From Plesiomonas shigelloides (lineage in GTDB: Bacteria; Pseudomonadota; Gammaproteobacteria; Enterobacterales; CAMTGL01): DNA of 64,000 nucleotides. Positions 1-64,000 of the stretch are shown here, one piece after another. Every line of letters begins with the position of its first letter. Positions within the stretch are counted from its first letter, which is position 1. Location of the stretch: assembly GCF_900087055.1 (NCBI RefSeq), contig NZ_LT575468.1:2545773-2609772 (forward strand), read 5' to 3'. Made by a program: the position numbers and the translations under genes. The notes below the pieces were generated by a model. That model was not told the origin of the DNA and did not search any database. It worked only from the letters and a program-made list of their open reading frames with translations.

Positions 1-410
1 CTCAGCGAGTGCATGGCACAGGTACCACACTGAAAGCGGTTCAGCTCTGGGATATCATCCTGCGAGGCCACTTGCTCCACATCTTGCATCGCGGCAAGCC
101 AAGCATCTGCCACCCGCTGTGCATCCGGCGCACCAATCAGGCTCATATAAAAGCCGGTACGGCAGCCCATCGGCGAAATATCGATAATTTCAACTCCGTT
201 GCCGTTTAAGTGATCGCGCATAAATCCAGCGAACAGGTGCTCCAGCGTGTGGATCCCTTTTTCGCTCAAGATCTCCTGATTCGGAACGCAAAAGCGCAGA
301 TCAAACACGGTAATGGTATCGCCATGCGGTGTTTGCATGGTCTTGGCAACGCGCACGGCCGGTGCAGCCATACGGGTATGATCGACGGTAAAACTATCAA
401 GTAATGGCAT
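1..410 (-). CDS. luxS: S-ribosylhomocysteine lyase LuxS (3' end cut by window edge)
   Basis: LuxS cleaves S-ribosylhomocysteine to homocysteine and DPD, the precursor of autoinducer-2, in the activated methyl cycle. I translated the frame directly because it runs off the window. It starts [14 protein letters not shown] and carries the metal-binding HxxEH motif (HTLEH, residues about 54-58), the catalytic-cysteine context SPMGCRTGF near residue 84 and the third metal ligand in CGTCAMH. About 136 codons are present and the stop lies outside. The start is the ATG at 410-408 with an AAGGA box about 10 bases upstream. The 5' leader faces micA, which is transcribed the opposite way, as in E. coli. 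Confidence 0.97.
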
Positions 411-474
411 GCGGCTGTTTTCCTTACTGATTTTATCTTCTGTGAAAAAAACAAAAAAATTTTGTCAAACAGGG

Positions 475-502
475 GAAACCTTTTATCCGGCATCCGGTCT
501 TA
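475..502 (+). promoter_or_regulatory. Putative sigma-E promoter of micA
   Basis: A GGAAAC-type -35 (about 474-482) is followed after about 15 bases by a GTCTTA -10 (497-502), a few bases before the expected MicA start. It resembles the known sigma-E promoter of E. coli micA (GAACTT and TCTGA boxes), though neither box is a perfect match. Confidence 0.55.
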
Positions 503-508
503 ATTACT

Positions 509-598
509 GTAAGACGCGCTATTTTGTTGTCATCACATCCCTGAAATTACACACGCAGAGATGTATTTCGGCCACCCCACCTTGGAGTGGCCTTTTTT
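509..598 (+). ncRNA. micA: MicA small regulatory RNA
   Basis: MicA is an Hfq-dependent small RNA, made under sigma-E control, that represses ompA and other outer-membrane protein mRNAs. The 5' part has the AAGACGCGC block, then a GTTGTCATCACATCCCTGAA segment matching the conserved seed region. The 3' end is a GGCCAC/GTGGCC hairpin (570-592) followed by TTTTTT, an intrinsic terminator very like the E. coli one. Position and direction also match E. coli: between luxS and gshA and opposite to both. The end points are inferred by comparison with remembered E. coli MicA; the 5' end is uncertain by a few bases. Confidence 0.9.
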
Positions 599-646
599 AT
601 GGGCGCCGCGGTTAAAATCCTGCGACTGAACCCGCGATCGGAGCGC

Positions 647-2203
647 TCAAAAGTGTTGCTGCTGCAAATACGCATCAAAACTCAGCGTATCAGCGGCTTC
701 AATCTCAGCTTGTTTACGCTGCGAATGTTCACGCTCTTGCACAAACTCCGCTTCGCTCACCATTTCGGTTGGCTCGGACGCTAATTGACGATGATAACGA
801 CTCGCCAGCCCCAGACCTAAGCCGCTCATGCCTTGCTGCAACATGTCATCCAACACCCGCGCCGACAAGGTCAATGATGGATCGGCAAACGCCGGCTCGA
901 GCTTATCGCACAGCGCCTGATAAGTATTGCCCTGCTCCGCATCCAGTACGCTGGCCACTTTACGCAAGTCGGCAAACAGTTTCTGGCCCACTTCCGACAG
1001 CGGCTCACGGCTAGTCTCACACCCGATCCCGATGGTCTGCCCCGGCTTACGCCCTTCGAGGATCACGCGGTTCCAGTTTTTACGACAACACAGCAACTCA
1101 CCTTCGCTCATCTCTGGCGCATCGGCCAGCGCACACCAGATCAAGAACAGATCCAAGAAGCGCACCTGCTCGGCATCAATCCCAATTGGTGAGTAAGGGT
1201 TGTTATCCAGCGCGCGCACTTCAATGTATTGAATGCCACCACGCAGCAGCGCATCCGACGGCGACTCACCCGGTAAGGTGACACGCTTAGGCCGAATCGG
1301 CGCATAGAACTCATTTTCAATCTGCAGCACATTGCTGTTGAGCTGACGATACTGACCATCTACCTTCACGCCCAGCTCAGCATACTGCTTGGAAGGCTGA
1401 TGAATGGCCTTTTTCAGCGCATCCACATAAGTGTGCAGATGATTGAAGGTAATGCCTAATTTACTCTGCTCTTTATTGGTGTAACCCAAATCACTCATGC
1501 GCAGCGAAGTTGCATACGGCAGGTACATCAACCCTTTGCCGTTAGATTCAAACGGCAGCACATCTTCACGGCCAGCGATAAACGAACGGCACAGCGCAGG
1601 TGACGCACCAAACAGATACGGGATCACCCAGCCAAAACGATAGTAATTACGGATCAGGCGGAAATAACCATCCGAGACACTTTCCTGATAGGTGGCCGGA
1701 TCTTGACCAGCAAACCGCAATTGCCAGAACGTATCCGGCAACGAAAAGTTATAGTGCACCCCGGAGATCACCTGCATCAAGGCGCCATAACGGTTTTTCA
1801 GCCCTTCGCGATACAGCGTTTTAAACTTACCGATGTTAGAGCTGCCGTACTGCGCCAAAACGATATCGTCTTCATTGCCAATAAAGCACGGCATGCTCAA
1901 CGGCCAAAACAGCTCGTTCTCCACCTGACGGGCAGTATAACGGTGAATATCACGTAAAAATGTCAGCAGACGGTCTACATCACGCTCCACTGGGGTGATG
2001 AATTCCAGCAGACTTTCGGCAAAATCCGTGGTGATCCAGCTATGGGTCAGCGCAGAGCCTAACGCCGAGGCGTGTGGCGTGGCCGCCAAATGGCCATCTG
2101 GCGTAATACGCAGGGTTTCGCGCTCAATACCGCGTCCCAAACCTTTAACACTGTGCGGATTAGCCGCCAGCCATGATAATGCAGCTGATACGTCAGGAAT
2201 CAA
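647..2203 (-). CDS. gshA: Glutamate-cysteine ligase (gamma-glutamylcysteine synthetase)
   Basis: GshA makes the ATP-dependent amide bond between the gamma-carboxyl of glutamate and cysteine, the first and limiting step of glutathione synthesis. The 518-residue product matches the proteobacterial class I family over its full length (E. coli 518), with the conserved LERETLR-like block near residue 24, [14 protein letters not shown], and [14 protein letters not shown]. The start is TTG (2203-2201), preceded by an AAGGAAGG box; the E. coli gene also uses TTG, so this weak start looks conserved. It stands alone between micA and yqaA, and its mRNA reads on toward micA on the opposite strand. Confidence 0.98.
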
Positions 2204-2295
2204 AATAGACCTTCCTTTACCTGAACTCGTAATCTGTTAAGGATACTGGTTAAATAGGTAAATTTCTACGTTATAACAATCGGTTACTCTTTATC

Positions 2296-2739
2296 CTATC
2301 CGAATAAAATACCGCTCGCCCCGTTGAAAATAAGTATGATTACCAGATAACGCAGTGTTTTTCCTAACAAAATAAACAGTGTGGATGACGCCCACGGCAA
2401 ACGAAACCAACCGGCAAGCAAACATAAAATATCGCCGATCAACGGCAACCAACTAAACCACAATGACCACACGCCATAACGCTCAATCCAGCGCGTGGCG
2501 GTATCTAATCCACGTTGCGGTTTTAAGATCGCCAGACCTCGCCCCATCCACACGCTGCACAGGCTACCCAGCGTATTACCCACGACGGCGGCGGCTAACA
2601 ATTGCCACTGTGGCCACTGTGCTTGGTGCAGCAACCAGACCAACACCACTTCCGAATTACCCGGTAAGATAGTGGCGCTGAGGAAACTGCTGGCCAGCAG
2701 CCCCCACAGGCCATAGCTTTCCCATGCCGCACTAAGCAT
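2296..2739 (-). CDS. yqaA: YqaA family small membrane protein (VTT/DedA-like)
   Basis: A 147-residue inner-membrane protein with at least three hydrophobic segments, including LWGLLASSFLSATILPGNSE at the N-terminus and LFILLGKTLRYLVIILIF near the C-terminus. It matches YqaA of E. coli in size and in its place next to yqaB. The family is related to the VTT/DedA (SNARE-associated) proteins and its substrate is not known. Its ATG overlaps the stop of yqaB in an ATGA arrangement (2737-2741), so the two are translationally coupled. Confidence 0.88.
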   Translation of the reverse strand: MLSAAWESYGLWGLLASSFLSATILPGNSEVVLVWLLHQAQWPQWQLLAAAVVGNTLGSLCSVWMGRGLAILKPQRGLDTATRWIERYGVWSLWFSWLPLIGDILCLLAGWFRLPWASSTLFILLGKTLRYLVIILIFNGASGILFG

Positions 2740-3311
2740 CAGTACAGGGTTCGCACGTCAACCACATCCATACCGGCGCGGCGCGCCGCTTGCAGACCGA
2801 ACTCTGCATCTTCAAAAACCACGCAATGCTGTGGCGCGATGCCTAATTTCTCGGCGCACAGTAAAAAGGTATCTGGCGCCGGTTTATGCGCCTGCACATC
2901 ATTAGCTCCCACCAGAGCCGCAAAATAATCGCGCAGCCCCATATGACGCAACAACGCTTCGGCGACCGCCGTTTCACTGCCGGTTCCCACCGCCATCGGA
3001 CGACGCCCATGATACGCTTTCACCACATCCTCAATCAGGGGTAACGGACGACACAAATCAAACAGCAGCAACTCCACCGCATCGGCTTTTTGCTTAGCGA
3101 TCAGCCGCGGATCCAGATCAGCGCCGTGACGGGTTAAGATCGAGCTGGCGATCTGCCACGTTGGCGCGCCGCTTTGCGAGGCCATAAAGTCCGGCTCATA
3201 CGGCAAACCGTAACGGCCCAACACCTCCTCCCATGCCTGGCGGTGTGCCGGCAAAGATTCAATGATGGTACCGTCCATATCAAAAATCAGGCCTTGGTAG
3301 CGGTCGTACAT
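2739..3311 (-). CDS. yqaB: HAD-family sugar phosphatase YqaB
   Basis: A haloacid dehalogenase-superfamily phosphatase of 190 residues. In E. coli YqaB hydrolyses fructose-1-phosphate and related sugar phosphates. The nucleophile motif FDMDGT (D10 and D12) is near the N-terminus, AVGTGSE is motif II, and FEDAEFGLQAARRAGM is the motif III/IV acidic loop. A helical cap lies between motifs I and II. The gene starts inside the end of the upstream oxidoreductase gene (25-base overlap) and overlaps yqaA by 1 base, suggesting one transcript for the three. Confidence 0.93.
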   Translation of the reverse strand: MYDRYQGLIFDMDGTIIESLPAHRQAWEEVLGRYGLPYEPDFMASQSGAPTWQIASSILTRHGADLDPRLIAKQKADAVELLLFDLCRPLPLIEDVVKAYHGRRPMAVGTGSETAVAEALLRHMGLRDYFAALVGANDVQAHKPAPDTFLLCAEKLGIAPQHCVVFEDAEFGLQAARRAGMDVVDVRTLY

Positions 3312-4300
3312 GGTTCCTCCAATGAAAAAATCAATTTGCCACAGGTGCGACCTCGTTCAAGCTCGCGGTGTGCCTCGGCACCGTCCTGCAGCGGATATTC
3401 CTTGCTAAGCATGATGTGCAGTTCGCCTTGCGCAATGAGCGCCAGCAATGCCTGTAAATCGTGCACATTAGGCTGCGCCAATAAGCCAACCGCCGTTGAA
3501 ATGCCTCGCTCTGCGGCCGCTTGGCAGACTCGCTCAGCGCTGATGGTCGGTAGTGTCAGAACGCGACCGGAGGGTTTCACCCATGTCAAAGCGCGGATGC
3601 CGGCATCGCCGCCCACCAAATCGAACAGGACATCCACCTGCCGTGGCAAAATATCGGCAGCAGTAGGCAACGGTTGCTGATAATCAATGATCTCGTGCGC
3701 CCCTAACTGCTGGGCTAACGCACTTTTTTGTGCCGAACACAGCGCAACGACTTGCGCTCCGGCGCGGCGTAACAGCTGCACCAACACATGACCTACCCCA
3801 CCGACAGGCGCCGATACCAGCACCCGCTCTCCGGGTTGTACCGCCATTTTGCGTACCATCTGCCAAGCAGTGATCCCGGCCACCGGTAAGGCTCCGGCTT
3901 GCGCCAAACTGACGTTATCTGGAACCCGTGCCAGCAATGTATCCGGTACCGCCAAATAACGGCTATACCCGCCGCCACCTTGCACATAACCGGCCACCCG
4001 ATCGCCGCACTGCCATGCACTATCGCTGCTCGCGTGCACAACGGTTCCCGCCACATCAAAACCGGGTACCCAAGGCAAATCATCTTTGTGCGCCTGTGCC
4101 GCCCAGCCTAAACCTGCGCGAGTTTTGGCATCAATCGGGTTAATTCCCGCCGCAGCCACTTGCACCACCACCTGCTGCGCACCGGCCTGCGGCATCGGCA
4201 AGGTTTGCACCTGCAAGACCTCTGGCGCGCCAAAGGCGGTGATCGCCAGCCCAATATTCTCGCCACACGTAAATTCTGCAGCCTGTTGTGATGATGCCAT
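3287..4300 (-). CDS. Zinc-type alcohol dehydrogenase-like / quinone oxidoreductase (MDR family)
   Basis: A 337-residue medium-chain dehydrogenase/reductase. The N-terminal GroES-like half includes GAPEVLQVQTLPMP and VAAAGINPIDAKTRAG; the nucleotide-binding half has the Rossmann loop VSAPVGGVGHVLVQL (about residues 161-175). The zinc-ligand cysteines of true alcohol dehydrogenases are not evident, so NADPH-dependent quinone or enal reduction is more likely. The start is supported by AAGGAGTGACAG just before the ATG. It lies between the tRNA terminator and yqaB, a place where E. coli has no gene, so it may be a local insertion. The substrate is unknown. Confidence 0.85.
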   Translation of the reverse strand: MASSQQAAEFTCGENIGLAITAFGAPEVLQVQTLPMPQAGAQQVVVQVAAAGINPIDAKTRAGLGWAAQAHKDDLPWVPGFDVAGTVVHASSDSAWQCGDRVAGYVQGGGGYSRYLAVPDTLLARVPDNVSLAQAGALPVAGITAWQMVRKMAVQPGERVLVSAPVGGVGHVLVQLLRRAGAQVVALCSAQKSALAQQLGAHEIIDYQQPLPTAADILPRQVDVLFDLVGGDAGIRALTWVKPSGRVLTLPTISAERVCQAAAERGISTAVGLLAQPNVHDLQALLALIAQGELHIMLSKEYPLQDGAEAHRELERGRTCGKLIFSLEEPCTTATKA

Positions 4301-4643
4301 CTGTCACTCCTTCGCTGAATATCTGCTGATCCGTTGCCCAATTGCGGCCATTGCATGGGAGTTGGTCTGCCTGAGCCGCGCCTTACCACCAGAGCCAATA
4401 GGCTTTCACGCCATACAACGCAGGCAGTAGGGTAAAAACGCAGTTACTCTAGCCTAATCCCTGGTTAGATGCAGCTTTCATGCAACAAAACTGCCACTGC
4501 GGTTTAGCCTAAAATCGGTTAATCGCGAACGTAACAAGACAAAAAAAATAAGCGTAGGTAGGGAAATAAGATGAATTCAGAGGGAAAGAGTAAGCGAACG
4601 AAGCCAACAACGCAGCAACTTCAAGTCAGAAGGGTATAAACGC
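4301..4643. other. Gene-free stretch downstream of the tRNA operon
   Basis: No convincing reading frame or RNA gene. It holds the promoter side of the oxidoreductase gene and ends at the tRNA terminator. The run near 4538-4550 is A-rich. No integrase remnant or direct repeat of a tRNA 3' end was noticed. Confidence 0.6.
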
Positions 4644-4670
4644 AAAAAGCCCCGTCAATGACGGGGCTTT
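4644..4670 (-). terminator. Intrinsic terminator of the tRNA operon
   Basis: Read on the minus strand, an AGCCCCGTCA/TGACGGGGCT hairpin is followed by TTTTT, immediately after the last Arg tRNA. Confidence 0.9.
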
Positions 4671-4680
4671 CTACTTTAGA

Positions 4681-4757
4681 TGGTGCATCCGAGAGGATTC
4701 GAACCTCTGACCGCTCGGTTCGTAGCCGAGTACTCTATCCAGCTGAGCTACGGATGC
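4681..4757 (-). tRNA. tRNA-Arg(ACG), stem variant T:A
   Basis: A 77-base cloverleaf with encoded CCA. The anticodon loop CTACGAA gives ACG, expected to become ICG and read CGU/CGC/CGA. The anticodon stem is CTCGG/CCGAG (T:A at the second pair). It is the last gene of the operon. Confidence 0.98.
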
Positions 4758-4832
4758 AAATCTGGTTGGCTGTAACAGCCGTGATACCGATTTATGTCGG
4801 CTTAATGCCGTTCATCACTATCACTTTTTGTA

Positions 4833-4909
4833 TGGTGCATCCGAGAGGATTCGAACCTCTGACCGCCCGGTTCGTAGCCGGGTACTCTATCCAGCTGAGC
4901 TACGGATGC
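4833..4909 (-). tRNA. tRNA-Arg(ACG), stem variant C:G
   Basis: Identical to its neighbours except for a compensated C:G second pair in the anticodon stem (CCCGG/CCGGG). The CCA is encoded. Confidence 0.98.
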
Positions 4910-4992
4910 AAGAGTAACACTTGTGTATCTTATTTATCCAAACTGGCACTAGCAAAAACTAGCGCTTTTAGTATAGCTGCTGCAGGTTGGAA

Positions 4993-5069
4993 TGGTGCAT
5001 CCGAGAGGATTCGAACCTCTGACCGCTCGGTTCGTAGCCGAGTACTCTATCCAGCTGAGCTACGGATGC
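4993..5069 (-). tRNA. tRNA-Arg(ACG), stem variant T:A
   Basis: 77 bases, anticodon ACG, stem CTCGG/CCGAG, CCA encoded. Confidence 0.98.
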
Positions 5070-5148
5070 CCTGCATGTGCTTTACGTTTTACTTTCGTAC
5101 TGTTCAGTTGCTTATTCACAACTGCTTGCGTCATACCTTGATGAAATA

Positions 5149-5225
5149 TGGTGCATCCGAGAGGATTCGAACCTCTGACCGCCCGGTTCGTAGCCGGGTA
5201 CTCTATCCAGCTGAGCTACGGATGC
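5149..5225 (-). tRNA. tRNA-Arg(ACG), stem variant C:G
   Basis: 77 bases, anticodon ACG, stem CCCGG/CCGGG, CCA encoded. Confidence 0.98.
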
Positions 5226-5296
5226 ATAGAGTATTTCATCAACAACATGAAGCAAGGTGCGTGGATTGCTCCACACTGCCATCACAAAACAAAAGA

Positions 5297-5373
5297 TGGT
5301 GCATCCGAGAGGATTCGAACCTCTGACCGCTCGGTTCGTAGCCGAGTACTCTATCCAGCTGAGCTACGGATGC
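5297..5373 (-). tRNA. tRNA-Arg(ACG), stem variant T:A
   Basis: 77 bases, anticodon ACG, stem CTCGG/CCGAG, CCA encoded. It lies 19 bases after the second Ser tRNA in transcription order. Confidence 0.98.
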
Positions 5374-5392
5374 ATCGTGCTTTCGTAAATGA

Positions 5393-5482
5393 TGGCGGTG
5401 AGAGAGGGATTCGAACCCTCGATAGAGTTTCCCCTATACACCCTTAGCAGGGGTGCGCCTTCAGCCTCTCGGCCATCTCACC
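5393..5482 (-). tRNA. tRNA-Ser(GCT), copy 2
   Basis: A 90-base class II tRNA with a long variable arm. The anticodon loop CTGCTAA gives GCT, reading AGU/AGC. Acceptor stem GGTGAGA, CCA encoded. It is base-for-base identical to the copy at 5730-5819. Confidence 0.98.
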
Positions 5483-5525
5483 GAAACTTATAACCCGCCA
5501 ACCTTGGCGAATCATTGATATTAAA

Positions 5526-5602
5526 TGGTGCATCCGAGAGGATTCGAACCTCTGACCGCTCGGTTCGTAGCCGAGTACTCTATCCAGCTGAGCTACGGAT
5601 GC
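5526..5602 (-). tRNA. tRNA-Arg(ACG), stem variant T:A
   Basis: 77 bases, anticodon ACG, stem CTCGG/CCGAG, CCA encoded. Confidence 0.98.
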
Positions 5603-5638
5603 ACAACTTATTTCCCTGTGACCGCATACATTTTGAAA

Positions 5639-5715
5639 TGGTGCATCCGAGAGGATTCGAACCTCTGACCGCCCGGTTCGTAGCCGGGTACTCTATCCAG
5701 CTGAGCTACGGATGC
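5639..5715 (-). tRNA. tRNA-Arg(ACG), stem variant C:G
   Basis: 77 bases, anticodon ACG, stem CCCGG/CCGGG, CCA encoded. It follows the first Ser tRNA after 14 bases. Confidence 0.98.
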
Positions 5716-5729
5716 ATTGCAAATCAAAA

Positions 5730-5819
5730 TGGCGGTGAGAGAGGGATTCGAACCCTCGATAGAGTTTCCCCTATACACCCTTAGCAGGGGTGCGCCTTCA
5801 GCCTCTCGGCCATCTCACC
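5730..5819 (-). tRNA. tRNA-Ser(GCT), copy 1 (first gene of the operon)
   Basis: A 90-base class II tRNA with anticodon GCT and encoded CCA. It is the promoter-proximal gene, as serV is in the E. coli csrA-linked cluster. Confidence 0.98.
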
Positions 5820-5836
5820 GGCGTTGCGTGGCGCAC

Positions 5837-5864
5837 ATATTACTTTCCCAGCCTTATAAGTCAA
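5837..5864 (-). promoter_or_regulatory. Promoter of the tRNA operon
   Basis: On the minus strand, TTGACT (5864-5859) is followed after 16 bases by TAATAT (5842-5837). A GC-rich stretch GTGCGCC comes right after the -10, as in stringently controlled stable-RNA promoters. The rest of 5820-6121 holds no gene. Confidence 0.65.
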
Positions 5865-6121
5865 ACGTTTTTTCCGAAGTATCCTGTAAAATCATATCGT
5901 TTGCACACTTAACAGGCAATCTGCTGATTTTTCAGGTCATCTGCCGTTTTTATCAACACAGCAGACCGTTGACTCGCTTTATTGTGCGTGCGTCATCACA
6001 ACGGCATTAATAATGCCAGCAAGTCAGGGTTGGGTTTTGTGAGCTTTATCGGAAAATCGGCGTCCCACAGAAAAAGTGCGAGACGCGCTGGGAAGGTTCA
6101 GTACTAACCGGAAGGAAAAGG

Positions 6122-6307
6122 TTAGTAGTTAGGCTGTTGAGATTTTTCAGCCTGGATGCGTTGGTAAATTTCTTCACGGTGAACAGAGACTTCTTTCGGC
6201 GCGTTCACACCGATACGGACTTGGTTTCCTTTTACACCCAGTACAGTAACGGTAACCTCGTCACCAATCATCAGGGTTTCACCAACTCGGCGAGTCAGAA
6301 TTAGCAT
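6122..6307 (-). CDS. csrA: Carbon storage regulator CsrA
   Basis: CsrA is a homodimeric RNA-binding protein that binds GGA motifs in mRNA leaders and changes translation or stability. The 61-residue product starts [18 protein letters not shown] and keeps the conserved RNA-binding residues L4, R6 and R44. GGAGCAACG precedes the ATG. It sits between the serine/arginine tRNA operon and alaS, as in E. coli. BarA, the sensor that normally controls CsrA activity through UvrY and the Csr small RNAs, is encoded in the same window at 29728. Confidence 0.98.
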
Positions 6308-6521
6308 TCGTTGCTCCTTGAACTAATAGCTTATTGTCAGAATTGTACTGACATTATCCAACATAAGTCACAAAAACGTAAGCCGATTAGCTAAAGTTCT
6401 TGCCTACTCAATTAATAAAACAGTGTTCCCTACTGCCCAACCCTGCCTCATAAAGTGCAATTAGTTGCAATTTTTATTGTGGCATCAGTACAGACAGAAG
6501 CAAGCGACACACTGCACAAAA

Positions 6522-6566
6522 AACAAAACGTACTAACCTCAAAGTGAGGTCAGTACGTTTTTTTTC
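6522..6566 (-). terminator. Terminator after alaS (works on paper in both directions)
   Basis: A 13-base stem, ACGTACTAACCTC paired with GAGGTCAGTACGT (6528-6540 and 6546-6558, one mismatch), is flanked by T-tracts on both strands. It separates alaS from csrA. Confidence 0.85.
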
Positions 6567-6576
6567 AGCTTAACGG

Positions 6577-9204
6577 TTACAGACGTTCAGCAACCCATGC
6601 CTGAACACTGTCTAATGCCGCAGGCAATGCTGCAGCATCAGAGCCACCGGCCTGTGCCATATCTGGACGACCGCCGCCCTTACCGCCAACTTGTGCCGCC
6701 AGCATGCTGACCAGCTCACCAGCCTTCACCTGACCCACCAAGTCTTTGGTTACACCAGCAATCAGGCTGACTTTGTCATCCTGTGCCAGACCCAGTACCA
6801 CGATACCGGAACCCAACTGGTTTTTCAGGTCATCGACCATCGTACGTAATGCTTTTGCATCGCCGTTCTTGAGCAGGCTGACCAACAGCTTCTTACCCTT
6901 AACCTCGATAGCATTATGCACCAGATCCGCGCTTTCCTGAGCGGCCAGCTTGTCTTTCAATTGTTGCAATTCTTTTTCCAGCTGCTTGCTGCGATCCAGC
7001 AAGCCACGGACTTTCTCCGCTACGCTGAATGCGTCGGATTTCACCAGACCGGCCGCTTCATCTAGCTGGTCTTGCTGACGCTCGGTAAAGGCAATCGCCC
7101 GCTCACCGGTCACCGCTTCAATACGGCGCACACCTGCAGCTACACCACCTTCAGAGGTAATGCGGAACAAGCCGATATCACCGGTACGCGCAGCGTGGGT
7201 ACCACCACACAGCTCAACCGAGAAATCGCCCATGGTCAGTACGCGCACTTTCTCGTCATACTTCTCACCAAACAGCGCCATCGCGCCTTTGGCTTTGGCT
7301 TCGTCCAGATCCAGAACATCGGTCTGTACGCTGTGGTTGCGACGAATTTCCGCATTCACCAAACGCTCAACTTCACGCAGCTCTTCCGCCTTCATGGCTT
7401 CCAGATGCGAGAAGTCAAAACGCAGGGCATCCGCGCTCACTTGTGAACCTTTTTGTGCCACGTGCTCGCCCAGCACTTTACGCAGGGCTGCGTGCAACAG
7501 GTGAGTCGCTGAGTGGTTCAGACGAATGCTCTGACGACGCGCAGCATCCACTTCTGCTTGCAGCGTATCACCGACCGTTACACTCCCTGACATCAGCTTA
7601 CCGACGTGACCAAAAGCCTGACCGTATTTCTGGGTATCCGTCACCATGAACTCAACGCCATCGGCCAACAGCAGACCGCTGTCACCCACCTGACCACCGG
7701 ACTCAGCGTAGAATGGAGTTTCGTTCAGGACGATGATCGCCTCTTCACCGGCATGCAGTTGCTCAACGCTCTGACCTTCACGGAACAGTGCCACAACCTG
7801 ACCTTGATGGGCGGTAGTGGTATAGCCGTGGAATTCGGTCTGACCGTCAACACGGATCATGCTGTTGTAATCGGCACCAAAGTTGTTAGCCGCCTGCGCA
7901 CGCTCACGCTGGGCTTTCATTTCTTTTTCAAAACCGGCTTCATCAACGGTGATGTTGCGCTCACGGCATACGTCAGCGGTCAAATCCAGAGGGAAGCCGT
8001 AGGTGTCGTACAGTTTGAACGCGGTTTCGCCATCCAGTACGTCGCCTTGCAGGTCAGCCAGCGCACCATCCAGCAATGCCAGACCACGCTCCAGCGTACG
8101 CGCAAACTGCTCTTCTTCCAGACGCAGCACTTTTTCTACCAGTGCTTGCTGCTGTTGCAGTTCATCGGCAGCGCTGCCCATCACGGCAATCAGCGTACCC
8201 ACCAGCTTGTAGAAGAACGTGTCTTTGGCACCCAGCATGTGACCATGACGTACTGCACGACGAATGATACGACGCAGCACATAGCCACGGCCTTCATTCG
8301 ATGGCATAACGCCGTCAGATACCAAGAACGCACAAGAACGGATATGGTCAGCAATTACGCGCAGTGATTTGCTTTCCAGATCGATCGCGCCGGTCACTTC
8401 GGCCGCTTTCGCGATCAATGCTTTGAAGACGTCGATTTCGTAGTTGGAGTTCACATGCTGCATAACCGCAGTGATACGCTCCAGACCCATACCGGTATCT
8501 ACCGATGGCTTTGGCAGTGGCAGCAGTGTGCCGTCAGCTTGACGGTTGAACTGCATGAACACGTTGTTCCAAATCTCGATATAACGGTCGCCATCTTCTT
8601 CTGGGCTTCCTGGAGGACCGCCCCAGATGTGATCGCCGTGGTCATAGAAAATCTCGGTGCATGGACCGCATGGGCCGGTATCACCCATCTGCCAGAAGTT
8701 ATCGGACGCGTACGGTGCACCTTTGTTGTCACCGATACGAACGATGCGCTCTTCTGGAATGCCAATTTCTTTGGCCCAGATGTCATACGCTTCATCATCA
8801 GAGGCGTACACCGTTACCCACAGCTTCTCTTTCGGCAGTGCCAGCCACTGTGGCGACGTCAGGAACTCCCACGCATAGCGAATCGCATCGTGCTTGAAGT
8901 AATCGCCGAAGCTGAAGTTACCCAGCATTTCGAAGAAGGTGTGGTGACGCGCGGTATAACCTACGTTTTCCAGGTCATTGTGCTTACCGCCGGCACGCAC
9001 ACAACGCTGAGAGGTGGTCGCGCGGGTATAAGGGCGCTTGTCCAGACCAAGGAATACGTCCTTGAACTGGTTCATACCGGCATTGGTAAACAGTAACGTC
9101 GGGTCATTGCCCGGTACGAGTGAGCTGCTGGACACCACTTGATGCCCTTTGCTCTGGAAAAAGTCGAGATACGCCTGGCGGATCTCGGCAGTGCTCTTGC
9201 TCAT
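6577..9204 (-). CDS. alaS: Alanyl-tRNA synthetase
   Basis: AlaS charges tRNA-Ala and removes mischarged Ser and Gly. The product has 875 residues (E. coli 876). The N-terminal class II catalytic core includes [22 protein letters not shown] and the GMGLERI motif. The editing domain has HSATHLLH plus CGGTHAART, which together bind zinc. The C-terminal part is a coiled-coil/DHHA1 domain with [14 protein letters not shown]. It lies between recX and csrA as in E. coli and has its own terminator, so it is probably monocistronic. In E. coli AlaS represses its own promoter; I cannot confirm that here. Confidence 0.99.
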
Positions 9205-9431
9205 GCAGCTAAGTCCTGAGTCAGATCAAATTGCTGAGGAATCGTCCCTGTTGTACAGCGGGGGCGATCAAAGTGTGGATAAGATAAATTTTCTCACAAG
9301 TGATGTAAATTCAGATAGCACTTTCGGCGGCAGAAAATGCTGATTCCACCCGCTTTAGTGCAGTGAAATGCAAAGATGAGGAGAAAATGAGGACAAGCGT
9401 TGGTAAGCGAGAGGGATGTTGTCGCTGACGC

Positions 9432-9983
9432 TTACCACAGAGATTGAATATCTTCTTGGTAAAAACCACGGTACAGCATAAAGCGGATCACTTTGCTGCG
9501 TGGTAATCGCTCGGTCGGCAGCGGCGAACCAAAACGTCGCTCGGCTACCCGTGCCGCCAGCGCGCTCCAATCGATATCCGAATCAAACAGAGCTTGGGTG
9601 ATGGCCTCACTGGGCACGCCGCGTTGGCGTAGCTCTTGTTCGATGCGCCGTGGCCCATAGCCTTTTTGGCTACGGCTGCGCAAAAACATACCCGCATAAC
9701 GCTGGTCATCCAACCATTTTTGCTGCACACAGTGCGCGATCACCAACTCTAGCTCCGTGGCAAAGGCCTCAGGAGTAGCCGGCCATTCACTGCGACTAAA
9801 TTGCAGCGCCGGTTTAGCCGCCGAGCGCTTGGTGCCACGCCGCGCGTGGGTAAACGCGCCCTCGTCATCGGCGGGGGTTGCGGCAGAAACAAATTGCGCC
9901 GCTAATTTGCGGCGCAATTCCTGCTCACTGTGTTCACGCTGCGCCAACAGACGCAGCGCGTGATTCAGTAGCATGGCATTCAT
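9432..9983 (-). CDS. recX: Regulatory protein RecX
   Basis: RecX binds RecA filaments and limits recombinase activity. The 183-residue product has the three-helix repeats of the family, with RSRQKGYGPRRIEQELRQRGV about two thirds in. It is somewhat longer than E. coli RecX (166) because of an insert of about 20 residues rich in charged residues (near 40-65, HARRGTKRSAAKPALQ). The ATG overlaps the recA stop as ATGA (9981-9985), so it is translated from recA read-through transcript. An imperfect hairpin without a T-tract overlaps the stop codon (9404-9438). Confidence 0.93.
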   Translation of the reverse strand: MNAMLLNHALRLLAQREHSEQELRRKLAAQFVSAATPADDEGAFTHARRGTKRSAAKPALQFSRSEWPATPEAFATELELVIAHCVQQKWLDDQRYAGMFLRSRSQKGYGPRRIEQELRQRGVPSEAITQALFDSDIDWSALAARVAERRFGSPLPTERLPRSKVIRFMLYRGFYQEDIQSLW

Positions 9984-11047
9984 CAGAATGCTTCGTCCTC
10001 ATCTGGACCAAACTCGTCATCGCCATCATTGTTCGCTTGCGCTTCCGCAGAAGTCGCTGCCGCACTTAACAGCATTTCACGCAGTTTTTTATCCAGCTCA
10101 GCCGCAATTTCTGGATGCTCTTGCAAGTACTTCATCGAGTTGGCCTTGCCCTGACCCACTTTCTCGCCCTGATAGCTGTACCACGCACCGGATTTTTCCA
10201 CCAGCTTGTGCTTCACGCCCAGATCGATCAGCTCGCCCTCTTTCGAGATCCCGCCGCCATAAATAATCTGGAAATCGGCCTGACGGAACGGTGGCGATAC
10301 TTTGTTTTTCACCACTTTCACGCGTGTTTCGTTACCGACCACTTCATCGCCTTCTTTGATAGCGCCAACACGGCGAATATCCAGACGAACAGAGGCGTAG
10401 AACTTCAGTGCGTTACCGCCGGTGGTGGTCTCTGGGTTACCGAACATCACACCAATCTTCATACGGATCTGGTTGATGAAGACCACTAAGCAGTTGGCGC
10501 TCTTGATGTTACCGGTCAACTTACGCAGCGCCTGTGACATCAAACGAGCTTGCAGACCAACGTGAGAGTCGCCCATCTCGCCTTCGATTTCGGCTTTTGG
10601 TGTCAGTGCGGCCACGGAGTCAACGATGATCACATCGACCGCGCCAGAGCGAACCAGTGCATCACAGATTTCCAGTGCTTGTTCACCGGTATCTGGCTGA
10701 GAGATCAGCAGATCATCAACCTGCACCCCCAGTTTGGCGGCGTAAACCGGATCCAGCGCATGCTCAGCATCGATAAAAGCACAGGTTTTACCGCACTTTT
10801 GCGCTTGAGCGATAACAGACAGAGTAAGGGTGGTTTTACCGGACGATTCCGGACCAAAGATTTCAACAATACGGCCGGTCGGCAGACCGCCAATACCCAG
10901 CGCAATATCCAGACCCAAAGAGCCGGTAGAAATTGCTTCGATATCTAACGTCTTGGTATCACCAAGACGCATGATAGAGCCTTTACCGAATTGCTTTTCA
11001 ATCTGTCCTAACGCTGCGGCCAAGGCTTTCTGTTTGTTCTCGTCCAT
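9983..11047 (-). CDS. recA: Recombinase RecA
   Basis: RecA forms the ATP-dependent strand-exchange filament and triggers LexA autocleavage. The start is placed at [13 protein letters not shown] (11047), giving 354 residues (E. coli 353); a frame-open extension upstream to 11074 lies in the leader and is rejected. Walker A is GPESSGKTT (65-73), Walker B is [10 protein letters not shown], and the L2 loop region has [25 protein letters not shown]. The C-terminal acidic tail ([16 protein letters not shown]) is typical. The gene is followed by recX with a 1-base overlap and preceded by a LexA-controlled promoter. Confidence 0.99.
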
Positions 11048-11090
11048 TACTCTTATCCCCACGAAATCAGTCACGCGTTGTATGCCGAAC

Positions 11091-11118
11091 AGTATACTGT
11101 ATAGTCATACAGTATCAA
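11091..11118 (-). promoter_or_regulatory. recA promoter with LexA (SOS) box
   Basis: On the minus strand, -35 TTGATA (11118-11113) and -10 TATACT (11096-11091) flank a 16-base spacer that is exactly the LexA box CTGTATGACTATACAG (11112-11097, CTGT-N8-ACAG). The geometry is the same as in the E. coli recA promoter. Confidence 0.95.
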
Positions 11119-11125
11119 GCCCTGT

Positions 11126-11614
11126 TTAAAAGAGAAACTCATTTAACAGGGTTTGCAATGCAAAATGCACCGCCTGCTCACGAACGGCGTGCCGATCGCC
11201 AGAGAAAAGTTGATGGCAAGCTAAGGTGCGCCCGCTACGGCTGGCAAAGGCAAACCACACGGTCCCGACCGGCTTACTCTCGCTGCCGCCACCCGGGCCT
11301 GCAATCCCGCTCACCGCAATTGCCACGTCAGCCTCTGACGCCAGCAGCGCGCCATGTACCATCTCGCACACCGTCGGTTCACTGACCGCGCCATAGGTAT
11401 CCAGCGTCTGCCAAGAGACCCCTAGCATCTGATGCTTAGCCTGATTGGTATAAGTGACAAAGCCGCGCTCTACATACTGCGAGCTTCCCGCAATATCCGT
11501 CAGCGCGGCCATGATCCCGCCTCCGGTGCAGGATTCAGCGGCAGCAATTTTCCAGCCCAATTGGGTTAAACGGGCACCCACCGCTTCGCTCAGTGATAAC
11601 AAACTCTGATACAT
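11126..11614 (-). CDS. pncC: Nicotinamide-nucleotide amidase (CinA C-terminal domain)
   Basis: PncC deamidates nicotinamide mononucleotide to nicotinate mononucleotide in NAD recycling. The 162-residue protein is the stand-alone CinA C-terminal domain: AAESCTGGGIMAALTDIAGSS carries the active-site serine/cysteine region, and VSGIAGPGGGSESKPVGTVWFA the conserved glycine loop. Position directly upstream of recA matches E. coli ygaD. Only about 14 bases separate its stop from the recA promoter. Confidence 0.95.
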   Translation of the reverse strand: MYQSLLSLSEAVGARLTQLGWKIAAAESCTGGGIMAALTDIAGSSQYVERGFVTYTNQAKHQMLGVSWQTLDTYGAVSEPTVCEMVHGALLASEADVAIAVSGIAGPGGGSESKPVGTVWFAFASRSGRTLACHQLFSGDRHAVREQAVHFALQTLLNEFLF

Positions 11615-11917
11615 ACTTTTCCCCAGATCTTTTCACCCTGTATTGCCAGTGTAACCCAAGCGCTTAGGCTCAGGGGCGATGCGGCGCAGTTATCCATAAT
11701 GTATACATGGCCATGCCGCTTAAGCGCGCTCAGGTTATATGCCCAGTCTATATAATAAGGACATAATAAGGTTTGCCAGCGCCTTTGCCCCTCATATAAG
11801 CTTGCCTGCAGTACAAGGCACCTTGCCGACCTATTCGTATTTTAAATCGCGCACTGAAGCCATGTTGCCTGCGGCGCGCGGTTTTGTTCACCTGATGACG
11901 TTAAAAAGATAACTCTT
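11615..11917. other. Divergent intergenic region pncC/mutS
   Basis: Holds the promoters for pncC (minus) and mutS (plus). A short direct repeat, ATAATAAGG, occurs near 11752-11771. I see no gene, RNA or clear operator. Confidence 0.5.
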
Positions 11918-14491
11918 ATGAGCGACAGCCTGAACCTTGATGCCCACACCCCCATGATGCAGCAGTATCTGCGCCTCAAAGCGCAGCACCCCGATATTTT
12001 GCTGTTTTATCGCATGGGTGACTTTTACGAACTGTTTTATGACGATGCCCGCTTGGCGTCGCAATTGTTGGATATCTCGCTGACCAAGCGTGGTCAATCG
12101 GCGGGTGAACCGATCCCGATGGCTGGCGTGCCACATCATTCGATTGAGGGCTATCTGGCCAAGCTGATCCAGCTCGGCGAATCGGCTGCTATCTGTGAGC
12201 AGATTGGCGATCCGGCCACCAGCAAAGGTCCGGTCGAGCGTAAAGTGGTACGGATTGTCACTCCCGGCACCGTCAGTGACGAAGCGCTGCTTCAAGAGCG
12301 GCAAGATAACCTGCTGGCGGCAATCTGCGCCCACGGTGATAAGTTCGGTTATGCCACGCTGGATATCAGCTCCGGCCGTTTCTTGCTGTCAGAGCCCGAT
12401 AGCACCGATGCGATGCTGGCCGAGCTGCAACGCACCAATCCGGCTGAACTGCTGTACGCCGAAGATTTCCCTCACGCCGCATTGATTGAAAACCGTAAAG
12501 GCCTACGTCGTCGTCCGCTGTGGGAATTTGAAATTGATACCGCGCGCCAACAGCTCAACTTGCAATTTGGCACGCGCGATCTGACCGGCTTTGGTGTAGA
12601 ACAGGCCGATGCCGGCCTGCGCGCCGCCGGTTGTCTGCTGCAGTATGTTAAAGACACCCAGCGCACCGCCCTGCCACATATTCGTGGCGTGATCATGGAG
12701 CGCCAACAAGATGGGATCATCATGGATGCGGCGACCCGCCGTAACTTGGAGATCACCTTAAATCTGAGCGGCGGCACCGATTGCACGCTGGCTTCGGTAC
12801 TGGATCAAACCGTAACCGCGATGGGTAGCCGGATGCTCAAACGTTGGCTGCATCAACCGATTCGTAATCGGCAGATCTTAAGCCACCGTCAAGAAGCCAT
12901 TCGCACGCTACAACACGAGATGTTGGTGAGCGAGCTGCAACCGCTGCTGCGCCAAATCGGCGATCTGGAGCGCATTTTGGCTCGTCTGGCGCTACGTAGC
13001 GCTCGCCCACGCGATTTAGCGCGGATGCGTAATGCCTTCCAGCAGCTGCCGCACATCAATCAACTGCTGCAAGCGCTGGCCTGTGCGCCACTGCAAAATT
13101 TAAATCAGCAAATCGGTGATTTTGCCGAGCTATGTGCGCTGCTTGAGCGCGCCGTGATTGAAAACCCGCCAGTGCTGATCCGTGATGGTGGTGTGCTGGC
13201 GCCGGGCTATAACGCTGAGCTGGATGAATGGCGTGCGCTGGCCGATGGCGCAACCACCTATCTGGAGCAATTGGAAATCCGCGAGCGCGAGCGCCTTGGT
13301 CTGGATACCCTGAAAGTGGGTTTCAACGCGGTACACGGTTACTACATTCAAGTCAGCCGTGGCCAAAGCGAGCATGTGCCTGCGCACTATATCCGCCGTC
13401 AAACGCTGAAAAATGCCGAGCGTTACATCATTCCAGAACTCAAAGAGTACGAAGACAAGGTTTTGACCGCCAAAGGCAAAGCACTAGCCTTGGAAAAGAG
13501 CCTGTACGAAGAGCTGTTTGATCTGCTGCTGCCACATTTGCCGGCATTGCAGCAAAGTGCCACCGCGCTGGCCGAGCTGGATGTGCTAGCAAACCTCGCC
13601 GAGCGCGCCGATTCGCTGGATTATCACTGTCCACAATTAAGTGAGCAACCGGGGATCGCCATCGAAAATGGTCGCCATCCGGTGGTCGAGCAAATGCTGC
13701 GTGAGCCGTTTATCGCCAACCCGCTGCAGCTCAATCATCAGCGTCGCATGTTGATCATTACCGGTCCGAACATGGGCGGTAAGAGCACCTATATGCGTCA
13801 AACCGCGCTGATCGTGTTACTGGCGCATATCGGTAGTTTCGTGCCCGCCGAAAGCGCCGTGATTGGGCCGGTCGATCGGATCTTTACCCGGGTCGGTGCC
13901 GCCGATGATTTGGCCTCCGGCCGTTCGACCTTCATGGTGGAGATGACCGAAACTGCGAATATTTTGCACAACGCGACCCAGCACAGCTTGGTATTGATGG
14001 ATGAAATTGGCCGTGGCACCTCTACTTATGATGGCCTGTCGCTGGCTTGGGCCTGCGCCGAAGCACTGGCCCAGCGCATTCAAGCCATGACCCTGTTCGC
14101 CACCCACTACTTTGAGTTAACTGCACTGCCAGAGCGGCTGGAAGGCGTGTCCAACGTGCATTTGGATGCGGTTGAACACGGCGAAACCATCGCTTTTATG
14201 CATGCGGTACAAGAAGGGGCGGCGAGCAAAAGTTATGGTCTGGCGGTCGCGGCGTTGGCTGGGGTGCCACGCGATGTGATCCGCCGCGCACGGCAAAAGC
14301 TGCATGAACTGGAAAGCCAACCACAGCCAGAAAGCGCCGCCAATGCATCGGCTGGAAGTTCTGCCGCCGCAGCGCCTCAGCTCTCTTTGCTGCCGCATCC
14401 AGTGATTGATGAGTTAGAAGCGTTAAATCCAGATAATCTGAGTGCGCGCCAAGCCTTGGATCTGCTGTATCGCCTCAAAGCGATGCTGTAA
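11918..14491 (+). CDS. mutS: DNA mismatch repair protein MutS
   Basis: MutS recognises mismatches and small loops and recruits MutL. The product has 857 residues (E. coli 853). The mismatch-reading motif GDFYELF has F36 and E38. Then come the connector, lever and clamp domains and the ABC-type ATPase, with Walker [10 protein letters not shown] (616-624) and [14 protein letters not shown]. Near the C-terminus, after an Ala/Ser-rich linker, QLSLLPHP matches the beta-clamp-binding motif, followed by the helix-turn-helix dimer domain ending LLYRLKAML. It is the only plus-strand gene between the tRNA region and barA, and converges on rpoS. Confidence 0.99.
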
Positions 14492-14646
14492 TACCGCGCG
14501 TAATGCGGCCATGATCTTTCAGTGCGAATACACCCATAGAAGATGATGGCATCGATAATTGGGAACTGGCGATAAGGGGCTGAGATAGGCATTGTTTAGC
14601 GTAATAACCTAACGATGCCTATCTACCAGAGCTGAATCTCCGGCAC

Positions 14647-14680
14647 AAAAAAAATCCCCGCTCAAGAGCGGGGATTTTTA
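14647..14680. terminator. Bidirectional terminator between mutS and rpoS
   Basis: ATCCCCGCTC-AA-GAGCGGGGAT hairpin (14654-14675) with an A-tract before and a T-tract after, serving both convergent genes. Confidence 0.92.
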
Positions 14681-14736
14681 TATTCTGGCGTGTGCTTCAC
14701 AAACGACTCGCGACACTATTCACGTCATTCGCGAGA

Positions 14737-15720
14737 CTACTCACGAAATAGCGCATGGATACTCAACCCTTGCTGAGTCAGGATCTCACGCAACCGCCGC
14801 AGACCTTCAACCTGAATCTGGCGCACCCGCTCACGGGTCAAGCCAATTTCACTGCCCACATCTTCCAGCGTTGCCGCCTCATAACCCAACAGGCCAAAAC
14901 GACGCGCTAGCACCTCGCGCTGCTTTGGATTGAGCTCATACAGCCACTTGATGATGCTGTGGTGCATGTCGTTATCTTGGGTAGTTTCTTCTGGCCCTTG
15001 ATCTTTTTCATCGGCCAGAATATCCAACAGCGCTTTTTCCGAGTCACCGGCAATCGGTGTATCTACTGAGGTGATGCGCTCATTCAAGCGCAACATGCGG
15101 CTAACATCACTGACTGGGCAGGAGAGCAGCGCAGCAATATCTTCTGCGGTCGGCTCGTGCTCTAGCTTGTGCGCTAACTCACGCGCGGTACGCAGATAGA
15201 CGTTCAACTCTTTCACAACATGAATTGGCAGACGGATAGTACGGGTCTGATTCATGATCGCCCGTTCGATGGTCTGCCGGATCCACCATGTGGCATAGGT
15301 TGAGAAACGAAAGCCACGCTCTGGATCAAACTTCTCCACCGCCCGAATCAATCCGAGGTTACCCTCTTCAATCAGGTCGAGCAGTGCCAAGCCCCGATTG
15401 CCATAGCGACGGGCGATCTTGACCACCAAACGCAGATTACTTTCTATCATACGCTTACGGGCAGCCAGATCGCCGCGCAGAGCACGCCGGGCGAAATAGA
15501 CTTCTTCGGCTGCCGTCAGCAGCGGCGCGAAGCCAATTTCTCCGAGGTAGAGCTGGGTTGCATCCAGAACACGTTGCGCATCAATATGAGGAAACTGTTC
15601 ATCGGCCTCGACATCCTCATCAACGGCCTCTTCGAACGCTTCGGACTCCAGCTCTTCCAGGCTGGCTTCTTCAAACTCAAATTCATGCAGTTCTTCTGCT
15701 GCAGTATTGGTGTGGCTCAT
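14737..15720 (-). CDS. rpoS: RNA polymerase sigma factor RpoS (sigma-38)
   Basis: The stationary-phase and general-stress sigma factor. The product has 327 residues (E. coli 330). It has an acidic N-terminus, region 1.2 [21 protein letters not shown], region 2 with [18 protein letters not shown] and [17 protein letters not shown], and the region 4 helix-turn-helix [24 protein letters not shown]. It lies 54 bases after nlpD; in E. coli the main rpoS promoter is inside nlpD, and the same arrangement is likely. The convergent gene is mutS. Confidence 0.99.
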
Positions 15721-15774
15721 ACTTCATTCCCTCATGATAGAGAAATACGAAGCAGTACAACCCGCTCTGCCCGC

Positions 15775-16710
15775 TTAACGCTTAGGAAGGTATCCTAACG
15801 GGTTTACAGATTTGCCTTTATAGCGGATCTCAAAGTGCAGTCGAACTGAACTGGTACCCGAGCTACCCATTGTCGCAATCTGTTCACCGGCTTTGACTTC
15901 CTGCCGCTCCTTCACGAGTAATGTATCGTTGTGGGCGTAGGCGCTCAGATAATCATCGTTGTGTTTGATGATAATAAGATTACCGTATCCACGTAACGCA
16001 TTACCGGCATACACCACTTTACCTGGCGCGGTGGCATAAATTGGTTGACCACGACGCCCGGCAATATCAATCCCTTTGTTACCCCCTTCAGCCGAGGAGT
16101 AAGAGTCAATCACGGTGCCCTGTACCGGCCAGCGCCAGCTGCTTACCGCAGCATTGCCAACACTGCTGCTTGCGCTACTGGTGGCACTTGCCGGTGGTGG
16201 TGTCTGCGGCTTACGTGAGACAACGGTCTCAGTAATCTGCAGCTCCCCCTGCTTGCGATTAACATTTTGTTTACCCTCTGAGCCAGAGTAATTCTTAACC
16301 GCAACCGGTTCAATAGGACTTTGTGATGAGACGATACTGGTCGGAGGAGTTGCATAGCTACCACTGCCACCTTCCGACAAGCGGATCACTTGTCCTGGAT
16401 AGATGGTATACGGTGGCGCGATGTTATTGGCCGAGGCCAGTTCGCGAAAATCACGACCGGAAATATAGGCAATGTAGAACAGTGTCTCACCGTCTTTCAC
16501 CTGATAGGTGGTACCGGTATAGCTGCCTTTTTGGATCCGGCGATAATCCGGCGTACCGCTATGTGATGAGCTGTAATTCCCATCATCAGATGTCGCCGAA
16601 GAGACCGGCGCCGGGCCGGTTTCGGATGTTGTACATCCCCCGAGCGCTAATAATAAGCAAGAGCAAATACCCGCCTTGGACAGGGTTTTGTTTAGGCTTC
16701 CTGAAATCAT
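15775..16710 (-). CDS. nlpD: Amidase activator lipoprotein NlpD
   Basis: NlpD is an outer-membrane lipoprotein that activates the septal amidase AmiC during cell separation. Of 311 residues, the first 25 form a lipoprotein signal ending LALGGC. A LysM peptidoglycan-binding domain follows (YQVKDGETLFYIAYISGRDF..YPGQVIRL, about 68-112), then a low-complexity linker. The C-terminal LytM/M23 domain (about 190-311) is degenerate: NKGIDIAG and RLHFEIR stand where active enzymes have histidine ligands, as expected for an activator rather than a hydrolase. The coding region probably contains the rpoS promoter. Confidence 0.96.
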   Translation of the reverse strand: MISGSLNKTLSKAGICSCLLLALGGCTTSETGPAPVSSATSDDGNYSSSHSGTPDYRRIQKGSYTGTTYQVKDGETLFYIAYISGRDFRELASANNIAPPYTIYPGQVIRLSEGGSGSYATPPTSIVSSQSPIEPVAVKNYSGSEGKQNVNRKQGELQITETVVSRKPQTPPPASATSSASSSVGNAAVSSWRWPVQGTVIDSYSSAEGGNKGIDIAGRRGQPIYATAPGKVVYAGNALRGYGNLIIIKHNDDYLSAYAHNDTLLVKERQEVKAGEQIATMGSSGTSSVRLHFEIRYKGKSVNPLGYLPKR

Positions 16711-16725
16711 CCTTTCACCTAAAAT

Positions 16726-17301
16726 TCAGCGATATATCAAATACACGAGCACTGCCAGCGCCACAGTACCCCAACCTAGAATTTCTATATATTTACGCAG
16801 TTGGGCTTCCATTCGTTTGCCGCCCCACGCCATTAACAGCGCAACTAATAAAAAGCGCGCAGCACGAGAAACCAGCGCAGCAGCGACAAAAGGCCAGAAG
16901 GCCATTTTTAATAAGCCGGCAGTTATAGTAAATACTTTATAAGGGATGGGAGAAAAACCGGCAATAAAAACGACCAGTACGCCCCACTCTCTAAACCACT
17001 GCATGGCTTTATCCAGATTAGCCTGATATCCCATATGCGCAATCAGGGGCTGGATCACATCAAACAGATAATATCCCAGAGCATAGCCGACAATACCGCC
17101 TAACACCGAGGTAATTGCCGTTAATAATGCATAACGCACCGCACGCTGCGGGGCAGATAATGACATCGGCGCCAGCATAATATCGGGTGGAATAGGGAAA
17201 AAGATGGCCTCGATAAAGCTCAATCCGCCCAGCCACCATTCAGCTTTCGGATGGCGGGACCACAGCATGACTTTATCATAAACCGCGCCAAACAATTTCA
17301 A
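16726..17301 (-). CDS. DedA/VTT family inner-membrane protein
   Basis: A 191-residue protein with about five hydrophobic segments. [15 protein letters not shown] near residue 35 and [22 protein letters not shown] near residue 113 are the two proline-containing re-entrant motifs of the VTT/DedA superfamily, whose members act in lipid-carrier movement or membrane homeostasis. The start is TTG (17301-17299), overlapping the pcm stop as TTGA. E. coli has no gene between pcm and nlpD, while other gammaproteobacteria often do. It is the larger of two VTT-type proteins here; the other is yqaA at 2296. The substrate is unknown. Confidence 0.85.
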
Positions 17302-17927
17302 GCCAATTCTCCTTGTATTAACGGTACAAAACGCGCCTGTTCAATATGTTCCCGTTGGAACTGATTATGTACCCGTCGGATCCGCTGTAACTCTTGGTGA
17401 TGCGAGCCAACAGGCACCACCAAGCGTCCGCCTTCCGCCAACTGCCCCAATAAGGCCTGTGGAATTTCGGTGGCGGCTGCGGTCACGATAATGGCGTCAA
17501 AAGGTGCCCGTGCCGACCACCCTTCCCAACCATCACCATGACGGGTAGAAATATTATGTAAATCAAGCTGTTTAAAACGTCGCTTGGCTTGCCATTGCAG
17601 CGTTTTAATCCGCTCCACCGAACACACGCGCTCCACCAGATGTGCCAGAACGGCGGTCTGATAGCCTGAGCCGGTACCGATTTCCAATACCCGCGACTGG
17701 GGCGTGAGCTCCAGCAGTTCGGTCATTCTCGCCACCATATAGGGCTGCGAGATAGTTTGTCCGGCGCCGATGGGCAGCGCCGTGTTGTCATAAGCTTTGT
17801 GAGCCAGTGCTTCATCAATGAAACGGTGCCGGGGAACACAGGCCAGTGCGTGTAACACTTGTTCATCCCTGATTCCCTGTTCTTTCAGTCTGATGAGTAG
17901 CCGAGATAATTCGACTGACTTTATCAT
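17298..17927 (-). CDS. pcm: Protein-L-isoaspartate O-methyltransferase
   Basis: Pcm methylates isoaspartyl residues in aged proteins with S-adenosylmethionine, starting their repair. Using the ATG of [14 protein letters not shown] gives 209 residues (E. coli 208); a longer frame to 17957 would overlap the surE end and is not preferred. The family signature is [20 protein letters not shown], and the SAM-binding loop is [16 protein letters not shown]. The start lies 2 bases after the surE stop and the gene is coupled to the following DedA-like gene, so surE-pcm forms one unit. Confidence 0.95.
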
Positions 17928-17929
17928 CC

Positions 17930-18679
17930 TTACCACTCTCCGCTGTTTTCCATCCACTCCGTCAGCGTGTCCAGACTCTGGTGCGCCGTTAAATCCACAT
18001 GCAGTGGGGTCACGGAGACGTAATTGTTCTCCACGGCGTGAAAATCGGTTCCCTCACCCGCATCTTTGGCTGCCGGTACAGGGCCTATCCAGTAAATATC
18101 ATTGCCGCGCGGATCTTTTTCACAAATCACTTTACCGGCTGGATGACGATGACCACAGCGAGTAATTTTTACGCCACGGATTTGCTCCAATGGCACATCT
18201 GGCACATTGATATTCAAGATCCGATTGGTGCGCAAAGGGCGGCGCTGCAAAGCACGCAAGAAACGGGCGGTGATCACCGCCGCAGTTTCATAGTGGGTAG
18301 TGCCATTGAGCGATACCGCCAGTGCCGGATAGCCCATATGCCGCCCTTCGGTGGCGGCGGCAACAGTACCGGAATAGATCACATCATCGCCCAGATTGGG
18401 GCCGGCATTAATGCCTGACACCACTACATCCGGCAGCGGCGCCATCAGGCCATTCACCGCCAGATGCACGCAATCGGTCGGGGTGCCGCGCACGCTAAAA
18501 TCGCCATTGGCCAGCTTTTGAATACGCAGGGGCATCTCCAGCGTCAATGAGTTGGAGGCGCCGCTGCGGTTACGATCTGGCGCAACCACTGTCACCTCAG
18601 CAAATTTGCGCAGCTCGGCCGCCATCGCTTGGATACCGGGGGCGGTAACGCCGTCATCGTTACTCAGCAGAATCCGCAT
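17930..18679 (-). CDS. surE: 5'/3'-nucleotidase SurE
   Basis: SurE is a divalent-metal survival phosphatase that removes phosphate from nucleoside 5'- and 3'-monophosphates. Of 249 residues, [16 protein letters not shown] holds the metal-binding D8/D9 pair, followed by [15 protein letters not shown] and [22 protein letters not shown]. The ATG at 18679 lies inside the end of truD (20-base overlap) with AAGGAGACGGGC in front, so it is translated from the truD transcript. Confidence 0.97.
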
Positions 18680-19706
18680 GCCCGTCTCCTTCCTCGTCGA
18701 CTATTGCAATTTCACGCACCACGCTGGTTGCGTAGCTGCCCGCTGGCAGGAAAAATTGCAGTTGTAGGCCCTCATCCAGCCAGCTCCAACGCAGATCTTG
18801 CGGTACCACCAGCAGCGCACGGCGCGCCGGCTCTAAACGCTCACGCTTAAGCAGAGCCAGCAGATCATCTTGTCCTTCCAGCTGCGCTTGCTCTAATGCC
18901 AGCGCCGGCCCTTGAGAGCCGAGCTCACCATCGCCGACCATTGGTGCGGTGATATTCACATCACGCTCTTGCAAACGCTGTTGCGATGCGGCCAGCTCTT
19001 CAGGCGTCACCACGAACCAGCTGTTGCGACCCGCCAGTTGCAGGGCATCGCCTTCCAGCACTTGCTGCTGCAAACCTTGCTCAATACGGGCACTGACAAT
19101 GCGGTTAAACAGTTCACTGCGCGCCGCAGACAGGCAGAAGCTGCGCTTGTTGCGGTCTTTAATCTTCACTTCACCGCGCGCCCAGCGTAAAGCCAGTTGC
19201 AGGTTGTTGCCATCACGGCCAAAACGCTGTTCGCCAAAATAGTTGGGAACCCCAGACTCAGCAATCGCTTGCAGACGCTGCTCTAGGGCGGCATCTGGCG
19301 TCAAATCCCGCAGCAGCAACGTAAAGTGATTGCCGCGCAGAGCGCCGGTGCGCACCTTACGGTTGTGGCGAACCACTTGCACCACTTCACAGCCTTCCTG
19401 CGCAAATTGGCTAAAATCTGGCGTCACTTTGCCTGGGATATGCAGGCCAAACCACTGTTCCGTAACCGCATTACGGTCTTTCAATCCCGCATACGCCACG
19501 TTACGCGCAGGAATACCGGCAAATTGCGCCAGCTTTTCTGCCACAAACTTGGTGTTGCAGCCGGTTTTGCGCACATACACCATGACGTGCTCACCTTCAC
19601 CGGCAAACTCGTAACCTAAATCTTCAACAACCTTGAAATCTTCCGGTTGGGCTTTCAGACGGGCACGCAGTGCCGGTTTTCCCAGCAGATAGCAACACTC
19701 ACTCAC
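18660..19706 (-). CDS. truD: tRNA pseudouridine(13) synthase TruD
   Basis: TruD makes pseudouridine at position 13 of tRNA-Glu. I place the start at a GTG (19706-19704), giving 348 residues beginning (M)[16 protein letters not shown], preceded by GGAGAG and just upstream of the ispF stop at 19699-19701. The longer frame to 19799 runs back inside ispF. The catalytic aspartate is in [28 protein letters not shown] is the family signature, and the C-terminus [13 protein letters not shown] matches. E. coli TruD is 349 residues. Confidence 0.95.
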
Positions 19707-20181
19707 AATGACTCTCCAGCAGTAATGCAACGGCCTCACAGGCAATCCCTTCACCACGGCCAGTAAACCCGAGTTTTTCGGTGGTGGTTGCTTTAACATT
19801 TACGCACTCCAGTGCGCATTCTAAATCGGTAGCAATATTTTCCCGCATCGCGCTAATGTGCGGAGCCATTTTTGGCGCTTGGGCAATGATGGTGACATCC
19901 ACGTTACCAATGCGGTAACCGCGCGCTTTGATCTGACGGAAGGCTTCACGCAGCAAACCACGACTGTCAGCACCTTTATAGGCCGGATCGGTATCTGGGA
20001 ACAGGTGGCCGATATCACCGAGCGCCGCAGCGCCCAGCAGAGCGTCGGTCAGCGCATGCAGCGCCACATCGCCATCCGAGTGCGCCAGCAAACCCTGAGC
20101 ATAAGGAATAGTTACGCCACCAATTACTATCGGGCCTTCGCCGCCAAATCGGTGTACATCAAAACCATGTCCAATACGCAT
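19699..20181 (-). CDS. ispF: 2-C-methyl-D-erythritol 2,4-cyclodiphosphate synthase
   Basis: IspF closes the cyclodiphosphate in the MEP pathway to isoprenoids. The 160-residue trimeric enzyme has the zinc ligands D8 and H10 in [13 protein letters not shown] and the third in [28 protein letters not shown], plus the C-terminal [20 protein letters not shown] that shapes the active site between subunits. The order ftsB-ispD-ispF-truD-surE is as in E. coli. Confidence 0.98.
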
Positions 20182-20258
20182 ATTTCGCTCTCCTCACGCG
20201 TGGTGTTCCGTCGTACAGAAAACCGTCATACAAAAAACGGTTAGACAAAAAGATGGGG

Positions 20259-20999
20259 TCAGCTCGGCTGGGCATCTGCCCCCGATAACCGCTGAGACAG
20301 GAAAAAGTCGGCCAACGCCAGATCTTCTGGCTGAGTGACCTTAAGATTATCGGCCCGTCCGGTGACCAATTGAGGGTGATAGCCGCAATACTCCAACGCA
20401 GACGCCTCATCGGTGATCTCTGCCCCGTCTTGCAATGCCTGTTGCAGGCTCGCGCGCAGCAGCCCCAGTGGGAACATTTGCGGCGTTAAGGCGTGCCATA
20501 ACTGACGACGTTCAACAGTCTGTTCAATCAAGCCATCGGCATTACTGCGCTTCATGGTGTCGCGCACCGGAGCTGCCAATAAGCCGCCAATGGTATCTGG
20601 CTGCAAGGTCAAATCCAGCAGTCGGTTTAAATCGGTTTGGGTCAGGCAAGGGCGCGCGGCATCATGCACCAACACCCATTGTTCGGCAGGCAAGCTCAGC
20701 GATTGTAAGGCCGCTAACACAGAATCGGCGCGGTTCTCGCCACCGGTTACCACCCTAACACGCGGCTCCTTGGCCAGTGGCAAATCAGCAAACCAGCGGT
20801 CTTGCGGATGCAGCGCCAGTACTACATTACGGATGCGCGGGTTTTGTAGCAGCACAGCTACGGTGTGCTCCAGCAAGGTTTTGCCGTGCAACATCAGATA
20901 CTGCTTTGGAACAGCGGCTTGCATACGCGAGCCAATGCCGGCTGCGGGAATGACAGCAACAAAAGAGGCCTGCGCCTCACTCTCGGGATGGGTCATCAT
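20259..20999 (-). CDS. ispD: 2-C-methyl-D-erythritol 4-phosphate cytidylyltransferase
   Basis: IspD couples MEP to CTP, giving CDP-methylerythritol. The 246-residue product has the CTP-binding loop [20 protein letters not shown] (about 15-34) and [16 protein letters not shown]. An N-terminal stretch of about 12 residues precedes the core. The ATG overlaps the ftsB stop (ATGA, 20996-20999), showing translational coupling. A gap of 77 bases separates it from ispF. Confidence 0.98.
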
Positions 21000-21289
21000 T
21001 GTGTATTTGTCGGTTTATCCGCCGGTAACAGGCGGTAGAAGGTTTCTCCCGGTTTCACCATACCAAGTTCATCACGGGCACGCTCTTCAATCGCTTCCAG
21101 ACCACTGGAAAGATCATCGATTTCAGCAAACAACTGTTCGTTGCGGCTTTTTAATTTGGCGTTGCTTGCTTCTTGTGTCGCGACTTCTTGCTGGATACGG
21201 GTATAAGTATGGATACCATTTTTACCCAGCCACAGGCTGTACTGTAACCAGCCCAATATCACGAGTAAAAGTATGCTCAGTTTACTCAT
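20996..21289 (-). CDS. ftsB: Cell division protein FtsB
   Basis: FtsB forms the FtsQLB complex that activates septal peptidoglycan synthesis. Starting at [14 protein letters not shown] (21289), preceded by a purine-rich GGGGGGATAAG, it has 97 residues: one N-terminal membrane span (about 3-21), then a leucine-zipper-like coiled coil (about 30-72, [25 protein letters not shown]) and a periplasmic tail. A frame extension of 10 residues upstream is unlikely because the FtsB family begins with the membrane span. Confidence 0.95.
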
Positions 21290-21558
21290 CTTATCCCCCC
21301 AGAAAAACCCGGCTATCATCCCATATCTGCTGGTTTTCTACCACTGCCATAACAGTCTGGCTCTTGAGGGGAAAACTGTAAAATAATCACGACGCTGCCG
21401 GTTTACGTTGTCAGCGTTTTACGGCGCTCATTTTATGCCCACTGATGCTTAAGTGGGTGAGGTGACACGGCATCCATCACGGCTATTTTTAATCCTGAGA
21501 ATTCATACCGCTTATTAATAGCCGCGTGGTAACACTGACCCTTATGCCGGAAAATGGA
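21290..21558. other. Intergenic region eno/ftsB
   Basis: Contains the ftsB operon promoter region and, at its eno side, the eno terminator. No further gene or RNA is evident. Confidence 0.5.
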
Positions 21559-21587
21559 CAAAAAAAGCCGCCCATTGGGCGGCTTTT
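21559..21587 (-). terminator. Terminator of eno
   Basis: On the minus strand, AAGCCGCCC-AAT-GGGCGGCTT is followed by TTTTT. The hairpin lies 61 bases downstream of the eno stop. Confidence 0.93.
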
Positions 21588-21647
21588 CTGCATCAGATTT
21601 TACGGCATCAAACAATGCCGTAAAGGGGTTTCAAGCTAAAGCGGCAA

Positions 21648-22982
<1,335 letters not shown>

Positions 22983-23044
22983 TTAAGCTGAAACACCAAA
23001 GTGTGCCGCATCAACAGCGGATACCGCACACTCCATGATTTTCG

Positions 23045-24805
<1,761 letters not shown>

Positions 24806-24846
24806 TTACTTCTCTCGGCAACGCACTGCCAGTATCTACTGCTCGC

Positions 24847-25752
24847 TTAAGAGGGCTCGCGGCGCTTGATCTCTTGCCACAATGCTTCCATCTCTTCCAG
24901 CGACGTTTCGCTCATCAACGCCCCTCTCGCCGCAACAGCTTGTTCAATTTGACGGAACCGCCGTTCAAATTTGTCACACGCCTGTTGCAGTGCCAACTCA
25001 GGACGATGCCCAAGGTGACGACTGAGGTTTACGGTAGCGAAAAGCAGATCTCCGATTTCTTCCGCTAATTTTACCTCATTTTTTGTCACCTGACACGCTT
25101 CAGCTAGCACTTCATCGATCTCTTCGTGCACTTTTTCGACAACTGGGCCCAAAGTATCCCAATCAAAGCCCACTGTTGCACAACGTTTCTGCATTTTATA
25201 GGCGCGCATCAAAGCCGGTTGCGCTTTCGGAATGTCATCCAGCACTGAGGTTTGCGCTTTGGCCGCACGCTCTTGCTGCTTGATTGTCTCCCAACGCTCG
25301 CTGACCGTCTCCGGCGCAATTGCCTCAGTGGTGAGCGCATCTGCCGGCACCACCGCTTCACTATCACGATTATCTTGAGCTTGGTTAGCTTGATCTTGGT
25401 TATCCTGATCTTGGTTATCCTGATCTTGGTGATCTTGGCCCGCAAACACGTGCGGATGACGCCGCTCTAATTTGTCGCTGATGGCGGCGCAGATATCGTG
25501 AAAATCAAACAAACCTTGCTCACTGGCCATCTGGGCATAGAACACCACTTGATACAGCAAATCGCCTAGCTCGCTTTTCAGCTCGGTGTAATCTTCGCGC
25601 GCGATAGCGTCGATCACTTCGTAGGTCTCTTCCAGAGTATAAGGCGCGATGCTGGCGAAGGTCTGCTGCTTGTCCCACGGACAACCGGCTTGCGGATCGC
25701 GCAGACGCTGCATGATGGAAAGTAAACGGGATAAAGAATCCGAAGAAGACAT
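24847..25752 (-). CDS. mazG: Nucleoside triphosphate pyrophosphohydrolase MazG with repeat-bearing linker
   Basis: MazG hydrolyses NTPs and dNTPs to monophosphates plus pyrophosphate and in E. coli affects ppGpp and programmed death. The two MazG domains are complete: the first at about 1-103 (CPWDKQQTFASIAPYTLEE, ELGDLLYQVVFYAQM), the second at about 165-301 with the EExxE-like EEIDEVL..EEIGDLLFATVNLSRHLG. The protein is 301 residues, against 263 in E. coli. The difference lies in the linker (about 105-150), where a QDQDN pentapeptide is repeated and encoded by a 15-base tandem repeat. It sits downstream of the relA terminator and 164 bases before pyrG. Confidence 0.95.
   Translation of the reverse strand: MSSSDSLSRLLSIMQRLRDPQAGCPWDKQQTFASIAPYTLEETYEVIDAIAREDYTELKSELGDLLYQVVFYAQMASEQGLFDFHDICAAISDKLERRHPHVFAGQDHQDQDNQDQDNQDQANQAQDNRDSEAVVPADALTTEAIAPETVSERWETIKQQERAAKAQTSVLDDIPKAQPALMRAYKMQKRCATVGFDWDTLGPVVEKVHEEIDEVLAEACQVTKNEVKLAEEIGDLLFATVNLSRHLGHRPELALQQACDKFERRFRQIEQAVAARGALMSETSLEEMEALWQEIKRREPS
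25391..25432. repeat. 15-bp tandem repeat inside mazG
   Basis: The plus-strand unit TGATCTTGGTTATCC occurs at 25391-25405 and 25406-25420, with a partial third copy from 25421. Degenerate copies flank it (from about 25371 to 25440). The period is a multiple of three, so copy changes keep the mazG frame. Confidence 0.9.
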
Positions 25753-25833
25753 GCGATGTTCTACCTGTAGTTAAAAACGCTGTAGTGAAAAAGCTCACTG
25801 ATGAAAAAACGAAATTGATGGATAAACCGATAG

Positions 25834-25863
25834 ATAAAAAAACGGGCGCCAAACAGCGCCCGT
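25834..25863 (-). terminator. Terminator of relA
   Basis: On the minus strand, ACGGGCGC and GCGCCCGT form an 8-base stem followed by a TTTTTTT run, 82 bases past the relA stop. Confidence 0.92.
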
Positions 25864-25944
25864 AGTCATGAGTGTCATGTTGTGTCATGCCGCGCTGAAT
25901 TGGCGTACTGACCAACACCAAAGCACCTAAGCACCTAAGCAGAC

Positions 25945-28176
25945 TCAGCCACGCAAGCGACGGGCTTCAATCACATCCGACAGCTGCCCGATACGAGTCA
26001 AAATCCGGCCCAGCGCCTGCAGGTTATAAAGCTCCACTTCCATATCGATGGTCGCCAGCTGCTTTTTAGTATCGCTACGGCTGGCCACGCCCAACACATT
26101 GACCTTTTCGTTGGCCAAGATGGTGGTGATATCACGCAGCAAACCACTACGATCGTTGGCCAGCACCCGCAAACTTAAGGTATAGCCGGAGGAGTAGCAC
26201 TCGCCCCACACCGCTTCAACCACCCGCTCCGGCGCGTGATTGAGCAGCTCATGCAGCTGTTCACAATCCGCACGGTGGATAGAGATACCGCGCCCTTGGG
26301 TGATGAAACCAACAATCTCATCGCCCGGAATAGGCTGGCAGCAGCGGGCGATGTAGTGCATCAGGTTGCCCACCCCTTCAACCACAATCCGACCCGGCTT
26401 GTGCTCAGTGGCTTTGTTGGCCGCCGCATGTTGCGCCTTGGCGGCAATGGTGCGCAGCGCTTCTTTATCGGCCGTTTCGGCATCGGGCTTCATCAGCCGG
26501 TTTTGCAGGAAGTTGACCAACTGGTTCAGGCGCAGATCGCCACCACCAATCCCGGCCAGCACCTCTTCCATGGTCTTGACGTTAAAGCGCTCCAGCACCA
26601 GCTTTTCGACATCTTTCACGCCCAAGCCCATGCGCGACAATTCGCCTTCCAGCATCTCTTTACCGGCGGCGATGTTTTTATCGCGATCGAGCTTTTTAAA
26701 GTAGGCATGAATTTTCGCCCGCCCACGGCTGCTGTTCACAAAACCGAGGTTTGGGTTCAGCCAGTCACGGCTCGGGTTCGGGTTTTTCTGGGTGATGATT
26801 TCAATCTGATCACCCATCTGCAGCTTGTAGGTGAAAGGAACAATCCGACCACCTATCTTGGCGCCGATACAACGGTGCCCGACATCGCTGTGAATGTGGT
26901 AGGCAAAATCGAGCGGCGTCGAGCCGGCCGGTAAGTCCACCACATCGCCTTTTGGCGTAAACACATACACGCGGTCATCGAACACTTGGCTGCGCAGCTC
27001 ATCAAGCATTTCGCCCGAATCGGAGATCTCTTCTTGCCAAGCCAGTAACTTACGCAGCCAAGCAATACGCTCTTCGTAACCGGAGCGCACGTTGCCGCCG
27101 CCTTCTTTATATTTCCAGTGCGCCGCAACCCCGAGCTCCGCATCTTCGTGCATCTGACGGGTACGGATCTGAATCTCGATAGTTTTGCCTTGCGGGCCTA
27201 ACACCACGGTATGAATCGACTGATAACCGTTTGGCTTCGGGTTGGCCACGTAATCGTCAAATTCACTCGGCAGATGTTTAAAGTGGGTATGCACCACCCC
27301 GAGCGCCGCGTAACAGTCTTGCAGGCGTTCGGTGATGATCCGAATCGCCCGCACATCAAACAGCTCATCAAATTCCAGCATCTTTTTCTGCATCTTGCGC
27401 CAGATGCTGTAGATGTGTTTCGGGCGGCCATACACTTCGGCCTGTACGCCAGACTCTTTGATATAGCGGCGCAGCGTATCGACAAAAGTATCGATGTACT
27501 GCTCACGATCGATACGGCGCTCGTGCAGCAATTTCGCAATACGCTTGTATTCGGCAGGATGCAAATAGCGGAAGCAATAATCTTCCAGCTCCCACTTGAG
27601 CTGACCAATCCCTAAGCGGTTGGCCAGTGGCGCGTAAATGTTGGTACACTCTTTGGCCACCAACACCCGCTGTTCTTCATCGGCGTCTTTGACTTCCCGC
27701 AGGTGCGCGATGCGCTCGGCGAGCTTGATCACCACGCAGCGGAAATCCTCTACCATCGCCAGCAGCATGCGGCGGACGTTGTCCACCTGCTCGGACGAAG
27801 TAGAGCCGTTTTGTGTTGCATTCAGCTGGCGGATAGCATCCATTTCCATCACGCCGCTGATCAGGTTCATGATCGATTTACCGCACTCTTCCTCGACGCG
27901 TTCCGGCGTCAGTACCCCATCGGAGACTAACGGGAAAATCAAGGCGGCACGCAGGCTGTCGATATCCATGCTGAGAGTGGCCAAAATCTCCACCATCTCC
28001 AGACCGCGGGATAACAACACGCCAGCATGCTCAGGATCGGCAATCTGAGCCTCACAATAACGCCAAGTTTCGGATACACGGGTTCCGGCCTCTGGGCTTA
28101 ACCCGAGGCTGTTAATCCATTTTTCGAGCGCAAACACCCCGTCTTTATTTAGGTGCGCACCACGAACTGCAACCAT
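25945..28176 (-). CDS. relA: GTP pyrophosphokinase RelA ((p)ppGpp synthetase I)
   Basis: RelA binds ribosomes with uncharged tRNA in the A site and makes pppGpp, the stringent-response signal. The product has 743 residues (E. coli 744). The N-terminal pseudo-hydrolase domain lacks a clear HD pair. The synthetase domain contains SIWRKMQKKMLEF and EFDDYVANPKPNGYQSIHTVV. A TGS domain (YVFTPKGDVVDLPAGSTPLDFAYHIHSDVGHRCIG) follows, then the zinc-finger-like region ARCCQPIPGDEIVGFITQGRGISIHRADC and a C-terminal ACT domain. It is downstream of rlmD and upstream of mazG, as in E. coli. The GC-rich discriminator of the tRNA promoter at 5837 suggests one local target of ppGpp. Confidence 0.99.
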   Translation of the reverse strand: MVAVRGAHLNKDGVFALEKWINSLGLSPEAGTRVSETWRYCEAQIADPEHAGVLLSRGLEMVEILATLSMDIDSLRAALIFPLVSDGVLTPERVEEECGKSIMNLISGVMEMDAIRQLNATQNGSTSSEQVDNVRRMLLAMVEDFRCVVIKLAERIAHLREVKDADEEQRVLVAKECTNIYAPLANRLGIGQLKWELEDYCFRYLHPAEYKRIAKLLHERRIDREQYIDTFVDTLRRYIKESGVQAEVYGRPKHIYSIWRKMQKKMLEFDELFDVRAIRIITERLQDCYAALGVVHTHFKHLPSEFDDYVANPKPNGYQSIHTVVLGPQGKTIEIQIRTRQMHEDAELGVAAHWKYKEGGGNVRSGYEERIAWLRKLLAWQEEISDSGEMLDELRSQVFDDRVYVFTPKGDVVDLPAGSTPLDFAYHIHSDVGHRCIGAKIGGRIVPFTYKLQMGDQIEIITQKNPNPSRDWLNPNLGFVNSSRGRAKIHAYFKKLDRDKNIAAGKEMLEGELSRMGLGVKDVEKLVLERFNVKTMEEVLAGIGGGDLRLNQLVNFLQNRLMKPDAETADKEALRTIAAKAQHAAANKATEHKPGRIVVEGVGNLMHYIARCCQPIPGDEIVGFITQGRGISIHRADCEQLHELLNHAPERVVEAVWGECYSSGYTLSLRVLANDRSGLLRDITTILANEKVNVLGVASRSDTKKQLATIDMEVELYNLQALGRILTRIGQLSDVIEARRLRG

Positions 28177-28292
28177 AATTCATCCCTATAGCTTGGCTTT
28201 CATCGTTATATTTACCGGACGGCTCCTCTTTGCGAAGCCGTCCGTGCTGTGCATACTGTTTTTAACAGAAAAAAACCGGCCTCGACTACTGA

Positions 28293-29663
28293 TTATTGCG
28301 CAAAAGTATTCTTAACGGATGCAGGAGAGCGTTTTTTTCCCGTTCGCATAAACAGCGCCATCGACTCCAGATGCGCCGTATGCGGGAACATATCCAGCAT
28401 TCCCAGTTGTACCAGCTGATAACCAGCTTCAATCAATACTTTACTGTCGCGCGCCAGTGTCGCCGGGTTACAGGACACATAGACAATCCGCTCGGGTTGT
28501 AAGTTCACTATATGTGGCATCACCGCCAACGCGCCGGCGCGCGCCGGATCCAGCAACACCTTATTGAAACCTTCTTGCGCCCACGATTGCTGAGTCAACG
28601 GCTCATCCAAATTGCAGGCGTAAAACCGCACGTTGGCCAGCGCGTTGTCGGCGGCGTTACGGCGCGCTTGTTCCACCATCGCCTCAACCCCTTCCACACC
28701 GACCACGTCTGCTGCCAGTTTCGCCGCTGGCAGGGTGAAGTTACCCATGCCGCAGAACAGATCCAGCAGGCGGTCTTGCGCATCCAGTTCTAACCACGCC
28801 AGCGCTTGTGCCACCATTTGCTGATTCACATTCGGATTAACCTGAATGAAATCACGCGGCGAAAAATGCAAATTCAGGCCATCAATACGGTACAGCGGCC
28901 ATTGCCCGTACCAGCAAGTGAGCTGTTCACTGTCTGGTGCCGAAAACAAGTTCAGTTGGCGAACTTGCGCCAAGGCCAGCAGCGCTTGTTTGTCACTCTC
29001 CGGCAGCGCTTGTGTATGGCGCACCACCAGTAAGATGCCGTTATCCGCGGCCACCAATTCGATATGGCCAATCGCGCGTACCGCCTGCAAGTTACTTAAG
29101 CATTCACGTAGCGCAGGCAACAGCGCCGAAAGCTCAGGCTGCAACACCGGACAGGTGTGAATATCGACGATGTTATCCGAGCCGGCCTGTCGAAAACCCA
29201 GCTGCAACTGACGCGTTTTTTTATCCACCCGTACACTTAAACGGGCGCGGCGGCGATAGCCATACTGTGGCCCTTCAATCACGCCGCCATTGACGCGCAA
29301 CTCGGCAAGCCCAGTTTCGCGACTCATCATGCGCTGCAGCGCTTGCTGCTTACTGGCCACCTGCAACGCATAATCGACATGCTGCATCTGGCAGCCACCA
29401 CACTGGCGGTAATGCGGACACGGCGGAGTCTGGCGCTGGGCGCTCGGTTGCAAGATTTTCTGGCAATGCGCCTTGGCGTACTGCCGTTTATCTTCATAAA
29501 TCCGGGCGATCACGCGCTCCCCCGGCAGTGCACCACTGACAAACAGGGTCTTCCCCTGCCAACGGGCCACTCCCTGCCCCTGATAATCCAGTGAGAGGAT
29601 CTCGGTTTCTGCGCTTTGGGTCGCAGAAGGACGTTTTTTTGCCGGAGTATAAAATTGCGCCAT
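28293..29663 (-). CDS. rlmD: 23S rRNA (uracil(1939)-C5)-methyltransferase RlmD
   Basis: RlmD methylates U1939 of 23S rRNA from S-adenosylmethionine. Of 456 residues, the N-terminal TRAM domain is about 15-75 (LSLDYQGQGVARWQGKTLFVSGALPGERV). The iron-sulfur cluster cysteines follow in CPHYRQCGGCQMQH (about 82-95) with a later C near residue 168. The SAM motif is LLDLFCGMGNFTLP, and YVSCNPATLARD holds the catalytic cysteine. It is divergent from barA with a 64-base shared promoter region, as in E. coli. Confidence 0.97.
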   Translation of the reverse strand: MAQFYTPAKKRPSATQSAETEILSLDYQGQGVARWQGKTLFVSGALPGERVIARIYEDKRQYAKAHCQKILQPSAQRQTPPCPHYRQCGGCQMQHVDYALQVASKQQALQRMMSRETGLAELRVNGGVIEGPQYGYRRRARLSVRVDKKTRQLQLGFRQAGSDNIVDIHTCPVLQPELSALLPALRECLSNLQAVRAIGHIELVAADNGILLVVRHTQALPESDKQALLALAQVRQLNLFSAPDSEQLTCWYGQWPLYRIDGLNLHFSPRDFIQVNPNVNQQMVAQALAWLELDAQDRLLDLFCGMGNFTLPAAKLAADVVGVEGVEAMVEQARRNAADNALANVRFYACNLDEPLTQQSWAQEGFNKVLLDPARAGALAVMPHIVNLQPERIVYVSCNPATLARDSKVLIEAGYQLVQLGMLDMFPHTAHLESMALFMRTGKKRSPASVKNTFAQ

Positions 29664-29727
29664 GAATGTCTAGCCGGAATCAGGTAAATTATGCGGTTAA
29701 ATAGTATTTTCCCACAGATAGCGACCG

Positions 29728-32565
29728 ATGACCAATTACGGCCTGCGTGCTCGGGTAATTACAATGACACTGGCGCCAACCCTGATCATCGGGTTGCTGC
29801 TCAGTGCCTTCTTTGTGGTGAACCGCTACCGCGATCTTGAACAGCAACTGATTGATGAAGGCACCGCCATCATCGAACCTTTATCCGTGTCCACGGAATA
29901 TGCGATGACCTTTCGCAACCGAGAGTCAGTCAAACAACTGATCAATCTGTTGCATCGCCGTCACTCGAATATTGTCCGCTCGATTGCGGTGTTCGATGCG
30001 GATAACCGCCTGTTCGTCACCTCGAACTTCCATCGCAACTTTTCGGTTTTGCAGCTGGAGGATGCCAGCCATATTCCGCTGCAAGTGATGTTAAGTCGCC
30101 AAGATCAGATGCTGATTATCCGCACGCCGATTTTCGCCGATGCAACGCTATCTGATGCCGCGACCAGCGATCCGGACAAAACCCGGCCACTTGGTTATAT
30201 CGCGGTAGAGCTCGATGTCCGGCCGATGGAGCTGCAGCAATACCAAGAAATTGGTGCGGCCTTGGGCATGTTAGTGTTCTGCTTGATTATCGCCGGCGTG
30301 TTCGCCTATCGCCTGATGCGTGTCGTCACCGTGCCAATTACCCACATGGTGCATACGGTGGATCAAATTCGCCGTGGCCAGCTCGATAGCCGCGTGGAAG
30401 GCAAGATGCTGGGCGAGTTGGATATGCTGAAAAACGGGATTAACTCGATGGCTGTCTCCTTGACGGCCTATCACGAGGAGATGCAGCAGAGTATCGATCA
30501 AGCCACTTCGGATTTGCGCGAAACCCTTGAGCAGATGGAGATCCAGAACGTGGAGCTGGATCTGGCCAAAAAACGGGCGCAGGAAGCGGCGCGGATTAAG
30601 TCTGAATTCTTGGCCAACATGTCGCACGAACTGCGCACCCCGCTCAATGGCGTGATTGGTTTTACCCGCCAGATGCTCAAAACGCGGCTCAGTCCAAGCC
30701 AAACCGATTACCTGCAAACCATCGAGCGTTCGGCAAATAACCTGCTGACGATCATCAATGACATCCTCGATTTCTCCAAACTGGAAGCCGGTAAGCTGGT
30801 GCTGGAGCAAATTCCGTTTGGGGTGCGCGACACTATCGATGAAGTGATGCTGCTACTGGCTCCGAATGCCCATGAAAAAGGCATTGAGCTCACCCTGACC
30901 TTAAGCCAAGAAGTGCCGGAATACGTGGTCGGTGACCCGCTGCGCATCCAGCAAATCCTAACCAACCTGATTGGTAACGCCATCAAGTTTACCGAGCACG
31001 GCAATATTGATGTGCAAATCGAGCAACGCAGCCGCACGCCGGGAAGCGTCGAGCTCTTATTGCAGGTGAAAGATACCGGTATCGGGATCTCCGAGCGCCA
31101 GCAAGCGCAGCTGTTCCAAGCCTTCCGTCAAGCCGATGCCAGTATCTCACGCCGCTATGGCGGGACCGGTTTAGGTTTGGTGATCACACAAAAACTGGTC
31201 AAAGAGATGGGCGGTGAAATTGGCTTCCAAAGCCGTCTGCACAAAGGTTCGAGCTTCTGGTTTACCGTGCCGCTGGCGCTGACCGAAAGCGCCCACCATG
31301 ACGCGCCGAAACTGCAATCGTTGCAAGGCCAGCACATTTTACTGATTGAGCCGAACGAGAATGCGGCCCAAGCGGTGATGAGCATGTTCGAGCACCAGCC
31401 GGTGCACATTGAGCATGCCGACTCGTTAGCCAGCGCTCCGCCAGAGAAAGTGGAGATAGTGCTATTGTGCTTTGCCGCCACGCTGACCCACGACACCGCC
31501 AGCATGGTGCAACAAATTCGCGTCGCGCGGCGCTATGCCGGACGCGTTGTCATCGGCCTGCCGAGCAAAGATCTGAACATTGCCGATGAGCTGGTTCAAG
31601 CCGGAGCGGAAGCTTGCCTAACCAAACCGCTGGCGCGCACCCGTCTGTTCCATACGCTGCAAGATGGCTGTTTAGTCGCCCTGCCTGATCAGGTACTGAC
31701 GCCGAAACTGCCGCTGCGCGTGATGGCAGTCGATGATAACCCGGCTAACCTCAAGCTGATCGGTACCTTGCTCGGCGAGATGGTCGAACAAACGGTATTG
31801 TGCAGCAGTGGCCAAGAAGCACTGCAACAAGCCGGTCAACATGCCTTCGACATTATTCTGATGGATATTCAGATGCCGGAGATGGATGGCATTCGCACTA
31901 GCGAGTTGATCCGCCAGCTGCCAAACAATGCCGATACGCCGATTGTGGCGGTCACCGCCCATGCCATGAGCGGTGAGCGTGAACGCCTGCTCGCCGCGGG
32001 CATGGATGACTACCTGACTAAACCGATAGATGAAAGTATGCTGCAACGCATCATGGCGCTGCATACCGGCCAAGGGCTGCGTCAGGCCACGCTCACCAGC
32101 TCACAGCCACTGACCGAACCAAGCCCGAGCATGCCGATCGCACTGCCGGAGCCTAGCACTGTGACACCGGCATCGCTTGTCGCCCCTGCGGTAGCAGTCA
32201 CTCCAGTAGTGCCAAGCGGCGCGGAAGATGTCTCACTAAGCTGGCCGCTGGCACTACAGCAAGCCGGCGGTAAAGATGATTTGGCCCGTGAGCTGCTGCA
32301 AATGCTGCTCGATTTTCTCAATGAGATCGAACAACAAGTGAATGCGGTGCTCAATGACCAGCCGGTAGTGGATATCACCGCCAGCATCCACACCCTGCAC
32401 GGCAGTTGCAGCTACAGTGGCGTTCCTCGTTTGAAAAAGCTGTGTCGCGAGTTAGAACAACAGCTGCGCCACGGCGTGGCTCCCGCAGAGCTAGAGCCGG
32501 AATGGCTGGAGTTACTCGATGAAATTGCCAATGTGCGTCATGAGGCGGCTGAAGTTTTATCCTGA
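29728..32565 (+). CDS. barA: Tripartite hybrid sensor kinase BarA
   Basis: BarA is an inner-membrane sensor, in E. coli responding to short-chain carboxylates, that phosphorylates UvrY and so controls the Csr small RNAs and CsrA. Of 945 residues, two membrane spans (about 12-32 and 175-197) enclose a periplasmic sensor. Then come HAMP (198-250), HisKA with H300 in SHELRTPLNGVIGF, the HATPase (NAIKFT, GTGLGLVI), a degenerate receiver-like segment (about 530-655), a true receiver with D713 in ILMDIQMPEMDG, a Ser/Pro/Ala linker and a C-terminal HPt domain with H891 in IHTLHGSCSYSG. The complete phosphorelay is present. Confidence 0.98.
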   Translation: MTNYGLRARVITMTLAPTLIIGLLLSAFFVVNRYRDLEQQLIDEGTAIIEPLSVSTEYAMTFRNRESVKQLINLLHRRHSNIVRSIAVFDADNRLFVTSNFHRNFSVLQLEDASHIPLQVMLSRQDQMLIIRTPIFADATLSDAATSDPDKTRPLGYIAVELDVRPMELQQYQEIGAALGMLVFCLIIAGVFAYRLMRVVTVPITHMVHTVDQIRRGQLDSRVEGKMLGELDMLKNGINSMAVSLTAYHEEMQQSIDQATSDLRETLEQMEIQNVELDLAKKRAQEAARIKSEFLANMSHELRTPLNGVIGFTRQMLKTRLSPSQTDYLQTIERSANNLLTIINDILDFSKLEAGKLVLEQIPFGVRDTIDEVMLLLAPNAHEKGIELTLTLSQEVPEYVVGDPLRIQQILTNLIGNAIKFTEHGNIDVQIEQRSRTPGSVELLLQVKDTGIGISERQQAQLFQAFRQADASISRRYGGTGLGLVITQKLVKEMGGEIGFQSRLHKGSSFWFTVPLALTESAHHDAPKLQSLQGQHILLIEPNENAAQAVMSMFEHQPVHIEHADSLASAPPEKVEIVLLCFAATLTHDTASMVQQIRVARRYAGRVVIGLPSKDLNIADELVQAGAEACLTKPLARTRLFHTLQDGCLVALPDQVLTPKLPLRVMAVDDNPANLKLIGTLLGEMVEQTVLCSSGQEALQQAGQHAFDIILMDIQMPEMDGIRTSELIRQLPNNADTPIVAVTAHAMSGERERLLAAGMDDYLTKPIDESMLQRIMALHTGQGLRQATLTSSQPLTEPSPSMPIALPEPSTVTPASLVAPAVAVTPVVPSGAEDVSLSWPLALQQAGGKDDLARELLQMLLDFLNEIEQQVNAVLNDQPVVDITASIHTLHGSCSYSGVPRLKKLCRELEQQLRHGVAPAELEPEWLELLDEIANVRHEAAEVLS

Positions 32566-32639
32566 CTCCGGCCCAAGCATCAGCGTATATCGCTCGTAGG
32601 ATGAGGCATTCGCGTTTAGTCGACGCATCCGCCGATATT

Positions 32640-32675
32640 AAAAAGCCCACCGCTTTCGCTTGTGGGCTTTTTTGT
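32640..32675 (+). terminator. Terminator of barA
   Basis: AAAGCCCAC and GTGGGCTTT form the stem around an 11-base loop, followed by TTTTT. Confidence 0.9.
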
Positions 32676-32740
32676 GGCTCGCCGTTGTGATGAGCCAGTT
32701 TATATCATCAGTGATACCCAGTACTGACATCACACGCCGG

Positions 32741-33121
32741 TCAGCACTCTAACAGCACCGTTGCGACCGCATAGTGCCGCTCATCGGCAATAGTGACATG
32801 CAGATGGGTAATGCCATAGCGCGCGGCCATTTCAGCCGCCACACCGTGCAAATGCAAACAGGGTTTACCGAGCGCATCATTGCACACTTCAAACTGATTA
32901 AACGCCAACCCGCTGCGAATACCGGTTCCTAGCGCCTTCGCCGCCGCTTCTTTGACCGCAAAACGCTTAGCCAAAAAACGCACCGGCTGCGCACTAGCCT
33001 GATATTGCGCCAACTCATTAGCCGTTAAAATGCGCTGCGCCAGCCGATCGCCAGAGCGCTCATGCACCTTAGCAATCCGCTCGATTTCAACGATGTCAGT
33101 CCCTAGGCCGAAAATCGCCAT
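32741..33121 (-). CDS. acpS: Holo-[acyl-carrier-protein] synthase
   Basis: AcpS transfers 4'-phosphopantetheine from coenzyme A to the serine of acyl carrier protein. The 126-residue product has the magnesium ligands D8 in [16 protein letters not shown] and the glutamate in [21 protein letters not shown]. Its ATG shares one base with the pdxJ stop (TAATG at 33119-33123). It is the last gene of the lepA-to-acpS minus run. Confidence 0.98.
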
Positions 33122-33852
33122 TATGCACGGGCGTTTTGCATGATTTGCTTCATGTCGGCCACGGCATTTTTCAGGCCATCAATTACCGCGCGACCAATAA
33201 TGGCATGCCCGATATTCAGCTCATGCATTTCTGGCAGCGCCGCAATGGCCGCTACGTTGTGATAGGTCAGGCCATGTCCGGCGTTCACCATCAGGCCACG
33301 ACCGGCGGCATATTCAGCGGCGGCAGCAATCTTGGCCAGCTCCATCGCTTGCGCGTCTTCAGTTTCGGCATCAGCGTACGCACCGGTATGCAGCTCGATA
33401 AACGGCGCACCCACTGCCACGGCGGCATCAATTTGCTGCATGTCAGGGTCGATGAACAGAGAAACTTTAATATCCGCAGCGTGCAAACGTGCCACGGCAG
33501 CGGTCATTTTTTCCAATTGACCGGCCACATCCAGACCGCCTTCGGTAGTCACTTCTTCGCGCTTTTCCGGCACCAAGCAGCAGTAATGCGGACGAATCTC
33601 ACAGGCGATGTCCAGCATCTCCTCGGTCACGGCCATCTCCAGATTCATACGGGTCTGCAGCGTCTGGCGCAAAATCCGCACATCACGATCGGTAATGTGA
33701 CGACGATCTTCGCGCAGGTGTACCGTGATCCCATCGGCACCGGCTTGCTCGGCAATAAACGCCGCATTCACCGGATCTGGATAAATCGTTCCGCGGGCAT
33801 TACGAATAGTGGCGATATGATCGATGTTCACGCCCAGCAACAGCTTAGACAT
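33121..33852 (-). CDS. pdxJ: Pyridoxine 5'-phosphate synthase
   Basis: PdxJ condenses deoxyxylulose 5-phosphate with aminoacetone phosphate to pyridoxine 5'-phosphate. The TIM-barrel enzyme of 243 residues has [16 protein letters not shown] at the N-terminus, [17 protein letters not shown], the glutamate in IELHTGAYA and the C-terminal [11 protein letters not shown] and [12 protein letters not shown]. It overlaps the end of recO by 8 bases. Confidence 0.99.
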
Positions 33853-34561
33853 TTTTCGTCTCCTTGGAAAAATGACGGAAAAGTTCCCGACTTTTTAATG
33901 GTTTGCCGCCAAGATACGGTTTTAGCGCCATCCGTGTAAAGCGTTTCGCCGCTTTGAGCTGCTCGGCGCTGTCAAACTGACGTGCCGCCAACGCTTGCAA
34001 CTGATCACCGGTAAATGACAAGGGATCGACAATCATGGAGGCGATAAAACCTTTTTCGCTGCGATAGCGATAAGTCATGTTCGGCTCGACCGCGAGCCCG
34101 CTACCGGCACAATGCAGAAAATCCACCCCATAGCCGAGTGCTGGCAGTAACGCCAGTTCAAAACGGCGCAATGCCGGTTCTGGATTTTTGGGGTATTGGG
34201 CCAGCTCGCGCAGGCAGGTGAGATAATCGGTGAAGACCCCGCTATACGGAGTTTGTGGCTCCAGCACGCGGGTAACCAGCTCATTGACATACAACGCGCT
34301 GTACAGTGCGATGCCACTGAAAGGCAGCGCTAAGGCAGCCGGTTCGGCGCTGCGTAAGGTTTTCACCTCACCACGACCGCTCCAGCGTAATAACAATGGC
34401 GTAAAGGGCTGCAAGCAGCCCTTTAACTGAGAACGACGACTTCTGGCACCTTTGGCCAGCATCCGCACCCGTCCCTCTTCTTCAGTGAAGATATCCAGCA
34501 GTAAACTGGTTTCACTGTAAGGGCGTCCGTGCAACACAAAACCGCGCTGCCAGCCTTCCAT
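33845..34561 (-). CDS. recO: DNA repair protein RecO
   Basis: RecO works with RecR and RecF to load RecA on gapped DNA and anneals SSB-coated strands. The 238-residue product has an N-terminal OB fold ([42 protein letters not shown]) and a helical C-terminal half, without the zinc cysteines seen in Gram-positive RecO, which is usual for this group. It starts 21 bases after era ends. Confidence 0.96.
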
Positions 34562-34582
34562 CGCAAGCCTCGTCAGTGAGGC

Positions 34583-35491
34583 TTAGAGATCGTCGGTGTA
34601 GCCCAGACTGCGCAAGGCGCGCTCGTCATCGGCCCAACCGGATTTCACTTTCACCCACAGTTCAAGGTGAACTTTGGTGTCGAACATCTCTTCCATGTCG
34701 CGACGCGCTTCGGTACCGATGACTTTGATTTTGCTGCCTTTGGCACCAATCACCATCTTCTTCTGGCCATCACGCTCCACCAAGATAGCGGCATTGATGT
34801 CATAGCCGCCCATCTCGTTTACCACAAAGCGCTCAATCTCAACCGTTACCGAATACGGCAGCTCTTCACCCATAAAACGCATCAGCTTTTCACGGATGAT
34901 CTCAGAGGCCATAAAGCGCTGCGAACGGTCGGTTACGTAATCTTCTGGGAAGTGGTGAGTACCTTCCGGCAGATGGTCATGCACAATACGCGCAATTTCA
35001 TCAACCCCAGTGCCATTTTCCGCAGAAATTGGCACCACTTGCAGGAAGTTCATCTTCTCGGACAACATTTGGATATGCGGCAGCAAAATCTCTTTTTGCT
35101 TGATGCAATCCACTTTGTTGATCGCCAAGATCACCGGGCAACGCGCTTGTTTTAGCTTGCCCAGCACCATTTCGTCATCGTCGTTCCAGTTGGTGCCTTC
35201 GACCACGAAAATGACCAGCTCCACATCACCAATCGAGCTGCTGGCCGCCTTGTTCATCAGGCGGTTAATCGCACGCTTTTCTTCGATGTGCAGACCCGGG
35301 GTATCCACATAAATGGCCTGATAAGCGCCTTGCGTATCGATACCGACAATCCGGTGCCGCGTGGTTTGCGCTTTACGCGACGTGATGGAGATCTTCTGTC
35401 CCAGTAACTGGTTCAGCAGTGTCGATTTACCCACATTTGGGCGACCGACAATCGCCACAAATCCGCAATGCGTTTTTTCAGTTTCGGTCAT
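34583..35491 (-). CDS. era: GTPase Era
   Basis: Era is an essential GTPase that binds the 3' end of 16S rRNA and helps assemble the 30S subunit. Of 302 residues, G1 is [13 protein letters not shown]3 DTPGLH, G4 NKVD and G5 SAENG. The C-terminal KH domain holds [21 protein letters not shown], which contacts the anti-Shine-Dalgarno region. The ATG overlaps the rnc stop as ATGA, the same translational coupling as in E. coli. Confidence 0.99.
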
Positions 35492-36165
35492 ACCTGCTCC
35501 AACTGCTTCAGTGCCAGATCGGCCGCGGCCTGCTCGGCTTTACGTCGGCTTGATCCCACGCCCACCACTGGTTGCGCCATTCCTTCGACTGAACAATGGA
35601 TGGTAAATTCCTGATCGTGCGCTTCACCACGCACCTGTATTACCTGATAGACCGGCAACGGTAAACGACGCCCTTGCAGATACTCCTGCAAACGGGTCTT
35701 TGGATCTTTTTGGCGATCGCCCGGACGAATTTCTTCCAAGCGCGCCTGATACCAGCGCAAAATAAGCTCACGTACCGCTTCTAGACCGGTATCCAGATAC
35801 ACGGCGCCAATAATGGCCTCCACGGTATCGGACAGAATTGATTCACGGCGGAAACCGCCGCTTTTCAGTTCACCTGGGCCCAGACGCAAGTATTCGCCCA
35901 GCTCAAACTCACGCGCCAGCTCAGCCAGCGTATTGCCACGCACCAATGAGGCACGCATACGGCTCATATCACCTTCGTCCACTTTCGGGAACTGGTGATA
36001 CAGCGCGTCAGCAATCACAAAGCTCAAAATGGAATCGCCCAGAAACTCCAGGCGCTCGTTATGTTTACCGCTGGCACTACGATGAGTCAGTGCCAGTTGC
36101 AGGAAATCAATATTTGTAAAGGTATAGCCCAGCTTACGCTGCAGCGTATTTAATGATGCATTCAT
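35488..36165 (-). CDS. rnc: Ribonuclease III
   Basis: RNase III cuts double-stranded RNA in rRNA precursors and sRNA-mRNA duplexes. Starting at the ATG at 36165 (a TTG one codon earlier is less likely) gives 225 residues. The catalytic signature is [18 protein letters not shown], the second acidic site [13 protein letters not shown], and the double-stranded RNA-binding domain spans about 153-225 ([28 protein letters not shown]). In E. coli RNase III trims its own operon leader; the rnc-era pair here is the same. Confidence 0.98.
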
Positions 36166-36180
36166 CAACTACATAACCGA

Positions 36181-37077
36181 TTAATGAATCGCCCCAATCC
36201 GGTTCAGGCGCACACCGGTCGGCCACTGGCCCGGTTCTTTATCAAAACTCATCCAGATAGCGACCGCTTTACCTACCAGATTAGCGCTCGGGACAAAGCC
36301 CCAGAAACGACTGTCCTGACTGTTGTCACGGTTATCCCCCATGACAAAGTATGACCCCTGTGGCACGACCCACTCACCCACCGGCTCACCCGGTTGTGTG
36401 TAGTAATAGGCGGTAGCCTCTGGAGCATACGGATTGATCAGGATATTGTGCGCCACCGGCCCCAACTGCTCAGTTGCTTGAATCAACTGCTCATTACGTT
36501 GGAAGAACTGACTCGGATGCACATTGCTGTACTCGAGTTTGGTCAGCGGCTGACACTCTTTTCCTGATGGACAGGCTGGCTTGATATACAACTGTTTATC
36601 TTTATAAACCACTGTATCGCCCGGTAATCCGACTACGCGTTTGATGTAATCTAAGCTCGGATCTTCTGGGTATTTAAATACCGCAATGTCACCGCGCTTA
36701 GGTTCACCCGTTTTAATCAGCGTTTTCTGGAAAATCGGGTCTTTAATACCGTAGGCGAACTTCTCCACTAGGATGAAGTCGCCTACCAGTAAGGTTGGCA
36801 TCATAGAGCCGGACGGAATTTGGAACGGCTCATAGATGAAAGAGCGCACCACCAACACCACCGCAATCACCGGAAAGACGGAAACGCACGTTTCGACCCA
36901 GCCCGGTTGTGGAGCCACACTGTTGAGTGTGGCCTCATCAATATTGCCGCCGGCCTTCGCGCGAACGTCCTCGACTTTGGCTTTACGCTTGGGTGCCCAA
37001 ACAAATTTGTCCAGACACCACACGATCCCGGTAAATACAGTCACCAGCACCAGAATCAGCGCGAAGGTGTTAGCCAT
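36181..37077 (-). CDS. lepB: Signal peptidase I
   Basis: LepB removes signal peptides from exported proteins. I choose the ATG at 37077 (MANTFALILVLV), with AAGGAG 5 bases upstream, giving 298 residues; a GTG two codons earlier is in frame. Two membrane segments precede the periplasmic domain. The catalytic serine is S91 in FQIPSGSMMPTL and the lysine K146 in YIKRVVGLPGD; boxes D and E are GDNRDNSQDSR. Two cysteines in PACPSGKECQP could form a loop disulfide. It sits between lepA and rnc. Confidence 0.97.
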   Translation of the reverse strand: MANTFALILVLVTVFTGIVWCLDKFVWAPKRKAKVEDVRAKAGGNIDEATLNSVAPQPGWVETCVSVFPVIAVVLVVRSFIYEPFQIPSGSMMPTLLVGDFILVEKFAYGIKDPIFQKTLIKTGEPKRGDIAVFKYPEDPSLDYIKRVVGLPGDTVVYKDKQLYIKPACPSGKECQPLTKLEYSNVHPSQFFQRNEQLIQATEQLGPVAHNILINPYAPEATAYYYTQPGEPVGEWVVPQGSYFVMGDNRDNSQDSRFWGFVPSANLVGKAVAIWMSFDKEPGQWPTGVRLNRIGAIH

Positions 37078-37090
37078 GCCCACTCCTTAA

Positions 37091-38884
37091 TTAATCTTTA
37101 CCAACATGCAGAATCGCCAAGAAGGCTTCTTGCGGCAGCTCGACGTTACCGATCTGCTTCATGCGCTTTTTACCTTCTTTCTGCTTCTGCAACAGTTTCT
37201 TCTTACGGCTCACGTCACCACCGTAACATTTGGCCAGTACGTTTTTACGCAACTGCTTCACGGTAGAACGGGCAATAATTTGGTTACCGATCGCCGCCTG
37301 AATCGCAATATCAAACTGCTGACGCGGGATCAGTTCTTTCATCTTCTCAACCACTTCACGGCCACGGCTCTGTGCGTTGGCGCGGTGGGTAATGATAGCC
37401 AAGGCATCGACGCGATCGCCGTTCACCATGATATCAACACGCACCATGTCAGCCGCTTGGAAACGCTTGAAGCCGTAATCCAATGACGCATAGCCGCGCG
37501 AGGTTGATTTCAGACGGTCGAAGAAGTCGAGCACCACTTCACCCATCGGAATTTCGTAGATCAGCGCCACTTGGTTGCCGTGATATACCATGTTGGTCTG
37601 CACACCACGTTTTTCAATACACAACGTGATCACGTTACCCAGATATGGCTGTGGCAACAGCATATGACACTCAGCGATTGGCTCGCGGATCTCGGCAATG
37701 TTGTTCAGCGGTGGCAATTTAGCCGGGCTGTCTACATAGACAATTTCGCCGCTGGTCATCGCCACTTCGTACACTACGGTTGGCGCGGTGGTGATCAAGT
37801 CCAGATCGTATTCACGCTCCAGGCGCTCTTGGATGATCTCCATGTGCAGCAGACCCAAGAAACCACAGCGGAAGCCAAAGCCCAGCGCCGTTGAGTTTTC
37901 TGGTTCGTAGAACAAGGACGCATCGTTCAGGCTAAGTTTACCCAGCGCATCACGGAAAGCTTCATAGTCATCCGAGCTAATCGGGAACAGACCGGCATAC
38001 ACCTGCGGTTTTACTTTCTTAAAGCCTGGCAGAGCTTTTTCCGCCGGGTTACGTGCCAGCGTTAGGGTATCACCTACTGGCGCGCCCAGAATGTCTTTAA
38101 TACCGCACACAACCCAACCTACTTCGCCACAGTTCAGCTCAGTACGGTCGATTTGCTTCGGTGTGAAGATCCCCAGACGGTCAACGCCCCATGTCTGGCC
38201 GGTGCTCATCACCTTGATCTTGTCGTTTTTGCGCAGGCAACCGTTCTTGATACGTACCAGAGACACCACACCCAGATAGTTATCGAACCAAGAGTCGATA
38301 ATCAGGGCTTGCAGTGGCGCTTCTGGATCGCCTTCTGGCGCCGGAATGCTTTGTACCAGACGCTCTAACACATCCGGCACGCCAACCCCGGTTTTCGCCG
38401 AGCAGCGCACCGCATCGGTGGCATCGATGCCCACGATGTCTTCGATTTCTTCCGCTACCCGCTCCGGCTCAGCCGCTGGAAGGTCAATCTTGTTCAGAAC
38501 CGGTACCACTTCCAAATTCATATCCAAAGCGGTATAGCAGTTCGCCAGAGTCTGGGCTTCTACGCCTTGACCGGCATCCACCACCAGCAGCGCGCCTTCA
38601 CAGGCGGCCAGTGAACGGGATACTTCATAGGAGAAGTCAACGTGGCCCGGCGTGTCGATGAAGTTCAGCTGATATACCTGACCATCACGGGCGGTATAAT
38701 CCAGCGTCACACTCTGCGCTTTAATGGTAATACCGCGCTCACGCTCCAAATCCATGGAGTCCAGAACTTGGGCTGCCATTTCACGATCAGACAAGCCGCC
38801 GCAGATTTGAATGATACGGTCAGACAGCGTCGACTTACCGTGGTCAATGTGGGCTATGATGGAAAAGTTACGAATATGCTTCAT
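37091..38884 (-). CDS. lepA: Elongation factor 4 (LepA)
   Basis: LepA is a ribosome-binding translational GTPase with a role in initiation or 30S assembly. The product has 597 residues (E. coli 599). G1 is [15 protein letters not shown], the switch I region [14 protein letters not shown]3 DTPGHVDF, G4 NKIDLP. Domains II, III and V are followed by the LepA-specific C-terminal domain rich in lysine ([27 protein letters not shown]). It is the first gene of the lepA-lepB-rnc-era-recO-pdxJ-acpS run. Confidence 0.99.
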
Positions 38885-38967
38885 CAGTATTTGCGCGACC
38901 TTTGCTAGGAATCAGAGCAGAATCAGGATTAATAATTTAAGTGGATGGATTCTACCTGAATCACCGG

Positions 38968-39471
38968 TCAGTCGCTATCCTTGCGCACATTCACTTGCAG
39001 ATTCACTGCGTCGGCAGAATTACAGCTCAGCGGCACCCCTAAATTTCGCAGGATCACCGGTTGATATGTGGCCTGACGGCTCAGATGACGGGCTAAATAA
39101 CGTGACACGCCAATCCCGACAGCCGTTCCGGCCATCGCGACAGCAATAATAGGCAGCTCATTGGCAGTAAAGAGTGACGCCAGCACCGCACTGAGAATCA
39201 AACCGAGCAGTGGCACACAATACATCACGAAGGCAGAAGAGAGCAGGCTGCGCTCGGAAATCCCGATTTCAACCTGCTGCCCGACCTGCAGCGGCTCGCG
39301 GCAGGTCAGTTGCAAAGTATGTTGATGCGGATTATCGCCCGTGAGTTTCTCCAGTGCGCTCATGCCGCACTGGCTGGCGCTAGCGCAGCCACTACATCCA
39401 GACTTTTGCTGGCAACTGACAGTCGCCACCCCGTTTTCATACGCCACTACCGTGGCTAATTCGCGGATCAT
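38968..39471 (-). CDS. rseC: SoxR-reducing system / sigma-E regulatory membrane protein RseC
   Basis: RseC is an inner-membrane protein of the rpoE operon, linked to SoxR reduction and mild positive effects on sigma-E. The 167-residue product has a cysteine cluster near the N-terminus (SCQQKSGCSGCASASQCG, about 19-36) and two membrane spans (about 78-100 and 107-125). It is last in rpoE-rseA-rseB-rseC, after a 101-base gap from rseB. Confidence 0.93.
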   Translation of the reverse strand: MIRELATVVAYENGVATVSCQQKSGCSGCASASQCGMSALEKLTGDNPHQHTLQLTCREPLQVGQQVEIGISERSLLSSAFVMYCVPLLGLILSAVLASLFTANELPIIAVAMAGTAVGIGVSRYLARHLSRQATYQPVILRNLGVPLSCNSADAVNLQVNVRKDSD

Positions 39472-39572
39472 AACGGATGGCTCATCAGGTGATTACACAT
39501 AAACCCGTTGCTCGGTACTTTCAGCACAACCACTCTCGGCACAGTTATATCAATTATGACGCAAAGCGCCCA

Positions 39573-40679
39573 TTATTGCGCAGCTGGCGCAGAGCTACCG
39601 GCAAACTTCACGCCGTGGGCAATACGCTTCGCGGTTGCCGGCGGCAATTCACCAACAACGGTCACCTCGTACTGGCCTTGCTGCTCAGTCTGTACCGTAC
39701 GGCGGCCTTGACGCACCAGCTGTTCGCGAATATTGCGCCCTTCGGCAGGCGAAACATACACGGTAAAGCTAAACAGCCCATCGGAGTACAATTTAGACTC
39801 CACCGGAACATCGACATTTGGCAGACGATGACGGCTACGCGAGATCTCCGCAAAGCCCCCTGGCAACCATGACGGCGACCAGCTCATATCCAGCTTGGTT
39901 TGCGGTTCGAAGGTGATCACTGGCGGTAATGCCACTTCATTGAGTTTGGCCATGGCTTTCGACAACTCAGGCGCAATCAGGTAGGAAATCACCCGATACT
40001 GCTCCAGCGTTTCGCCATCGCGATCCAACAAATCAGCCCGCAGCAGTAATTTACTCTCTTCGTCTAACCACACCACATAGCTGTAGCGAAAATCATCGCG
40101 CGGCACTATGCGCACCACTTGTGCAGGGCGATCGACCACCCGCGCCCGCCCGACCGGCACAAAATCATAGTACTGGCTGAGCAGTTGGAAATCGGCATGC
40201 AGTACCGATGGCATAGAATCGACGATATGCGAGCTGCGGATCGTAAACGGCTCCACGCCCGGCTCGAAATAGCTGATTTCACCACCGCGTTGCAACACTT
40301 CACGTCGCGGGCCATCGAGCTGCAGCATCTGGCTCAAATCCAGATTGTTCACGCGCGCATGGCGGTAACGCATAGCGTCGATACTGCTTTTGTTCACGCG
40401 AATAAACGACATCTCATAGCTGAGATCCTGCGCCGCTTGCGTCATGCGCTCCAGCATTTGCTGCGCCGAAGGCGACGCCGCCGTGGTGCTCGCACTGGCA
40501 GAAGAGGTAGCGGGAGTCGTTGCCGTATCAGCCACTGGTGCTGGCGCAGATGAGGATTCGGCAGGAGACGGAAGTGGTTTAGACACCACAGAGGACGGAT
40601 CGGCCGTCCCCTGTGAGGAGAATGCGGAGGTGCTGTAACAACCCAGCACCGCAAGCAAAAAAACAACCCATTGCTTCAT
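39573..40679 (-). CDS. rseB: Sigma-E regulatory protein RseB with extended N-terminal linker
   Basis: RseB binds the periplasmic part of RseA, protecting it from DegS, and senses lipopolysaccharide and mislocalised lipoproteins. The MucB/RseB core is intact from about residue 75 (QQMLERMTQAAQDLSYEMSFIRV..ISYFEPGVEPFTI) to the C-terminal GELPPATAKRIAHGVKF. The protein is 368 residues against 318 in E. coli: about 50 extra Ser/Ala/Thr/Pro-rich residues lie between the signal sequence and the core. The signal sequence ends near LLAVLGC, which partly resembles a lipobox. It shares one base with the rseA stop (TAATG). Confidence 0.95.
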   Translation of the reverse strand: MKQWVVFLLAVLGCYSTSAFSSQGTADPSSVVSKPLPSPAESSSAPAPVADTATTPATSSASASTTAASPSAQQMLERMTQAAQDLSYEMSFIRVNKSSIDAMRYRHARVNNLDLSQMLQLDGPRREVLQRGGEISYFEPGVEPFTIRSSHIVDSMPSVLHADFQLLSQYYDFVPVGRARVVDRPAQVVRIVPRDDFRYSYVVWLDEESKLLLRADLLDRDGETLEQYRVISYLIAPELSKAMAKLNEVALPPVITFEPQTKLDMSWSPSWLPGGFAEISRSRHRLPNVDVPVESKLYSDGLFSFTVYVSPAEGRNIREQLVRQGRRTVQTEQQGQYEVTVVGELPPATAKRIAHGVKFAGSSAPAAQ

Positions 40680-41287
40680 TATCGCTGCGCATTCCCGACT
40701 TGCTGTGCCATGTCGCCCTGACGCTGCTCGATATTTTCGGCATTCAGACGACGTTGTAACTCATAATCTTGCAGCATGGCGCTGATGCGCTTGCGCTGCT
40801 CTTGCAGTTGCTGATCGCTTGGCATACCGGAGGTCGGTACGCTGTAGCTCACCGGCGATGCTTGTCCACCAATCGGTAAGGTATTAAAGACTGGCATGTC
40901 TTGCGCCGCACCGTCTGGCTGATTGTAATACTGTACGCCCACGATCACGCCCAGCGATACGCACGCCGCCAGCCCTAACTGGCTGACATTGCTCAGTACC
41001 GGACGGATCTTGTTCCAGAAGGACAGCTTGTGCCAAGTTTCCGGCGTCGGCTGCTGCTCTGGTACCGCATTAGGCACCAACAGGGTTGGCTCATTTTCCA
41101 ACTCAGCGGCAACCCGGGCGGTAATATCAAAATGCAGTACCTCTGGTACGTCACCGCGCAGAGTATCACGGATTAAATGATAGTCGCGCCACGACTGCTG
41201 CAGTTCACGGTCAGCGTACAGTTCACTTAACAGTGCGCTATCTACCGTTTCGCCGTCCATCATGGCGGAAAGTTGCTCTTTCTGCAT
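40679..41287 (-). CDS. rseA: Anti-sigma-E factor RseA
   Basis: RseA holds sigma-E at the membrane until DegS and RseP cleave it under envelope stress. Of 202 residues, the N-terminal cytoplasmic sigma-binding domain (MQKEQLSAMMDGE..RDYHLIRDTLRGDVPE) spans about 1-90, one membrane span lies near 97-117 (LGLAACVSLGVIVGVQYY), and the periplasmic half ends with a glutamine-rich RseB-binding segment. It is translationally coupled to rseB and lies 148 bases after rpoE. Confidence 0.96.
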   Translation of the reverse strand: MQKEQLSAMMDGETVDSALLSELYADRELQQSWRDYHLIRDTLRGDVPEVLHFDITARVAAELENEPTLLVPNAVPEQQPTPETWHKLSFWNKIRPVLSNVSQLGLAACVSLGVIVGVQYYNQPDGAAQDMPVFNTLPIGGQASPVSYSVPTSGMPSDQQLQEQRKRISAMLQDYELQRRLNAENIEQRQGDMAQQVGNAQR

Positions 41288-41435
41288 GCCTATTACCTAT
41301 TATTGCTTATCCTACCCGAGGTTACATTCCAGTACTGTCTGCGCCATTCAAACCACTCACACACTTCACATAACAGGAGCACACAGAGAAAAACCGGATA
41401 CGCACCAACCTCTTTTCATTTTGATATTGCTGCTA

Positions 41436-42011
41436 TTAGCGCTGAATTAACGGCTGGATCTTACTGTCGATAAATTCACGCGCACGGAAGATCCGCGAAC
41501 GAACCGTTCCCACCGGGCAATCCATGATACTGGCAATCTCTTCATAGCTTAGGCCATCTAGCTCACGTAAGGTAATTGCCATTTTCAGGTCTTCCGGTAA
41601 GGCTTCAATAGCACCAAATACCACCCTCTTCAGTTCATCTGACAACATCAGATTCTCTGGGTTCGATATTTCTTTTAACGCACTGCCAGTTTCGTAACTT
41701 TCTGCGTCTTCAGCATCGACATCGCTGCTTGGTGGACGCCGCCCCTGAGCGACCAAGTAGTTTTTGGCCGTATTGACCGCCACACGGTACAACCACGTAT
41801 AAAAAGCACTCTCGCCACGGAACGACCCCAAAGCACGGTATGCTTTGATGAAGGATTCCTGCACAACATCAGGCACATCGCCCTGTGGGACATAACGGGA
41901 AACCAATCCAGCCACCTTATGCTGATAGCGGGCAACCAGAAGATTAAAAGCGCGTTTATCCCCCTGCTGAACACGTTCGACCAACACTTGGTCTGTCAAC
42001 TGCTCGCTCAT
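41436..42011 (-). CDS. rpoE: Extracytoplasmic stress sigma factor RpoE (sigma-E)
   Basis: Sigma-E directs the envelope-stress regulon. The start is MSEQLTDQVLVERV (42011), 191 residues, as in E. coli; the frame is open for 23 more codons upstream, but that part overlaps the leader. Region 2 holds RYQHKVAGLVSRYV..DVVQESFIKAYRALGSFRGESAFYTWLYRVAVNTAKNYL, region 4 ELDGLSYEEIASIMDCPVGTVRSRIFRARE. A sigma-E-like promoter lies upstream at 42106-42133, suggesting autoregulation, and the divergent gene is nadB. Confidence 0.98.
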   Translation of the reverse strand: MSEQLTDQVLVERVQQGDKRAFNLLVARYQHKVAGLVSRYVPQGDVPDVVQESFIKAYRALGSFRGESAFYTWLYRVAVNTAKNYLVAQGRRPPSSDVDAEDAESYETGSALKEISNPENLMLSDELKRVVFGAIEALPEDLKMAITLRELDGLSYEEIASIMDCPVGTVRSRIFRAREFIDSKIQPLIQR

Positions 42012-42105
42012 CCGAGGTGTCTTCTCCAAAACATTCTTTGTACAGCATCTCGTATTACTCCGCCGCCCACGGGGTGACACAGCGTAATATTGAGCCAGCT
42101 GATTT

Positions 42106-42133
42106 ATTTGATTTAATTATCCCGCAGAAGTTC
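42106..42133 (-). promoter_or_regulatory. Putative sigma-E promoter of rpoE
   Basis: On the minus strand, -35 GAACTT (42133-42128) and -10 TCAAAT (42111-42106) are separated by 16 bases. The -35 is a consensus match; the -10 (consensus TCTGA) is weaker. Confidence 0.6.
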
Positions 42134-42255
42134 AACGTTGTACTAAATTCTGTGAGCTGAACTTCGCTGATGCTGTAAAAACGGTAACAAATATGGGGTG
42201 AGCTGATCTACCATACGCTCACTTATTAGTCATCTATCAGTATCTATCATACGTT

Positions 42256-43914
42256 ATGGAACAATCCCTTGAACATCTTTGTGATGTGCTCGTGATCGGA
42301 AGCGGCGCTGCCGGTCTCTCTTTTGCCCTTCGGGTCGCGGCACACAGCAAGGTGATCGTACTGAGCAAAGGACCGCTTGCTGAAGGTGCCACATATTACG
42401 CCCAAGGCGGCATCGCTGCGGTGTTCGATGAAACTGACAGCATTGAATCACACGTTCAGGATACACTGATTGCCGGTGCTGGGCTGTGCGATAAAGCAGC
42501 AGTTGAATTCATTGCACAAAATGCACGAGATTGTGTGCAATGGCTCATTGATTATGGCGTACCGTTTGATGTGGAAGAGCACGACGGCGCGCAAAAATTC
42601 CACTTAACCCGCGAAGGCGGCCACAGCCACCGCCGTATTTTGCACGCCGCCGATGCCACCGGCAAAGCGGTGCAAACGACCTTGGTCGATAAAACCCGTC
42701 TACACCCTAACATCCAGTTGTACGAACGCTACAACGCCGTTGATCTGATCACGACCGCTAAACTGGAATTGACCGATAGCTCGCAGCAACCCAATCGGGT
42801 GCTGGGCGCCTATGTTTGGAACCGTGAGCTGGAGCGGGTCGAAACCATCCGTGCGAAAGCGGTGATCCTGGCCACCGGCGGTGCGTCCAAGGTGTATCAG
42901 TACACCACCAATCCAGATATTTCCTCCGGTGATGGCATCGCTATGGCGTGGCGTGCAGGTTGTCGCGTGGCCAACATGGAGTTTAACCAGTTCCATCCGA
43001 CTTGTTTGTACCATCCACAGGCGCGAAATTTTTTGCTGACCGAGGCGCTGCGCGGGGAAGGCGCCTATCTGCGCCGCCCTGATGGTAGCCGTTTCATGCC
43101 AGACTTTGACTCGCGTGCTGAACTGGCTCCGCGGGATATCGTGGCGCGCGCCATTGACCATGAGATGAAGCGTCTCGGGGCTGATTGCATGTACCTCGAT
43201 ATCAGCCATAAACCGGCAGAATTTGTGCAGGCGCATTTCCCAACCATTTATGAAAAATTGCTCACGCTAGGTTTGGATCTGACCGCCGAGCCTATCCCGA
43301 TTGTACCGGCAGCACACTACACCTGTGGTGGGGTGATGGTCGACCAACACGGACGTACCGATGTCGATGGACTATATGCCATTGGTGAGGTCAGTTATAC
43401 CGGCTTGCACGGTGCCAACCGGATGGCGTCCAACTCGCTGCTGGAATGCGTGGTGTATGCCTGGTCAGCGGCGGAAGATTTGCTGCAATGGCTACCGTAT
43501 GCCGATGTGGTCGATACCCTGCCAGCGTGGGATGAAAGTCAGGTCGAGTGTTCGGATGAAAAAGTGGTGATCCAGCACAACTGGCATGAGCTGCGCCTTT
43601 TTATGTGGGACTACGTCGGGATCGTGCGAACCACCAAACGGTTAGAGCGCGCACTGCGCCGCATCAACATGCTCAAGCAAGAGATTCAAGAGTATTACGC
43701 GCATTTTCGTGTCTCGAATAACCTGCTGGAGCTGCGCAATCTGGTGCAAGTTGCCGAGTTGATTGTGCTGTGCGCCCTGCAGCGTAAAGAAAGCCGCGGT
43801 CTGCACTACACGCTCGATTATCCGCAAGCGCTGGATGAATCGCGGCCAAGTGTGTTGACCCCGTCAGCCGGTCAGCCAACTGAGGCGCTTTCCGACGCAA
43901 ACCCTCTCCAGTAA
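42256..43914 (+). CDS. nadB: L-aspartate oxidase
   Basis: NadB oxidises L-aspartate to iminoaspartate with FAD, starting NAD synthesis. The product has 552 residues (E. coli 540). The FAD-binding loop is [17 protein letters not shown], followed by [21 protein letters not shown]. The catalytic region is [18 protein letters not shown], and [19 protein letters not shown] closes the flavin site. The C-terminal tail after [10 protein letters not shown] is not conserved. It is divergent from rpoE, as in E. coli. Confidence 0.99.
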
Positions 43915-43931
43915 CCCGCCTCTCACCCTGT

Positions 43932-43957
43932 AGTGGCGCGGTGTCAGTCGCGCCACT
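43932..43957. terminator. Perfect hairpin after nadB without a T-tract
   Basis: AGTGGCGCG and CGCGCCACT form a 9-base perfect stem with an 8-base loop 18 bases past the nadB stop. No U-run follows on either strand, so it may protect a 3' end or assist rather than cause termination. Confidence 0.45.
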
Positions 43958-44100
43958 ATCTGACGATCAATATCGCGCGAATACGCGAATACATGTCGCG
44001 AAATATCCACCCACAGAAAGTAACGCAACAACCAAGATTAAGCAGTTATCTCAGGGGAACATCGGTGAGTGAGTCGAGGATGTGGCAGACAGAGCCGGAT

Positions 44101-44607
44101 TTAGCGATACTCCGCCAATAACTGTTCGGTCTGTACTAACTTACCACATAAGCGTCGCCACTCGGCGTTCGACAGCATATCTGGCAATAACCAAATCGGC
44201 TCGCGGCTAAAACGCACAAACTGCGGCCAACGTGCCGAGCTTCCCTTTGAGGTATCCGCTGCTGTATCAATACGCTCACGACGTACCCAAATCACGACGC
44301 CCGCTCGCCCTAAAAACAAGGCGGAACGATACGACCAACGCTGACCTTGCCAGCTGATGCCAAGCCCCTCATCCCACGCCAAGATGCCGTGTTGTGCTCT
44401 CAAGCGCCGATAGCGATGCCGAAACTCAAGGCTAAGGGCCACTAACAACGCGCCGCCCAATAGCCACCACAGCGGACTGAGCGACTCGCTGAGCAATGTC
44501 TCAGAGACTAAGTAATAGCACGCCAACAGCGCCAATACACCATAACCGGCGCTCAGAAGTTGTACGCTGCGGCGTGAGGGCCGCACATTAAACGGCAGTA
44601 AATCCAC
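44101..44607 (-). CDS. cptA: CptA/YgfX family membrane protein
   Basis: In E. coli YgfX (CptA) is a small membrane protein paired with SdhE and described as inhibiting FtsZ and MreB polymerisation when overproduced. This product has 168 residues, with two membrane spans (about 16-35 and 43-61) and a cytoplasmic domain ([23 protein letters not shown]). It is clearly diverged and slightly longer than E. coli YgfX (135). It uses a GTG start overlapping the end of sdhE by 20 bases. The toxin role is inferred only from the family. Confidence 0.8.
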
Positions 44608-44857
44608 GCGCTTTATTCCGCGCTTTAATCAACGCGACCATGGCTTCCAGCGCCGGATCTTCTGGACGGGTATTGTTCATAAACCAGCGGAACAAATCCG
44701 GATCGTCACGCTCCAGCAAACGGATAAAGGTCGCTTTATCTTCATCGCTCAAGCCTTCGTATTCATGCTCAAAAAACGGCATGATCACCACATCCAGCTC
44801 CAGCATACCGCGGCGGCACGCCCAGCGAACCCGGGCACTATTATTCACATCAATCAC
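44588..44857 (-). CDS. sdhE: FAD assembly factor SdhE
   Basis: SdhE binds the flavoprotein subunit of succinate dehydrogenase (and fumarate reductase) and promotes covalent FAD attachment. The 89-residue product has the diagnostic RGMLELD motif (about 16-22) and the conserved [37 protein letters not shown] at 44857 is the likely start, with GGAG 8 bases upstream. It forms an overlapping pair with cptA and is divergent from ygfZ. Confidence 0.95.
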
Positions 44858-44880
44858 AACTTAAACTCCGTCCCGTCATT

Positions 44881-44901
44881 AAAAAGGGCTGCCCCCTTTT
44901 T
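44881..44901. repeat. Inverted repeat in the sdhE leader
   Basis: AAAAAGGG and CCCTTTTT are separated by a 5-base centre, 24 bases upstream of the sdhE start codon. On the plus strand it looks like a short terminator; on the minus strand it would be a hairpin in the sdhE leader. Confidence 0.6.
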
Positions 44902-45133
44902 GCACAGCTTTCGATCCTAGCACTGATCTTGAAAATTACCGCCGCGCAGCGCCCAAAATTTGTGACTAAGTTCAGTGTTTTGAGCTGTTTTCAGCGACAG
45001 AATTTCACCCTGCCCCGTAGTCAGCTCAGCAGCAGGACGCTATATTGAGAGCCATAAGCACACCTTTTCTGCATGTAACCCGGCCCTCAACTATCGGGCC
45101 GCACTCAGATTATCAGATGATACGGACACCACT

Positions 45134-46126
45134 ATGACAGCCTCTGTTACTGCTCCTTTTGCCGCCGCCCCGTTGCTGCCGGCCGCTCAATTGCCATTGA
45201 CGTTGATGTCTTTGGAGCATTTGGCGTTATTGACCATCACCGGACCGGATGCGGCTAAATACCTGCAAGGCCAAGTCACCTGTGACGTACAAGCGCTGGC
45301 ACCCGAACATTACACGCTGGGCGCACATTGTGATGCCAAAGGAAAAATGTGGAGTGTTTTCACTCTGTTCGCGCTGGATGGCGGCTTTGGCTGGTTGCAA
45401 GCAGCCGACTTAAATGAACGCCAACTGCCAGAGCTAAAAAAATATGCCGTGTTTTCCAAACTGACCATCAGTGAAGATAACAACTACACCTTGCTGGGAT
45501 TGGCGGGCGCTGATGCACGGCAAGCCTTAGCGGCGCTGTTTAGCCGTTTACCGGATGCTGATGCGCCGTGTGTCAGCAGCGATCACTGTACGTTACTGTG
45601 GCAAGCGCAACCTCAAGAGCGTTTTACGTTGCTGATGCCACACACGGAGTTAAGCCGAGTGTTAGATGGCTTACAGCAAGCCGCGCCGAGCTATAACAAC
45701 CACCAGCAGTGGTTAGCGCTGGATATTGAAGCCGGGGTACCGCAATTATCCGCCGCGACCTGTAATGAATTTATCCCGCAAGCACTAAATCTGCAGGCGC
45801 TGGATGCGGTCAGCTTCAACAAAGGCTGTTACGCCGGTCAAGAGATGGTGGCGCGCGCCAAATACCGCGGCGCCAACAAGCGCGCGCTGTATACTTTAGC
45901 CGGTCATGGCCATACCGCGCCGCAAGCCGGAGATAGCTTAGAGTTACAACTGGACGAAAACTGGCGTCGGACCGGTACGGTGCTGGCCGCAGCACTGTTG
46001 CAAGACGGTCAACTGCGGGTACAAGCAGTGCTGAATAACGAGCTAGATAGCAATGCACACCTGCGCGTTGTCGGTGACAGCGACAGCAGCCTGCATCCGG
46101 TCGCGCTGCCTTATAGCCTCGAATAA
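45134..46126 (+). CDS. ygfZ: tRNA-modifying protein YgfZ (folate-binding)
   Basis: YgfZ is a GcvT-like folate-binding protein needed for MiaB-dependent tRNA thiomethylation and for some iron-sulfur enzymes. Of 330 residues, DAAKYLQGQVTCDV is the N-terminal signature and FNKGCYAGQEMVARAKYRG (about 233-251) carries the conserved cysteine motif K-G-C-Y-x-G-Q-E. The gene is divergent from sdhE, as in E. coli, and ends at a bidirectional terminator. Confidence 0.96.
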   Translation: MTASVTAPFAAAPLLPAAQLPLTLMSLEHLALLTITGPDAAKYLQGQVTCDVQALAPEHYTLGAHCDAKGKMWSVFTLFALDGGFGWLQAADLNERQLPELKKYAVFSKLTISEDNNYTLLGLAGADARQALAALFSRLPDADAPCVSSDHCTLLWQAQPQERFTLLMPHTELSRVLDGLQQAAPSYNNHQQWLALDIEAGVPQLSAATCNEFIPQALNLQALDAVSFNKGCYAGQEMVARAKYRGANKRALYTLAGHGHTAPQAGDSLELQLDENWRRTGTVLAAALLQDGQLRVQAVLNNELDSNAHLRVVGDSDSSLHPVALPYSLE

Positions 46127-46193
46127 ATAGCGTCGAATAATATCGCCCGCGCCGCTGGCATACAAAACAGCGCGCGATAGGCTTAGGTTAGCG

Positions 46194-46222
46194 ATAAAAA
46201 ACCCCGCAATGCGGGGTTTTTA
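46194..46222. terminator. Bidirectional terminator between ygfZ and the chitinase gene
   Basis: AAACCCCGC and GCGGGGTTT stem (about 46200-46219) with A-runs before and T-runs after on both strands. Confidence 0.9.
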
Positions 46223-46307
46223 CTGTGACAGCCACTAAGGCTTCTATCTTTAAGACATCTATCTTTAAAACGTCTACCTTCGAGCCTTCATCGATTGGTG
46301 CTCACGA

Positions 46308-49022
46308 TTAGCTTACTTTTTTCCACGCACCAGACTGACTGCTTCCCGGCACTTCACCTTGTGTCCACCACTGTGCCTGCCAAGTCGCGCCGTTATAGGT
46401 TACTTTGGCGCCGCCCGAGTAAGCGGTAGTCGCATTCCAGCTCGCCACCGTCGCACTGCCACCGCTGCCATTACCGGAAGAAGAGTTCACCACCTCCCAT
46501 GGGCCGCCTTGGTCTGGCTGATTGCCTTGCGTCCACCACTTGGCTTTATACTGCACGCCGTTAAACAGCACGGTATCGCCACCAACATAAACTTTAGCCG
46601 GATCCCAGGTGGTCTGGCCGCTATTACCGCCAGTCGATGGTACGTCTTTGACTGTCACCACCACCGATTTGGTCACGCTGAGCTTGCCATCACTGACCGT
46701 TACCGACACCGTGTAGTTACTGTCAGCGGTCACGCTTGGCGCAGTCAGTGTAATACTGGCGGCATTGGTCGCATTGGCCGTTAAACCGGCAGTATTCCAG
46801 CTATAAGTCAACGGATCGCTTTCGGCATCTTTAGCGTCCGCGGTCACCACTAACGTTTTCCCTTCATCAACGGTTAACGTTGCCGGCAAGGTCAGGGTTG
46901 GCGCAGTATTCAGTGGTGGCGTCACTGCCGCTTTGACCGTGACAGCAATGGTTTTGTTCACCACATTGCTGCCATCGCTCACTTTCAGCACCAGATTATA
47001 GACGGCGTCTTTATCCACCTGCGGCGCAGTTAAGGCCAGCGTCGCTTTGGTGAGATCGGGCGCGCTAAAGCCGGCCGGTAATGTCCACGCATAGGTGAGC
47101 GTTTGGCCTTCCGGATCGGATGCCGATGCCTGTACGTTGATACTCTTACCACTATCTACACTCAGTGCACTGCTGACACTCACCACCGGCGGTTGGTTGG
47201 AGGTGCTGCCACCGCCGCCACTACCGGCGACAGGGTGCGACAGTGATTCATGCATCGCATTAAGGATATCGCCGTTATCGCCGTCAATCTCCCATGAGAA
47301 CAAACCGCCCAATCCGTTGGCACGGACATAATTGCCCTTGGCCAATACCGAGCGTGGGTTATCGTACGTGATCAGCTCACCGGTTGACTGATTCCAAACG
47401 TACGGGGCTTGCGCTTGCTCATCATACCCATACTGGAAACCATTCACGCCAGTGCCATTGGTCGAGCCTAATGCGCGTTTGAGAATATCCCAATAATCCA
47501 CCACGCCCGCTTCGAAGGTACCTTTAACCGCGCCAGCTCCGGTGCCAGACATCGGGTTACCGGCAATCTTCAAGCTCGCCGGCATGACCCCACTCCAACC
47601 ACGGCCATACATGGCAACGCCAACGTTCAACTTGCTGGCTAACACTTTTTTCGCCAACATCAGTTTGATGGCGTTATCAGTGTTGTAATCCGGCTTGTTG
47701 GTGTAATCCTTCCCACTGGAGTCTTTGCCCGTGCCTTGGCAGCGAGCTGCTTCCAAGTGAGAGCCACAGTACAGCGCCGCCTGATGGCCGGGCTCATTAT
47801 TCCATGCCCCATAGAAGTCATAGGTCATCACATTGAAGCGATCGACATACTGCGCCGCATCCGCATAATTGATGATGCCAATTTTGTCGTAACCGGAGCC
47901 AATCGCGGAAGTCAGCTCATAGCGCTTACCGGTTTCGGCGCCCACCCGATCCAGCATTTCACGCAGCTCGCGCATCAAGGTGACATAAGTGGCACCGTCT
48001 TTAGCCGGATCGCCCAGTTTCGGATTCACCCCCTTGCCGCCCGGGTACTCCCAGTCAATATCCACCCCGTCAAAGAATTTCCAGGTACGGATAAACTCCT
48101 CCACCGAATCAACGAACACTTTACGTTTCGCATCATCGCCAAAGAAGAAGAACGGATCGGAGAGCGTCCAGCCGCCGATAGAAGGCAGGATCTTCAGATT
48201 TGGATAGCGTTTTTTCAGCGCCATCAAACTGCCGAAGTTACCCTTATAGGAATCAAACTGCCCTTGCCCGGGTTGTGGCATTTGCAGCGCAGCCCACGGA
48301 TCATGGATAGCAACTTTGAAATTCTCACGCCCCAAGCAGGCACGCTGCAAGGCATTGAAGCTGTTGCCGTTATCCACCTCTTTCAGGCCATCATTGATAC
48401 CATTGCCACCGCAAATCGGGGTAAAACCGTAATAAATGTGGGTCAGGTTCTGCGCGGGAATTTTCGCTACCGGATATTTGCGATCGTATACGCCCCACTC
48501 AACAAAGTAGGTACCGACCTGCATGCCACTGGTATTGGTGTAGGTTTTGTTATTCGGATCGACGCTCATGGTCAGCGGATCTAAATGGCTACCATCGGTA
48601 TCTGCCACCACGATCGCTTTGGCATCACTCAGCGTACAACTCTCGCTGGCGCCACTGCCGCTACACAGCGCAACCTGCATCTGGTATTTGCCGCCTTTTT
48701 TCACATACACGGTGGCACTGTCTTTTTGCGAGGCGGCTGCACTAACACTTTTTTCAAATACCGATTGGCCATTGAGCAGCACTTTCCAGCGATCGCCTGC
48801 CTCGCCAGACCAGCGATCCCACGCGACCGGCACCGGCGCGCCATCTTTATTGACCTTCACCAGCGCGTTGTACGATGTCGCTTCCTGATTGACTTGCACA
48901 ATCGCAAAGTTGGTTTCACTCCAGGCCAATACCGGTTTACCGGGCGCGGCCTGCGCCTGACCAATGCCTGCCAGCATCAGCGAACAACATAGAGCAGAAA
49001 GGGGGAATCCTTTAGATTGCAT
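46308..49022 (-). CDS. chiA: Secreted GH18 chitinase with PKD and two CBM5/12 domains
   Basis: An extracellular endo-acting chitinase of 904 residues. A signal peptide (1-25, ending GQAQA) precedes a ChiA-type fibronectin-like N-terminal domain (about 26-145). The GH18 barrel (about 168-600) has the DxxDxDxE motif in FDGVDIDWEYPGG with catalytic acid E325, SIGGWTLSDPFFF and MTYDFYGAWNNEPGHQ. A Gly/Ser linker leads to two PKD-like domains (about 617-800). Two C-terminal chitin-binding modules (WDPAKVYVGGDTV.. and WNATTAYSGGAKV..) each have the WWTQG aromatic strip. The catalytic motif is intact. Three ATTGTCT motifs lie upstream. Confidence 0.95.
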   Translation of the reverse strand: MQSKGFPLSALCCSLMLAGIGQAQAAPGKPVLAWSETNFAIVQVNQEATSYNALVKVNKDGAPVPVAWDRWSGEAGDRWKVLLNGQSVFEKSVSAAASQKDSATVYVKKGGKYQMQVALCSGSGASESCTLSDAKAIVVADTDGSHLDPLTMSVDPNNKTYTNTSGMQVGTYFVEWGVYDRKYPVAKIPAQNLTHIYYGFTPICGGNGINDGLKEVDNGNSFNALQRACLGRENFKVAIHDPWAALQMPQPGQGQFDSYKGNFGSLMALKKRYPNLKILPSIGGWTLSDPFFFFGDDAKRKVFVDSVEEFIRTWKFFDGVDIDWEYPGGKGVNPKLGDPAKDGATYVTLMRELREMLDRVGAETGKRYELTSAIGSGYDKIGIINYADAAQYVDRFNVMTYDFYGAWNNEPGHQAALYCGSHLEAARCQGTGKDSSGKDYTNKPDYNTDNAIKLMLAKKVLASKLNVGVAMYGRGWSGVMPASLKIAGNPMSGTGAGAVKGTFEAGVVDYWDILKRALGSTNGTGVNGFQYGYDEQAQAPYVWNQSTGELITYDNPRSVLAKGNYVRANGLGGLFSWEIDGDNGDILNAMHESLSHPVAGSGGGGSTSNQPPVVSVSSALSVDSGKSINVQASASDPEGQTLTYAWTLPAGFSAPDLTKATLALTAPQVDKDAVYNLVLKVSDGSNVVNKTIAVTVKAAVTPPLNTAPTLTLPATLTVDEGKTLVVTADAKDAESDPLTYSWNTAGLTANATNAASITLTAPSVTADSNYTVSVTVSDGKLSVTKSVVVTVKDVPSTGGNSGQTTWDPAKVYVGGDTVLFNGVQYKAKWWTQGNQPDQGGPWEVVNSSSGNGSGGSATVASWNATTAYSGGAKVTYNGATWQAQWWTQGEVPGSSQSGAWKKVS

Positions 49023-49136
49023 TTACCCGTATCCTTGTAAGGTAGAGCAAACATAAATGACGGTAAGCGGGCTACAGCCGCGAAGGGTACAACGTAATAA
49101 CCGGCAGAGCTCTCTCACCATCCCAACGGGTGTTAC

Positions 49137-49176
49137 ATTGTCTTGGCTTATTTTTAGACAATAAAAATGATTGTCT
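49137..49176. promoter_or_regulatory. Triple ATTGTCT motif upstream of the chitinase gene
   Basis: ATTGTCT occurs at 49137-49143 and 49170-49176, and its exact complement AGACAAT at 49156-49162. The last two form a perfect 7-base inverted repeat with a 7-base A-rich spacer, about 135-155 bases before the chitinase start codon. It looks like an operator; the binding protein is unknown. The rest of 49023-49345 has no gene. Confidence 0.45.
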
Positions 49177-49268
49177 GCACTTAACAAAAAAGCAACATGG
49201 GAAGGTGTGAAAAGCGGGGCTTACAAATTTGGCATGCGCTGACAGCGAAATGCTTCTCATCTTAAGGC

Positions 49269-49304
49269 AAAACCGCCGGTGCACAGTGGCAATCCAGCGG
49301 TTTT
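49269..49304 (-). terminator. Possible weak terminator after trhA
   Basis: AAAACCGC and GCGGTTTT form a stem with a long loop, 42 bases past the trhA stop. The T-run is only four bases. Confidence 0.4.
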
Positions 49305-49345
49305 AGGCTACTCAAATAACAGCGAAATCAGCAACGTTAGTCAGG

Positions 49346-49999
49346 TTATTTTGCAATATAAAAGTATATCGCGAGGAAGTGACACACAGCGCCGCCGAGG
49401 ACAAACAAATGCCAAATGGCATGGCTAAACGGCAGACGTTTGGCCAGATAGAAGATCACGCCCAAACTGTATAGTGCGCCACCCGCCGCCAAAAGAACCA
49501 AACCGCCGAGCGGTAACGAGATGGCCAGTTGATAAATCACTACCAGAGATAACCAGCCCATCAGTAAATAGGTGCTGACCGACAGAATCTGAAAGCGGTG
49601 CACGAAAAACAACTTAAAGACGATGCCCACTGCCGCGAGCGCCCAAATCACCACCATCAAACCTGTCGCTAACGGGGTATCTAGCGCCACCAGCAAAAAA
49701 GGAGTGTAGGTACCGGCAATCAACAGATAAATGGCACAGTGATCAAAGGTTTTCAGCCAACGCCGCGCTTTGGGGATCAAAATGGCGTGGTAGAGGGTCG
49801 AGGCCAGAAACAGCACTATCATACTGCTACCGTATACCGCATAACTGGCTAGCGCTCGGGTCCCCTGATGCTCTACGGCGCCCTGCATCACCAGCAGCAC
49901 CAACGCCACAATCCCGAAAATAACCCCTAACCCGTGAGTGATACTGTTCACCCATTCTTCGTGAACAGAATACGCCGTAGATGAACTAACCGATGACAT
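49346..49999 (-). CDS. trhA: TrhA (YqfA/hemolysin III) family membrane protein
   Basis: A PAQR-superfamily protein with seven membrane spans. E. coli TrhA affects membrane energetics and unsaturated-lipid balance; despite the hemolysin III name, hemolysis is not its established role. I start at [11 protein letters not shown] (49999), preceded by GGAG 7 bases away, giving 217 residues. Signature residues are [11 protein letters not shown] near the N-terminus, [24 protein letters not shown] and the C-terminal [17 protein letters not shown] with the zinc-like histidines. Its presence between ygfZ and gcvP is conserved in E. coli. Confidence 0.93.
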
Positions 50000-50308
50000 A
50001 CAGTGACTCCGACACTCAACAATACCTGACCTGATGGCCATCCATCATGCCGCATGGCGCGCTCAGCACGTCTGCGATGATGACAGTATACCCTTTTCGG
50101 CGTACACGTGTAAGCTGAAAATACAAAAACTGCACGGCCTCGCCATTCAGCGTGGCAGTAGCGAGAAAACCCCCGTAAGCAAATCAATAAGAAAAGTAGA
50201 TAAGCAAAATGACGTGAATGAAATGCAGGAGATCCGTGACGTAGGCGCAGCCATCAGACGATGACTGCATCCACAAAGGCGCGCTGCGCAAACCTCTCTA
50301 TCACAGAA
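50000..50308. other. Gene-free stretch between trhA and the DinB-like gene
   Basis: Carries the trhA promoter side. No reading frame, RNA or clear operator was recognised. Confidence 0.5.
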
Positions 50309-50815
50309 TTAGACGTGGTCAGTGATGACCTCTGCGTGCTGTGCTGCCGCCTGCGCGACTTGTGCGCGTCGAAAGGCAGCAAAATCAATTCCCGGCGCGG
50401 GGTAACCTTGATTGGTCATCACCGCTGAGATTTGGCCGCGATGGTGCACCGCATGCAAAATGACTTCACAGATTTGAATATCGGCGTCATGGCGCTGGCT
50501 TTGTGCTAATTCCGCCAGCTGAGTGGTGATCGCCAGCCACTGGTCGCAGGTCTGCTCCAGTTGCTCAAACAACGCCGCAGTATCGATAGTGACAATGGTA
50601 TCCGGCGCCAAATCCGGTACCGGCTGGTGCAGCACCCGAGCTAATTGCTGACGTTCAGAAACCAACAAATGATTGAGTGTATTGAGAATTGAGCCAAATG
50701 ACAGGCCACTGTCTTGTACGAGCAACGCGGTGGGTAATCCACGTAACTGACGCTGCAAAATACGGTATGCCCAGCGGTGGTAGAGCAGTTGCTGCTGAAG
50801 GTGATGCGGTAACAT
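50309..50815 (-). CDS. DinB/DUF664 four-helix metalloprotein
   Basis: A 168-residue protein of the DinB-like (YfiT/DUF664) superfamily, four-helix bundles that usually bind a metal through three histidines and act as thiol-dependent transferases or DNA-damage-induced proteins. Candidate ligands are the His in LNTLNHLLVSER (about 48) and the pair in EVILHAVHHRGQISAVM (about 121-125). I use the ATG of MLPHHLQQQLLYH (50815); a TTG 15 codons upstream is possible. No LexA box was seen in front. The substrate is unknown. Confidence 0.8.
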   Translation of the reverse strand: MLPHHLQQQLLYHRWAYRILQRQLRGLPTALLVQDSGLSFGSILNTLNHLLVSERQQLARVLHQPVPDLAPDTIVTIDTAALFEQLEQTCDQWLAITTQLAELAQSQRHDADIQICEVILHAVHHRGQISAVMTNQGYPAPGIDFAAFRRAQVAQAAAQHAEVITDHV

Positions 50816-51124
50816 ACTCACAATGCGCTCACTCCTTGGCTGACAGATCTTCACGGGCAAAGAGGCACCGGCGTGGTGCGACTCTTTGGCTGGGCGGATT
50901 CTAACCGTTAATATACGAGTTGTTAACGTTTAAGATTTGTACAGCAGATAAAGCCATCCAAAGATAGAAAAAGATCACAAACTCCTGTCGCACCTGTTCA
51001 CGCTAGTGCAACTTTCCATTGTGGTGACACTGGAATTTTTAGTCACAAAAAACGATTGAACATTCAGTTTTTATTCACTACATTGCCAAAATCAGACCGC
51101 ACAAAGCAAATGCAGGGAGCAGAG
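50816..51124. other. Divergent intergenic region with a weak ArgR-like match
   Basis: Promoters of the DinB-like gene (minus) and the aminotransferase gene (plus). A segment near 51060-51083 (ATTCAGTTTTTATTCACT) resembles an ARG box in 11 of 18 positions, mainly its right half. This is suggestive only. Confidence 0.3.
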
Positions 51125-52333
51125 ATGACCACACTGAACACGGACGCGTTGATGACCATAACCCACCGGCCGGAGCTCTATTTCACCCATGGTAAGGGAC
51201 ACTGGCTGTACAGCAGCGATGGCACTGCGTATTTGGATTTTGTCCAAGGCTGGGCCGTGAACTGTCTGGGCCATTGCCCTGATGAGCTGGTCCAAGCGCT
51301 AACCCAGCAAGCACAAACCCTGATCAATCCAAGCCCTGCCTTTTTTAACCAACCCATGGCGCAATTAGCCACGCGCTTAGCGACCTTGTCAGGACTGGAT
51401 CAGGTGTTTTTTACCAACTCAGGCGCCGAAGCCAATGAGAGTGCCATCAAGCTGGCTCGCCGTTACGGGCAAAAACATAAAAATGGCGCTTATCAAATCA
51501 TCACCTTTGACAACAGCTTTCACGGACGAACATTGGCCACCATGTCCGCCACCGGCAAGCCGCAATTTGCGGCGCTGTTCGAGCCAAAAGTGCCCGGTTT
51601 TATCAAAGTGCCGTATAACGATTTAGACGCTGTGCGCCAAGCAGTCACAGACCAAACTATTGCGGTAATGTTGGAGCCAATCCAAGGTGAAGCGGGCGTT
51701 ATCCCAGCCCAGAAAAGCTTTATGCACGGGCTACGCGCACTCTGCGACGAGCTGGGTTTATTGCTGATTGTCGATGAGGTACAAACCGGCATTGGTCGTA
51801 CCGGCACCCTATTTGCTTTTGAGCATTACGATATCGTGCCGGATATGGTTACGCTGGGTAAAGGGTTAGGCGGCGGGATCCCGCTGGCCGCGCATTTGGC
51901 GCGTGCGCAGGTCGCTTGCTTTGAGCCTGGCGATCAAGGTGGTACCTATTGCGGTAATCCGCTGATGTGTGCCGGTGGGTTAGCCGTGGTGAACACGGTG
52001 GCGCAGCGCGACTTTTTACAACAGGTGCGCGACAGCAGTGCGCAGCTACGCGCAGGACTGGAAGCGTTAAGTGCCGAACTGGGAATGGGCGAAGTGCGTG
52101 GTCACGGTTTATTGCTGGCGCTGGATGTGAAATATCCGATAGCCGAAGAAGCGGTTGTGGAAGCCCGCTTGCAGCAGTTGCTGCTGAACGCGCCGCGTCC
52201 GAACCTGTTGCGCTTTATGCCCGCGCTGACCTTGAGTGGGCATGAAATCCAGTTGATGCTAGGACGTTTGCAGCTGATTTTACGCAGCCTGATGGCGCAA
52301 TATCAGAAAAAACCACAACCGAATCTGGCCTAA
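51125..52333 (+). CDS. Class III aminotransferase, acetylornithine aminotransferase-like
   Basis: A PLP-dependent aminotransferase of 402 residues related to ArgD. The start at MTTLNTDALM (51125) has GGGAG about 5 bases before it; the frame extends 23 codons upstream. The fold-I signature is intact: NSGAEANESAIKLARRYG, SFHGRTLATMSATG, LIVDEVQTGIGRTGTLFAFE and the PLP lysine K246 in VTLGKGLGGGIPLAA. The LGKGLGGG form differs from E. coli ArgD (LAKALGGG), so it may be a paralogue acting on acetylornithine, succinylornithine or another omega-amine. The neighbours give no pathway clue. Confidence 0.88.
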   Translation: MTTLNTDALMTITHRPELYFTHGKGHWLYSSDGTAYLDFVQGWAVNCLGHCPDELVQALTQQAQTLINPSPAFFNQPMAQLATRLATLSGLDQVFFTNSGAEANESAIKLARRYGQKHKNGAYQIITFDNSFHGRTLATMSATGKPQFAALFEPKVPGFIKVPYNDLDAVRQAVTDQTIAVMLEPIQGEAGVIPAQKSFMHGLRALCDELGLLLIVDEVQTGIGRTGTLFAFEHYDIVPDMVTLGKGLGGGIPLAAHLARAQVACFEPGDQGGTYCGNPLMCAGGLAVVNTVAQRDFLQQVRDSSAQLRAGLEALSAELGMGEVRGHGLLLALDVKYPIAEEAVVEARLQQLLLNAPRPNLLRFMPALTLSGHEIQLMLGRLQLILRSLMAQYQKKPQPNLA

Positions 52334-52403
52334 ACTGGCGCAAAGTAACAATCACCACGCGCGTCTTACCGCCATCGGGATAGCAGCAACAATTGGTTAT
52401 CCC

Positions 52404-52442
52404 GCAAAAAATGCCCTGCTATCACGGCAGACAGCAGGGCAT
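52404..52442 (-). terminator. Terminator of dcuC
   Basis: On the minus strand, AATGCCCTGCT and AGCAGGGCATT form an 11-base stem, then TTTTT. The T-run is on the minus strand only. Confidence 0.85.
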
Positions 52443-52505
52443 TACCATTACATGATTATCTTAGTTATCTTAGTTACCTAAGATCTCTATATCTAAGAGA
52501 CAGGC

Positions 52506-53858
52506 TTATACCGGCACCATAATCTCGGTTGCGATAATGACCACAATCAGGCCAACCAGTACGGGTACTGAAGTACGCTTCACTACTTCAAACGGAGACA
52601 GTTTCGCCATACCAGATGTCGCCACAATAACCCCAGAAACTGGAGAGATGGTACGACCCAAGTTGGACGCCTGCAGCATCGGGATAATCAGGAAGGCCGG
52701 GTTAATCCCCATCTGCGCCGCCAGTTTCGGGATCAGCTCCACAAACGCATAGAAAGGCGCGTTACCTGAACCGGTAGTGAAAGCAGCCAGTGTGGTAATA
52801 ATCACCAGCACCATCATCATCACAAAACCGCCGTTACCGAACGATTGTGCCAAGCCGAGCAGGTTGTTGATAAAGCCCACGGTAGTCAGGCCTTGCGCAA
52901 AGACCCCTGCTGCCACCAACAGCATCACAACGCTAGCAAACGCATCAGCCATGCCGCGGTATGCCACTTCCAGACCTTTAAACACCTCTTGCGCGCTGAA
53001 CTTACGAATAAATTCAATCAGCGCAGTCATGATCATACAGATGACCAAGATAGTGATGATGTGCAATTTCGGGCCCAGATCACCGTTAAAAATCAGTACC
53101 CCGATAATCGGCGTAAAAGGCAAAATCGCGTAGAACGATGGGGCATTGACTTGGATTTCGCTCACATCCAGACGCTCATGGCTGACGCCTTCTTTGTTAT
53201 CCAGATAGCGCTGCCAGAAAAAGTGCGCCACTGCCATACACAAAATCGCCACGATGGAGATTGGCAGCGTGGTTTTAAACGCAAAATCAATCAGATCCAA
53301 ACCAGCGGCGTTGGCTGCTACCACCACATCACCGGAAGTTGGCGACAAAATAATCGCTGCCGGAGAGGCACAGATTGCCGCCGCCGCGCCACGGCTGATC
53401 CCCACGTTGACCATTAATGGGAACAAGGTAGCCATCAACAACACACCCAAGCCGGTTGCTGATGACACGGCCAGTGACATCAGACAAGCCACAAAATAGG
53501 CCGCCACCATCAGTACATACGGGGATTTGATCTTCTGCAATGGCTTCGAGGTCAGCTTCACCACCATGTCATTCGCCCCGATATGGGTCATGTAGGTAGC
53601 AAAACCGCACAGCATCATGATCATCATGCCAAGATCGCCACCGCGATTCATCAGCAGATATTTCACATACTCCACCACATCGGTCGCCATATTACCGGTG
53701 GATTCCACCCCTTTTGGCAGCACCGAATGCCCCAACAAGGCGGCAATAATCAGCAGCAACAGGCCACCGGTCATCAGTACACCGGTGGCTGAATAACCTT
53801 TGAAGATATACCGCCCCACGCCGGCGGCCACAAGAATGCCGATTAACAGCTCCAGCAT
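52506..53858 (-). CDS. dcuC: C4-dicarboxylate transporter DcuC
   Basis: DcuC is an inner-membrane carrier active in anaerobic growth, exporting succinate and exchanging C4-dicarboxylates. The 450-residue protein has about twelve hydrophobic spans. Conserved blocks are GGDLGMMIMMLCGFATYMTHIGAND, AICASPAAIILSPTSGDVVVAANAAG and the C-terminal TTGSGNAPFYAFVELIPKLA plus QASNLGRTISPVSGVIVATSG, all typical of the family. It converges with the aminotransferase gene. An FNR site was looked for upstream but none was clear. Confidence 0.94.
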   Translation of the reverse strand: MLELLIGILVAAGVGRYIFKGYSATGVLMTGGLLLLIIAALLGHSVLPKGVESTGNMATDVVEYVKYLLMNRGGDLGMMIMMLCGFATYMTHIGANDMVVKLTSKPLQKIKSPYVLMVAAYFVACLMSLAVSSATGLGVLLMATLFPLMVNVGISRGAAAAICASPAAIILSPTSGDVVVAANAAGLDLIDFAFKTTLPISIVAILCMAVAHFFWQRYLDNKEGVSHERLDVSEIQVNAPSFYAILPFTPIIGVLIFNGDLGPKLHIITILVICMIMTALIEFIRKFSAQEVFKGLEVAYRGMADAFASVVMLLVAAGVFAQGLTTVGFINNLLGLAQSFGNGGFVMMMVLVIITTLAAFTTGSGNAPFYAFVELIPKLAAQMGINPAFLIIPMLQASNLGRTISPVSGVIVATSGMAKLSPFEVVKRTSVPVLVGLIVVIIATEIMVPV

Positions 53859-54310
53859 AACAATCCCTCGATATGATTCAGATTCAAGTACAAATTAAAG
53901 ATAGGCTAACAACAGTGAATAACTCTAAATGAGCCGGTTTATGCCGACTATCTTTTTACGAATGCCGCGTGATGAATATCTCTATTTATCAGACGAATTG
54001 GAAAGCATAGCACGCTTTCAAACAATTATGTAACAGTCAGACCGGTTAATGGCCGGTATCACGGTGCATTGTGCTGGCAAAATCGGCTGTTTCACGCGTA
54101 TCGCGTGCTTGTCATCAAGGAAGATAAAATGAGTGTTTATCGCGCATGCTAGCGATTTTCCACTGGTTAAAATCGAGTTTACACTGCGCAATACGTCATA
54201 AAATGGCGTCCGGACACCAAAATATGCGCCAAGCGATTAAAACTCATAGCTAAGCCCACAGTAAGAACGAATATTGGCGCAAAAATCACGGAGCCAAAAA
54301 GCACCAGAGA
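53859..54310. other. Long dcuC upstream region (no gene found)
   Basis: About 450 bases, AT-richer than its neighbours and with no supported reading frame. The longest small frame I checked by eye codes for 23 residues (near 53962) and has no good ribosome site. It should contain the dcuC promoter. No FNR or NarL motif was convincing. Confidence 0.5.
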
Positions 54311-54340
54311 AAAGAAAAACGCCGACAGCATGTCGGCGTT
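54311..54340 (-). terminator. Terminator of gcvP
   Basis: On the minus strand, AACGCCGACA-TGC-TGTCGGCGTT (10-base perfect stem, 54340-54318) is followed by TTTCTTTTC. Confidence 0.92.
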
Positions 54341-54434
54341 ATAGCAAGAGCGTGGGCGCTACGACTTAGCGTGATTACGCAAAGAGCGGCGCGAAGTAGT
54401 GCGGCAAAGTACTACGCTAAATGACTCTGCGAAA

Positions 54435-57359
54435 TTACTCCGCTGACAATGCACCATATTCGGCAGTTGGAATACAGGCACAAAACAGGTTACGGTCACC
54501 AAACACATCATCTAAGCGCTTCACTGTTGGCCAGTATTTATCACTGCGTAAACCCGCAACGGGAAATGCGGCAACCTCACGCGAATACGGATAAGACCAC
54601 TCATCGGCGCACAGCTCAGCTTGAGTGTGCGGGGCATTGACCAACGGATTATTATCACGCGGCCACACGCCCTGCTCAACCTGAGCTATCTCGTTGCGGA
54701 TCGCCAGCAAAGCATCGGCAAACCGATCCAGCTCCGCCAAACTTTCCGACTCCGTCGGCTCGATCATCAAGGTTCCCGCAACCGGAAAAGACATCGTCGG
54801 CGCATGGAATCCGTAGTCAATCAAACGCTTGGCCACATCCATCTCGCTGATCCCGGAGCGCTCTTTTAGCGGTCGCAAATCCAAAATGCACTCATGCGCC
54901 ACCCGCCCTTGTCGGCCGCTATAGAGCACTGGATAGGCCGCCGACAAACGGCCAGCCAGATAGTTGGCATTCAAGATAGCCACTTCGGTGGCGTGACGCA
55001 GCCCTTGGCTACCCATCATCCGGATGTACATCCAACTGATCGGCAAAATCGAGGCCGAGCCAAACGGCGCCGCCGATACTGCAGGGCCATTACCACACAA
55101 GCCCGGCAGCTGCAGGCAGGCATGGCCCGGTAAGAACGGTGCTAAATGAGCTTTGACACCGATTGGCCCCATACCCGGTCCACCACCGCCGTGTGGAATA
55201 CAGAAGGTTTTATGCAAATTAAGGTGCGAAACATCCGCGCCAATATAACCCGGGCTGGTCAGCCCAACCTGCGCATTCATGTTGGCGCCATCAAGGTATA
55301 CCTGTCCGCCAAGGCTATGCACAATCTGGCACGCCTCGCGAATGGTTTCTTCATATACGCCATGGGTTGAAGGATAAGTGACCATGATGCAAGAAAGCGC
55401 TTCACCGGCTTGCTCGGCTTTGCTACGTAAATCGGCCAAATCGATATTACCCTGCCGATCGCAGGCCACCACCACCACCTGCATGCCCGCTAGCTGCGCC
55501 GAAGCCGGATTGGTACCGTGCGCTGACGCGGGGATCAGGCAGATATTGCGCGCCGCTTGCCCTTGCGCACAGTGGTACTGACGAATGGCCACTAAACCGG
55601 CATATTCTCCTTGCGCGCCGGAGTTCGGCTGTAAGCTCACCGCATCATAACCGGTTAACGCGGCCAGCCAGTCGGCCAGTTGGCGCAGTAAAATCTGATA
55701 GCCTTTGGCCTGCTCTGGCGGACAAAATGGATGCAACGCCGCAAACTCTGGCCACGTGATTGGCAGCATCTCGGCGGTGGCATTGAGCTTCATGGTGCAA
55801 GAGCCCAGTGGGATCATGGCGCGATCGAGCGCCAAATCGCGGCGCGCCAAACGCTGCAAGTAACGCAGCATTTCGGTTTCGCTGTGGTAACGATTAAACA
55901 CCGGATGCGTCAATATTGGCGCACTACGCACCGCGCCCAAACGTGATTGCGCAGCCACCTGCCCGTCGAGCACCGCCCACTCGGGCACCTCTTGCTCACG
56001 ACCGCTGACGATCTGATACAGATCGGTTAAATCCGCCAATGTTGTGGTTTCATCTAGCGTGATCCCTACGTGGCCAGCACGATCGAGGCGCAAATTGATG
56101 CGCCGTGCTAGCGCACGTTCGCGAACCGCGGCGGTATCACTCAGGGCAAAGGTTAAGGTATCAAACCAGCGCGAATGAAGCGGAGCGATCCCGATATCCG
56201 TCAAGGCTTGCGCGAGCATGCCGGTCAACCGGTGTACCCGCTGCGCAATACGGCTAAGCCCCTTAGCGCCGTGATACACGGCGTAGAAACCGGCCATGTT
56301 GGCCAGTAACACCTGTGACGTACAGATATTGGAATTGGCCTTTTCGCGCCGGATATGTTGCTCGCGTGTTTGCATCGCCATACGCAGCGCAGGCTGACCA
56401 GCGGCATCACGAGACACGCCAATCAAGCGCCCCGGCATGGCACGCTTATACGCATCACGGGTGGCAAAAAAGGCCGCATGTGGCCCACCGTATCCCATCG
56501 GCACCCCAAAACGCTGCGCCGAGCCAAACACAATATCAGCGCCCAGCCGCCCGGGCGCTTCTTGTAACACCAGCGCCAACGGATCGGCGGCCACACTCAG
56601 TAAGATCTGCTCCGGCTGCAAGAAAGCCGACAATGCGGCCAGATCTGGAATATCGCCACTGCTGGCCGGATATTGCACCAAGACGCCACACAACATCGCG
56701 CGCTCGCCGCGCTCTAGCGCCATCAACGCATCCAGCGAGCCACGCTGTAAGCTGATTCCTAACCCCTCGGCACGAGTTTGCAGCACGCCCAATGTTTGCG
56801 GGTGGATATCGTCCAGCACCCAAAATTGTTGCGCGCCTTTACGCTTACACACACGTGCGCTCATCGCCATTGCTTCCGCCGCTGCTGTGGCTTCATCCAA
56901 TAATGAGGCCGAGGCGACATCCAAACCGGTAAGATCGAGGGTCAGCTGCTGGAAATTCAACAAGGCTTCTAAACGCCCCTGCGCGACTTCCGGCTGATAC
57001 GGGGTATACGCGGTGTACCATGCAGGGTTTTCCAGCACATTACGCAAAATCACCGGCGGCGTGACTGTGTTGCTATAGCCCATGCCGATAAAGCTGCGAA
57101 AAATCTGGTTTTGCGCAGCGATGCGTTTGAGCTCTTGCAAAGCCTGCGGCTCATCCGCAGCCGGCAGTGACACTGGAGGTCGTGAGAGCAAAATATCCGC
57201 TGGTACGGTCTGAGTGATCAGTTCTGATAAGCTGGCGACACCGAGGCTATGCAGCATCTGCTGCTGCGCCTGCTCATCTGGGCCGATGTGACGGGCAATA
57301 AATGCATCGGGAGCAAATAACGCCGGCGCCAACGGGGTCGGCTGCGAGGAAGTGGTCAT
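54435..57359 (-). CDS. gcvP: Glycine dehydrogenase (decarboxylating), P protein
   Basis: GcvP decarboxylates glycine and passes the aminomethyl group to lipoyl-GcvH. From [20 protein letters not shown] (57359) it has 974 residues. The family start [17 protein letters not shown] is close to the N-terminus, so the open frame back to 57500 is not part of the gene. The PLP lysine is K717 in [22 protein letters not shown]. It ends the gcvT-gcvH-gcvP order. The 209-base gap before it, after gcvH, is longer than the usual short spacing. Confidence 0.98.
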
Positions 57360-57568
57360 AAGTGGCAGTCCTGAATCAGCCGAAGCGGCCTCGTCCAAAC
57401 CGACTTTCGGCAAAGCGCACGAGAAAACAGCCATCGCGCAGGCGAAGGCCGCCATACCTAAACTGCCGAGCAACGCGATGCTGACGATACCATCGCACAA
57501 TAATACAATCGGCGACTAAGGTATCGCCGGCACAGGTTGCTCGGGCATATCGCCATCAGTGGCGCGAA

Positions 57569-57985
57569 TTACTCTTCGTCTTCGCCGCTGTCATCATCTT
57601 CGGCAGCGATCAATTGGGCGTACTCCTCGGCGCTCAGTAGATCATCGAGCTCACGCGGATCGTCAATGCGCAATTGGAACAACCAGCCATCTCCATACGG
57701 ATCGCTATTGACCAACTCAGGCTGATCGGCCAGATCCTCGTTGACGGCAATCACTTCCCCCGCCAGCGGAGCGTAGATATCCGATGCCGCTTTAACCGAC
57801 TCCGCCACCGCACAATCATCTCCGGCGGCCACGCTGGAGTCGGGATCCGGTAAGTCAATAAACACCATGTCACCTAACAGGGCCTGCGCATGATCGGTGA
57901 TACCCACGGTATAGCATCCGTTGCCATCTTCACGCACCCATTCGTGGGTGTCGGTATACCGTAATTCAGAGGGAATATGGCTCAT
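57569..57985 (-). CDS. gcvH: Glycine cleavage system H protein
   Basis: GcvH carries the lipoyl arm that moves intermediates among GcvP, GcvT and dihydrolipoamide dehydrogenase. Of 138 residues, the lipoylation lysine is K65 in [18 protein letters not shown], and [33 protein letters not shown] is the N-terminal half. The acidic tail [12 protein letters not shown] is about nine residues longer than in E. coli GcvH (129). It lies 56 bases after gcvT. Confidence 0.98.
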
Positions 57986-58041
57986 AACAAAATCCTTTCG
58001 TATCGGTTAGAGACGTATATTTTTAGACTCATATTTAAGGC

Positions 58042-59139
58042 TCAGCGGACGATTGCTTTGCCATGGCGCACCCAACCTGGTGCGCCGACCGTAACCGGCA
58101 ACGCGCGGTTACGGATCAGCACGCTGGCCTGCGGCGGAATATCGGCCGGCACGCGAGCCAGCGCGATGCTATAACCTAATGTAGGCGAAAAACTGCCACT
58201 GGTGATCACGCCTTGCTCTTCGGCGCCCAAGGCATTGATAAAATGTACCGTCTGACCGTGGCGCAGTACCCCTTTTTCCTGCAAGGTGAGCCCCACCAAT
58301 TTGTGCGATCCTTGCTCACGCACCTGCTCTAAGGCATGGCGGCCAATGAAGTGGCGATCTTCCGGCTGCCAGCTGATCGTCCACCCCATATTGGCGGCCA
58401 GCGGGGTCACGCTCTCATCCATATCCTGCCCATAGAGATTCAGCCCCGCTTCCAAGCGCAGCGTATCGCGTGCGCCTAAGCCACAGGGAGCAACGCCTTG
58501 TTCGCAAAGCGCTTGCCACAGCGCTGGTGCTTGCGCGGCAGGCAGCATAATTTCATAGCCGGCTTCACCGGTATAACCGGTCGCCGCCACCAACCATTCG
58601 CCAATCGGCAACGCAAAAAAAGGTTTTAAGCTTACCAAGGCGCTGCGCTGCTCAACCGGTAACAGGGGCTGTAACTTTGCCTGAGCCTGCGGGCCTTGTA
58701 GGGCCAGCAACGCCAAATCATCGCGTAAACGCACGTCCACTTGGTAATTGCGCGCATGGGCGCGGATCCACGCTAAATCTTTGTCGCGCGTCGCGGCATT
58801 CACCACCAAACGGAAATAATCTTCGCGCAGGAAATAGACAATCAGATCATCGAGCACCCCGCCTTGCTCATTGAGCATCGCACTGTATAGCGCTTTACCG
58901 GGCGTAGTCAGCCGCGCGACATCATTGGCCAGCAAGATGCGTAAAAACGGGCGGCAATGTTCGCCATGCAGGTCAATAATGGTCATGTGTGACACATCAA
59001 ACACCCCTACACTGCGGCGAACCTGATGATGTTCTTCCAACTGCGAACCGTAGTGCAGCGGTAGCTCCCAACCGTGGAAGTCAACCATGCGTCCACCGGC
59101 GGCCAAGTGCTGCCGATAAAGAGGCGTACGCTTTGCCAT
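58042..59139 (-). CDS. gcvT: Aminomethyltransferase, T protein
   Basis: GcvT transfers the methylene group to tetrahydrofolate and releases ammonia. Start at [27 protein letters not shown] (59139), with AGAAGG 9 bases before it, giving 365 residues (E. coli 364); the frame is open further upstream to 59226. Conserved folate-site blocks are [25 protein letters not shown] and [23 protein letters not shown]. First gene of the gcv run. No glycine riboswitch was recognised in its leader. Confidence 0.97.
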
Positions 59140-59446
59140 GATAGCCATCCTTCTTCTGTGGTGCGGTGTTGTTATCATGCCGTTTAACCGCTGAAAGGTG
59201 GACTTGCCACCTCTCGCTATAGACACCCAGTCACGGCCAGTATCACTGCATTATGTTACAAACACATCTTCGCATTGATATTAAAACGTTAACAAACTAT
59301 ATACCGGCTTGTCCGAGAACCCTATCGGATAAATAACAGGCAGTGAGCCGGATCAAATGCAAAATTGCAGCGCGCCTTTTCCCTTCCTCCAAATGGAAAT
59401 AACCACAGAGTGATGATCAAGAGATAAGACAACGCGATAAGCGCAA
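59140..59446. other. gcvT leader and promoter region
   Basis: About 300 bases with no gene. On the minus strand a small hairpin, GAGGTGG and CCACCTT, lies near 59196-59215, and TTGTTAAC..TTAATATC near 59277-59295 could hold promoter boxes. No typical glycine-riboswitch core was seen. Confidence 0.4.
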
Positions 59447-59513
<67 letters not shown>

Positions 59514-59514
59514 C

Positions 59515-59553
59515 AAAATAAAACCGGCGCTACTGCAGATACAGTAACGCCGG
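59515..59553 (-). terminator. Terminator of the ubiH-ubiI transcript
   Basis: On the minus strand, a 12-base stem (CCGGCGTTACTG with CAGTAGCGCCGG, one G:T pair) with a 6-base loop, followed by TTTTATTTT. Confidence 0.93.
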
Positions 59554-59606
59554 CTGAATCCGTTTAGATTCAATAAGTTGCAGTGACAACCTTAACGCTG
59601 TAGCCG

Positions 59607-60812
59607 TTAAGGACGCGCCAGTTGCGGTAACTCACCGCTTAGGCCACAGGCATGACGGATCAGCTGTGGTTTAACGCCCGGTAATTGGCCTGCCAGCACT
59701 AAACCCACATCGCGCAGCAGTTTTTTCGCTGGGTTATGGCCAGCAAACAGATCGCGAAAACCTTGCATAGCCGCCAACATCAAGGCTGCTTCGCTTTTAC
59801 GCCAGCGTTCATAACGGCGCAAATGCGCATGCAAGCCGATATCGCGCCCACTTTGATGCAAACGCACAATCTCCTGCGCTAGCGCCGCCGCATCTTGTAA
59901 GCCGAGATTCACGCCCAAACCCGCCAGTGGGTGAATGGTGTGCGCGGCATCCCCCACCAACGCCACACGGTGCGCGGCAAAGCTGCGCGCGTAACGGGCA
60001 GTCAGCGGGATCACCTGACGCTCAGAGACCAGCTCACACAGCCCCAAACGCAAATCAAATGCCGCGCTTAGCTGAGCGTTGAACTGTTCGGCAGGTAGAG
60101 CCTGCAACTGAGCCGCCTCTTGCGGTGGTAATGACCACACAATCGAGCACAGATTAGGTTCACTCAAGGGTAAAAAAGCCAGCGGCCCTTGAGGGCGGAA
60201 GATTTGCCGCGCGCAATTCTCATGCCCTTCAGCGACGCGAATATTGGCCACCAGCGCGCTATGGCCATAATCCCAAAACGTCAGTGGAATATCGGCTTGC
60301 TGACGTAGCCACGAATGCGCGCCATCAGCGCCAACCAGCAGACGGGTAGTCAGCATCTGACCATCATCCAAGGTGAGGAAGGCTTCATTTTCCCCGAATG
60401 CCGCTTGTTTCAGCTGGGCTGGTGCCAGCAGTGTCACGCCCTCTAAACGGCTGACATGCTCCCACAGCGCTTGCTGGATCACGCTATTTTCAATGATATG
60501 GCCTAAGTGCGGCGCATTGATTTCGTTCGCGGCAAACGCGATACGGCCAAAGCTGTCTTGCTCCCACACTTCCATCTTGGCGTATGGCGTACTGCGACGC
60601 GCCATGATGGCCGACCACACCCCCAAACGCTGCAAAATATTCTGACTGGCCAAATTGATGGCCGATACGCGCACATCCGGTTGCGCAGGCAGCGTGCTCG
60701 GCGGCAGCTGACCTTCCAGCACCGCCAGACGTAATCCGCTGTCATGCAGGGCCGCAGCGACGGTCAATCCGACCATTCCGCCGCCAATAATCACCACATC
60801 ATAAGCCTGCAC
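59607..60812 (-). CDS. ubiI: 2-octaprenylphenol hydroxylase UbiI
   Basis: UbiI is the FAD monooxygenase that hydroxylates C5 of the ubiquinone ring. I start at GTG 60812-60810 ((M)QAYDVVIIGGGMVGLTVAAAL), with AAGGAG 6 bases upstream, giving 401 residues; the frame open to 60869 lies inside ubiH. FAD motifs are GGGMVG, LLVGADGAHSWLRQQ and RVALVGDAAHTIHPLAGLGVNLGLQDA. It overlaps the ubiH end by 14 bases. ubiI-gcvT adjacency is as in E. coli. Confidence 0.95.
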   Translation of the reverse strand: MQAYDVVIIGGGMVGLTVAAALHDSGLRLAVLEGQLPPSTLPAQPDVRVSAINLASQNILQRLGVWSAIMARRSTPYAKMEVWEQDSFGRIAFAANEINAPHLGHIIENSVIQQALWEHVSRLEGVTLLAPAQLKQAAFGENEAFLTLDDGQMLTTRLLVGADGAHSWLRQQADIPLTFWDYGHSALVANIRVAEGHENCARQIFRPQGPLAFLPLSEPNLCSIVWSLPPQEAAQLQALPAEQFNAQLSAAFDLRLGLCELVSERQVIPLTARYARSFAAHRVALVGDAAHTIHPLAGLGVNLGLQDAAALAQEIVRLHQSGRDIGLHAHLRRYERWRKSEAALMLAAMQGFRDLFAGHNPAKKLLRDVGLVLAGQLPGVKPQLIRHACGLSGELPQLARP

Positions 60813-62046
60813 ACGGCACTCCTTTTGTTGATTCACTCTCCCCCAGCATTCGGCGCGCGAGTTGGTCACGCCACGGGGTCAGGGCCTGCATTAAGAGCAG
60901 ACCGGTATTGCGTCCTGCCACTAACGGCGCGTAGCGGTTGGCAAACAGCCGCACCAGTCCATCAGTAGTATCAATGGTGGTTTGCTGGTCATCGCGGCGG
61001 CGGCGTTGGTAGTGGCGTAGCACCTGATAATCACCAATATCGACCGCGGAGTTTTCCACATTGTTTGGCAACGCATCAGCCAAAGCCTGTGCCAGCGCCA
61101 TCACATCGCGCAAGCCTAAGTTAAAGCCTTGGCCGGCAATCGGATGCAGTGTCTGCGCAGCATTACCTACCAGCGCTAAACGATGATGCACATGTTGAGG
61201 ATGCTGATATAACGCCAGCGGATAAGCATGCCGCTCACCGACCGCGGTAAAGCGCCCCAAGCGCCAACCAAACGCCTGTTGTAACTGCTGCAAAAAGGTG
61301 GCGTCATCCCACGCCAACACGGATTCACGCTGCGCGCTCGGGTGGCACCACACCAGTGAGCAAAGATTGTCGGCTGGCGCACCATCGCTGGTCGCTAGCG
61401 GCAACAGCGCGAGCGGGCCGTGCGCGGTAAAGCGCTCAAAAGCTTGCCCCTGATGCGCCACAGCACTACGCACATTGGCAATAACGGCAACCTGTTCATA
61501 CGGCTGCGCGGTAGGGCGAATGCCGCACTGCGCCAACACCTGAGAGTGCGTACCGTCCGCCGCCACCAGCAACTGAGCCTGCAATGCCTGACCATTGTCT
61601 AAGGTGACTGTGACCCGCTCAGTTTCTCGCTGCACGTCACGCACACTGGCCGGACAATGCCAGTGAATCGATGGGCGTTTAGCAAGCAGCTGCAGTAACG
61701 CCTCACCGGCGCGGCGCAGCTCTACTACCTGACCGAGTGCCGGCAAGGCATAATCCGCGGCGTCCAGCTGTACACGCCCAGCGTGACCGCGATCGGATAC
61801 ATGGATGCGCCGAATCGGTGCCGCATGAGTCGCTAATGGCGCCCACAGCCCCAATTGCTCGAGCTGCTGACAACTGCCATGCGCCAACGCGATGCAACGC
61901 GCATCAAAGCCGCTACCGCTCATCGCTTGCGGTAACTGCGCCTCAATGACATCGATACGCACTCGACCTTGACTCAAGGTATCAAGCGCCAAGGCCAGCA
62001 GAGTACCGGCCATGCCGCCGCCGGCAATGATCACGGAAGGCTGCAT
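60799..62046 (-). CDS. ubiH: 2-octaprenyl-6-methoxyphenol hydroxylase UbiH
   Basis: UbiH hydroxylates C1 of the ubiquinone precursor and is a paralogue of UbiI. Of 415 residues, the FAD loop is VIIAGGGMAGTLLALAL, then LLVAADGTHSQVLAQCG and RLALVGNAAQTLHPIAGQGFNLGLRDVMALA (the GD pair is GN here, a form also common in UbiH). It lies between pepP and ubiI in one minus-strand transcript. Confidence 0.96.
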   Translation of the reverse strand: MQPSVIIAGGGMAGTLLALALDTLSQGRVRIDVIEAQLPQAMSGSGFDARCIALAHGSCQQLEQLGLWAPLATHAAPIRRIHVSDRGHAGRVQLDAADYALPALGQVVELRRAGEALLQLLAKRPSIHWHCPASVRDVQRETERVTVTLDNGQALQAQLLVAADGTHSQVLAQCGIRPTAQPYEQVAVIANVRSAVAHQGQAFERFTAHGPLALLPLATSDGAPADNLCSLVWCHPSAQRESVLAWDDATFLQQLQQAFGWRLGRFTAVGERHAYPLALYQHPQHVHHRLALVGNAAQTLHPIAGQGFNLGLRDVMALAQALADALPNNVENSAVDIGDYQVLRHYQRRRRDDQQTTIDTTDGLVRLFANRYAPLVAGRNTGLLLMQALTPWRDQLARRMLGESESTKGVPCAGL

Positions 62047-62110
62047 CCTACTTCTCCTTCACTTGTACTCACTTAACGGAATAAGCAACTCTGTTCATGT
62101 ACACGAATAA

Positions 62111-63439
62111 TTAATGCGCACTAACGCTGTGGCGTGCCGCAGCCATCAGCGCTTCAATGGCATCGGGGTCTTTCGGCGCGCCAGCGGTCAGCACCTGATT
62201 GCCCCCTTCCACCATCAGCAGGTTATCTTCGATACGAATACCGATCCCGCGATAGGCTTCGGGGACATCCGCATCCGGCGCAATATACAGCCCCGGCTCG
62301 ACCGTCAGCACCATGCCGGGCTGCAAAATACGCTCGCGGGCAGGGGTGCTGTAATCGCCCACATCATGCACATCCAAGCCTAACCAATGGCCCAGACCGT
62401 GCATATAAAATGGTAAGTAGGCTTTCTCTGCGATCAGCTGCTCGGTTTCACCGTGCAAAATGCCCAGCGCCACCAGCCCTTCAACCATAATGCGCAACAC
62501 CAGATCGTTGGCTTGCTTGATGCTGTGCCCTGGCACCAACACCTCAATCGCGGCCAACTCGGCGCGCAGTACGATGTCATACAGCGCGCGCTGGGCGGCG
62601 CTAAACTTACCGCTCACAGGGAAAGTCCGGCTGATATCACCGGCATAACCTTGGTATTCGGCGCCCGCATCGATCAGCACCAAATCGCCATCGCGCAGCT
62701 CGCTCTCGTTTTCGGTGTAATGCAAAATACAGGCGTTATCACCACTACCGACAATGCTGTTATAGGCAGCAAAACGGGCACCATGACGGGAAAACTCGTG
62801 CTGAATTTCCCCTTCCAGATGGTATTCGAACAAGCCTGCGCGCGCTTTTTCCATCGCACGGCAATGGGCTTTCGCCGAAATCTCCGCCGCGGTGCGCATC
62901 AGGGCAATTTCCGCCGGTGATTTGAACAGGCGCATCTCGTGCACCAGCGGACGCCAATCCATCTGGGTATTGATGGCGCGCAGCCCTTGGCGAAAACCGT
63001 TACGCAGCGTGGTTAACACTTGCGCCACCGCTTGGTCGGCGTAGTCATACTCGCCTTCAGCGTGATACAGCACGTCCAAACCACTGAGCAAAGCAGGCAG
63101 CTCTTGTGCCAGCGCGGGATAGGCAAACGCCTGATCCACCGCCAGCGCCGCTGGCGCAGCACTTTGGCCTAAACGGCGGCCATGCCACACTTCCGCCAAC
63201 GGATCTTTTTCCCGGTTGAATAACACGCTACGGGTACCATGCGCGTCTTTGATCAGCAGCAGTGCTGCTTCCGGTTCATTTAATGGACAGAAATACCAAA
63301 AATCACTGTTTTGGCGAAATAGGTAGTCGCTATCACGGCTGCGAGTCCGCTCCGGTGCGGCAAAAAAGAGCGCCGCACTGTTCGGTGCCATCTGAGCCAA
63401 CAGGGCCTGACGGCGGTTAATCCATTCTTGAATATCCAT
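62111..63439 (-). CDS. pepP: Xaa-Pro aminopeptidase PepP
   Basis: PepP removes N-terminal residues linked to proline. The start is MDIQEWINRRQALLAQM (63439), 442 residues (E. coli 441), after a GAGGATAAACACA leader. The open frame continues about 100 codons upstream, but that runs antisense through unrelated sequence. The dinuclear metal site of the pita-bread fold is complete: IDAGAEYQGYAGDISRTF (two Asp), GLGHWLGLDVHDVG (His), LTVEPGLYI (Glu) and GIRIEDNLL (Glu). Order ygfB-pepP-ubiH-ubiI is as in E. coli. Confidence 0.97.
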   Translation of the reverse strand: MDIQEWINRRQALLAQMAPNSAALFFAAPERTRSRDSDYLFRQNSDFWYFCPLNEPEAALLLIKDAHGTRSVLFNREKDPLAEVWHGRRLGQSAAPAALAVDQAFAYPALAQELPALLSGLDVLYHAEGEYDYADQAVAQVLTTLRNGFRQGLRAINTQMDWRPLVHEMRLFKSPAEIALMRTAAEISAKAHCRAMEKARAGLFEYHLEGEIQHEFSRHGARFAAYNSIVGSGDNACILHYTENESELRDGDLVLIDAGAEYQGYAGDISRTFPVSGKFSAAQRALYDIVLRAELAAIEVLVPGHSIKQANDLVLRIMVEGLVALGILHGETEQLIAEKAYLPFYMHGLGHWLGLDVHDVGDYSTPARERILQPGMVLTVEPGLYIAPDADVPEAYRGIGIRIEDNLLMVEGGNQVLTAGAPKDPDAIEALMAAARHSVSAH

Positions 63440-63581
63440 TGTGTTTATCCTCACATAACCTGATGCGCGATGACCTGCTCGCTTATGTTCTGCACCTGCT
63501 TTTCTGTAGTTGCGCGTTATTTTTCCGTGACCTAGAGCCATGGCATCAATCCGTGGCATCGCAGTGTTCAGCTGTGAATCA

Positions 63582-64000
63582 TCAATGCAGCGTTGGTTTG
63601 GCGTTCTCACCGGCCAATGGCGCACAAGCAAAGGTGTTAAAGCACAGCATCGCGCCCATACGGACGTATTCGGCCACTTCTTCCAGTGACTGCTCCAGCT
63701 CTTCTTGATCTTCATCCAGATCGTAACCCAGCTGCGAAATGCTGGTGAGGTCATCAATCATCTCACCCACTTCAGCATGCCCTTTTTTCAGCCCCGGCTG
63801 CGCCACGCCCAATCCAACCAGGAATTGGCTTACCCATTCGGCCAGCGCATCCACGCGATCAAACACCGATTCATCATCTTCTGGCAGCAACAAGCTGAAA
63901 CCAAACTCTTCCTCATTCAGGGTTTGTTTGATTTGCAGATACATGGTGCGGGCCACTTTCGCCAGTTCAGACGGATAAGCTTGACCATCGTTGGTCAGAT
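63582..64000 (-). CDS. ygfB: YgfB/UPF0149 family protein (5' end outside the window)
   Basis: The reading frame enters from the right edge (LTNDGQAYPSELAKVARTM..) and ends CAPLAGENAKPTLH, matching E. coli YgfB including the terminal KPTLH. About 138 residues are present; 50 or more N-terminal residues lie beyond 64000. The acidic helix YDLDEDQEELEQSLEEVAEYVRMGA is characteristic. In Pseudomonas a relative regulates alpA/ampDh3 expression; no function is established here. Confidence 0.93.
   Translation of the reverse strand, partial: LTNDGQAYPSELAKVARTMYLQIKQTLNEEEFGFSLLLPEDDESVFDRVDALAEWVSQFLVGLGVAQPGLKKGHAEVGEMIDDLTSISQLGYDLDEDQEELEQSLEEVAEYVRMGAMLCFNTFACAPLAGENAKPTLH

Follow-up and report, generated by a model that had tools for sequence, protein, structure and literature searches.

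Two base-pair-compensated forms of tRNA-Arg(ACG) in a csrA-linked tRNA gene cluster of Plesiomonas shigelloides

The serV-argVYZQ cluster of Escherichia coli, with alaS and csrA upstream and gshA downstream, opens with a tRNA-Ser(GCT) gene that is followed by tandem tRNA-Arg(ACG) genes. As the initial annotation of the present locus had stated, the E. coli record contains one Ser and four Arg genes; the four are identical and all of the form that we call T below. Two processes that can reshape such repeated genes have been documented: gain of tRNA copies through tandem duplication has been observed in Pseudomonas fluorescens (PMC7661048), and intragenomic gene conversion has been measured for the rRNA operons of E. 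coli (PMC8022953). Here we analyse a cluster of the intestinal bacterium Plesiomonas shigelloides that resembles the E. coli cluster in its place, its first gene and its tandem Arg genes, whereas it contains two Ser and seven Arg genes, the latter in two forms. A search of the literature library used here found no published description of this cluster.

Composition and genomic setting

The window, by which we mean the whole stretch of 64,000 nucleotides analysed, contains nine tRNA genes on the minus strand at 4681-5819 (ARAGORN; Rfam RF00005), and these nine are its only Rfam tRNA matches. In transcription order they read Ser-GCT, C, T, Ser-GCT, T, C, T, C, T, where C and T stand for the two forms of tRNA-Arg(ACG), in agreement with the order and count annotated initially. 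A leading tRNA-Ser(GCT) gene with tandem tRNA-Arg(ACG) genes behind it is the arrangement expected of a serV-argVYZQ-type operon. The features of the locus, in the direction of transcription, are as follows.

6577-9204, same strand as the cluster: alaS, upstream beyond csrA (NCBIfam, 1126.4 bits)
6122-6307, minus strand: csrA, upstream neighbour (NCBIfam, 121.9 bits; reading frame)
5837-5864, minus strand: likely promoter, TTGACT, 16 nt, TAATAT, with GC-rich discriminator GTGCGCC (consensus scan)
5730-5819, minus strand: tRNA-Ser(GCT), copy 1 (ARAGORN; Rfam RF00005, 58 bits)
5639-5715, minus strand: tRNA-Arg(ACG), C form, C28:G42 (ARAGORN; Rfam; sequence)
5526-5602, minus strand: tRNA-Arg(ACG), T form, U28:A42 (ARAGORN; Rfam; sequence)
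5393-5482, minus strand: tRNA-Ser(GCT), copy 2, identical to copy 1 (ARAGORN; sequence; repeat search)
5297-5373, minus strand: tRNA-Arg(ACG), T form (ARAGORN; Rfam; sequence)
5149-5225, minus strand: tRNA-Arg(ACG), C form (ARAGORN; sequence; inverted repeat on either side)
4993-5069, minus strand: tRNA-Arg(ACG), T form (ARAGORN; Rfam; sequence)
4833-4909, minus strand: tRNA-Arg(ACG), C form (ARAGORN; Rfam; sequence)
4681-4757, minus strand: tRNA-Arg(ACG), T form, last gene (ARAGORN; Rfam; sequence)
4639-4677, minus strand: putative intrinsic terminator hairpin, GCCCCGTCA-T-TGACGGGGC, then TTTTT (inverted repeat; 26 nt identical in the sister Plesiomonas)

The sigma-70-like promoter site found by the consensus scan lies directly before the first Ser gene; as the scan returned 4 promoter-like sites where 2.7 were expected, the support for it comes from its position and not from its score. 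Downstream of the cluster are a quinone-oxidoreductase-like gene (3287-4300), a YqaB-type phosphatase gene (304 bits), a yqaA-like open reading frame that has no NCBIfam match, and gshA (767 bits) (all NCBIfam searches). Among named sequences, an uncultured Plesiomonas gives the closest match to the YqaB protein. The resulting synteny, gshA, yqaA-like frame, yqaB, tRNAs, csrA and alaS, has the neighbours of a serV-argVYZQ-type operon on both sides, with the quinone-oxidoreductase-like gene interposed on the side of yqaB, yqaA and gshA. An annotated Providencia record likewise keeps gshA, tRNAs, csrA and alaS together. We therefore assign the cluster to the csrA-linked tRNA operons of the serV-argVYZQ type, with a promoter, a terminator and a single transcript predicted from sequence.

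The only other Plesiomonas genome compared, a fragmented metagenome-assembled genome of a sister species (G001, 75% complete), lacks the cluster, and its contig stops inside the operon terminator. On that contig (L005 1-360, against window 3311-4663) yqaB lies about 330 nt from the terminator, with no quinone-oxidoreductase-like gene between. Elsewhere in the window, the small RNA gene micA adjoins gshA (509-596, plus strand; Rfam, 47.4 bits). Frames of up to 222 codons that run antisense to the tRNA genes on the plus strand (4658-5326 and 5148-5447) encode repetitive peptide and are artefacts rather than genes.

Two forms that differ at one anticodon-stem pair

The four T copies share one sequence and the three C copies another. 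These two sequences diverge at gene positions 29 and 43 alone, which make up tRNA pair 28:42 and are C:G in the C form and U:A in the T form; anticodon, acceptor stem and loops are common to both. Sequence comparison thus upholds the initial description of two forms set apart by a single anticodon-stem pair whose bases changed together. Only these two haplotypes occur at 28:42 and no copy carries an unpaired intermediate, so the joint change of both bases is not due to chance. Family scores are nearly equal (66.7 and 66.6 bits, Rfam) and the tRNAs are intact, and the C and T forms are probably equivalent isodecoders that are charged and used alike. The same pair varies in the Ser(GCT) genes (5393-5482 and 5730-5819), which have A:U at 28:42 as against U:A in most relatives.

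The order of the forms is within chance

The cluster had initially been described as strictly alternating, a reading that does not hold. Neighbouring Arg genes change form at five of six steps, and the two copies that flank the second Ser gene are both T. Among the 35 possible orders of three C and four T genes, seven have at least as many switches (p = 0.2). The last five Arg genes taken alone, T C T C T, form one of ten possible orders. No meaning has been demonstrated for the arrangement C T / T C T C T, whose alternation lies within what chance produces.

Spacers and flanks carry no trace of unit duplication

Duplication of a two-tRNA unit and then of a Ser-containing unit, one of two origins proposed initially, should leave a likeness among spacers of the same type. 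We compared the ten pairs of Arg-Arg spacers against dinucleotide-preserving shuffles, and none was significantly similar; the mean z was 0.8 for spacers of the same type and -0.1 for those of different type. The test does detect such units where they exist, as four of the f21 arrays described below (L158, L186, L193 and L200) and the Val-Lys array of P. shigelloides passed it as positive controls. The twelve bases on each side of the genes were 32% identical between genes of the same form and 36% between genes of unlike form, a result equalled by 29 of 35 label assignments. The sequence match between the two Ser genes extends one base only beyond each end. Gene pitches (91, 113, 133, 96, 148, 156, 160 and 152) reveal no regular unit period, and TRF reported no array. 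The likeness that this duplication scheme predicts is thus absent from spacers, flanks and Ser gene ends.

An old duplication of a T-C unit, of the kind found in Vibrionaceae-like relatives, whose spacers have since become unrecognisable while selection held the tRNAs, is in our view unlikely, though deserving of some weight. Relatives with a like layout (f21, below) do alternate through genuine dimer duplication, the last five Arg genes here alternate, and no pair of Arg-Arg spacers is more alike than the two that lead from T to C (z 2.2, p = 0.054; p 0.03-0.04 under simple shuffles, uncorrected for the number of pairs). However, neither spacers nor flanks are significantly more alike by form, the spacer lengths (71, 79, 83 and 75) do not alternate, and the period is broken at the C T - Ser - T C junction.

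The other origin proposed initially, gene conversion that kept both forms, is consistent with same-form genes agreeing down to their final base amid unrelated spacers; the evidence for it is of this indirect kind.

Arrays of identical 77-mers break short-read assemblies, as the sister-species contig that ends inside the operon terminator illustrates, and a collapsed or mis-joined repeat array could in principle imitate the observed order. Such an artefact is extremely improbable here, because the window lies in a single contig of 3,405,979 bp, equal in length to the genome reported for strain NCTC10360, a PacBio-only assembly with 10-20 kb libraries (PMC5034147), and because the whole cluster spans 1.14 kb with every spacer different.

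Pairing between leader and trailer around each tRNA is not general in the operon (permutation p 0.15), although single genes show it. The C-form gene at 5149-5225 is flanked by a perfect 11-bp inverted repeat (5138-5148 and 5232-5242) that is extended by further pairing; the duplex (window 5120-5260) has a predicted energy of -19.9 kcal/mol (p 0.003), and the next T gene has a weaker one. The repeat at 5138-5242 is possibly a stalk for precursor processing.

Comparison with relatives and with other arrays

E. coli turns out to be a misleading yardstick for the size of the cluster, as other families of the order commonly have two Ser genes together with four to eight Arg genes. Among the genomes sampled, clusters of two Ser genes and at least four Arg genes were seen in families f2, f6, f10, f21 and f23 (the labels f2-f23 are those of the analysis tool). 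Among 117 distinct clusters fetched, a sample that includes the present cluster and is enriched in f21, and so is not a survey, two copies of Ser are present in 27 and more than a single Arg form in 23.

Family f21 comes closest in layout. It is probably Vibrionaceae, because the two forms on a Photobacterium plasmid are distinguished by the acceptor-stem pairs that also distinguish those of f21. Its clusters share the plan Ser-Arg-Ser-(Arg)n, with two Ser genes, four to eight Arg(ACG) genes and often two compensated forms that alternate; these differ at acceptor-stem pairs 4:69 and 5:70, whereas the P. shigelloides forms differ at 28:42. The layout Ser-a-Ser-a-b-a-b-a-b-a is common, with spacers of the same type matching at z mostly 20-40 and spacer lengths that alternate as well (for example, 56/82 and 39/60). 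In f21, then, strict alternation goes with alike same-type spacers and reflects dimer duplication, a signature that is absent from the P. shigelloides Arg cluster. Two compensated Arg(ACG) forms, often alternating, were seen in f21 loci L158, L180, L183-L186, L193, L194, L198 and L200 and in L278, a Photobacterium damselae plasmid; they mostly differ at pairs 4:69 and 5:70. Some of these arrays have forms uncoupled from their spacers, as if shuffled by conversion.

The C form is present in 22 of 295 genomes of the order, P. shigelloides included, and in one more genome of the class sample. In all other C-form clusters examined, every Arg(ACG) gene of known stem is C and the T form is absent, and at 28:42 the named relatives, among them Serratia, Pectobacterium and Dickeya, have T throughout. 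The unusual feature of the present cluster is thus the coexistence of the C and T forms, not mixed forms as such. By the initial annotation's own yardstick, relatives without alternation would count against its pattern, and here the outcome is divided: enteric relatives indeed lack alternation, but f21 has it, through a process of which the present cluster bears no sign.

We also weighed a horizontal origin of the C form and set it aside. One genome (G022) has an identical 77-nt gene, but 77 nt are too short to decide the matter, and the clusters concerned are homogeneous for this form. Viral contigs scanned with a spacer pattern gave no match, and matches in phage and plasmid collections were limited to general tRNA similarity and to chromosomes catalogued as plasmids.

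Two selective readings bear on the coexistence of forms. In the first, selection would keep two functionally different isodecoders in alternation, for instance for decoding, processing or stability; in its favour, a compensated two-form state recurs, at 28:42 here and at 4:69 and 5:70 in f21 and the Photobacterium plasmid. Yet either form appears to suffice, since the other sampled C-form clusters have C alone and most enterics have T alone, the order is no better than chance, and 28:42 lies outside the known identity elements for ArgRS, which are A20, C35 and position 36; we consider this reading very unlikely. It is similarly hard to credit that both forms were kept over the long term, independently in Plesiomonas and in Vibrionaceae-like bacteria, for some advantage, for example protection from nucleases that target tRNA or a slower recombinational loss of copies.

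P. shigelloides itself provides a counterpart to the Arg cluster. A run of 15 tRNA genes in which Val(TAC) alternates with Lys(TTT) (G000 C1:796512-798458, L243) is likewise a tandem array, but consists of two distinct tRNAs, with most units repeating at exactly 266 bp and spacers that are nearly identical, and is clearly a recent dimer amplification. Heterogeneous isoacceptors are found elsewhere in the genome, with more than one sequence in 7 of 35 anticodon classes. Among them is a tandem set of six initiator-like Met genes (G000 C1:1907899-1908598, L254) with three forms in the order 3-4-2-4-3-2, which does not follow the spacers.

Discussion

We think it likely that the cluster is an old, csrA-linked operon expanded for dosage, whose genes are constrained to two compensated isodecoders even as its spacers change. 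An operon of the serV-argVYZQ type would have been enlarged to two Ser and seven Arg genes, and transcription from one promoter ahead of the first Ser gene to one terminator behind the last Arg gene would yield a single precursor RNA, to be processed into nine tRNAs. Because U:A is commoner among enteric relatives, it appears to be ancestral at 28:42; one Arg copy would then have exchanged U:A for C:G, with a U:G wobble pair as the probable intermediate. The C form may have reached three of seven copies either because genes were duplicated long ago or because conversion acted within the 77-nt gene only. Purifying selection, together with the conversion that we infer among the Arg copies, would keep each form identical as the spacers diverge. 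The P. shigelloides genome was reported to have 113 tRNA genes and 11 rRNA operons (PMC5034147), which is consistent with a role of dosage; 112 tRNA genes were recovered in our analysis.

For translation, the practical meaning of this expanded operon is probably only a higher dosage of the tRNA that serves CGU, CGC and CGA codons. The case also shows how chance expectation, spacer homology and relatives can be used to check a tRNA array whose pattern looks strict. Finally, the Arg cluster, with its unlike spacers, set against the Vibrionaceae-like and Val-Lys arrays, with their alike spacers, separates old from recent gain of tRNA copies.
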